Shown here piece by piece: positions 1-34,222 of a stretch of 34,222 nucleotides of DNA. How positions within the stretch are numbered: the first letter of the stretch is position 1; each line of letters opens with the position of its first letter. The DNA is from Acidobacteriaceae bacterium (GTDB lineage Bacteria > Acidobacteriota > Terriglobia > Terriglobales > Acidobacteriaceae). The notes beneath the pieces were generated by a model. It searched no databases. It was given only the letters and a program-made list of their open reading frames with translations, and was not told the origin of the DNA. The translations under genes were made by a program, and so were the position numbers. The stretch lies in contig PLUW01000070.1 in the NCBI GenBank assembly GCA_003162935.1, positions 18,565-52,786 of the forward strand, given 5' to 3'.

Positions 1-830
1 TTGGCATTGGCATTGGCATCGGTTTGGGCGGGCTGGGCCTGATCTTCAGCGGTGTCTTCTGCGGTATCCGGCTCGTCGTCCTTGCTATCTTCATCGGCGG
101 CGACCGGTTGTACATTTGCCGGCTGGCCCGGCTGCGGAACACCATTTTGCGCATTGAAGGCCGTCGGCTGGAAGCGATTCGGAGGCATTCCCGGACCGTT
201 ACCTGGCATGGGGCTATTCGGCAACGGATTGTTCGGCACGTTCGCCGCGGTTTGTGCATCGCCTGATGATGGCTTTGCCGTAAGAATCACGCTCGCAACC
301 GCAGTGTGATCCGAACTTGTACCGATCATCACGTAATTGAATGAGGAGCCATTCAACAATCCGGCCAGAACGTCGCGGGGCGCTCCCGGGCCGAGATGCG
401 CGATCACTCGCTCGCTTGCGCCGGATCCTTGAGGAATCTCAATCGAAGCGCCTGTAAGCTTGCGCACATCGCGCAGGATTTCGCCTAGAGTTGAATTCTG
501 AGCCGAAATCGTCAGCAATCCGTTCTCGAAGCTGACTTTGGCGGGCGTCGCTGGAATTTGGTCCATTGGCATCTGACTGAGCGGACCACTCGGCAGCGGC
601 GGCAGCACGAGTTCCTTTTGAACTTTCTGAACCTTCTGAACTTTGTGGGATTTGTGGTTTGGAGTCGCAGCGGGGGCGGCAGGCGGGGTCAAAGGCGGCG
701 CGGCAGCCGGGGTTACCGCCGGAGCGGTCTGATTCTGCGCAGGAACGCCCTGAGCAAGCAGCTTCTGAGCAGGCACGACCGGCGCTGCCAGCAACAGCCC
801 CAAAGCAATCCATCTGCGTGCACGCTGCAT
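1..830 (-). CDS. Secreted STN-domain-like protein, partial (C-terminus beyond left edge)
   Basis: This frame is missing from the ORF track because it has no stop inside the window. Translating the minus strand from the ATG at 830 gives about 276 open residues. It begins with a signal peptide (MQRARRWIALGLLLAAPVVP), then a Pro/Ala-rich and Lys/Gln-rich linker. Around residues 95-175 is a segment of the form 'VSFENGLLTISAQNSTLGEI...VRKLTGASIEIP', followed by a Pro/Asn/Gln-rich tail that turns acidic and then Ala-Asn repetitive at the edge. The middle segment resembles the STN domain (short N-terminal domain of secretins and TonB receptors). This suggests an envelope protein related to secretin or pilus assembly, but no secretin pore domain is visible. 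The track ORF at 439-843 is a shadow in another frame. The start is preceded by only a weak GGGG Shine-Dalgarno. Confidence 0.7.
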   Translation of the reverse strand, partial: MQRARRWIALGLLLAAPVVPAQKLLAQGVPAQNQTAPAVTPAAAPPLTPPAAPAATPNHKSHKVQKVQKVQKELVLPPLPSGPLSQMPMDQIPATPAKVSFENGLLTISAQNSTLGEILRDVRKLTGASIEIPQGSGASERVIAHLGPGAPRDVLAGLLNGSSFNYVMIGTSSDHTAVASVILTAKPSSGDAQTAANVPNNPLPNSPMPGNGPGMPPNRFQPTAFNAQNGVPQPGQPANVQPVAADEDSKDDEPDTAEDTAEDQAQPAQTDANANA

Positions 831-1027
831 TAGAAATCCCCACGTTTCTCGCGCACGGCTCGAACCAACTGCGCCGTCGCTATTTTACCATTGCTTGTAG
901 AACGTCGCGGGACCTCACTTCTTGCGCGTCCATGACGAAAGATCAATCTCTGACGCAACCATTCCATGGGTTTCGAGTACAGCCGACTGGCGCAGCGCGT
1001 AAAATACCTGCGGAGGCTCCTCCCGTG

Positions 1028-2059
1028 ATGAGTGCTTCGCAACCGGCGGCCCGGAATCTTGAGCGTCACCGGCGATGGTTATGGCTACCGCTGCTGGCAG
1101 CATCGTCCCTGGCGTCGATCTGCGATGCCCAAGTCTGCCAGAGCGCTGCGGACATGAGTGCCCCGGTGCGAACCGCGCTCGAAACCGCAGCCAAGCGCTA
1201 TTTCGAAATGTCGTCGCGCGGCGACACAGATGCCCTGAAGCAAAACTCGATTGCCAGCGTGGCTGCCAGTTTTTCCGGCATCGAAGCCGTAGTCAAGGAG
1301 AAACAAGCTGGCTTCACCGGCGCACAAGCCTCGGTCCGACCTCCGTTTTTACTGACCGCCGAGGGCGCGCAACCGTTCGCGCGCGCTGAATTTCTGTGCG
1401 GAGTCTTCGGGCCTTCGGGACAAACTAAAGACAGTGCGGTGTTTGTCCTGAATAATCTAGCGCCCGGCAAATACGGCGTAGCCATTCTCGATGTGAACGG
1501 TGCGCACACCGCGATGACGCTGACCTTGGTTCTGCAGGAGATTGGCTCCGACTGGAAGCTGGCCGGCTTTTACGTCCGCTCCTCGCAAGCGGCCGGACAC
1601 GATACCGCATGGTTCGCGCAGCATGCCCGCGATTTCAAAGCCAAATCGCAGAACCACGACGCGTGGCTGTACTACCGCGAGGCCATCGCCCTCGCCGCCC
1701 CCGTGGACTTCATGAGCACGCTCGCGACCGATCGACTCTATGACGAGACGCAGACGGCGCAACCGGCCGATGTGCCGGCGGACGGAAAAACTGCGGACTT
1801 GAGCGCCGGCGGCAAGGTCTATCATTTGACCGAACTTTTTCCGCTCGCTGTGGGCGACGATCTCAACGTGGTCGTAAAGTATCAGGCCGCCGACATCTCG
1901 GATACGGCGCGCGTCTTTCAAGAGAATTCAACCGTGATCAAGGCGCTGGTGGCAAAGTTTCCTGAACTTCGCGAGGCTTTTGCGGGAGCGGTAGCGCGCG
2001 CCGTCGATCCTTCCGGTCACGATTACGGCACGCTCCTGGCGATGAAAGACGTTAAATAG
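1028..2059 (+). CDS. Secreted protein of unknown function
   Basis: About 343 residues. The track start at 659 is too early because it runs through the divergent gene and its promoter region. The ATG at 1028 has GGAGG 11 nt upstream and opens a clear signal peptide (RHRRWLWLPLLAASSLASIC, Ala-Gln after the hydrophobic core). An in-frame GTG at 1025 is an alternative. The mature protein starts with a helical segment (RTALETAAKRYFEMSSRGD) reminiscent of NTF2/SnoaL-like folds. A beta-rich region with 'LAPGKYGVAILDVNG' and 'MTLTLVLQEIGSDWKLAGFY' follows, then a helical C-terminus. I do not recognise a named family. It is divergent from the STN protein with about 200 bp between the starts, so the two may share a promoter region. 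An envelope location is inferred from the signal peptide. Confidence 0.75.
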   Translation: MSASQPAARNLERHRRWLWLPLLAASSLASICDAQVCQSAADMSAPVRTALETAAKRYFEMSSRGDTDALKQNSIASVAASFSGIEAVVKEKQAGFTGAQASVRPPFLLTAEGAQPFARAEFLCGVFGPSGQTKDSAVFVLNNLAPGKYGVAILDVNGAHTAMTLTLVLQEIGSDWKLAGFYVRSSQAAGHDTAWFAQHARDFKAKSQNHDAWLYYREAIALAAPVDFMSTLATDRLYDETQTAQPADVPADGKTADLSAGGKVYHLTELFPLAVGDDLNVVVKYQAADISDTARVFQENSTVIKALVAKFPELREAFAGAVARAVDPSGHDYGTLLAMKDVK

Positions 2060-2153
2060 ATCGCGCATTTGCCATCTCCAGGCCGCAAGACTAGTATTTT
2101 TCAGGGTCACTCCACTTCAACGTCTCACTCGATCTCGTTCCTAAGGAGGACGT

Positions 2154-3659
2154 ATGGGTATCGCACCTTCCCCAATCCAGATTGATTCACGCGTCACCGA
2201 CTTCATCGCGAAGCCGCGCAAAATGCTGATCGACGGCAAGTGGGTGAATGCCGTGTCGGGCAAGACTTTTCCAACCTACAACCCAGCCACCGGCGAAGTG
2301 CTGGCGCAAGTAGCCGAAGGCGATCGTGCGGACATTGACCTGGCCGTGAAAGCCGCGCGCAAGGCCTTCGACAGCGGGCCGTGGTCGCGGATGACGGCCT
2401 CCGAGCGCGGCAAGCTGGTATGGAAGCTCGCCGACCTGCTCGAAGAGCACATGGAAGAATTCGCGACGTTAGAAACACTCGATAACGGCAAGCCGCTGAC
2501 GGTGGCGCGCGCCGCCGACGTGCCGCTCGCCGTCGACTTGTTCCGCTACATGGCGGGATGGGCGACCAAGCTCGAAGGCACAACCATTCCGCTTTCCGTG
2601 CCTTACACGCCCGGCGCAATCTACCACGCCTATACGCTCCGCGAACCGGTCGGCGTCGTGGGCCAGATTATTCCCTGGAATTTTCCGCTGCTGATGGCGG
2701 CGTGGAAATTGGGCCCCGCGCTGGCCTCGGGCTGCACCGTCGTGCTGAAGCCGGCCGAGCAAACACCACTCTCGGCGCTGCGTCTGGGCGAGTTGTTCGC
2801 CGAAGCCGGATTCCCGGACGGCGTGGTCAACATCGTCCCGGGATACGGCGAGACAGCGGGCGCGGCTCTAGCCGCCCACGACCTGGTCGACAAAATTGCG
2901 TTCACCGGATCCACCGAAGTGGGCAAACTGATTGTTCACGCGGCCACCGGAAATTTGAAAAAAGTCTCGCTTGAACTGGGGGGCAAATCTCCGAACGTAG
3001 TCTTCAAAGATGCCGACATGGACGCCGCCATTGCCGGCGCGGCCAGCGCCATCTTCTTCAATCACGGGCAGTGTTGCTGCGCCGGGTCGCGTCTGTACGT
3101 CGAGCGGCCGGCGTTCGATCGCGTAGTTGAGGGCGTGGCTTCAAAGGCGAAAAAAATCAAGGTAGGATCGGGACTCGATCCGGCGACACACATGGGCCCG
3201 CTGGTCTCCGAAGAGCAGTTGCAGCGCGTATGCAATTACCTCGAAATCGGAATGGCCGAAGGCGCCAAGGCCGCGTCAGGCGGCCGCAGGATCGATGGCA
3301 AGGGATACTTCGTCGAGCCCACCGTGTTGGTCGAGACCAAAGACTACATGAAGGTCGTGCAGGAAGAGATCTTCGGGCCGGTGGTGGCGGCGATCCCATT
3401 CGACAATCCAGAAGAGCTGCTGACTCGGGCGAACGATTCGGTCTATGGCTTGGCCGCGGGAATCTGGACCCACGACGTGTCGAAGGCGCACCGGACCGCG
3501 GCATTGCTGCGCGCCGGGACTGTCTGGATCAACTGCTACAACATCTTCGACGCGGCACTGCCGTTTGGCGGGTACAAGCAGTCGGGTTGGGGACGCGAGA
3601 TGGGCAAGGACGTTCTCAATCTCTACACGCAGACCAAGGCGGTCTGCACGCGATTGTAG
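2154..3659 (+). CDS. Aldehyde dehydrogenase, NAD(P)-dependent, ALDH class 1/2-like
   Basis: 501 residues, full length for the ALDH superfamily. The enzyme oxidises an aldehyde to the carboxylate with NAD(P)+. Visible motifs: PWNFP (about 174-178); the cofactor-binding Lys199 in VLKPAE; FTGSTEVG (about 250-257); the general base Glu274 in LELGGKSP; the nucleophile, most likely the middle cysteine Cys308, in GQCCCAGSR; EEIFGPV; and a C-terminal PFGGYKQSGWGRE. The triple-Cys active site and overall pattern match the ALDH1/ALDH2 group better than succinate-semialdehyde or betaine aldehyde dehydrogenases, but the substrate cannot be read from sequence. The start is secure, with a strong Shine-Dalgarno (TAAGGAGGA) 3 nt upstream of the ATG. 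It appears monocistronic; tRNA-Cys lies downstream on the other strand. Confidence 0.95.
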   Translation: MGIAPSPIQIDSRVTDFIAKPRKMLIDGKWVNAVSGKTFPTYNPATGEVLAQVAEGDRADIDLAVKAARKAFDSGPWSRMTASERGKLVWKLADLLEEHMEEFATLETLDNGKPLTVARAADVPLAVDLFRYMAGWATKLEGTTIPLSVPYTPGAIYHAYTLREPVGVVGQIIPWNFPLLMAAWKLGPALASGCTVVLKPAEQTPLSALRLGELFAEAGFPDGVVNIVPGYGETAGAALAAHDLVDKIAFTGSTEVGKLIVHAATGNLKKVSLELGGKSPNVVFKDADMDAAIAGAASAIFFNHGQCCCAGSRLYVERPAFDRVVEGVASKAKKIKVGSGLDPATHMGPLVSEEQLQRVCNYLEIGMAEGAKAASGGRRIDGKGYFVEPTVLVETKDYMKVVQEEIFGPVVAAIPFDNPEELLTRANDSVYGLAAGIWTHDVSKAHRTAALLRAGTVWINCYNIFDAALPFGGYKQSGWGREMGKDVLNLYTQTKAVCTRL

Positions 3660-3723
3660 GCTGGCGTTAGGTACAATCCCATCCGGTCGACGAAGTATCG
3701 TGGCCGGGTAGGTTTTTTGTGTA

Positions 3724-3748
3724 CTGATGGCTGAGAGCTGACGGCTGG
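3724..3748. repeat. TCAG-type intergenic repeat fragment
   Basis: A short run of the form CTGAGAGCTGACGGCTG lies between the aldehyde dehydrogenase and the tRNA-Cys 3' end. It is a member of the degenerate CTGAGAGCTGACAGCTG family seen at five other intergenic sites in this window (5028, 20188, 20271, 30339, 31393). Confidence 0.6.
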
Positions 3749-3752
3749 GTTT

Positions 3753-3827
3753 TGGAGGCGCGGGTGAGAATCGAACTCACGTATAAAGGTTTTGCAGACC
3801 TCTCCCTTACCACTTGGGTACCGCGCC
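3753..3827 (-). tRNA. tRNA-Cys (anticodon GCA)
   Basis: On the minus strand the cloverleaf is complete. The 7-bp acceptor GGCGCGG/CCGCGCC is present, as are a CCC/GGG D stem and the anticodon stem GAGGT/ACCTT around loop CTGCAAA, giving anticodon GCA. The T arm is GTGAG-TTCGATT-CTCAC, the discriminator is U as expected for tRNA-Cys, and CCA is encoded in the DNA (3755-3753). Confidence 0.95.
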
Positions 3828-3940
3828 CGATGCTTTCACAGTAGAACCTAGGCGGGGCTTTGTCGAGGAACCCAATTGCGATCGCACCACGGTTCACACT
3901 GGTGTTTTGCGAACCTCATGTTTTCTCGCGGCTCGATCTG

Positions 3941-3957
3941 TGCTACAACACCGGAGA
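3941..3957 (+). promoter_or_regulatory. Extended -10 promoter, probable leaderless start
   Basis: TG-C-TACAAC ends 7 nt before the ATG of the zinc-ribbon gene, placing the predicted transcription start at the start codon. No convincing -35 is visible, as is common for extended -10 promoters. Confidence 0.45.
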
Positions 3958-4175
3958 TGAGTTCAACCGCGAATTCGACTGGGATTTTGTCCCGCGCTTC
4001 GACTACGACGGTTGCCGTTACGACGACAACTGGCTTGCCTCCGAATCCGCCTGCAAATCCAAAGGCAGATGCGGCCTCGATCTGTCCCAACTGCTCGACC
4101 GAGTTGCGCGGATGGCGCTGCAAGGTTGTCTGCAAGAAATGCGGATTCTATCTGAGCTGCTCCGATTTTTATTAA
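3957..4175 (+). CDS. Small zinc-ribbon protein
   Basis: 72 residues if started at the ATG at 3957, which gives MSSTANSTGILS. The N-terminal half is low-complexity (Ser/Thr, then Pro/Asn/Ala). The C-terminal half carries two CxxC knuckles, ICPNCSTELRGW and VVCKKCGFYLSCSDFY, plus two further cysteines, consistent with one zinc site. The track start at 3876 is less likely: an extended -10 box (TGCTACAAC, 3941-3949) lies between it and 3957, so the transcript would begin at or next to the ATG (leaderless). The overlapping frame 3860-4252 has no recognisable features. The function is unknown; zinc ribbons of this size often bind nucleic acid or protein. Confidence 0.6.
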   Translation: MSSTANSTGILSRASTTTVAVTTTTGLPPNPPANPKADAASICPNCSTELRGWRCKVVCKKCGFYLSCSDFY

Positions 4176-4213
4176 GCGAGCGGCGGCCCCGAGCGCTTTC
4201 CGCTTCGAACTCT

Positions 4214-4219
4214 TACAAT
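4214..4219 (+). promoter_or_regulatory. Candidate -10 box of osmC
   Basis: TACAAT lies 54 nt upstream of the osmC ATG, giving a leader of about 48 nt that includes the AGGAG ribosome site. The -35 is not clear. Confidence 0.35.
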
Positions 4220-4273
4220 AGAGCGAGACTTGAGAACAAGACTAGGTTCTAATTCCCACACTAGGAGATTGGC

Positions 4274-4696
4274 ATGCAACGCAAAGCAAGCGCAGTATGG
4301 AAGGGCGGCCTGAAAGACGGGCAGGGGACGGTATCGTCCGCCAGCGGCATTCTTTCGAACACGAAGTATTCGTTCACCACGCGGTTTGAAGACGCTCCGG
4401 GGACGAACCCAGAAGAATTGATTGCGGCGGCGCACGCGGCGTGTTTTTCAATGGCGCTGTCGGCGCAATTGGGAGGCGCGAACCTGAAGCCGGAGAGCAT
4501 CAGCACGTCCGCCACGCTCACCATGGATAAGCTCGAGGCGGGCTGGGCGATCACGGCCGTTCATCTCGACGTGGTTGCCAAGGTGCCGGGCGCGAGCGCG
4601 GAAGCCTTCAACACCGCGGCTCAAAATGCCAAGGCGGGCTGCCCGGTATCGAAGGTGCTGAACGCGAAGATTACGATGGACGCGAAGCTGGGTTAG
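4274..4696 (+). CDS. osmC: OsmC family peroxiredoxin
   Basis: 140 residues, the normal length for OsmC. These cytosolic enzymes reduce organic hydroperoxides using two redox cysteines. The peroxidatic cysteine is in the helix motif PEELIAAAHAACFSMALS (about residue 56), and the resolving cysteine is in AKAGCPVSK near residue 117. The N-terminal 'KASAVWKGGLKDGQGTVSS' matches the OsmC branch rather than Ohr. The start is supported by AGGAG 8 nt upstream. It stands alone, with the parS-like site directly downstream. Confidence 0.93.
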   Translation: MQRKASAVWKGGLKDGQGTVSSASGILSNTKYSFTTRFEDAPGTNPEELIAAAHAACFSMALSAQLGGANLKPESISTSATLTMDKLEAGWAITAVHLDVVAKVPGASAEAFNTAAQNAKAGCPVSKVLNAKITMDAKLG

Positions 4697-4718
4697 CCAC
4701 CAAAAGTGTACGTACAAA

Positions 4719-4734
4719 TGTTTCACGTGAAACA
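4719..4734. promoter_or_regulatory. parS centromere site (exact consensus match)
   Basis: The 16-mer TGTTTCACGTGAAACA is an exact match to the bacterial chromosomal parS consensus bound by ParB (Spo0J). It is the centre of a perfect 26-bp palindrome spanning 4714-4739, in the intergenic region between osmC and tRNA-Leu. Related CGTACGTAC-type words flank it (about 4707-4715 and 4749-4758). The parA/parB genes are not in the window. Chromosomal parS sites usually lie in the origin-proximal part of the chromosome, so this hints at the position of the window. Confidence 0.85.
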
Positions 4735-4854
4735 TTTGTTAATGTACTTTCGTACGTACAGTATTATACGTAAATTCGCCGCACCGGAAACATAAGAAAC
4801 GGGTTATGCCCCAGCGGAGGGCAGCGCGGCGGGCGGGCATCCGGCGCCGTTCGT

Positions 4855-4884
4855 TTGACAGGCGGATGCTGGCCGTTAGATATT
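4855..4884 (+). promoter_or_regulatory. Promoter of tRNA-Leu
   Basis: A perfect -35 (TTGACA, 4855-4860) is followed by a 16-nt spacer and TAGATA (or GATATT with an 18-nt spacer). Transcription would start near 4890, about 47 nt before the tRNA. Confidence 0.6.
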
Positions 4885-4936
4885 AGAGTAGTCCCCGTGA
4901 AAAAGGGCCTGCCGAGCTTTTTTGCTTTTCTCTGAT

Positions 4937-5023
4937 GCGGATATGGCGGAACTGGCAGACGCGCTAGGTTCAGGACCTAGTGATCGCAAGGTCGTGGAGG
5001 TTCAAGTCCTCTTATCCGCACCA
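4937..5023 (+). tRNA. tRNA-Leu (anticodon CAG)
   Basis: The acceptor is GCGGATA/TATCCGC. The anticodon stem CTAGG/CCTAG encloses loop TTCAGGA, giving anticodon CAG. A long variable arm (GTGATCGCAAGGTCGT region) marks it as class II. The T arm is GGAGG-TTCAAGT-CCTCT, and the CCA end is encoded. Confidence 0.95.
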
Positions 5024-5027
5024 AAAC

Positions 5028-5060
5028 CAGCTGTCAGCTCTCAGTTATCAGCTCTCAGTT
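5028..5060. repeat. TCAG-type intergenic repeat
   Basis: Two to three degenerate copies of CAGCTCTCAGTT lie directly after tRNA-Leu and before the convergent response-regulator gene. The unit is shared with the other TCAG-type repeats in this window. Confidence 0.75.
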
Positions 5061-5063
5061 AAA

Positions 5064-6482
5064 TCACGCACCGGCCGATAGCCGGTGCGTGCTGCGGCTT
5101 TGGGCGATGCCGTACTGGCGAATCTTATAGAGAAGCGCTTTGTAGCTGATCTTAAGCAGCACGGCGGCTTGTTTGCGATTCCAGTTTGTCTCTTCCAGGG
5201 CGCGGGCGATGGCTTCCGCTTCGGCTCCGTCTTTCGCGTTACGCGACAGCGACTTCAGGCCGCCGCCAGACTCCGCGCCAGCGACTGCGCTTCTGCCTTC
5301 GACGTGCGCTCCTCCACCGCCATCGGGCCGGGGCTGCAATTCGGACGCGGCCAGAGTTTCGTCTCCCAGAACGAGGTAGCGTTTGATGAAGTTGCTGAGC
5401 TCGCGCAAGTTGCCGGGCCAGTTGTGGCGGAGACATGCCTCCATCAACGGAGGCGAAAGCGGCAACGGGGAACGGGCGTAGGACTCCGACATGCGCGACA
5501 TGAAATGTTTCAGGAGGATCGGGATTTCTTCCTTGCGCTCGCGCAGCGGAGGCAGCGACATAGTGAACGCGTTCAAGCGGTAGTAAAGATCTTCCCGCAG
5601 GCTCTTGTTGGCGAGCGCTTCGGGGATATCGATGTTGGTGGCGGCCAGGATGCGCACGTCGACCTTGACCATGGTGCGGCTGCCGAGGCGCGAGAAAGTC
5701 TGGTCCTGAAGGACGTGTAAAAGCTTGGCCTGCAACCCCGCCGGCATTTCTCCGATTTCGTCGAGCAGGATGGTGCCTTTGTTGCAGATCTCGAACTTGC
5801 CGGGCTTGGCGTGGGTGGCGCCGGTAAACGCTCCCGCCTCGTAGCCGAAGAGCTCGCTTTCGAGCAGGTCGGCGGGCACGGCCGCGCAGTTCACTTTGAG
5901 GAAGGTGCGGTGGGCGCGCGGAGATAGTTTGTGGATCAGGCGGGCGAGCACTTCCTTGCCGGTGCCGCTTTCGCCGAGAAGCAACACTGGGATGTCGACG
6001 TTGGCGACGAGCGCGGCTTGCGATCGAATCTTCTTCATCGCCGGGCTGGCGGCAATGAAAAACACGTCGTCGCAAAGCTCTTCGACTTCGCCAGCGTAGC
6101 TTTCAGCTTTGGCCGTGCCGATGCACTGTCCAATGACCGCGTCGAGTTCGGCCTTCTGAAACGGCTTGGTCAGATAGTCGATGGCGCCCAGGCGCATGGC
6201 CTGCACGACTTTGCGCGTGTCATTCACGCACGAGAGCATGACAACCTTCAATCCGGGCTTCAGGTGGCGGAGTTGTTCGAGAGTCTGCAAGCCATCGATG
6301 CCGGGCATGAGCAGATCGAGCAGCACCAGATCCGGTTGCAGCCCTTTGCGAACGTGCTCGACGGCTTCTTCGCCGGTGCTGGCGGTTTGAACTTTGTGCT
6401 CATCCACTTCCAACAGGGTGCGGATGTAGCGCAGCATTCCCGGTTCGTCATCCACCAGCAGGATGTTGGCGGCTTCGCTCAT
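5064..6482 (-). CDS. Sigma-54-dependent response regulator, NtrC family
   Basis: 472 residues from the ATG at 6482. The earlier track start (6545) lies inside the upstream kinase gene, and the ATG at 6482 overlaps the kinase stop in an ATGA, with GAGGAA upstream. Domains: a receiver (residues 1-120: acidic pair Asp11/Asp12, phospho-acceptor Asp56 in LVLLDLLMPGIDG, Lys106 in LTKPF); an AAA+ sigma-54 activator domain (Walker A GESGTGKE about 170-177, sigma-54 contact GAFTGA about 217-222, LLDEIGEM Walker B); and a Fis-type helix-turn-helix at the C-terminus (NWNRKQAAVLLKISYKALLY). It would activate RNA polymerase-sigma-54 when phosphorylated, most likely by the overlapping upstream kinase. Target genes are unknown. 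Confidence 0.95.
   Translation of the reverse strand: MSEAANILLVDDEPGMLRYIRTLLEVDEHKVQTASTGEEAVEHVRKGLQPDLVLLDLLMPGIDGLQTLEQLRHLKPGLKVVMLSCVNDTRKVVQAMRLGAIDYLTKPFQKAELDAVIGQCIGTAKAESYAGEVEELCDDVFFIAASPAMKKIRSQAALVANVDIPVLLLGESGTGKEVLARLIHKLSPRAHRTFLKVNCAAVPADLLESELFGYEAGAFTGATHAKPGKFEICNKGTILLDEIGEMPAGLQAKLLHVLQDQTFSRLGSRTMVKVDVRILAATNIDIPEALANKSLREDLYYRLNAFTMSLPPLRERKEEIPILLKHFMSRMSESYARSPLPLSPPLMEACLRHNWPGNLRELSNFIKRYLVLGDETLAASELQPRPDGGGGAHVEGRSAVAGAESGGGLKSLSRNAKDGAEAEAIARALEETNWNRKQAAVLLKISYKALLYKIRQYGIAQSRSTHRLSAGA
5065..5091 (-). terminator. Strong hairpin overlapping the stop codon of the response regulator
   Basis: A perfect 11-bp stem (CACGCACCGGC / GCCGGTGCGTG) with a 5-nt loop covers the last codons and most of the TGA stop (5064-5066) of the minus-strand sigma-54 response regulator gene. 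Downstream in the minus direction is only ATTTAACTG, so it is a weak intrinsic terminator at best. It could instead serve as a 3'-end RNA stabiliser. Confidence 0.5.
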
Positions 6483-7408
6483 TTCGTTCCTCGTTGCGGC
6501 GTGGTCAAAATTGGTTTCAGGGGAATAATGAAAGAAAACTTGCAACCCGCTCCCGGTTCGCTTTCGACCCAGATCTTGCCGCCCATGCCTTGCAGGAGGC
6601 GGCGGGAGATGGCGAGTCCGAGGCCCATGCCTTCGGCCGACTCGCTGCCGGGCAAGCGGAAGAAATCGTCGAAGATTTCCAGGTGAAATTCCGGCCGGAT
6701 GCCGGGGCCGGTATCGGAAACGCTGACTTTGACGGCGTTAGGGATGTTGGTCGCTTGACGGCGGCGGTCTCCGTTGGCGCCGGGCTTGCTTACGCCGCGA
6801 CGCTCCCACATGTGCGGTTCTGCGTGCAGCCAGACGGTACCGCCCTGGGGCGTGTACTTGGAAGCGTTTTCCAGCAGATTGGAAACGATGCGCTGGATTT
6901 TAGGGCCATCGAAGGCGAACGGCGACAGTTTGTCATTGGCGAGAAAATACAAGGCGAGGCCGCGCTCCTGAAAGCGGCCGGACCAGAGGCGGCAAACTTC
7001 CGAGAGGCAGGCGTTCAGGTCACCGTCAATGTACTGCATGCGCAGTTCGCCGATTTCGAGCACGCTAAAGGTCAGGAAATCTTGAATGAACTGCTGTAGG
7101 CGTTGTCCGCTCGAAAACATGTCGGCCATGACTTCGCGCTGCCGGTCGTTGAGCGGGCCGAGTTTCTGGCTGCGCAGCAGATCGATGTACCCGTTGAGGA
7201 TGGCCAAGGGAGTCTTGAGATCATGCGCGGCCGAGGCGAGAGCGTTCGTAGTCTTACGGTAGCGATCGCGCAACTGTTCGAGTTCGCGGGCGACATCGTC
7301 GGCCGAGCCAGCTTGGGCAGGACGAACCTGGGCGGTTGATGGCAAGCCATCTTTCGCACTCCCGCCAGTGGACGCAGCCACGGGACTTTTCTCGAATGGC
7401 GAAGGCAT
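6479..7408 (-). CDS. Soluble sensor histidine kinase (HisKA/HATPase_c)
   Basis: 309 residues from the ATG at 7408. A GTG at 7453 (324 aa) is the alternative, and neither has a good ribosome site. There is no signal peptide or membrane segment, so the protein is cytosolic. An Ala/Ser-rich N-terminus leads into a short coiled coil (VARELEQLRDRYRKT), then HisKA with His62 in SAAHDLKTPLAILNGY. The HATPase domain follows: N box NLLENASKYTP near Asn181, G1 DTGPGI about 232-237, G2 GMGLGLAISRRL about 260-271. No sensory domain is recognisable, so the signal probably comes through a partner. Its stop overlaps the start of the NtrC-type regulator by 4 bp (ATGA), indicating translational coupling of a two-component pair. 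Confidence 0.93.
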   Translation of the reverse strand: MPSPFEKSPVAASTGGSAKDGLPSTAQVRPAQAGSADDVARELEQLRDRYRKTTNALASAAHDLKTPLAILNGYIDLLRSQKLGPLNDRQREVMADMFSSGQRLQQFIQDFLTFSVLEIGELRMQYIDGDLNACLSEVCRLWSGRFQERGLALYFLANDKLSPFAFDGPKIQRIVSNLLENASKYTPQGGTVWLHAEPHMWERRGVSKPGANGDRRRQATNIPNAVKVSVSDTGPGIRPEFHLEIFDDFFRLPGSESAEGMGLGLAISRRLLQGMGGKIWVESEPGAGCKFSFIIPLKPILTTPQRGTK

Positions 7409-7669
7409 GGAGAAATCCAAAAGAGCGTAAGTAGACGAAGGGGAGGAAAACACCTACACAAAAGCCAGAAACGAGGGGATAGCTCATACTAAGTCAGGGG
7501 CAGGAGGCTGTCAATTGGAAACGTCGGCGCCAAAGAGCAAACATTTGCACTTATTTATGATGCCCAAAGGTCACACATTGGGCCCGAAAACCAAGCGAAA
7601 GATCTAGCAGTTACCGTGTTGGGGGCGCGATTTGGGATAAACCCGGGTTTGGCCGAGCTCTCTCCTGAC

Positions 7670-7687
7670 TTTGGCCCCTCAGATGCG
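7670..7687 (+). promoter_or_regulatory. Candidate sigma-54 (-24/-12) promoter of the PilZ gene
   Basis: TTTGGCCCCTCAGATGCG has GG at 7673-7674 and GC at 7685-7686, the 10-nt separation required by sigma-54. It lies about 42 nt upstream of the PilZ GTG start. Its core is nearly identical to the element at 8255-8272. Confidence 0.5.
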
Positions 7688-7728
7688 GCTCTTCCGATGC
7701 TTATACCTGCCAGGGGTGGATCGGACAC

Positions 7729-8109
7729 GTGCCTAGTAGCTTATCTAAGAAGGAAGAACGAAGATGGGCCCGGTTGCACCTGGCCATTCCGGTTTTTGTC
7801 CGCTCACGGGATGCAAGCGACCAGGATTCGCTGGAGTTCGCCACGGCGCTGAACATCTCTGCTGGGGGTGCGTTGGTCGCAGTTCGTCGTTCTTTGCCGC
7901 ATTCGGCCGTGGTTTCCCTGGAGATTCCGAGCGCTCCTGTCGAGCCCACCCCCGGTTTGAAGGAGTCTTCCCGCGTCATTCGCGCCAAGGCTGTGTGGGT
8001 CCGACATTTTGATGCCTACCATCTACTGGGCCTGAAGTTCGCCCACCCCTTGCGCACTGACAGTGCTGATTCGGGGAGAAGTATGAGAAAAGCTAGTACT
8101 CCAGTGTGA
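7729..8109 (+). CDS. PilZ-domain protein (probable c-di-GMP effector)
   Basis: 126 residues from a GTG start. A single PilZ domain is visible: the RxxxR motif (Arg11-Arg15 in ERRWARLHL) and the [D/N]xSxxG motif (Asn42-Ser44-Gly47 in NISAGGALV), both of which contact cyclic di-GMP in characterised PilZ proteins. The barrel strands continue through 'RAKAVWVRHFDAYHLLGLKF'. It has no other domain and no membrane segment, so it is probably a cytosolic adaptor. It sits between two sigma-54 regulator systems and has a -24/-12 candidate promoter, suggesting c-di-GMP signalling linked to the sigma-54 regulon. The GTG has only a distant G-rich ribosome site. Confidence 0.85.
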   Translation: MPSSLSKKEERRWARLHLAIPVFVRSRDASDQDSLEFATALNISAGGALVAVRRSLPHSAVVSLEIPSAPVEPTPGLKESSRVIRAKAVWVRHFDAYHLLGLKFAHPLRTDSADSGRSMRKASTPV

Positions 8110-8254
8110 ACTATTTTTCTCTTTTTGGACCGGCCTCACCGTGGTCCATCGGTGCCATGCCGAAGTTTGGCCCTTTCGAGATAAGATGACCCTAAGCCAT
8201 TCATAAATTGAGCGTTACCTGAAAACTCCCCTGCCGCTCGGGTCGACCCCCTAG

Positions 8255-8272
8255 TTTGGCGCTTCAGGTGCA
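8255..8272 (+). promoter_or_regulatory. Candidate sigma-54 (-24/-12) promoter of the activator gene
   Basis: TTTGGCGCTTCAGGTGCA matches the sigma-54 consensus (TGGCAC-N5-TTGCA) with two mismatches and exact GG-N10-GC spacing. Transcription would start near 8283. That lies downstream of the GTG at 8279 used in the ORF track, favouring the ATG at 8324. Confidence 0.55.
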
Positions 8273-8323
8273 CTTTTAGTGCATGCGGATGAACACAATC
8301 GCCGCAATGGGGCACTCACTCTT

Positions 8324-9412
8324 ATGACGACGCTTTCGGTAAATGCGCTGGCGCAATCGCTCGGCGAGCTTCCCCCCGACCAAATCATCTTCGGCAACTC
8401 CGACATCATGCAAGCGGTGCGTTCGCGGTTGGGCAAAGTGGCCGCCGCCAATGTTCCCGTCCTGATCACCGGCGAGAGCGGCACCGGAAAAGACATCATT
8501 GCCCGGCTCATCCATGGACTGTCTCCGTGGAAGGTGGGACCGTATGTGAAAGTGAACTGTCCGGCGATTCCTGGAACCTTGCTGGAAAGCGAACTGTTCG
8601 GCTACGAAAAGGGAGCGTTTACCGGCGCCTTTGGGTCGAAGCCGGGGCGGGTCGAACTGGCCCATCGGGGAACGCTGTTTCTCGACGAAATTTCAGAGCT
8701 CGACATGTCGCTGCAATCCAAGCTCTTGCAGTTATTGCAGGATGGCCAGTTCTGCCGGATCGGCGCCCAGGAAGACAAAAAGGTCGAGGTGCGGGTGGTG
8801 TGCGCGACCAACCGGAACCTGGAAGCGGAGATTGAAGCCGGGACGTTCCGCCAGGATCTTTACTATCGCATCAACGTCGTGAACATACGCATGCCGGCGC
8901 TGCGGGAACGACGCGGCGACATTGAAAACTTGGCCGCTTATTTTCTCGAATACTACAACCGCAAGTTCAACTGCAAGGCGCGTCCGTTGTCGAGTGAAAC
9001 GCTGGCGGTGCTGCGGAAGTATCACTGGCCGGGAAACATCCGCGAACTGGAGAATCTCATCAAGCGCTACGTGATTCTGGGCCATGAAGACGTGATCACG
9101 AGCGATCTGGTGGCGCGCGAACCGGATTATTTCAATTCCGAGATCTCGTTGGACGGCCCGATCTCACTGAAGAAGATGACCCGGCAGTGCGTGCGCGAAC
9201 TGGAGCGCAAAGTCATCCTGAAGGTGCTGCAACATCATCACTGGAACCGCAAACAAGCGGCGCGCACGCTGGGCATCAGCTATCGCGCGCTGCTGTATAA
9301 GATCCGCGATGCCGGCCTGCCCTCGAACCGCGCACTTCGGTTGCGGCAGGAGGAGAAGAACAAACTGTCGGACGACGACAAGTCCAGCAGCAGCGGGGCC
9401 GCCGCCGACTGA
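8324..9412 (+). CDS. Sigma-54-dependent transcriptional activator lacking a receiver domain
   Basis: 362 residues from the ATG at 8324. The track GTG at 8279 would precede the predicted transcription start. After a short N-terminus comes an AAA+ domain with Walker A GESGTGKD (about 50-57), GAFTGA (about 97-102), Walker B LFLDEI (Asp121/Glu122), and arginine-rich sensor regions. A Fis-type helix-turn-helix closes the protein (HHWNRKQAARTLGISYRALLYKIR), followed by a charged Asp/Ser-rich tail. With no receiver or other input domain, it resembles PspF-type activators, whose activity is set by expression level or a separate inhibitor. It is close in sequence to the 5064-6482 regulator in the AAA+ and Fis parts. 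A sigma-54 promoter upstream suggests autoregulation. Confidence 0.92.
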   Translation: MTTLSVNALAQSLGELPPDQIIFGNSDIMQAVRSRLGKVAAANVPVLITGESGTGKDIIARLIHGLSPWKVGPYVKVNCPAIPGTLLESELFGYEKGAFTGAFGSKPGRVELAHRGTLFLDEISELDMSLQSKLLQLLQDGQFCRIGAQEDKKVEVRVVCATNRNLEAEIEAGTFRQDLYYRINVVNIRMPALRERRGDIENLAAYFLEYYNRKFNCKARPLSSETLAVLRKYHWPGNIRELENLIKRYVILGHEDVITSDLVAREPDYFNSEISLDGPISLKKMTRQCVRELERKVILKVLQHHHWNRKQAARTLGISYRALLYKIRDAGLPSNRALRLRQEEKNKLSDDDKSSSSGAAAD

Positions 9413-9527
9413 GCGAGACATCGGATCATCGGGCCATCGCTTGCCGTAAACGGACTTCTGTCCAACGACCGCCGCACCTAGTCCCACCTGCGCCGACTTC
9501 CCGTGCCGGACGCGCGCCAATTTCCTC

Positions 9528-9557
9528 TTGATCGGCAGTATTGTGTATTGCTACACT
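9528..9557 (+). promoter_or_regulatory. higBA promoter and inverted-repeat operator
   Basis: -35 TTGATC (9528-9533), 18-nt spacer, extended -10 TG-C-TACACT (9552-9557). The inverted repeat GTGTA-TTGC-TACAC (9543-9556) covers the -10 box and is a likely HigA operator for autorepression. The predicted transcription start coincides with the HigB ATG at 9564, indicating a leaderless toxin message. Confidence 0.6.
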
Positions 9558-9563
9558 TTACAC

Positions 9564-9842
9564 ATGCTCAAGGGCTATCGGCACAAGGGCATCAAGCAGT
9601 TTGCCGAGACCGGCTCGAAGGCTGGCATTCAACCGGAACACGCAACCCGTCTCCGAAGGCTGTTATCCGCCTTGGATGCGGCGACCTGCCCAGCCAATAT
9701 GAATGCGCCCGGGTACGTACTGCATCCGCTCAAAGGCGAACTGGCGGGGCACTGGGCGGTGCGGGTGAGCGGGAACTGGCGGCTCACGTTTGCGTTCGAG
9801 GGCGAGGACGCGATTCTCGTCGATTACAAGGATTACCACTAG
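9564..9842 (+). CDS. higB: HigB-type toxin (RelE-superfamily mRNA interferase)
   Basis: 92 residues from the ATG at 9564, beginning MLKGYRHKGIKQFAETGSKAG, which is the usual HigB N-terminus. The upstream in-frame start at 9528 lies inside the promoter. The C-terminal half has the typical HigB block GHWAVRVSGNWRLTFAFEG followed by an acidic strand. Family members cleave mRNA on the ribosome. The toxin gene precedes the antitoxin gene, the inverted order characteristic of higBA. No Shine-Dalgarno is present; the transcript is probably leaderless. Confidence 0.9.
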   Translation: MLKGYRHKGIKQFAETGSKAGIQPEHATRLRRLLSALDAATCPANMNAPGYVLHPLKGELAGHWAVRVSGNWRLTFAFEGEDAILVDYKDYH

Positions 9843-9852
9843 GAGACCGACT

Positions 9853-10152
9853 ATGCTTTTCCATCCATCCCACCCCGGCGAAGTTTTGAAGGACTATCTG
9901 GGCGACATGACGGTGAAGGAGGCGGCCAAGCGCTTGGGAGTGACGCGGCCAAATCTCTCCCGGATACTGAACGGCCGCGCCGGTATTTCAGCGGTGATGA
10001 GCGTGCGCCTGGCAAAGGCAATGCCGTACACGTCCCCTGAGTTTTGGCTAAAGATGCAGCTTAGTTACGATCTTTGGAAGGCCCAAAAGAATAGGCTGCC
10101 GAAGATCAGGCCGTTTCCGGTCCGGCTGCAAAAGAGCCTTGCCTCGGCCTGA
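9853..10152 (+). CDS. higA: HigA-type antitoxin (XRE helix-turn-helix)
   Basis: 99 residues from the ATG at 9853, with AGGAGA overlapping the higB stop codon 7 nt upstream. It begins MLFHPSHPGEVLKDYLG, the standard HigA/VapI start. An XRE helix-turn-helix follows (MTVKEAAKRLGVTRPNLSRILNGRAGIS) and the conserved 'AMPYTSPEFWLKMQLSYDLW' block. It should neutralise HigB and repress the shared promoter. The gap of 10 nt and strong ribosome site would allow higher antitoxin synthesis. The track start at 9790 is inside higB. Confidence 0.93.
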   Translation: MLFHPSHPGEVLKDYLGDMTVKEAAKRLGVTRPNLSRILNGRAGISAVMSVRLAKAMPYTSPEFWLKMQLSYDLWKAQKNRLPKIRPFPVRLQKSLASA

Positions 10153-10193
10153 TTTAGGAGCTGCGCCATCGGCGCTGTCCCTCTTACGGAACG

Positions 10194-11759
10194 TCACACC
10201 CAATACGTCCGGTCCAGCGTTCGATACTGAATCGCCTCGGCGATGTGTTTCGGCTCCAGCTGCGGTATGCCGTCCAGGTCGGCGACCGTGCGCGCTACTT
10301 TCAGGATGCGGTCGTGGGCGCGGGCGCTGAGTCCTTGTTGCGCCATGGCGCGTTCGAGCAGGCGCTCGCAATCGGCTGAGAGTTCGCAGAACTTCCGAAT
10401 CAACTGCGTGGGCATTTGGGCGTTGCAGTAAACCTTTTCGCGTCCAGCGGAAAAGCGTTTCAACTGAACGTCACGGGCGCGGACCACGCGCTCGAGGATG
10501 CTGGCTGAACTCTCTGCCTCCTTCGTACTGCGCAGTTCTTTGTAGTTCACCGCGGGAACGTCGATGTGGATGTCGATGCGGTCGAGCAGCGGGCCCGAAA
10601 TTTTCGAGATGTAGCGCTGGATCATGGGCGGCGTGCAATGGCATTCCCGTGTGCGGTCGTTGTGAAATCCGCAGGGGCAAGGATTCATGGCGGCGGCCAG
10701 CATAAAGCGCGCCGGAAAAGTCAAAGACATGGCGGCGCGGGCGATACAGACGGTGCCGTCTTCGAGGGGCTGGCGCATGACATCGAGAACGTTGCGCGGG
10801 AATTCCGGGAATTCGTCGAGAAACAGCACGCCATTGTGAGCGAGAGAAACTTCGCCGGGCCGGGGGATGGCGCCGCCCCCGATCAAGCCCGCGTCGGAGA
10901 TGGTGTGATGAGGGGCGCGAAACGGACGCAGGCCGACGAGTCCGGCGCGCGCATCGAGCACGCCCGCCACGCTGTGAATCTTGGTGGTCTCCAGCGCTTC
11001 TTCGAACGTAAACGGCGGCAGGATGGTGGGCATGCGTTTCGCCAGCATGGTTTTTCCGGACCCCGGAGGGCCGATCATCAGGATGTTGTGACCACCGGCG
11101 CAGGCGACTTCGAGCGCTCGTTTGGCGGTTTGCTGGCCGCGAACGTCTTTGAAATCGACGTGGAACTGTTGTGCCTCATTGAGCAGTTGACCGGTATCGA
11201 CCTGCAAGCGGGAGACGCCGTTGCCCGAGTTGATCAAATGAATGACTTCCAGCAGTGACTTGACGGGGTAGACTTCCACGTCGCCGACCATGGCCGCTTC
11301 GCGGGCGTTGACTTCGGGCACGACCAGGCGTTTGACCTTCGTCCGGCGCGCCTCGATCGCGATGGGCAAAGCGCCGCGCACTCCGCGCACTCGTCCGTCG
11401 AGGGAGAGCTCGCCGACAAACAGCGCATCGGGGACCTCCTTCTTATTCAGACCGCCGTAGGCGCCGAGAATGCCGAGGGCCATGGGCAGGTCGAAACCCG
11501 AACCTTCCTTGCGGATGTCGGCGGGCGCCAGATTGATGGTGATCTGGGTGGGAGGAATATCGTAGCCGCAGTTCTTCAGCGCCGAGCGCACACGGTCGCG
11601 GCTTTCGCGGACGGCGGCATCGGGCAGGCCGACGGTATGGAAGTGATCCTCCTGCATCTTCATGCCGGAGACATCCACTTCCACTTCGATAATATTGGCG
11701 TCAATGCCGTAGACGGCGGCACTCAGAGTTTTATAGAGCAAAAGGGCACCCGTAGGCAC
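10194..11759 (-). CDS. comM: YifB/ComM family Mg-chelatase-like AAA+ ATPase
   Basis: 521 residues, normal for the family. ComM is a hexameric helicase that promotes branch migration during integration of DNA taken up by natural transformation. The N-terminal Lon-protease-like fold has '[25 protein letters not shown]' and '[23 protein letters not shown]'. The AAA+ core carries Walker [14 protein letters not shown] (about residues 228-240), Walker [12 protein letters not shown] and the [15 protein letters not shown] cysteine-containing insert typical of YifB proteins. The C-terminal Mg-chelatase domain has '[20 protein letters not shown]'. The start is a GTG (11759), without an obvious ribosome site. 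It is convergent with higA, with a 41-nt gap. Confidence 0.93.
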
Positions 11760-11825
11760 ACGAAGGGGCGAGCGCAGGATGGGAGATCCTAGCCGACATA
11801 CTAGACCAGGCCGAACTGGACGGAT

Positions 11826-11854
11826 GTGATGGTCATCACCCGGTTACCGTGATG
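11826..11854. promoter_or_regulatory. Three GTGATG/CATCAC half-sites (candidate operator)
   Basis: GTGATG (11826-11831), GT, CATCAC (11834-11839), 9 nt, GTGATG (11849-11854) lie in the divergent region between comM and the PAS histidine kinase. The alternating orientation suggests a repressor or activator site, possibly for both genes. The regulator is not known. Confidence 0.4.
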
Positions 11855-11970
11855 GAACATGACGGAAGCTTCTGGCGGAGCGGGGCGCTTTCGGTGCTAC
11901 GCTAAGGGTAATCTGACGAAAACGGTCGGTGGTTCTTGAGAATCGTTTTGTTGCGTCAGAGGGTTCCCCC

Positions 11971-14106
11971 ATGGTCGACAACGATCCCACCTCGAACCGC
12001 TCCGAGCGGGCCTCCAACCGGCTGAACCGCGAAGAAAGCCAGTTGTGGCGATGGGCGCTCGGCCTGCTGGTTTTGTTTGCGGCGGCGTTGGCCGCGTTGT
12101 CGTGGCAAGAACTGAAAGACCTGCCCTACCGGCTGTGGGCCATTCCCGCAGGACTTTTCGCGCTCGCCATCTTGTTTGCTGCGTACGCTTTCGGACGCAA
12201 ACGCGAGGTAGCGGAGTTAAGGCAGATTTTGCAGGGCTTCCAGGCCCAGGCGGGAATCACACCCTCCGACGAGCAACTGGATCAGCTAGGCCAACTGATC
12301 ATGCGCTCGCAGCGCAACTTCAAGGAACTGATCGATTCGCTGGACGACGTGGCGCTCGCGATCTCGCTCGATGGGACGCTGAAAACCGTAAACCGGCGGA
12401 CCACGGAAACTCTCGGCGTTCCGTATACGCAAGTGGTGGGTCACAGACTCGAAGAGTTCCTGGGCGCGCCGCTGCGTACGGAAGAATCTGCGAGCCTGGC
12501 GCGATTTATCGAGAAACGAACCTGGTCGGGAGTGGTCGAAGTCCGCCTTAAAGACGGCTCCCGCCGGCTTTTCTACGATTGCGTGGTCAACGCCCTGGTG
12601 AAGGGCGACGAGGTTACGGGGGCGAGCGTGCTGGCGCGCGACATCACCGGGCAGCGCGAGAAGGAACAACGCTTCACGCAGTTATTCGAATCTTTGCAGG
12701 AAGGCGTGTACATCAGCAACCCCGAAGGCAAGCTGGTCGAGGTGAATCCGGCGCTGGTCTCGATTTTGGGATACGCCAGCAAAGAAGAGCTGCTCAACCT
12801 GCCGCCCGAGCGACTGAATGTGGACACCGGCGGCGATCCGGTGCTGGGACGCGAAGCCAGCCAGAGCGGAAGCACGCGTACGCGCGAGGTTCGCCTGCGG
12901 CGAAAAGATGGCGGCGTCGCCGTCTGCGTCGACACTTCCTCCGGCGTGATGGAAGAGGGAAGATTGGTGCGCTATCAGGGCACGCTGGTCGACGTCACCG
13001 AGAAGCGCGCGCTCGAAAAGCAGTTGCGCCGGCAGGAAGAGTTCCAGCGGCATTTGCTCGAAAGTTTTCCGGATCTGATTCTGGTGCTCGATCTGAAGGG
13101 GCAATACACGTTTGTAAGCCCGCGCATTGCCGAACTGCTCGGCTACGGGCCCGAGCATCTCATGGGCAAGAACGTGGAAAGCGAGGAGCACACTTCTCCC
13201 GAGCTCGCCGCGCTCTACCGAAAGGTCGCCACTGGCGAGAGTGCGCTGGCCTCGTGCGAATACGGCTCGGCGCACCGCGATGGCAGCTGGCGCACGATGT
13301 TGGGAGTGGCCAGTCCGCTGTTGGATGCCGAAGGCAAACCTGCGGGCGTTATTGTCTCCGTCCGCGATGTGACGAAAGAGAAAAAGCTGGAGCAGCAGAT
13401 TATTCAGAGCGAACGCCTGGCGGCCATGGGGCAGATGATCGGCGGCTTCGCCCACGAGCTCAATAATCCGCTGACCGTCATTTTGGGCAATTCCGAACTG
13501 CTGCAAGAATTGGAGACCAGCGAAGCCGCGCGCAAGCCGATTGCAGCTCTGCGTCAGGAGGCGCGCCGCGCAGCCGACATTGTGCAGAACCTGCAATACT
13601 TCGCCCGGCCTCCGGCTCCGGGGCGCAGCCCGGTCGATCTGAACGAGTTGGTGCAACGCACGGTACAGATGCAGGCCTATCCGCTACGCAAGAGCAACAT
13701 CGCCGTGGATTTTCTGCCCGATCCGGCGATCCCGGCGGTTGTGGCCGACCCGAATCAACTGATGCAGGTGTTCTTGAATTTACTGCTGAATGCGGAGCAG
13801 GCGATCCGCGAAGGGCGCGAGAAAGGCACGATTCGTATTCGTATCGGACGCAAACCCGACTCGGTATGGATTGTGTTTCAGGACGATGGTCCGGGAATCG
13901 CGCCCGAGAATCTCGAACATATTTTCGATCCCTTTTTCACCACCAAGCGTCCGGGGCGCGGGACTGGGTTGGGGCTCAGTATCTGCAAGACCGTGCTGCG
14001 CGAGCATGGCGGGAATATCGAAGCGGCGACGGCTCCGGATGGAGGGGCGGTGTTCACGATTACGCTGCCGGTCGCGGCGGCGGGGGCGGGCGCGGCGGCG
14101 AAGTAG
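11971..14106 (+). CDS. Membrane-anchored multi-PAS sensor histidine kinase
   Basis: 711 residues from the ATG at 11971, with AGAGGG about 9 nt upstream; the track GTG at 11929 is less likely. Two closely spaced membrane helices (about 27-45 and 55-75) are separated by a short loop, so it has almost no periplasmic domain. A coiled linker and three PAS domains follow (roughly 115-225, 232-350, 355-475, with PAC-type endings such as 'GASVLARDITGQ' and 'GVIVSVRDVTKEKK'). HisKA carries His495 in GGFAHELNNPLTVILGN, and the HATPase has DDGPGI and GTGLGLSICKT. The HisKA/HATPase combination resembles NtrB-like kinases, so a sigma-54 response regulator is a plausible partner. None is adjacent; the cytosolic PAS domains would sense an internal signal. 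Confidence 0.93.
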   Translation: MVDNDPTSNRSERASNRLNREESQLWRWALGLLVLFAAALAALSWQELKDLPYRLWAIPAGLFALAILFAAYAFGRKREVAELRQILQGFQAQAGITPSDEQLDQLGQLIMRSQRNFKELIDSLDDVALAISLDGTLKTVNRRTTETLGVPYTQVVGHRLEEFLGAPLRTEESASLARFIEKRTWSGVVEVRLKDGSRRLFYDCVVNALVKGDEVTGASVLARDITGQREKEQRFTQLFESLQEGVYISNPEGKLVEVNPALVSILGYASKEELLNLPPERLNVDTGGDPVLGREASQSGSTRTREVRLRRKDGGVAVCVDTSSGVMEEGRLVRYQGTLVDVTEKRALEKQLRRQEEFQRHLLESFPDLILVLDLKGQYTFVSPRIAELLGYGPEHLMGKNVESEEHTSPELAALYRKVATGESALASCEYGSAHRDGSWRTMLGVASPLLDAEGKPAGVIVSVRDVTKEKKLEQQIIQSERLAAMGQMIGGFAHELNNPLTVILGNSELLQELETSEAARKPIAALRQEARRAADIVQNLQYFARPPAPGRSPVDLNELVQRTVQMQAYPLRKSNIAVDFLPDPAIPAVVADPNQLMQVFLNLLLNAEQAIREGREKGTIRIRIGRKPDSVWIVFQDDGPGIAPENLEHIFDPFFTTKRPGRGTGLGLSICKTVLREHGGNIEAATAPDGGAVFTITLPVAAAGAGAAAK

Positions 14107-14120
14107 GCGGTTCGCTCATG

Positions 14121-14164
14121 TGGGACGGGCGCCCTCGCCCGTCCAAGCGGGGCGCAGCCCCGCC
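14121..14164. repeat. Double GC-rich palindrome (REP-like), possible terminator
   Basis: Two adjacent perfect hairpins: GGACGGGCG-CCCT-CGCCCGTCC (14123-14144) and GCGGGGC-GCA-GCCCCGC (14147-14163). They lie directly after the histidine kinase stop. The first stem is the same sequence as the palindrome inside the S9 peptidase gene at 32213-32231. There is no T run, so it is better regarded as a REP-like element than a classical terminator. Confidence 0.7.
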
Positions 14165-14180
14165 ACAATCCTCGAAGGGC

Positions 14181-14193
14181 TACAATCCTGTTG
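14181..14193 (+). promoter_or_regulatory. -10 box immediately before the TPR-like gene
   Basis: TACAAT (14181-14186) ends 6 nt before the GTG at 14193, placing the transcription start on the start codon. No clear -35 is visible. Confidence 0.4.
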
Positions 14194-14729
14194 TGCTTAG
14201 TCCCAAAGAGCGTCGTGCATCACGAGCCATCGAAGATGCGATGGCGAGAGAGAAGTGGCCGCTAGCTCGCCGCTTGATTCGTGGACGTTTGAAACAAGAG
14301 CCTACCAACCATTGGCTTCTCTCCCGCTTGGCACTGACATATTACGAGCAACGACAATATCGCAAAGCTCTGCAATACGATCTGAAGGCACTACAACATG
14401 GGCCGTATTGCCCGCTTGCGATTTGGGGCTATGCGGGCACCCTGGACATGTTGGAGCAGCCAACGAAAGCCCTCAAGCTCTATCGCTGGCTCATAAGTTG
14501 GGGTGAGGATGAACTGGCTTACGGGCCCTGTGGCGAAGGTATTCGAAGCGCGCGCTCCCTGATTGCCGATTGTTATTGCCGCATCGCTTCGATACAGGAC
14601 AAGATTGGCCAGCGAAAGAGGGCTATCGCGTCCTACCAAGAACATCTCAGCAGACGAAAAAATGGAACGGCCAGCATTTACGCTCTAAAGGATGTGCGAC
14701 GTAAGCTCAGTGCGCTCACAGTCGGCTAA
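14193..14729 (+). CDS. Tetratricopeptide-like protein of unknown function
   Basis: About 178 residues from the GTG at 14193. The track frame extends to 13866, but that part overlaps the kinase gene and then the REP-like hairpins. The protein is helical and basic, with TPR-like repeats: 'NHWLLSRLALTYYEQRQYRKALQYDLKAL', 'CPLAIWGYAGTLDMLEQPTKALKLYRWLI' and 'ARSLIADCYCRIASIQDKIGQRKRAIASYQEHLSRR'. These scaffolds bind other proteins; no enzymatic motif is visible. Base usage is lower in GC than in the neighbours, which may indicate transfer. An alternative start is the ATG at 14119 within the palindrome region. Confidence 0.7.
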   Translation: MLSPKERRASRAIEDAMAREKWPLARRLIRGRLKQEPTNHWLLSRLALTYYEQRQYRKALQYDLKALQHGPYCPLAIWGYAGTLDMLEQPTKALKLYRWLISWGEDELAYGPCGEGIRSARSLIADCYCRIASIQDKIGQRKRAIASYQEHLSRRKNGTASIYALKDVRRKLSALTVG

Positions 14730-14731
14730 AA

Positions 14732-15925
14732 TCACCGTTCCACCGCCATCGCCACCGCGTTCCCGCCGCCCAGGCATAGCGCTGCAATCCCGCGATGCAC
14801 GTCGCGGCGAATCATTTCGTAGATCAAAGTGACGAGCACGCGGGCTCCGCTGGCCCCGATGGGATGGCCGAGGGCAACTGCGCCTCCATTGACGTTTACG
14901 CGATTCATATCGAGCCCCAGTTCGCTGCAGACTCCGAGCGCTTGCACCGAGAAGGCCTCGTTCAGTTCGTAGAGATCGACATCGTCTTTCTTCCAGCCCG
15001 TCTTCTCCCAGATTTTGTGGACGGCGCCCACGGGAGCCATCATCACCCACTTCGGCTCGACTCCGCTGGTCGCCTGCGCCACGATGCGGACCATCGCCGC
15101 TGCCCCCAACTCTTTCGCGCGTGCAGCGCTGGTGACGACCAGAGCGGCCGCTCCGTCGTTGACTCCGGGAGCGTTGCCGGCGGTGACGGTGCCATCCTTC
15201 TTGAAGGCCGGTTTGAGCGCACGTAAAACTTCTATGGTCGTGTCCTCGCGCGGGCCTTCGTCTATGTCAAAGATTACAGGCGGCTGGCCTTTCTTCTTCG
15301 CCGGGAGTTCCACGGGAACGATCTGCGATTTGAAACGGCCTTCCTTCTGCGCGGCGATGGCTTTGCGATGCGAGTTGACGGCGAACTCATCCTGCTCTTC
15401 GCGCGTGATGCCGTACTTTTCGGCGACGTTCTCGCCCGTCACTCCCATGTGATAGTCGTTGTAAATTTCCCAGAGCCCGTCGTGCACCATGGAGTCGACC
15501 AGTAGTCCGTTGCCGAGGCGATAGCCCTTGCGGGCGTTGGGCAGCAGATAGGGCGCGTTGGTCATCGACTCCATGCCACCGGCGACGACGATGGAACTGT
15601 TGCCGGTTTGAATTGCCTGCGCGGCGAGTGCGACCGACTTCAGTCCCGAGCCGCACACCTTGTTAATTGTCATGGCACCTACTTCGGGAGCGAGTCCGCC
15701 GAACAGTGCCGCCTGCCGCGCCGGATTTTGACCGAGTCCGGCAGAGACGACGTTGCCCATGATGCACTCGTCGACTTGCTGCGGTTGCAGGTTCGCGCGC
15801 TTGACGGCTTCGCGGACTGCGACCGCACCGATCTGCGTCGCGGTCATGTCGCTCAGACTTCCCTGAAATTTTCCGATCGGCGTGCGGCATCCCGCGATGA
15901 TCACAACCTCGCTCAAACCAGCCAT
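14732..15925 (-). CDS. Acetyl-CoA C-acetyltransferase (thiolase II)
   Basis: 397 residues, standard for biosynthetic thiolases (AtoB/PhaA/ThlA type). It condenses two acetyl-CoA to acetoacetyl-CoA, or performs the reverse cleavage. Motifs: nucleophile Cys91 in [32 protein letters not shown], His354 in [16 protein letters not shown], and the second active-site Cys384 in CLGGGNA. The tetrameric biosynthetic group is suggested by length and the loop '[28 protein letters not shown]'. AAGGAG lies about 8 nt before the ATG. It stands alone here, so whether it serves polyhydroxybutyrate, mevalonate or fatty-acid breakdown cannot be told. Confidence 0.95.
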
Positions 15926-16299
15926 AAATGCGCTCCTTCGCTGCGTTACGTTTTCTAGGACGCTCTCCCAAGCGATGCGCCGCTCAGGAATCGTCTCTCA
16001 TTATAGATCGTGGAAAAGCTTCGCGAAGCTCGCTGCGCGCAATCGCGAAGGCGAGCATCTGCTCGCAGCGCCTGCGATTGCACAACGGTGATGAGAGAGG
16101 AACCAGCGAATGCTTTTTGAGGTCGCGCGAACTTTTTCTTGCGCGCGCGAGTCGCGCAGGTGACTTTGGTCTGTGTCGCATGCGACGGTTTCGATCATTT
16201 TTCTCTTGACTTCGTTCTGCGTTGGCTCATACATTCAACTAGTTGCAACAATTGATCGTTGCAAAAATTCCATGAAGAATGGAAAGGGAGAATAGATCC
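15926..16299. other. Structured intergenic region upstream of a micro-ORF
   Basis: 374 nt without a convincing gene. It holds a perfect 14-bp palindrome AGCTTCGCGAAGCT (16017-16030). It also holds a long imperfect hairpin at 16039-16081, with outer stem GCAATCGC/GCGATTGC and inner stem GCGAGCA/TGCTCGC separated by internal loops. A GCGCGCGCGAGTCGCGC-rich stretch follows near 16140-16157. The right part carries the promoter of the lysine-rich micro-ORF. The short ORFs here (15928-16209, 15984-16181, 16001-16234) look like translations of these palindromes. Confidence 0.5.
16206..16235 (+). promoter_or_regulatory. Promoter of the lysine-rich micro-ORF
   Basis: -35 TTGACT (16206-16211), 18-nt spacer, -10 TACATT (16230-16235). 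The start would be near 16242, directly followed by an inverted repeat TTGCAAC-N8-GTTGCAA (16243-16264) that could be an operator or a 5' RNA hairpin. Confidence 0.6.
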
Positions 16300-16347
16300 A
16301 TGGCAACCAAAAAGAAAGCAAAGAAGAAAAGCAGCAAAAAGCACTAA
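16300..16347 (+). CDS. Lysine-rich 15-residue peptide (micro-ORF)
   Basis: ATG at 16300, preceded by AAGGGAG with 9-nt spacing, encodes MATKKKAKKKSSKKH and ends with TAA. Nine of 15 residues are lysine, with one histidine. It is far too short for the ORF track. It has its own promoter (16206), a 5' inverted repeat, and an intrinsic terminator 25 nt after the stop, so it is a complete transcription unit. Such a basic peptide could bind DNA, RNA or membranes, like the tails of histone-H1-like bacterial proteins. Alternatively the unit is a small RNA and the ORF incidental. The function is unknown. Confidence 0.55.
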   Translation: MATKKKAKKKSSKKH

Positions 16348-16371
16348 GCAACTGCAACAGGCAACGACAAA

Positions 16372-16402
16372 GGGGACGCGATGAGCGTCCCCAAAGTTTT
16401 TT
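16372..16402 (+). terminator. Intrinsic terminator
   Basis: Perfect 8-bp stem GGGGACGC/GCGTCCCC with loop GATGA, followed by AAAG and six T. It ends the micro-ORF transcript and lies 15 nt beyond the stop of the convergent helicase gene. Confidence 0.9.
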
Positions 16403-16416
16403 GCGGCATTGTGCGG

Positions 16417-19392
16417 TTAATGAACGCGCTTCTTTTGCGAGGCTGCGACCGACTTCTCCGTCGCCGGACACAAATTGCGATAGGGACAGAACGAGCAGTG
16501 ATACTTGGGGTTCGCGTGGAACTTGCCCTGTGCGATTCCGTCCGCCACTTTTTGCACGCGCAACTTGGCTTCTTCGAGTTCGGCGTCGGTGCGAGTCGTG
16601 GAGACAGACGTGTTGTTTTCGAGGTTATAGAGCACGAGGCGATCGGCGTGTTTTCCCAGCGTTTCCTTGGCCGCGAGCGCATATAAGGAGAGCTGCAGGC
16701 TCTCATCGGCGTCCTCCTGCGACTGTGGCTTGCCGGTTTTGTAGTCCACGATGGCGACGGTGCCGGGGCCGGTCCGATCCATGCGATCGACGCGCCCGGT
16801 TAGTTTGGACGAGCCCACCAGCAATTCAAACTTGTGTTCGGTCTCAATCACCTCGGGTGGCGGAGCGGCGCGCGCGATCTCGAAGAACTGCCGCAACTGC
16901 TCCCTTCCCTGCCGCAAATACAGATCGTACTGATAGCGGTCGGCAATACCCGCAGCCGCGAGATCGGACCGAAACAGTTCCAGCAAATCTTCGTCGACGA
17001 CTTCCCTCTGATATCGCTGCGCATCGTAGAAGGTGTGCAACACGCGGTGCATGGCGGCTCCGTAGTGCAGCGCCGCGGGGACCTCGCGCGGCAGGTTCCA
17101 CTCGCGTTCGAGCTTGAAGCGCAGCGGACACGTTTCGTACGTGCCAATCGAGGACGCGCTGAGGCCGGTGAAGAAATTCTCCGACGGCCGCATCATCAAC
17201 CAGGTCGCCACATTCGAACGCTCCAGGGCGATGCGCTGTTCCTCTTCCGCAAACAGAGCGTCTTGCACGGCCGCTGCCGGGCGAGTCGACCAGAAGCCTC
17301 TGTAAGGCGAGCTGCCCATAAACTCGCGCAAGAACTTGGTGGGGCGGGGATCCTTCTGGCCCGTGCCCTGTTTCGCGTAGATCGCCAGTGTATCTTTGGC
17401 ACGCGTCATCGCGACATAGAAAAGGCGGCGTTCCTCTTGTTCGTGCAATGTCTTATCGTCGGTCGAGCCCGCGTCCGACGTGCGCAGCTCGGGCGGAAAA
17501 GCAATCAGCGGCTCGCGGTAGGGTGTCGGGAACGAAGTCGATGAGCCGCGAACAATGGCCACGTGCCGATACTCCAGTCCCTTGGCGGTATGCACGGTCA
17601 AGAGCTGCACGGCGTCATCCTGGCTACGCGGGAGCGAAACTCCGCCTTTGGCTTGCACAAAGTAGTCGAGGTAGTCGAGGAATTCGGCAAGGCTTCCGGT
17701 TTCCGTGGTGGCTTTCGTGTGCCAGCCTTCCACAAACTTCAGGAACGCGGCGACCATGGCCGGCGACTCCAGGTCGAAATTCCGGATTACAAGTTTCGCC
17801 GCGTGATCCGCGCGCGCTCCTTCCTGCTCCACTTCGCGGTGCATGCGGGCCACGGTTTCGAGCACGGCTGCCCCTCCGGCGAGCTTTTGCAGCACGGCGC
17901 GCAGATCGAGTTCCCGCCGACCCGCCCTCATGGCGGCGCGCAGTTCGACGGGGCTGATGCCAAACTGCGGCAGAGCCGCCACGCGAAACAGACTGGCGGC
18001 ATCGTTGGGCGAGACCGCGGCGCTCAGGCAGGCGACGACGTCGCGAACCTCGGGGCTATCTAGAACGTCCAAACCTTCAATGGAGAATGGAATTCCGCGT
18101 TCGGTGAATTCACGGACCAACTGGTTGCGGTGGCTGTGCTGACGATAGAGCACGGCAAAATCGCTCCACTTGCAGCGCTCGGCCTTACGCGTCTTCTGGA
18201 TGCGACCGGCGAGGTCGGCGGCCTCGACCTCGGTGTCGCCCCAGGGCACGATTTCTACGAGGGGCGCGGGATCCCTGTTTCCGGCTTGCGCCGACTCCTC
18301 ATGGCGCAGCGATACCAAGGGCGCTCGCTCATACGCGATGGAACCGGCGATCGAAGCGGTCGAATCCTTCCTTTTCTTGTGGGGCGCGAATACTTGAGGA
18401 TTTTCGGCCACAATCCCAAACGCGCAGCGCAGGATCGGCGAAAGAGAGCGGCGATTCTTCCCGAGCACTACGATTCGGGTTGCGGGAAAATTCTTCGCGA
18501 ACAGGGTAAATGCTTCGCTTGAAGCTCCGCGAAACTTGTAAATGGCCTGGTCAGGATCGCCCACGGCAAAAACATTTGCCTCGCGTCCGGCGAGCATCGA
18601 CATAATTTCGCTCTGCGCGAAGTTCGCATCCTGGAACTCATCCACCAGCAGAAAGCGCGTGCGGCTCCGCTCTTCCTCGAGCAGCGCCGGATCGTCCTTC
18701 AACAATTGATAGGCCCGGGTAATCATGTGGCCAAAGGTGCCCAGATTGTTCTCACGGAGCATGTCTTCGACGGCGGTGAAAACGCGGGCAATCTCCTGGC
18801 AGCGTTCGAGAATCTCCGCCGGCTCAAGATCCGCCTGTTTCTTTGCCTTCGCAACCCTAGGCAATGGGACCTCGCCGCGTTCAATGCGCTCTACATAACG
18901 ACTGTATTCCGCGGGGCCGACCAGTTCGTCCTGGCAACGACGCATGAAGTCGAGCAGGCTGTCGAGAAACTCTCCGACGTTGGCTGCGCGCACGAAGTGC
19001 TTCAGTCGAAGATCGCGAATGCGGCGGCGCAGGAATATCCACAGATCTTTTTCGTCGAGCACGCCAAAACCGGCGCCGCGGCGCTGCAGCAATCCGTTGC
19101 CCCAGGCATGGAAGGTGCAAGCCCGGAGTCCGTCAATGGCGGTGTCTTTGAGTTCGGCGCGGACGCGGGCCAGCATTTCCGCCGCGGAATTGTCGGTGTA
19201 GGTGAGTGCGAGAATTTCGTCGGCGCGCGCGTGGCCCTCGCGGATGAGATTGGCGATGCGCTGCGTGAGGACGGTGGTCTTGCCCGTGCCAGCGCCGGCG
19301 ATGACCAGCATGGGACCATCGACGTGCGCGATGGCTTGTTGCTGGCGCTCATCGGGAACGATTTTCGCTGCAGGTAGAACGGTTGTAGCCAC
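16417..19392 (-). CDS. UvrD-like superfamily 1 helicase fused to a PD-(D/E)XK nuclease with an Fe-S-type cysteine set
   Basis: 991 residues from a GTG start. Helicase motifs in order: Q-motif DERQQQAIAH; Walker A GAGTGKTT (33-40); motif II VDEFQDA near 250; VGDPDQAIYKFRGA (III); VHTAKGLEYRHV (V); FYVAMTRAKD (VI). The C-terminal quarter is a RecB/AddB/Cas4-type nuclease: GRVDRMD, then IVDYKTGK near residue 880. It also has a cysteine in TYETCPLRF (about 753) and three in YHCSFCPYRNLC (about 965), the C...CxxCx5C arrangement of Fe-S nucleases. A role in resection of double-strand breaks, like AddAB/AdnAB, is likely. The gene follows rsmE with a 53-nt gap and probably belongs to the heat-shock operon transcript. 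No AddB partner is visible. Confidence 0.93.
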   Translation of the reverse strand: MATTVLPAAKIVPDERQQQAIAHVDGPMLVIAGAGTGKTTVLTQRIANLIREGHARADEILALTYTDNSAAEMLARVRAELKDTAIDGLRACTFHAWGNGLLQRRGAGFGVLDEKDLWIFLRRRIRDLRLKHFVRAANVGEFLDSLLDFMRRCQDELVGPAEYSRYVERIERGEVPLPRVAKAKKQADLEPAEILERCQEIARVFTAVEDMLRENNLGTFGHMITRAYQLLKDDPALLEEERSRTRFLLVDEFQDANFAQSEIMSMLAGREANVFAVGDPDQAIYKFRGASSEAFTLFAKNFPATRIVVLGKNRRSLSPILRCAFGIVAENPQVFAPHKKRKDSTASIAGSIAYERAPLVSLRHEESAQAGNRDPAPLVEIVPWGDTEVEAADLAGRIQKTRKAERCKWSDFAVLYRQHSHRNQLVREFTERGIPFSIEGLDVLDSPEVRDVVACLSAAVSPNDAASLFRVAALPQFGISPVELRAAMRAGRRELDLRAVLQKLAGGAAVLETVARMHREVEQEGARADHAAKLVIRNFDLESPAMVAAFLKFVEGWHTKATTETGSLAEFLDYLDYFVQAKGGVSLPRSQDDAVQLLTVHTAKGLEYRHVAIVRGSSTSFPTPYREPLIAFPPELRTSDAGSTDDKTLHEQEERRLFYVAMTRAKDTLAIYAKQGTGQKDPRPTKFLREFMGSSPYRGFWSTRPAAAVQDALFAEEEQRIALERSNVATWLMMRPSENFFTGLSASSIGTYETCPLRFKLEREWNLPREVPAALHYGAAMHRVLHTFYDAQRYQREVVDEDLLELFRSDLAAAGIADRYQYDLYLRQGREQLRQFFEIARAAPPPEVIETEHKFELLVGSSKLTGRVDRMDRTGPGTVAIVDYKTGKPQSQEDADESLQLSLYALAAKETLGKHADRLVLYNLENNTSVSTTRTDAELEEAKLRVQKVADGIAQGKFHANPKYHCSFCPYRNLCPATEKSVAASQKKRVH

Positions 19393-19445
19393 GTTGAGTC
19401 TCTAGCCGGAGAATATCAGAGGTGCTTGTGGAAGGCTGTGCGGAA

Positions 19446-20183
19446 TCAAAGAACGGCTTCGAGGGCCAGCGCCGTCGCGACAATGGCGGCGGTTTCCGCT
19501 CGCAGAATTGTGTCGCCGAGCGAAGCCGCGACCCATCCCTCGTCGTAGAACCAGGAGAGTTCTCCGTCGGCCCATCCGCCTTCGGGGCCCACGGCGAGCG
19601 CGATTTCGCTGGGCGAGGATTGCAACGCATCCGCGAGACGCGTGTCTTCTTCCGACTCGGCTAGAACAACGCGGGTCGCCGATTCCGCCGAAACCACGCT
19701 ACCAAGCTCCTTCAGTTTGACGGGAGCCGCGATCTCAGGAGGCGCCGCGCGGCGCGATTGCTCCGCCGCCTGACGCACGATGCGCAGCCAGCGTTCGTGG
19801 CGCTTCACAGCGGCCGCAGCCAGATGAGCATCGCTCCGCCGGGCAATGACGGGAATGATGCGGGCTACGCCGATCTCGGTGCACTTCTCGATCGCCCACT
19901 CCATACGATCGAACTTGAAGATGGCGAGGGCCAGCGTGATCTTCGGAGGGCCGCTCAGCGATGTGAGCTTTCGCTTACGGTGTGCCTTTACGCCAAGCGC
20001 GAACTCCACGCGATCGTAGGAGATCGTGGTTATAGTTCCGCGGCGAATGTCGTCGCCGGTTGCAATGTCGAACTCCTGCCCGACTTCGGCGCGGAGCACG
20101 CGAGCAAGATGAGCGGCATGCTCGCCGACCAGCGCGGCGGTATCTCCAGATACTTCGTCGGCGATCCAACGGCGGCGTGTCAT
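19446..20183 (-). CDS. rsmE: 16S rRNA m3U1498 methyltransferase RsmE
   Basis: 245 residues, a SPOUT-fold methyltransferase. The N-terminal PUA-like part includes 'HLARVLRAEVGQEFDIATGD'. The knotted C-terminal domain has KCTEIGVARIIPVIARRS, VGPEGGW and LGDTILRAETAAI, the signature SAM-binding loops. It uses S-adenosylmethionine to N3-methylate U1498 in the decoding region. rsmE commonly follows dnaJ in heat-shock operons, as it does here, with a long repeat-filled gap (20186-20302) between them. Confidence 0.95.
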   Translation of the reverse strand: MTRRRWIADEVSGDTAALVGEHAAHLARVLRAEVGQEFDIATGDDIRRGTITTISYDRVEFALGVKAHRKRKLTSLSGPPKITLALAIFKFDRMEWAIEKCTEIGVARIIPVIARRSDAHLAAAAVKRHERWLRIVRQAAEQSRRAAPPEIAAPVKLKELGSVVSAESATRVVLAESEEDTRLADALQSSPSEIALAVGPEGGWADGELSWFYDEGWVAASLGDTILRAETAAIVATALALEAVL

Positions 20184-20187
20184 AAAC

Positions 20188-20301
20188 CAGCTCTCAGCTC
20201 TCAGTTTTCAGCTCTCAGTAACGGCTCATTCATCTGAATGCAGGGAAATTGATAGAGTCGGCGTCTCTTGCTGAAAACTGAGAACTGACAGCTGAGAGCT
20301 G
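20188..20301. repeat. Paired TCAG-type repeats forming a long inverted repeat
   Basis: The left arm (20188-20219) is built of CAGCTCTCAG/CAGTTTTCAG units. The right arm (20271-20301) contains CTGAAAACTG and CAGCTGAGAGCTG, largely complementary to the left. A unique 51-nt core lies between. The element sits between dnaJ and rsmE and could fold into a large hairpin in the operon mRNA. Confidence 0.8.
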
Positions 20302-20303
20302 CC

Positions 20304-21431
20304 TTACACAAACATATCTTTCACGCGTCCCAACAGCGACCGGCTCTGCGGCTTGTTTTCCACTGGAGCCAGTTCTCCCAGTTCGGCCAGCAGCTCGCGC
20401 TGACGCTTATTCAGCTTCCCCGGCGTTTGAATTCGCACCTCGACGTACAAATCGCCTGCGCCATGCCCATTCAGAACGGGCACACCTTTGTTTTTTATGC
20501 GAAACGAAGTGCCCGACTGCGTACCTTCGGGAACTTTCAGCTTGTGCTCTCCCTCCAGCGTCGGAACCAGAATTTCAGTTCCCAGCGCCGCTTGCGGAAA
20601 AGAGATCGGGACCACGCAGTGCAGGTCGTTGCCCTCTCGTTCAAAGAAAACATGCTCTTTGACGTGCAGGACAATATACAAATCTCCGGCCGGCCCGCTG
20701 AACGCGCCCGCTTCGCCGAGTCCGGTGAAACGAATGCGCGTGCCGTCCTCTACTCCCGCAGGGACTTTGGCTTCGACCACGCGCTCGCGCAGCAAGCGGC
20801 CCTCGCCTCTGCACTTCGCGCAGGGATCGGTGACAACGCTGCCCGCGCCCTGGCAGGTGGGGCAGGTTCGAGCGATGCTGAAAAAGCCTTGCTGATAGCG
20901 CACCTGGCCTCGTCCGTTGCACGACTTGCACGCCACCGGAGCTTTGCCCGACGCCGCGCCGCTGCCGCGGCAGGAATCGCAGGTCTCATGGCGGCGGACG
21001 TTCACTTTTTTGTCGACGCCAAAGACAGCTTCCTCAAATTCGAGGTTCAGATCTTCGCGGAGATCGGCCCCGCGCTGGGCGCGGCTGCGGCGGCGGCCGC
21101 CCTGCCCGAACATGTCGAAGCCGAAAATGTCGCCAAAGATATCGCCGAAATCCTGGAAGATGGCAGGATCGAATCCTGCCGGACCGCCAGCGCCGCCGCC
21201 CAGTCCGGCGTGCCCGAAGCGGTCATATAAAGACCGCTTCTCGCTGTCGGCGAGGATCGCGTAGGCTTCGGTGATCTCCTTGAACTTCTCTTCCGCTTCG
21301 GGATTGTCCGGGTTGCGGTCGGGATGGTGCGTCATCGCCAGCTTGCGGTACGCGCTCTTGATTTCAACGTCGGTCGACGCTCGGGTGACGCCCAACACCT
21401 CGTAATAGTCGCGTTTTGTGTTTGCGGCCAA
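20304..21431 (-). CDS. dnaJ: Chaperone DnaJ (Hsp40)
   Basis: 375 residues from a TTG at 21431 that gives M-AANTKRDYYEVLGV; a GTG at 21443 is the alternative. The track start (21509) runs through an intergenic repeat and is unlikely. The J domain has HPD in MTHHPDRNPDN. A Gly/Phe-rich stretch follows (GLGGGAGGPAGFDP...FGFDMFGQGG). There are four zinc-finger repeats (CDSCRGSG, CKSCNGRG, CPTCQGAG, CAKCRGEG), then the C-terminal substrate-binding domain. It stimulates DnaK ATPase and delivers unfolded proteins in the cytosol. It follows hrcA-grpE; dnaK is not in this operon. Confidence 0.96.
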   Translation of the reverse strand: MAANTKRDYYEVLGVTRASTDVEIKSAYRKLAMTHHPDRNPDNPEAEEKFKEITEAYAILADSEKRSLYDRFGHAGLGGGAGGPAGFDPAIFQDFGDIFGDIFGFDMFGQGGRRRSRAQRGADLREDLNLEFEEAVFGVDKKVNVRRHETCDSCRGSGAASGKAPVACKSCNGRGQVRYQQGFFSIARTCPTCQGAGSVVTDPCAKCRGEGRLLRERVVEAKVPAGVEDGTRIRFTGLGEAGAFSGPAGDLYIVLHVKEHVFFEREGNDLHCVVPISFPQAALGTEILVPTLEGEHKLKVPEGTQSGTSFRIKNKGVPVLNGHGAGDLYVEVRIQTPGKLNKRQRELLAELGELAPVENKPQSRSLLGRVKDMFV

Positions 21432-21450
21432 AAACTCCCCCACTGTTTGT

Positions 21451-21545
21451 ATTCGGTCGTCGGTCGTTAGTCGCTGCTCGTTAGCCCTCGGCCGTTGGCA
21501 GAACGGCAAACTCCCGAACGACTAGCGGCCAACGACTGACGACGT
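21451..21545. repeat. CGTCGGTCGTTAG-type inverted repeat between grpE and dnaJ
   Basis: The left arm has CGTCGGTCGTTAGTCGCTG and the right arm CGACTGACGACG with GCGGCCAACG, largely mutually complementary, around a core with GGCCGTTGGC. It is a different sequence family from the TCAG repeats but has the same architecture and intergenic placement. Confidence 0.65.
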
Positions 21546-21572
21546 TTTTGCAGGTAAGCAAATGAATCGAAG

Positions 21573-22157
21573 CTATCCCTGGCTGTTGCGAGCCACCCGC
21601 ACCATGGCCGGACGCAGCAGGCGCTCCTTGAACTTGTAGCCACGCTGCAATTCCTCGAGCACATGATGGTCCGGCGTTTCGGTCGTATCCACCATTTCGA
21701 TCGCTTCGTGAACTCTGGGATCAAACGGCTGCCCCACCGCCGCAATCGCCTGCACTCCAATTTTCTGCAGCGCATCCTGAAACTGGCGGTAGATCAACTC
21801 GATGCCACTGCGAAAGTCGGAGGCGTCACCGCCGGCTTTCAAAGCGCGCTCAAAACTGTCGAGGATGGGCAGAACATTCTTGATGACGTCCGCCGCGGCG
21901 AACTCGCGAAACTCCTGCTGCTCGCGCACCGCGCGCTTGCGCGCATTGTCGAATTCCGCCTGCAGGCGGGCCAAGCGATCGAGCAGTGCGTCGCGTTCCG
22001 CCTTCAGTTGCTCGGTTTCCGACGCCGCTGCGTTCTCCGCCGCTATGCCCACAGGCGCGGGAGCCGCAGATTCTTCCGCGTCTTCCGCTGCCGGAAGCTC
22101 GTGCTCAAGATCAACGTTCCCTTTGGTTTTTCCGTTTCCCTTACCCATGCTGCTCAC
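21573..22157 (-). CDS. grpE: Nucleotide exchange factor GrpE
   Basis: 194 residues from a GTG directly following the hrcA stop; an ATG three codons later (22148) is an alternative. A disordered acidic N-terminus precedes a long coiled coil (ETEQLKAERDALLDRLARLQAEFDNARKRAVREQQEF) and a C-terminal beta domain with the GrpE signature 'PFDPRVHEAIEMVDTTETPDHHVLEELQRGYKFKERLLRPAMVRVAR'-like block. It releases ADP from DnaK. It is tightly packed with hrcA, with zero spacing, indicating translational coupling. Confidence 0.96.
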   Translation of the reverse strand: MSSMGKGNGKTKGNVDLEHELPAAEDAEESAAPAPVGIAAENAAASETEQLKAERDALLDRLARLQAEFDNARKRAVREQQEFREFAAADVIKNVLPILDSFERALKAGGDASDFRSGIELIYRQFQDALQKIGVQAIAAVGQPFDPRVHEAIEMVDTTETPDHHVLEELQRGYKFKERLLRPAMVRVARNSQG

Positions 22158-23225
22158 TTACTCCGATTCATTCAAAAGTTTGTCGAACAGCCGCGCGATA
22201 TACGACACCGCCGACATGGTGTGCTGATAATCCAGCCGCGTCGGCCCAATCACGGCCAGCGACCCCATCACTTCGCCGCCGACGCGCGCCGGAGCGCCAA
22301 TCAGGACGAAATTCTGCAAATTCGAAGCCGGCATCGCCTCGTCGAGCCCAATCACTACGCGGACCGCCTCCTGCCGCGTATCAAGATAGGCGCCTAGCAA
22401 CTTCACAACCTTTTCTTTTTCCTCAAGCGTCCGTAGCATTTCCTGTAGGCGCTGACGATCTTCCTCTCCCGTCGCCTGATTCGTCCCGAGGTTCGTAACT
22501 AAGTTCGCCGCGCCTTCGACGAATACCGCCTGGGTGTCGTCCGTCGCCGCCAGCGCTCCCTGCTTGTAGAGCTGATCGAGGGACTTCATCAGCCGGTCGT
22601 ACTCGCTGCGTTCCTGTTCGAGGCGCCGAGCCAGTTCGGCGCGCATGTCGCTCATCGTCCAGCCGCGAAAATTTTCGTTGATGTAGCGCGCGGCCAAATC
22701 CAGATCCGACTGCGGAATGTCCAGCCGCAGGACCCGATCGCGCACCACTCCGGACCGCGCGACCACCACCGCCAGCACCTTGGCATCGCCGAGACGCGAA
22801 AAATAAACATGCTCCAGCGCATTGCGGGGCCCGCTCGTGGCCACCGTGACGCCAACGCCGTGCGAGATCAGCGAGAGCACATGCGAAGTCCGCTCCATGA
22901 ACTCCTGCACATCGCTTACGCCGGTCAAAGTGTCTTGAATAATGCTCTGATTCTCGTGCGAAAGATGGGCCTCGCCGCTCAGCTGCTCGACGTAATATCG
23001 ATACGCTTCCGCCGTAGGCACGCGCCCCGCGGAAGTATGCGGCTGCTCCAGGAATCCAGCGTCGGCCAGATCGGCCATCACATTGCGAATCGTAGCCGCA
23101 CTCAATCCTTCGCGGCTGGCACGCGCGAGGGTGCGCGAACCCACCGGCTCTCCGCTGGCAATGAATGTCTCGACGATGGCGGTCAGGATTTCCCGTTCCC
23201 GTCCGCCCGCTGGCCCTGGTGGCAT
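22158..23225 (-). CDS. hrcA: Heat-inducible transcription repressor HrcA
   Basis: 355 residues. The N-terminal winged helix includes EREILTAIVETFIASGEPVGSRTLARAS and SAATIRNVMADLADAGFLEQPHTSAGRVPT, the standard HrcA block. The C-terminal GAF-like dimerisation domain ends 'GSLAVIGPTRLDYQHTMSAVSYIARLFDKLLNE'. HrcA normally binds CIRCE (TTAGCACTC-N9-GAGTGCTAA) upstream of heat-shock operons. I cannot find CIRCE in the 200 bp upstream; only a small TCTAAA-TTC-TTTAGA inverted repeat is present (about 23261-23275). It is the first gene of the hrcA-grpE-dnaJ-rsmE-helicase run. Confidence 0.96.
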   Translation of the reverse strand: MPPGPAGGREREILTAIVETFIASGEPVGSRTLARASREGLSAATIRNVMADLADAGFLEQPHTSAGRVPTAEAYRYYVEQLSGEAHLSHENQSIIQDTLTGVSDVQEFMERTSHVLSLISHGVGVTVATSGPRNALEHVYFSRLGDAKVLAVVVARSGVVRDRVLRLDIPQSDLDLAARYINENFRGWTMSDMRAELARRLEQERSEYDRLMKSLDQLYKQGALAATDDTQAVFVEGAANLVTNLGTNQATGEEDRQRLQEMLRTLEEKEKVVKLLGAYLDTRQEAVRVVIGLDEAMPASNLQNFVLIGAPARVGGEVMGSLAVIGPTRLDYQHTMSAVSYIARLFDKLLNESE

Positions 23226-23436
23226 TTCGATATCTACCGAGTCTCGGAGCCGAAGCGCTCCTCTAAATTCTTTAGATGCAGTGGCTTAGATTAGGATTCC
23301 ACCGCGCCTAATGGAATTCTAGGGAGTGGTGGAGAGGGTGTCAAGGATGGGGAAGGCTAGAGACAGAAGCTGCAAAAGCTGTCAGACCACTTTGCCACCC
23401 TAAATGCCGGATTTTGGGTGGGACCGGGCGCGATCG

Positions 23437-23589
23437 CTAGTGGGGGCGAGCGGAGGGTTTGAGTTCAGCCGCGATTGGGACCATTGCCACCAGACCGTGC
23501 CCATCGACATAATCGTCAACGCGCACCCAGCCATTGAGCACCAGTGCAAGGTAGAAGGCGTTGCCCAGCATTACCCATACGGTTGCCAT
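23437..23589 (-). CDS. Possible 50-residue small protein
   Basis: This frame is below the ORF track cut-off. The ATG at 23587-23589, with AGGTG 4 nt upstream, gives a hydrophobic N-terminal stretch (MATVWVMLGNAFYLALVLNG), then 'WVRVDDYVDGHGLVAMVP', and ends with TAG. The composition looks protein-like, but I do not recognise it. It lies 9 nt after the small gene 23599-23805 on the same strand and could be its partner. Confidence 0.35.
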   Translation of the reverse strand: MATVWVMLGNAFYLALVLNGWVRVDDYVDGHGLVAMVPIAAELKPSARPH

Positions 23590-23598
23590 AGTCACCTG

Positions 23599-23805
23599 TC
23601 AGACCCGCGACTCCAGGGTCATGGACATTGGCCTGCCGACCGGCTCTCTGCCGTGCTCGCTGCGCGTGTGAGCCAGCATTGCTTGCGCCGCCTGCGTGCG
23701 ACGGCTACCCAGCCGGTCATCGAACTCGTTCACGCGCTCGACGTGAGAGCACGCTTTGCATTGCAATACTACGCCGCCACTTTTGCCGCGTCCGATGTTG
23801 TACAT
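23599..23805 (-). CDS. Small hypothetical protein with CxxC-H motif
   Basis: 68 residues from the ATG at 23805, which has a strong Shine-Dalgarno (GAGGAGG) at 8 nt; the longer track frame to 23886 is therefore rejected. It starts MYNIGRGKSGGVVLQC and continues with CKACSH, a possible metal-binding or degenerate zinc-knuckle motif. A basic helix (RLGSRRTQAAQAMLAHTR) follows. Function unknown. Confidence 0.6.
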   Translation of the reverse strand: MYNIGRGKSGGVVLQCKACSHVERVNEFDDRLGSRRTQAAQAMLAHTRSEHGREPVGRPMSMTLESRV

Positions 23806-23882
23806 GATTCGAGCCTCCTCTTTCCGATTGTTATCCGATTCGCCTAACTTCCGAAAACCCCGGTGCCTACGCACGCTTTCAG

Positions 23883-24128
23883 TCAATGCTGGGTTGGAAC
23901 CCCTAGCATCTTCCTGCGATGTGCCGCGATTGCGAGCATGCCTTCATTGCATTCCGTCCGTATAGCCCGGAGATCGCTAAGCAGCTTTAAATATGCCGGA
24001 TGGGATGAGCTGTGATGCGGCCTTAGCAATTTACCGGCGGCGGTGTGCTCCTTGGCACTGGAAGCTTCATAGACGCCAAACAGCCGAAATTCTTCGTTGT
24101 CTCGCGGGAGTGTTGTATGGAGTGTCAC
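23883..24128 (-). CDS. Small hypothetical protein
   Basis: 81 residues from a GTG start. The sequence reads as plausible protein ('EEFRLFGVYEASSAKEHTAAGKLL', 'LLSDLRAIRTECNEGMLAIAAHRRKMLG') with a helical, charged C-terminal half. I recognise no family. Base composition is less GC-rich than in the flanking oxidoreductase. It may be a recent arrival or a remnant. Confidence 0.4.
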   Translation of the reverse strand: MTLHTTLPRDNEEFRLFGVYEASSAKEHTAAGKLLRPHHSSSHPAYLKLLSDLRAIRTECNEGMLAIAAHRRKMLGVPTQH

Positions 24129-24204
24129 ACTTACTTAGATGCTCGCGGCTTTGCCCGGCATCGCACTATAGTCACGACTCGAATCGTCCCACACCGGTCG
24201 GCGG

Positions 24205-24241
24205 TTGCAACCCCAGGTCTCCGCGATATACTGCCCGAGCA
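24205..24241 (+). promoter_or_regulatory. Promoter with -10 box 8 nt before the start codon
   Basis: -35 TTGCAA (24205-24210), 16-nt spacer, -10 TATACT (24227-24232), then 8 nt to the ATG of the flavoenzyme, with no Shine-Dalgarno. A leaderless mRNA is predicted. Confidence 0.5.
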
Positions 24242-25410
24242 TGGCCACCAAACCTCACATCGCAGTCATCGGCGCGGGCGCATTCGGCGGATGGACCGCT
24301 CTTTATCTTCTTCGCGCCGGAGCGCGGGTTACGCTGCTCGACGCCTGGGGTCCGGGAAATTCGCGGTCGTCTTCGGGCGGGGAGACGCGGGTGATCCGCG
24401 GCGCTTACGGGCCCGATCAGCCTTATACGAAACTGGCGGCGCGCGCGCTCGATCTCTGGAAGCAGCACGAAGCCCAGTGGAAGCGGAAATTCTTTTTCCC
24501 CATCGGAGTGCTGTGGATTGCCGAGGACGATGACGCATTCGGGCGCGGCTCGCTTCCCTTGCTGAAGGACGCCGGAATCCCTTTCGAGCAACTCGCCGTG
24601 AACGAACTCAAGCACCGCTGGCCGCAGATCAATTTCGAAACCGTCGCGTGGGGCATCTACGAACCACACAGCGGATACTTACTCGCCCGCGCGTCGGCGC
24701 AAGCGGTGGTCGAGCAGTTCGTGGCCGAGGGAGGCGAGTATCGACAGGCAGCGGTCGCAGCGCACGATCTCGACAGCGGCCAGTGGAAAGCCCTGCCGTT
24801 GACCGATGTTTCATCCGGCGACTCAGCTGGCGGTACATCCCGCGGTACATCCCTCGTCGCTGACCGCTATGTGTTCGCTTGTGGGCCGTGGCTGGGAAAG
24901 CTGTTTCCTGGCACGGTCGGGCCACATTTTGTTTCGACCAAGCAGGACGTGTTTTTCTTCGGCACGCCCGCCGGCGATCCGCGCTATAACGAGGGCAACG
25001 TGCCGGTGTGGGGCGATCACAGCGAACATTTCATGTATGGAATCCCCGACAACCAAGGGCGCGGCTTCAAAATGGCCAACGACACGCGCGGGCCGGAGTT
25101 CGATCCGACTTCGGGCCAGCGCCTGGTAAGCGAAGATCGGCTCGCCGAGGCGCGGCGCTACCTTGCTTACCGTTTTCCGGGAATGAAAGACGCGCCGCTG
25201 GTCGAAACGCGCGTCTGCCAATACGAAAACACCATCGACCATAACTTCATCGTCGACCGGCATCCGGCGAACGCGAATGTGTGGATCCTCGGCGGCGGCT
25301 CAGGGCACGGATTCAAGCATGGCCCCGCGCTCGGCGAGATGGTGGCAAGCCTCGTGCTGAAAGATGAGACAGCGGACTCGCTGTACAGGCTAGCGCGATT
25401 TCGCAGTTAG
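24241..25410 (+). CDS. FAD-dependent oxidoreductase of the monomeric sarcosine oxidase / N-methyl amino acid oxidase family
   Basis: 389 residues from the ATG at 24241, almost exactly the length of monomeric sarcosine oxidase. The N-terminal Rossmann motif GAGAFGGWTALYLLRAG binds FAD ADP, and 'SRSSSGGETRVIRGAYG' follows as in the family. Cys326 in VETRVCQYENTIDHNFIVDRHP-like context corresponds to the cysteine that carries covalent FAD in sarcosine oxidases. C-terminal GGGSGHGFKHGPALGEMVA is the second FAD loop. It probably oxidises an N-methylated or other secondary amine to produce H2O2; the exact substrate is unknown. A 12-bp tandem duplication at 24830-24853 adds four residues (GGTSRGTS). 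Confidence 0.88.
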   Translation: MATKPHIAVIGAGAFGGWTALYLLRAGARVTLLDAWGPGNSRSSSGGETRVIRGAYGPDQPYTKLAARALDLWKQHEAQWKRKFFFPIGVLWIAEDDDAFGRGSLPLLKDAGIPFEQLAVNELKHRWPQINFETVAWGIYEPHSGYLLARASAQAVVEQFVAEGGEYRQAAVAAHDLDSGQWKALPLTDVSSGDSAGGTSRGTSLVADRYVFACGPWLGKLFPGTVGPHFVSTKQDVFFFGTPAGDPRYNEGNVPVWGDHSEHFMYGIPDNQGRGFKMANDTRGPEFDPTSGQRLVSEDRLAEARRYLAYRFPGMKDAPLVETRVCQYENTIDHNFIVDRHPANANVWILGGGSGHGFKHGPALGEMVASLVLKDETADSLYRLARFRS

Positions 25411-25759
25411 TAGATCGAGCGCTAGGCCTGGATCAAGAGTTAGACTCCAAATTACTCACTAGTGCATTCATCACGAATTGTATGTACGGCAATCACCGAC
25501 AGCGATCCGTACCTTCTGCGAAAGTAACTCCATCGCCACGCGTCATCCGGCGCCCAGCGGCAGCGATGCAGGTCCGCCGGAATTTGATGACGGCACTCCA
25601 GCTCGGCGGTTCACCCGAACCGCTGTTCCGTAGTGCCAACCTGACAACTTAAATAACTCGAACCTCGGCGGTGCTCTCTTGCTGTGGCGGCTCGCAGGAT
25701 TCGTGTCTGCGGATCGCCCGGCGCGCGACCCGCCATGAAACCGATGCGAGCGTGAAACG
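25411..25759. other. Intergenic region with no recognised gene
   Basis: 349 nt between the flavoenzyme and the fibronectin-type gene. No ORF of interest was found. One perfect hairpin GCGGTTC-ACCC-GAACCGC (25606-25623) is present, without a T run. The promoter of the downstream secreted-protein operon should be here, but I cannot place it with confidence. Confidence 0.6.
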
Positions 25760-26101
25760 ATGAAAAAGCTATTCCCGACCTGTATGATGCTCGGCTGCCT
25801 GAGCTTCAGCTTCGCGCAGGGGATTCAAGGCAGTGTAACACTCAGCGGCAATGCCTCGGTGCAAGTTACTGGGCATTCCGTAACTCTAAACTGGAACGCC
25901 AGTCAGAATGCGGCAAATTATAACGTTTACCGCAGCACCACGCTTGGTGGCCCATATACAAAGATAGGCTCTGGAATCGTCACGACAACTTATACCGACG
26001 TCCAAGTAACTCCGAATCAAACGCTCTATTACGTCACCACCGCGGTGCACGGCAACAACGAAAGCGGCTATAGCAACGAAGCCGCCGCGGCTATTCCTTA
26101 A
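25760..26101 (+). CDS. Secreted fibronectin type III domain protein
   Basis: 113 residues. The signal peptide is MKKLFPTCMMLGCLSFSFAQ. The rest is one FnIII-like beta sandwich: 'HSVTLNWNASQNAANYNVYRSTTLGGPYTKIGSGIVTTTYTDV' and 'YYVTTAVHGNNESGYSNEAAAAIP' are the classic WxxSxxaxxYxVYRS and TAvn..G.ESgySN patterns. Such domains mediate extracellular binding. The gene is followed after 9 nt by a collagen-like secreted protein, so both are probably expressed together. Confidence 0.88.
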   Translation: MKKLFPTCMMLGCLSFSFAQGIQGSVTLSGNASVQVTGHSVTLNWNASQNAANYNVYRSTTLGGPYTKIGSGIVTTTYTDVQVTPNQTLYYVTTAVHGNNESGYSNEAAAAIP

Positions 26102-26110
26102 GGAGACGAA

Positions 26111-26857
26111 ATGAAACACTATTTATTGATCTGCATGTTAAGCCTGCTGTCTGGAGTGTCGTGGGCGCAGTGCACCAGCGGCAATCCAGGCACGAATTGC
26201 AGCGGTCCGTTGAATGTACAGCCTCAGTCCGGAAACTCTGCACAGTCTGCCATCACGTTCGTCGACCTTGGACTGCCCCTCCCGACGCCGGCAGTAGGGC
26301 AGTACACGCTGTCGATCGCCAGCGGCATGATTCTTGAGTCCGACAATGGAAACAGCTATCACTCTCTGGTGGGTCCGCCCGGACCGCAAGGAGCACAGGG
26401 GCAGAAAGGATACACCGGCTCGACCGGATCTCCAGGCCCGATCGGACCCGAGGGACCACAAGGACCGCCTGGAACCTCACCCGCTCCCCCCGACTACAGC
26501 TTCTTTTGTGGGGACGGGTTCAAGGCGAGTGAAGGCACAAGCGAAGTCGGGAACGCGCTGGATCGCGAACAAATTGATATGTCGAACGCGTCGGCGGTCC
26601 GCTTCGCAATCTCGGTTGCGGGCAGAGTTCTGCCGAGCGGAAGCTATGCTCAGGCGGAGTACACCTCCGACGGAACAGACTGGTATGCACTATCGGGAGA
26701 AGTGCCTTTGACAACGCCCAATGGCGTTTATTCAAGTGGCTGGCAGGGCCTGCCGACCGGAGCGAACGGCGATTACTTGGTGCGGATTGTCGTCTACAAC
26801 GCCGGGACCGACGCAGCTCCGCTCGGGCTCCACCAGTTGCACTTGCAATTCAAATAG
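26111..26857 (+). CDS. Secreted collagen-like protein
   Basis: 248 residues with AAGGAG 7 nt before the ATG. The signal peptide is [20 protein letters not shown]. After a region of about 70 residues comes a run of 12 uninterrupted Gly-X-Y triplets ([20 protein letters not shown] and onward, about residues 89-124), which can form a short collagen-type triple helix. A beta-rich C-terminal domain of about 120 residues follows ('[14 protein letters not shown]', '[19 protein letters not shown]'), possibly the trimerisation head. An adhesion or biofilm-matrix role is inferred from such bacterial proteins. There is no cell-wall or outer-membrane anchor, so it is presumably secreted. Confidence 0.9.
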
Positions 26858-26872
26858 GGATTGAGCCAACGA

Positions 26873-26901
26873 CGCGGAACCGTCAAATTGACGGTTCCGC
26901 G
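26873..26901. terminator. 14-bp perfect hairpin between convergent genes
   Basis: The stem CGCGGAACCGTCAA / TTGACGGTTCCGCG is centred on one A, between the collagen-like gene and the mrp stop. There is no T run in either direction, so it may act as a bidirectional transcription barrier or as an RNA-end stabiliser. Confidence 0.6.
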
Positions 26902-26903
26902 CA

Positions 26904-27752
26904 CTACTGGATCTGAATCACGCTCTCCGAGCTGCTGGCTTTGATCTCTTCGACTCGCGCCACCACATTGCGGGCGAAGGTGAACAGCGATTTTGCGTGC
27001 GGTGAGTTTTCGCCTTGAAGTACGGCCGGAGTGCCGCCATCGCCGGATTTGCGAATCTCGGGATCGAGCTCGACGTTTCCCAGATAAGCGATGTCGAATT
27101 GCTTCGCCGTTTTCTCGGCTCCGCCGCGCGAGAAGATGTCGATTTCGTGCTGACAATGCGGGCACACGAAGTAACTCATGTTTTCGACCATGCCCACGAT
27201 ATCGACCTTCATCTGGCGAAACATCTCGATCGCTTTGCGCGCATCCTGCAGCGCAACGTCGGACGGAGTAGAGACGATGATGGCGCCCGTGAGCGGCACG
27301 GTCTGAATCAGCGAGAGCGCCACATCGCCAGTTCCGGGAGGCAGATCGATGATCAGGTAGTCGAGCAGTCCCCATTGCACCGATCCCAGAAACTGCTTCA
27401 TGATCGAATGCAGCATGGGACCACGCCAGATGAGCGGCTTGTCTCCGGGATTGAGGAATCCTACCGAGATCACCTTGAGCCCATGCGAATTGATGGGTGC
27501 GATCTGGCCTTCGCCCTGCACTTTGGGCTGCTCGTTGGTTCCGAGCATGAGCGGAACGTTCGGGCCGTAGACGTCGCCGTCGAGCAGTCCTACTTTGTGG
27601 CCCATCTTGCTGAGAGCGATGGCCAAATTGACCGAGAGCGTGGTCTTGCCGACTCCGCCCTTGCCGGAACCGACGGCGATGATGGCGTTGACGCCGGGCA
27701 AAGGTTGTGGAGTGGGCTGCTGCTGGCCTGGAGGATGGGAATGAGCGCTCAT
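26904..27752 (-). CDS. mrp: Mrp/ApbC (NBP35-type) Fe-S cluster carrier ATPase
   Basis: 282 residues, a P-loop NTPase. It has the deviant Walker A GSGKGGVGKTT (28-38), 'GLLDGDVYGPNVPLMLG', 'DYLIIDLPPGTGDVALSL', and the cluster-binding CxxC (Cys197/Cys200 in YFVCPHCQ). It lacks the N-terminal MIP18/DUF59 domain found in many Mrp proteins, so it is the short ApbC form, with a Pro/Gln-rich N-terminus. It likely binds and transfers [4Fe-4S] clusters to apoproteins. The start has TATAAT ending 6 nt upstream and no Shine-Dalgarno. Confidence 0.94.
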   Translation of the reverse strand: MSAHSHPPGQQQPTPQPLPGVNAIIAVGSGKGGVGKTTLSVNLAIALSKMGHKVGLLDGDVYGPNVPLMLGTNEQPKVQGEGQIAPINSHGLKVISVGFLNPGDKPLIWRGPMLHSIMKQFLGSVQWGLLDYLIIDLPPGTGDVALSLIQTVPLTGAIIVSTPSDVALQDARKAIEMFRQMKVDIVGMVENMSYFVCPHCQHEIDIFSRGGAEKTAKQFDIAYLGNVELDPEIRKSGDGGTPAVLQGENSPHAKSLFTFARNVVARVEEIKASSSESVIQIQ

Positions 27753-27784
27753 TTGGAGATTATACGGGAGGGGAACGCTGAGGT
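27753..27784 (-). promoter_or_regulatory. mrp promoter, -10 box 6 nt before the ATG
   Basis: On the minus strand a perfect TATAAT (27764-27759) is followed by 6 nt and the mrp ATG. About 17 nt upstream is CTGACC, contributed by the end of the AGGTCAGA repeat. A leaderless transcript is predicted. Confidence 0.5.
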
Positions 27785-27925
27785 CAGAGGTTAGAGGTCA
27801 GATTGTAGGTGAAATCTCTAGGTTCACACGGCTGCGTGCGCTTGGAGTTTTTCACCTCTGCAATCTGACCTCTGACTTCTGACCTCAGAGGACACTTCTG
27901 CAATCTGACCTCTAACTTCTGCAAT
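27779..27925. repeat. Palindromic AGGTCAGATTG element, copy 1
   Basis: The left arm is GAGGTCAGAGGTTAGAGGTC AGATTG and the right arm CAATCTGACCTCTGAC..., repeated further right. Between them is a core with TTCACACGGCTGCGTGCGCT and TGGAGTTTTTCACC. The arms are mutually complementary and the core is shared with 31793-31965. It is located between mrp and cydB. Confidence 0.8.
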
Positions 27926-27927
27926 CG

Positions 27928-28971
27928 CTAGTAGTGCCCTTCTCCCGCTTGCACCTTGCCGCGAAACTTGCGGTAGACGAAAGCAAAATAAGAAACTGCC
28001 AGTACGGCGGCAAACGTCCACCAGACCAGGCCGACGCTGAGTCCGTGACTTCCGGCGGCGGTGTTGTAAATGGTGAGGTCGTATTGGTGATCGCGGGCGG
28101 GCAGAACGACGGGATAGAGAGCGAACGCCGCGCCCACCAGCATGAAGGTGACATACAGGCTGGAGGCGACGAAAGCCAGTTTCTCTTTGCCGTTGGGATT
28201 GGCCCAGAGCATGACGGCCAGGCTGACGACAACCACGATCGGAACGAGGATTCCAATCGGGTGCTTCGCGTAGTTCGTCATAATGTCGGGGCGGATGAAA
28301 TACGTGGCAACCAGGGAGATGACGGTCAGAAAAAACTGCAGGGGCCAGCACAACAAGGCGAAACCGCGGGCGCGGCGTCCAAGATCCGCGTCGGTTTTGA
28401 GCGCGACGTAGTACGAGCCATGCGCGGTCAAGGTCACCAGCGCCAGCACGGCGATGAGTACGGTATACCAATCGAGGATGCCGATCCGCGAACTGAGTTT
28501 GAAATTCGTCCAGAGCGGTTCAAAGAAATAGCCGGTGGAATCCAGTGGCACTCCCCGCACCACGTTGCCCAGTGCCGCTCCGAAAAACACCGCCAGCAGA
28601 AGGCTCGATCCGCTGAAAACGACATCGAAGAAATCCTGCCACATCCGGTTTTCGATGTGGGCGCGGAATTCAATGCCGATGCCGCGGAGAATGAGCAGCC
28701 ACAACACAATCGTCAGCGGCAGATAAAATCCGCTAAAACTCGAGGCATAGAGCCGCGGGAAAGCAAAGTAGAGTGTGCCGCCGGCAGCGAGCAGCCAAAC
28801 TTCGTTGCCATCCCAGACGGGGCCGATGGCGCGCAGCACCTGGCGTCGCTCGTCGTTGGTCTTGGCTGCAAACAGATAAATCACACCCGCGCCCAGATCG
28901 AAACCGTCGAGCACGACATAGGCCGCGACCATCACTGCGACAATCCAGAACCAAAGCCCCGCCATATTCAC
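27928..28971 (-). CDS. cydB: Cytochrome bd quinol oxidase subunit II
   Basis: 347 residues, an integral membrane protein with eight or nine helices. The N-terminus 'LWFWIVAVMVAAYVVLDGFDLGAGVIY' and 'VWDGNEVWLLAAGGTLYFAFP' are CydB signatures; later helices include 'GSYYVALKTDADLGRRAR' and 'ANPNGKEKLAFVASSLY'. Together with CydA it forms the high-affinity terminal oxidase that reduces O2 to water from quinol. Its start overlaps the cydA stop by 4 bp (ATGA), so the two are translationally coupled. No cydX-like small gene is visible downstream; the repeat element follows instead. Confidence 0.96.
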   Translation of the reverse strand: MNMAGLWFWIVAVMVAAYVVLDGFDLGAGVIYLFAAKTNDERRQVLRAIGPVWDGNEVWLLAAGGTLYFAFPRLYASSFSGFYLPLTIVLWLLILRGIGIEFRAHIENRMWQDFFDVVFSGSSLLLAVFFGAALGNVVRGVPLDSTGYFFEPLWTNFKLSSRIGILDWYTVLIAVLALVTLTAHGSYYVALKTDADLGRRARGFALLCWPLQFFLTVISLVATYFIRPDIMTNYAKHPIGILVPIVVVVSLAVMLWANPNGKEKLAFVASSLYVTFMLVGAAFALYPVVLPARDHQYDLTIYNTAAGSHGLSVGLVWWTFAAVLAVSYFAFVYRKFRGKVQAGEGHY

Positions 28972-30332
28972 CTTGCCTCCGCCGCCGGATGGAGTCCGGA
29001 TCGGGATTCACTTTCGGCCAATGGCCCGCGCTCAATTTCCCGCCGGATCAGAAACAGGCCCAGAATGCCAAGCACAGTGTACATACCCATAAACCCCAAT
29101 AGAGTAAACATGCCGTTCCCCGCCGAGACCAACCTGGAATAGCCGTCTTCGGTGCGCATCAGTCCATACACGAGCCAGGGCTGGCGGCCCAGCTCAGCGG
29201 TCATCCATCCTGCGGTGTTCGCGATATACGGAAAGGGCGCGGAAAGCATCAGAACCCAGAGCATCCAGCGGGCGTGAAACAGCCTTCCGGTCCATAGCAG
29301 AAACAACGCGACCACCATGACCGCGACGAAGAACGTCCCGAGACCCACCATGATGTGGTAGCTGTAATAGAGCAAGGGGATGTTCCCCGGCCAGTCTTGC
29401 TTGGGGAAAGCATCGAGTCCGCGGACGCCGGCATTCCAGCGTTTATAAGTCAGCATGCTCAACATTCCCGGAACTTCGAGTGGGTTGTCGATTTTGCCTT
29501 CCTGCTCGTTGGGTTGGCCCAGGATCAACAGCGGCGCGTCCGTCCTGCCTTGGAAAAGTCCTTCCATCGCCGCCAGAGTTACGGGCTGCTGAGCGGCAAC
29601 CATTTTGCCCTGACCGTCGCCAGTCGGAAAAATCTGCAATACGCTGAACAGGCAACCGGCAATCACTCCCGTCTTGACGAAGATGCGGCCGTATTCGGTC
29701 CATTTGCCCGAGAGCAGATAAAACGCGCCGACTGCCGTCATGATAAAGGCGCCGGTGATCGCCGCTCCGCACATGTTGTGGGCGTATTGCCATCCCGCCC
29801 AGGGATTGAGGACGAAATCCCAGAAGCTCGACAGTTGCAGGCTGCCGTCGGCGGCAGTGAAATAGCCGACGGGATGCTGCATGAAAGCGTCGGTGGCGAT
29901 GATGAAATAACCCGACAACCACGAACCGACAAAAACCGCGACTGCCGAGAGCCAGTGCGCTTTCGGGCTCAGCCGCTTCTCTCCGTAGAGAAATAACCCG
30001 AGGAACGCCGATTCGAGGAAAAAGGCGAACATACCCTCCATGCCCAGCGTCTGGCCGATCACGCCGCCCGCGAAGCGCGAAAATACCGACCAGTTGGTGC
30101 CGAACTGGAATTCCATGGGAATACCGGTCACTACACCTAGAACGAAATTGATGCCAAAAATCCTTCCCCAAAAGCGCGCGGCTTCGTGATATTTGGGGTC
30201 GTTGCGCCGCAGAGCGATCGTCTTGAGGACCACGATGAGCAGAGCGAGCCCCATGGTGAGCTGCGGGAAGAGATAGTGAAAGGTCGCGGTGAAAGCAAAG
30301 TGCAGGCGGTGAACAAAAAGTGCGCTGTCCAT
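28968..30332 (-). CDS. cydA: Cytochrome bd quinol oxidase subunit I
   Basis: 454 residues with nine predicted helices. Residues matching the E. coli heme ligands are in place: His19 (TATFHYLF) for heme b595/d, His185 (YAHNMCG) and Met328 (YHIMVGLG) for heme b558, plus Glu99 and Glu107 of the proton channel in GMEGMFAFFLES. The conserved GRQPW occurs near residue 382. The Q-loop is about 65 residues shorter than in E. coli, so this is the short-Q-loop form. It receives electrons from quinol and passes them to the di-heme site. The ATG at 30332 lacks an obvious ribosome site. A TCAG-type repeat is directly upstream. Confidence 0.96.
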   Translation of the reverse strand: MDSALFVHRLHFAFTATFHYLFPQLTMGLALLIVVLKTIALRRNDPKYHEAARFWGRIFGINFVLGVVTGIPMEFQFGTNWSVFSRFAGGVIGQTLGMEGMFAFFLESAFLGLFLYGEKRLSPKAHWLSAVAVFVGSWLSGYFIIATDAFMQHPVGYFTAADGSLQLSSFWDFVLNPWAGWQYAHNMCGAAITGAFIMTAVGAFYLLSGKWTEYGRIFVKTGVIAGCLFSVLQIFPTGDGQGKMVAAQQPVTLAAMEGLFQGRTDAPLLILGQPNEQEGKIDNPLEVPGMLSMLTYKRWNAGVRGLDAFPKQDWPGNIPLLYYSYHIMVGLGTFFVAVMVVALFLLWTGRLFHARWMLWVLMLSAPFPYIANTAGWMTAELGRQPWLVYGLMRTEDGYSRLVSAGNGMFTLLGFMGMYTVLGILGLFLIRREIERGPLAESESRSGLHPAAEAR

Positions 30333-30338
30333 AAGTAA

Positions 30339-30384
30339 GTCTCAGTGGTCAGGTCTCAGCCCCGTTAGCGGACGGCTGAAAACT
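30339..30384. repeat. TCAG-type repeat between cydA and the thioesterase gene
   Basis: GTCTCAGTGGTCAGGTCTCAG and CGGACGGCTGAAAAC arms flank a short GTTAGC core. It occupies almost the whole intergenic gap. Confidence 0.6.
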
Positions 30385-30387
30385 TGT

Positions 30388-30900
30388 CTAACTCCGAACC
30401 TCTTGCCGGCGCGCCCGTTCGGCGCGGCGAATTTCGCGGCGGCGTGCGGCGCCATCGTAGCGGCGTTTTTCGTCCTCGGTCTCTGGGATGACGGGCGGAA
30501 CCGGCACTTTGTTTCCGTCCGCGTCAATCGCCACAAACGTCAGATACGCGGAGCTGACGTGATGATGCTCTTCCGAGCGATAGTTCTCCACCCAAACCTT
30601 GACGCCGACTTCCATCGAGGTGTGAAAGACGCGATTGACCGACGAGCGCAGGATGACGAAGTCTCCGACACGAACGGGCACGAGAAAATCCAAATGATCG
30701 ATGGACGCGGTCACCACGTAGGCGCGCGAGTGACGATGGGCGGCCATGGCGCCGGCGAGGTCAATCCAGTGCATGAGGCGTCCGCCGAGCAATGCGTTGA
30801 GCGGGTTGGCGTCGTTGGGGAGAACGATCTCAGCCATCTCAGAGATCGAATCGCGCACTGGCCGCGGGCGGATGGACTTCGCTTTGTCGTTGTCATTCAT
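30388..30900 (-). CDS. Acyl-CoA thioesterase, hot-dog fold (YciA/BACH-like)
   Basis: 170 residues from the ATG at 30900; an ATG two codons earlier at 30906 is possible. The track frame starting at 31032 overlaps the upstream gene and is unlikely. The central hot-dog domain is typical: 'AEIVLPNDANPLNALLGGRLMHWIDLAGAMAAHRHS' with the conserved Asn/Asp residues, then 'VVTASIDHLDFLVPVRVGDFVILRSSVNRV' and 'MEVGVKVWVENY'. It should hydrolyse acyl-CoA to free acid and CoA, acting as a hexamer or dimer in the cytosol. The C-terminal Arg/Glu-rich tail (about 30 residues) is longer than in YciA. It is co-directional with the upstream 147-residue gene (19-nt gap). Confidence 0.9.
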   Translation of the reverse strand: MNDNDKAKSIRPRPVRDSISEMAEIVLPNDANPLNALLGGRLMHWIDLAGAMAAHRHSRAYVVTASIDHLDFLVPVRVGDFVILRSSVNRVFHTSMEVGVKVWVENYRSEEHHHVSSAYLTFVAIDADGNKVPVPPVIPETEDEKRRYDGAARRREIRRAERARRQEVRS

Positions 30901-30919
30901 AAGCATCGGTTCATAGCTA

Positions 30920-31363
30920 TCAGACGGCAACCGCGCTCTGGCGGGAGCGGCACGTTTGGCGGTAGGCGTCGGCGAGCGCGAGCACGCGCGGGTCCGGATG
31001 CAGGTTGAGCCAGTTCTCGCTCTCCAGATCAAAAGTCAATTGACCGTACTCGATGGGGGCGTGACTGCGCTCGCAGACGAAGCGCAGGGTGAGTTGCTGC
31101 GCGTTAGCGTTGGCAACGGAAAAACGAACCGCATCCCAGTCGCGGTGCTCCGGAAGATGCGGACAGGCGGTCGCATAGCCGAGATTGCAGAAATCGCGCA
31201 CGTCGGGGTCGGATGCGGCGACTTCTTGTCCCGAAGCTCGGCAGTTCCCTGCCCAGCCCGCGCCCAGCGGCAGACGCGAAGGATGCGGCCAGGAGCCGTC
31301 GTTCACGATTGCAATCGGCACAAAGAAAGGGCAGGCCAAGTTGGTCTCTCGGAGAACATCCAT
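30920..31363 (-). CDS. Conserved-looking cysteine-containing protein of unknown function
   Basis: 147 residues from the ATG at 31363. Four cysteines at about 11, 41, 59 and 67 (LACPFFVP, GNCRA, FCNLGYATACPHLP) could bind a metal or an Fe-S cluster, given their spacing and the neighbouring prolines. The rest is beta-rich: 'DAVRFSVANANAQQLTLRFVCERSHAP' and 'IEYGQLTFDLE', ending 'LALADAYRQTCRSR'. I do not recognise a named family. It is directly upstream of the thioesterase gene and probably co-transcribed. Confidence 0.75.
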   Translation of the reverse strand: MDVLRETNLACPFFVPIAIVNDGSWPHPSRLPLGAGWAGNCRASGQEVAASDPDVRDFCNLGYATACPHLPEHRDWDAVRFSVANANAQQLTLRFVCERSHAPIEYGQLTFDLESENWLNLHPDPRVLALADAYRQTCRSRQSAVAV

Positions 31364-31392
31364 TGTAACGCTTGACGTGATATGAATGGGAG

Positions 31393-31476
31393 ATCAGGTC
31401 TCAGGTGTTAGCTCTCAGGTCTCAGCTTCTGGCCTTTGGCTTTTACCGAGAACTGACGACTGAGAACTGAGAACTT
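31393..31476. repeat. TCAG-type repeat pair upstream of the TPR gene
   Basis: The left arm CAGGTCTCAGGTGTTAGCTC TCAGGTCTCAG and the right arm GAACTGACGACTGAGAACTG are complementary around a core with GGCCTTTGGCTTTT. The right arm runs to within 4 nt of the TPR start codon, forming its leader. Confidence 0.75.
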
Positions 31477-31479
31477 CCA

Positions 31480-31788
31480 ATGGATCGTACTGCCATACTG
31501 AGCGAAATTCTTACCGCGAATCCCGAGGATTCGTTTGCGCGCTATGGGCTCGCGATGGAGTATTCGAAAGCGGGACAGATCGAGCAGGCGCTGACGGAAT
31601 TCAAAACGCTGATCGAGAAAAATCCCGACTACACGCCGGCCTACTTCATGGCCGCGCAGACGCTGGCCACCGCCAGCCGCGTCGACGAGGCCAAGCGATG
31701 GCTGGTGGATGGTGTCTCGTCGGCCGTCCGAACCGGCAACAAGCACGCGCAGTCGGAGATGACAGCGATGTTAGAGGAATTGGAGTAA
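31480..31788 (+). CDS. Small tetratricopeptide repeat protein
   Basis: 102 residues containing two or three TPR units: 'FARYGLAMEYSKAGQIEQALTEFKTLIEKNP' and 'YTPAYFMAAQTLATASRVDEAKRWLVDGV' match the TPR pattern, followed by a capping helix. No signal peptide; cytosolic adaptor role inferred. Its short leader consists of the TCAG repeat, with no recognisable ribosome site. It is enclosed by two different repeat families. Confidence 0.85.
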   Translation: MDRTAILSEILTANPEDSFARYGLAMEYSKAGQIEQALTEFKTLIEKNPDYTPAYFMAAQTLATASRVDEAKRWLVDGVSSAVRTGNKHAQSEMTAMLEELE

Positions 31789-31792
31789 GGAA

Positions 31793-31965
31793 GGTCAGAG
31801 ATGAGAGGTCAGAGGTTCGAGGTCAGATTGCAGAGGTTAGAACCTCGGGGCTCACAGTGCCGTTCGCGCTCGGACTTTTTTACCTCTGCAATCTGACCTC
31901 TGACCTCTTCAATGGCTTCACTTACAATCTGACCTCTAACCTCTGACCTCTCTGCTACACTCTTT
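31793..31965. repeat. Palindromic AGGTCAGATTG element, copy 2
   Basis: The arms are GAGGTCAGATTGCAGAGGTT and CCTCTGCAATCTGACCTCTG, enclosing a core with GGCTCACAGTGCCGTTCGCG and CTCGGACTTTTTTACC. Further right-arm copies follow at 31925-31950. The core is clearly related to that at 27779-27925. The -10 candidate TG-C-TACACT (31953-31961) of the S9 peptidase gene is at its right end. Confidence 0.8.
31953..31961 (+). promoter_or_regulatory. Extended -10 of the S9 peptidase gene
   Basis: TG-C-TACACT at the right border of the repeat element; the start near 31968 leaves a 15-nt leader with GGGGAGA before the ATG at 31983. Confidence 0.4.
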
Positions 31966-31982
31966 TGTTTCGGGGAGACACT

Positions 31983-34222
31983 ATGCGACGTCTGGTTTTT
32001 CTTTTCGTTTTGCTTTTTTCTCTTCCTGCATTCTCGCAGGCCAAACATCCCTTCACTTTTGAAGACATGATGAAGTTGAAGCGGGTCGGCGAGCCTGTGC
32101 CTTCTCCGGATGGGAAATGGGTGCTGTTTAGCGCGGTCGACGTGGATCTGGCCGCGAATACGAAGACGCCGCACATCTGGATCGTGCCGCTGAATACGAA
32201 TAATAACGGAGCGACGGGCGTCTCGCCCGTCCAGCAAGGCTCTGGAGGACAGGAGCGCGTGCTCATCGCCGATCAGGATGGCGATCGTCCGCGCTGGGCT
32301 CCGGATGGGAAGCGGTTTGCGTTTCTCTCGAACAAAGACGGCGGCTCGCAGGTTTGGATTGCCGATTTCGATGGCGCTGCCGGTGCCGTTACTGGAATCC
32401 ACGAGTTGACTACGATCGCCACCGAAGCGGGCGGCGAACTCTGGTCGCCGGATGGCAAGTACATTCTGTTCACCTCGGATGTTTATCCGGAATGCGACGG
32501 CGCAACCAAGGAAGAGGCCGCCTGCAACGCGAACAAGGTGGAAGCGGCGGGGAAGTCCAAAGTTAAGGCGCTGATCTTCGACCGGCTTTTGTATCGCCAT
32601 TGGAACGCCTTCAAAGTGGGCAAGCGCAGCCACATTTTCGTCGTCGCGGCTCCGCCGGCCCGACACGAACTGCCGGATAGTGCTGCCGAGACGCAAAGCA
32701 CCACCACGGTCGCCCTTCCCCGCGATCTCACGCCGGGTGATTACGATGCTCCTGTGTTCTCGCTGGGCGGGCAGGACGACTACGCTTTCTCTCCCGACGG
32801 GCAGGAGATTTGCTACACCTCGAATCACGACAAGGTCGAAGCTGCTTCCACCAATAACGATCTGTGGATCGTTTCGGTGAATGGAGGTGCGGCCGGATCT
32901 GTCCAAGCCAAGAACATCACCGCCGACAATCCCGCCAGCGACTCGACTCCGCTCTATTCGCCCGATGGCAAGTACATCGCCTACCGCGCCCAGCAGCGTC
33001 CGGGATACGAAAGCGACCGCTTTCGGCTGATGCTGTTTGACCGGAAGACGGGGGAGAAGAAGAGTTTGGCAGCGAACTTTGATGGCTGGGTGGGCACGAT
33101 CGCCTGGGATCCGGGTTCGAAAGTCATTTATTTTGGATCCGAAAAAGCCGGCGAATCGCCGATCTACAAGATCGGGGTGGACGACGGAAAGATCGGCAAA
33201 ATCGCTTCCGGGTACGACGATGACTTTTCGGTTATCGACGGCGGACGGACAATTTTGTTTACGCGGATGGCGGTCGGCAGCCCTAGCCAGATCTATGTCT
33301 CGGGCACTTCGCTCTTGACTAGTAAGAATTGCGTCGAAGACAGGTTTAGTCCTCCGGGGCTCCCGGCATCGTCGGAGACCCCGGATTGCGCATTGCCTAA
33401 GGCGACTGCTCTTACTCATCTGAACGACGGCGTGCTCTCGGAAGTCGCCATGTCGCCGCTTGAATCTTTCTGGTTCCCTGGCGCGAAGGGCGACAAGGTC
33501 GAGGGTTTCCTCGTCAAGCCACCGAACTTTGATGCTTCCAAGAAATATCCGGTGAAGTTCCTCATCCACGGCGGCCCGCAGGGGGCTTGGGGAGACGACT
33601 GGTCTTATCGCTGGAATCCGGAACTTTTCGCCGCCAACGGATACGTGGTTGTCATGATCAACTTCCACGGCTCGACTGGATACGGGCAGAAGTTCATTGA
33701 CGCGATCAACGGGAATTGGGGCGGCGCTCCATTTGAAGATTTGATGAAGGGGCTGGACTACGCGGAGAAGACTTATCCGTTCATCGACAAAGACCGCGAG
33801 TGCGCTCTGGGCGCTAGCTACGGCGGATACATGGCGAACTGGGTGCTTGGGCATACCGACCGTTTCAAGTGCATCGTGTCGCACGACGGCATGTTCAATA
33901 CCGAATCGGCCTGGGGAACGACCGAAGAACTCTGGTTCAATAACTGGGAGTTCAAAGGGACTCCTTACAGCAACCCGGCGATGTATGAGAAGTGGTCTCC
34001 GCGCAATTCGGCCAGCAATTTCAAGACGCCGACGCTGGTCGTCCACGGGCAACTGGACTACCGGCTCGACGTCAGCGAAGGCTTCCAGCTTTTCGACACG
34101 CTGCAAGTGATGGGCGTGCCGTCGAAGATGCTTTACTTTCCCGACGAGGGACATTGGGTGTTGAAGCCGCAGAATGCTCAGCTTTGGTATAAGACGGTCA
34201 ACGACTGGGTGGATCGGTGGAC
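31983..34222 (+). CDS. Secreted S9-family prolyl oligopeptidase-like peptidase, partial (right edge)
   Basis: It is absent from the ORF track because no stop occurs before the window ends; about 746 residues are visible. The signal peptide is MRRLVFLFVLLFSLPAFSQA. A beta-propeller with WD40-like PD40 repeats follows ('PSPDGKWVLFS', 'RWAPDGKRFAFLS', 'WSPDGKYILFTS', 'YSPDGKYIAYRA'). The alpha/beta-hydrolase domain then has Ser612 in GASYGGYMANW, Asp692 in HGQLDYR and His724 in DEGHWV, the catalytic triad. HGGPQGAWGDDWS carries the oxyanion region. It is a periplasmic or outer-membrane dipeptidyl/oligopeptidase. Two palindromic DNA elements are translated within the propeller (32213-32231 and 33353-33385). 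A 781-aa antisense frame is a shadow. Confidence 0.92.
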   Translation, partial: MRRLVFLFVLLFSLPAFSQAKHPFTFEDMMKLKRVGEPVPSPDGKWVLFSAVDVDLAANTKTPHIWIVPLNTNNNGATGVSPVQQGSGGQERVLIADQDGDRPRWAPDGKRFAFLSNKDGGSQVWIADFDGAAGAVTGIHELTTIATEAGGELWSPDGKYILFTSDVYPECDGATKEEAACNANKVEAAGKSKVKALIFDRLLYRHWNAFKVGKRSHIFVVAAPPARHELPDSAAETQSTTTVALPRDLTPGDYDAPVFSLGGQDDYAFSPDGQEICYTSNHDKVEAASTNNDLWIVSVNGGAAGSVQAKNITADNPASDSTPLYSPDGKYIAYRAQQRPGYESDRFRLMLFDRKTGEKKSLAANFDGWVGTIAWDPGSKVIYFGSEKAGESPIYKIGVDDGKIGKIASGYDDDFSVIDGGRTILFTRMAVGSPSQIYVSGTSLLTSKNCVEDRFSPPGLPASSETPDCALPKATALTHLNDGVLSEVAMSPLESFWFPGAKGDKVEGFLVKPPNFDASKKYPVKFLIHGGPQGAWGDDWSYRWNPELFAANGYVVVMINFHGSTGYGQKFIDAINGNWGGAPFEDLMKGLDYAEKTYPFIDKDRECALGASYGGYMANWVLGHTDRFKCIVSHDGMFNTESAWGTTEELWFNNWEFKGTPYSNPAMYEKWSPRNSASNFKTPTLVVHGQLDYRLDVSEGFQLFDTLQVMGVPSKMLYFPDEGHWVLKPQNAQLWYKTVNDWVDRW
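32213..32231. repeat. REP-like palindrome inside the S9 peptidase CDS
   Basis: GACGGGCG-TCT-CGCCCGTC, an 8-bp perfect stem, is the same stem as at 14123-14144. It is translated in frame as part of 'GATGVSPVQQGSGG'. Confidence 0.75.
33353..33385. repeat. Second palindrome inside the S9 peptidase CDS
   Basis: TCCGGGG-CTCC, 10-nt loop, GGAG-A-CCCCGGA: an 11-bp stem with one bulge. It is translated as 'PPGLPASSETPD' between propeller and hydrolase domains. Confidence 0.55.

Follow-up and report, generated by a model that had tools for sequence, protein, structure and literature searches.

A single-chain UvrD-type helicase-nuclease beside hrcA-grpE-dnaJ-rsmE, a candidate replacement for AddAB in an acidobacterial family

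AddAB, AdnAB and RecBCD are heteromeric resection enzymes. They replace one another, and a 2019 survey assigned one of the three, all multi-subunit, to 88% of bacterial genomes, the rest being enzyme-less (PMC6452273). Single-chain fusions of UvrD with a pfam12705 (Cas4-like) nuclease have also been surveyed (Hudaiberdiev et al. 2017): most co-exist with RecB, they often adjoin type III R-M or Dcm genes, and defence or ancillary roles were favoured (PMC5704561). Proteins of the Bad/DNA2 type likewise carry an Fe-S nuclease and an SF1 helicase on one chain (PMC7430649). The protein described here, a helicase-nuclease that we call HN, has an architecture that is already known, UvrD plus pfam12705 on one chain; its fixed locus, its lack of a detectable partner and its near-exclusion of AddAB are undescribed as far as the literature that we searched shows, and we found no literature on acidobacterial resection enzymes.

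HN is a 991-aa open frame with a GTG start at 16417–19392, on the minus strand of the window (the whole stretch of 34 222 nt that was analysed). The initial annotation had read UvrD motifs, a PD-(D/E)XK nuclease and a C...CxxCx5C cysteine set into these 991 residues; the frame proved real, its strand being the minus strand, and Pfam and alignment confirmed its content. Pfam matches were to UvrD-helicase (PF00580, 3.7e–61), UvrD_C (PF13361, 5.4e–30) and PDDEXK_1 (1.9e–41), laid out as a UvrD motor at about residues 15–690 followed by a C-terminal nuclease at residues 744–976 (16465–17163, minus strand). In alignments the motor showed motifs Q to III at 18526–19344 (minus strand; Q17, GAGTGKT 33–39, VDEFQD 250–255 and VGDPDQAIYKFRG 277–289) and motifs V–VI at 17398–17598 (minus strand; TVHTAKGLEY 599–608 and EERRLFYVAMTRA 653–665), and the nuclease showed H782, D869, D883 and K885 together with cysteines C755, C966, C969 and C975, whose spacing (C755 + C966-x2-C969-x5-C975) is the exact C...CxxCx5C of an iron staple. 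A comparison of 63 full-length sequences, that of the window and those of 62 relatives, showed no variation at K38 (Walker A), D251/E252, R315 (motif IV), H601 (motif V), the nuclease residues H782/E852/D869/D883/K885 or any of the four cysteines; R664 of motif VI was present in 62, the exception being one relative with an internal gap there. Judged by these residues, the motor and nuclease active sites are both intact, and HN is predicted to bind an Fe-S cluster. In one MAG (L049:9974–12871) motif VI is missing from HN because of an in-frame internal gap, the result of decay or misassembly.

Membership of AddA, RecB, PcrA, UvrD or Rep was rejected, the score of HN falling below the cut-off of every named NCBIfam equivalog model. 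It reached 138 of the 861 bits and 134 of the 708 bits needed for AddA (TIGR02784 and TIGR02785), a test that is weak alone because AddA-like partners of AddB in the window's family fail these two models too. For Rep and PcrA it reached 266 of 951 and 253 of 911 bits (NCBIfam rep and pcrA), and the equivalog cut-offs for RecB and UvrD were likewise unreached; UvrD, PcrA, Rep and UvrD1-UvrD2 have the motor core in common with HN but no nuclease domain, the presence of which, with the equivalog scores below cut-off, excluded UvrD, PcrA and UvrD2. AddB was rejected on the intact motor and an ADDB_N score below cut-off, although HN does share the iron-staple nuclease. The Bad/DNA2 type has an N-terminal nuclease and an SF1B 5'–3' motor, the opposite domain order to that of HN, whose nuclease is C-terminal and whose motor is of the UvrD-type SF1A. 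As a PADLOC defence protein HN was rejected as well, since its matches to GajB reflect the shared UvrD core and another tested helicase scored higher.

The initial annotation had proposed a phylogeny as a check, and in the helicase-core tree HN formed a clade to itself, whose sister (SH-aLRT 97) was a Zixibacteria protein; AddA, PcrA/UvrD/Rep, AdnB, a Dcm-linked UvrD-Cas4 fusion (genome G257) and the M78-UvrD-PDDEXK fusions all fell outside. Deep placement is unsure, since long branches lead to AdnB (a very long one, from a partial sequence), to the Zixibacteria protein and to several others. The M78 fusions, found in two acidobacterial genomes (L168:3944–7369 and L173:3752–7168), join Peptidase_M78 (IrrE-like), UvrD and PDDEXK_1 in 1138–1141 aa. 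Proteins of other acidobacterial families with 28–32% identity to HN had other neighbours and fell in a separate clade, and were rejected as orthologues of the same locus.

What HN shares with the heteromeric enzymes is divided among their subunits. With AddAB (RexAB) it has in common an SF1A motor, a C...CxxCx5C PD-(D/E)XK nuclease and a complementary distribution among genomes (below), but it is one chain of about 990 aa as against about 1200 plus 900–1050 aa, has no inactivated helicase-like AddB, lies far under the AddA and AddB cut-offs and forms a separate clade. The nuclease of HN could be aligned with AddB and AdnA over their iron-staple domains, the cysteines being absent from the C-termini of AddA. 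The AdnA and AdnB chains of Actinobacteria resemble it in carrying a UvrD motor and then a PDDEXK_1 nuclease on the same chain, AdnA also in its C...CxxCx5C nuclease. AdnB resembles it in structure: the AlphaFold2 model of HN is of good quality (pLDDT 84, pTM 0.83), and of its top Foldseek matches AdnB (6ppr_B) agreed best by TM-score (TMq 0.55, TMt 0.70) and by rmsd (7.2). HN combines an AdnB-like active motor with an AdnA-like Fe-S nuclease in one chain. The UvrD-Cas4-like fusions have the same architecture (PMC5704561), but in defence or variable contexts and with RecB, whereas HN occupies a fixed housekeeping locus and nearly excludes AddAB.

That locus consists, on the minus strand throughout, of hrcA (22158–23225; TIGR00331, 260 bits, above cut-off), grpE (21573–22157; NCBIfam and Pfam), dnaJ (20304–21509; NCBIfam), rsmE (19446–20183; NCBIfam), which encodes the 16S rRNA m3U1498 methyltransferase, and HN as the last gene, with a thiolase downstream. 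Reading upstream from HN the gaps are 53, 120, 63 and 0 nt, rsmE thus lying directly upstream. The co-directional order with hrcA-grpE-dnaJ-rsmE that had been claimed from the sequence was borne out in relatives: among 77 HN loci in genome contigs, all acidobacterial except one from a distant Zixibacteria, the full order was found in 47 of the 51 with room to judge, so that the synteny is not a matter of chance, and the thiolase was downstream in 56 of 58. Adjacent rsmE was found in 66 of 68 loci with room to judge (66 of 67 acidobacterial ones), one of the two others being the Zixibacteria match. No type III R-M or Dcm genes of the kind that adjoin UvrD-Cas4 fusions occur in this nearly constant hrcA-grpE-dnaJ-rsmE-HN-thiolase arrangement. 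A lysine-rich tiny frame on the opposite strand (MATKKKAKKKSSKKH, about 16255–16302, plus strand) falls in the interval separating HN from the thiolase, and in an AddAB genome a similar MATKKAAKKPAKKAAKKKK stretch separates rsmE from its neighbouring gene (L201, about 6300–6378, plus strand). Elsewhere in the window a 781-aa frame (31809–34154, minus strand) had no NCBIfam match.

Whether HN acts alone bears directly on its comparison with these heteromers, and the initial annotation had left open both a stand-alone AddA/AdnB-like enzyme and an unlinked partner. Searching with profiles PF12705, PF00580, PF13361 and PF21445, we found no partner in HN genomes that are 99–100% complete. In such genomes of the window's family HN was usually the only PDDEXK_1 protein, a finding on which we rejected HN as an AdnAB, with its two paralogous subunits, most of these genomes having one such protein and no second copy. 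PcrA and HN were usually the only UvrD-type helicases (UvrD_C), a few genomes having an extra helicase or fragment. ADDB_N gave nothing above cut-off in 14 genomes, its weak matches being mostly HN itself, but the test is weak, since AddAB genomes in the set also lacked a match. The window's own assembly had suggested that HN was the sole UvrD-like protein of its genome; we rejected this as an artefact, the assembly being 83% complete and a PcrA-like fragment standing at the start of contig C110, where the gene is cut by the contig end. A heterodimer in which HN is one subunit and the other, encoded elsewhere, has diverged too far to be recognised would agree with the heteromeric make-up of the well-described enzymes of this class (AddAB, AdnAB and RecBCD) and with the difficulty of detecting RecC-like subunits by sequence. 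We consider it very improbable, given that most HN genomes at 99–100% completeness have neither a second PDDEXK_1 protein of AddB size nor any UvrD_C protein besides HN other than PcrA, with no ADDB_N match, and that HN alone carries both parts that AddAB distributes over two subunits, the active motor and the Fe-S nuclease.

The distribution of HN and AddAB was compared in 60 genomes (59 genera) of the window's acidobacterial family, AddAB being scored as an adjacent AddA/AddB-like pair. HN alone was found in 35, AddAB alone in 21, both in 1 and neither in 3. The Fisher value for this exclusion (P = 5e–12) overstates the case: on the PcrA tree there were only three changes of HN and four of AddAB, and AddAB occurred mainly in two clades, implying only about two independent switches. 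An independent-pairs test was without power, the independent switches being too few. In two of the AddAB genomes AddB was identified as TIGR03623 (665–672 bits, cut-off 300). AddAB genomes keep the hrcA-grpE-dnaJ-rsmE...thiolase locus with the HN site empty of HN, and in G273, G272 and G263, for example, a CPBP-like frame (read from its translation) lies at that site. The sole genome with both (G298) has an AddAB-like pair (L171) that is not TIGR03623. One genome with neither (G286) is 99% complete, so that such an enzyme appears dispensable in at least one lineage. Exclusion of AddAB by HN throughout the phylum was rejected, as it fails outside the window's family; distant HN-like proteins of other acidobacterial families (28–32% identity) co-exist there with other PDDEXK_1 proteins. 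In Zixibacteria HN-like proteins are rare.

We therefore favour, with a probability of roughly 0.6, the reading that HN is a stand-alone resection enzyme that took the place of AddAB. The stand-alone AddA/AdnB-like alternative of the initial annotation is supported by the lack of a partner in 99–100% complete genomes, by near-exclusivity with AddAB in the family and by AdnB as the closest solved chain (TM-score and rmsd), while a search for an unlinked partner found none that was recognisable. HN would be an ATP-dependent helicase-nuclease, presumably monomeric or homodimeric, that unites an AddA-type active motor and an AddB-type iron-staple nuclease in one chain and processes double-strand-break ends for recombination, probably by end resection, with one polypeptide for the two of AddAB. 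By analogy with AddAB and AdnAB it would load at a DNA end, where the N-terminal SF1A (UvrD-type) motor would translocate 3'–5' and unwind from the end; the C-terminal iron-staple nuclease, of the AddB/AdnA kind, would cut the unwound strand, and RecA would then take over. On this reading HN would replace AddAB in much of Terriglobia/Terriglobales.

The chief competing reading gives HN an accessory role as a UvrD-Cas4-type repair or defence helicase-nuclease, acting in fork repair or on foreign DNA, with the complementarity to AddAB a coincidence of lineage. Single-chain UvrD + pfam12705 fusions are known and often lie near type III R-M or Dcm genes (PMC5704561), and genome G257, which also bears HN, has a second such fusion (L174), flanked by a C5-methylase and by a ResIII/SNF2 helicase as in the published Dcm context; that HN and AddAB switched independently only about twice also suits coincidence. 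We nonetheless think an accessory role unlikely. The locus of HN is a single conserved housekeeping one and not a defence island, the Dcm-linked fusion branches elsewhere on the helicase tree, and complete HN genomes have no other AddAB/RecBCD-like enzyme, so that under this role their resection enzyme would be missing.

The regulation of HN, a matter compatible with a stand-alone resection enzyme, is less clear. The only promoter-like site found on the minus strand within 15900–23500 was a predicted sigma-70 promoter in front of hrcA (TTGACA-N17-TAGAAT, 23316–23344, minus strand), visible in nearly all close relatives, which makes a single hrcA-to-HN transcript plausible; HN probably belongs to a predicted hrcA transcription unit and would be read through from that promoter. 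A terminator-like hairpin (GGGGACGCTCATCGCGTCCCC, 16372–16392, minus strand) lies 3' of HN, such sites being no more numerous in this region than expected by chance. The window had no site for CIRCE (TTAGCACTC-N9-GAGTGCTAA) at up to three mismatches, whereas nine sister-clade loci (e.g. L018, L048 and L054) had CIRCE-like sites with 1–3 mismatches about 140–190 nt before hrcA. An imperfect dyad in the window (TAGAATTCCA-N10-TGGAATCCTA, 23292–23321, minus strand) overlaps the –10 element of the predicted promoter, and related forms occur in several close relatives, the window's clade having this dyad instead of the CIRCE-like sites of the sister clade; the dyad is possibly a diverged HrcA operator, which would mean a change of operator.

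HN might on this basis be a true heat-shock gene, repressed by HrcA at the hrcA promoter, with break repair rising along with protein damage. The single predicted promoter for the whole unit, the conserved co-directional order, the CIRCE-like sites of the nine sister-clade loci and the dyad on the window's –10 all fit such control, which we hold possible but tentative, leaning against it: CIRCE is missing from the window at the threshold used, the rsmE-HN gap in relatives (median 85 nt) reaches 1.6 kb, four loci (L027, L039, L049 and L062) have rsmE-HN without hrcA-grpE-dnaJ, and the distant HN-like genes of 28–32% identity have different neighbours and lie away from chaperone genes. The gap and the four loci point to rsmE as the steadiest link of HN, the link to heat shock being positional. 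Thus the heat-shock connection drawn by the initial annotation held for gene order and for one predicted promoter, but not for a canonical CIRCE in the window or for loci beyond the chaperone genes. The combined proposal, that a self-sufficient HN resecting double-strand breaks displaced AddAB and that its expression together with hrcA-grpE-dnaJ makes resection capacity follow proteotoxic stress, we judge decidedly unlikely.

What makes HN interesting is the exchange of enzymes: many soil acidobacteria carry the one-piece HN instead of the two-part AddAB. Since the proposed replacement lies inside one bacterial family, it is testable by gene swap between relatives. If true, replacement by a single chain would account for some of the genomes without an assigned resection enzyme, and HN would offer a minimal model of break resection by a single motor and a single Fe-S nuclease, bearing on whether Chi-like control requires an AddB- or RecC-like subunit. 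HN would then be a minimal counterpart of AddAB, AdnAB and RecBCD that has taken over from AddAB in a large part of one family of acidobacteria.
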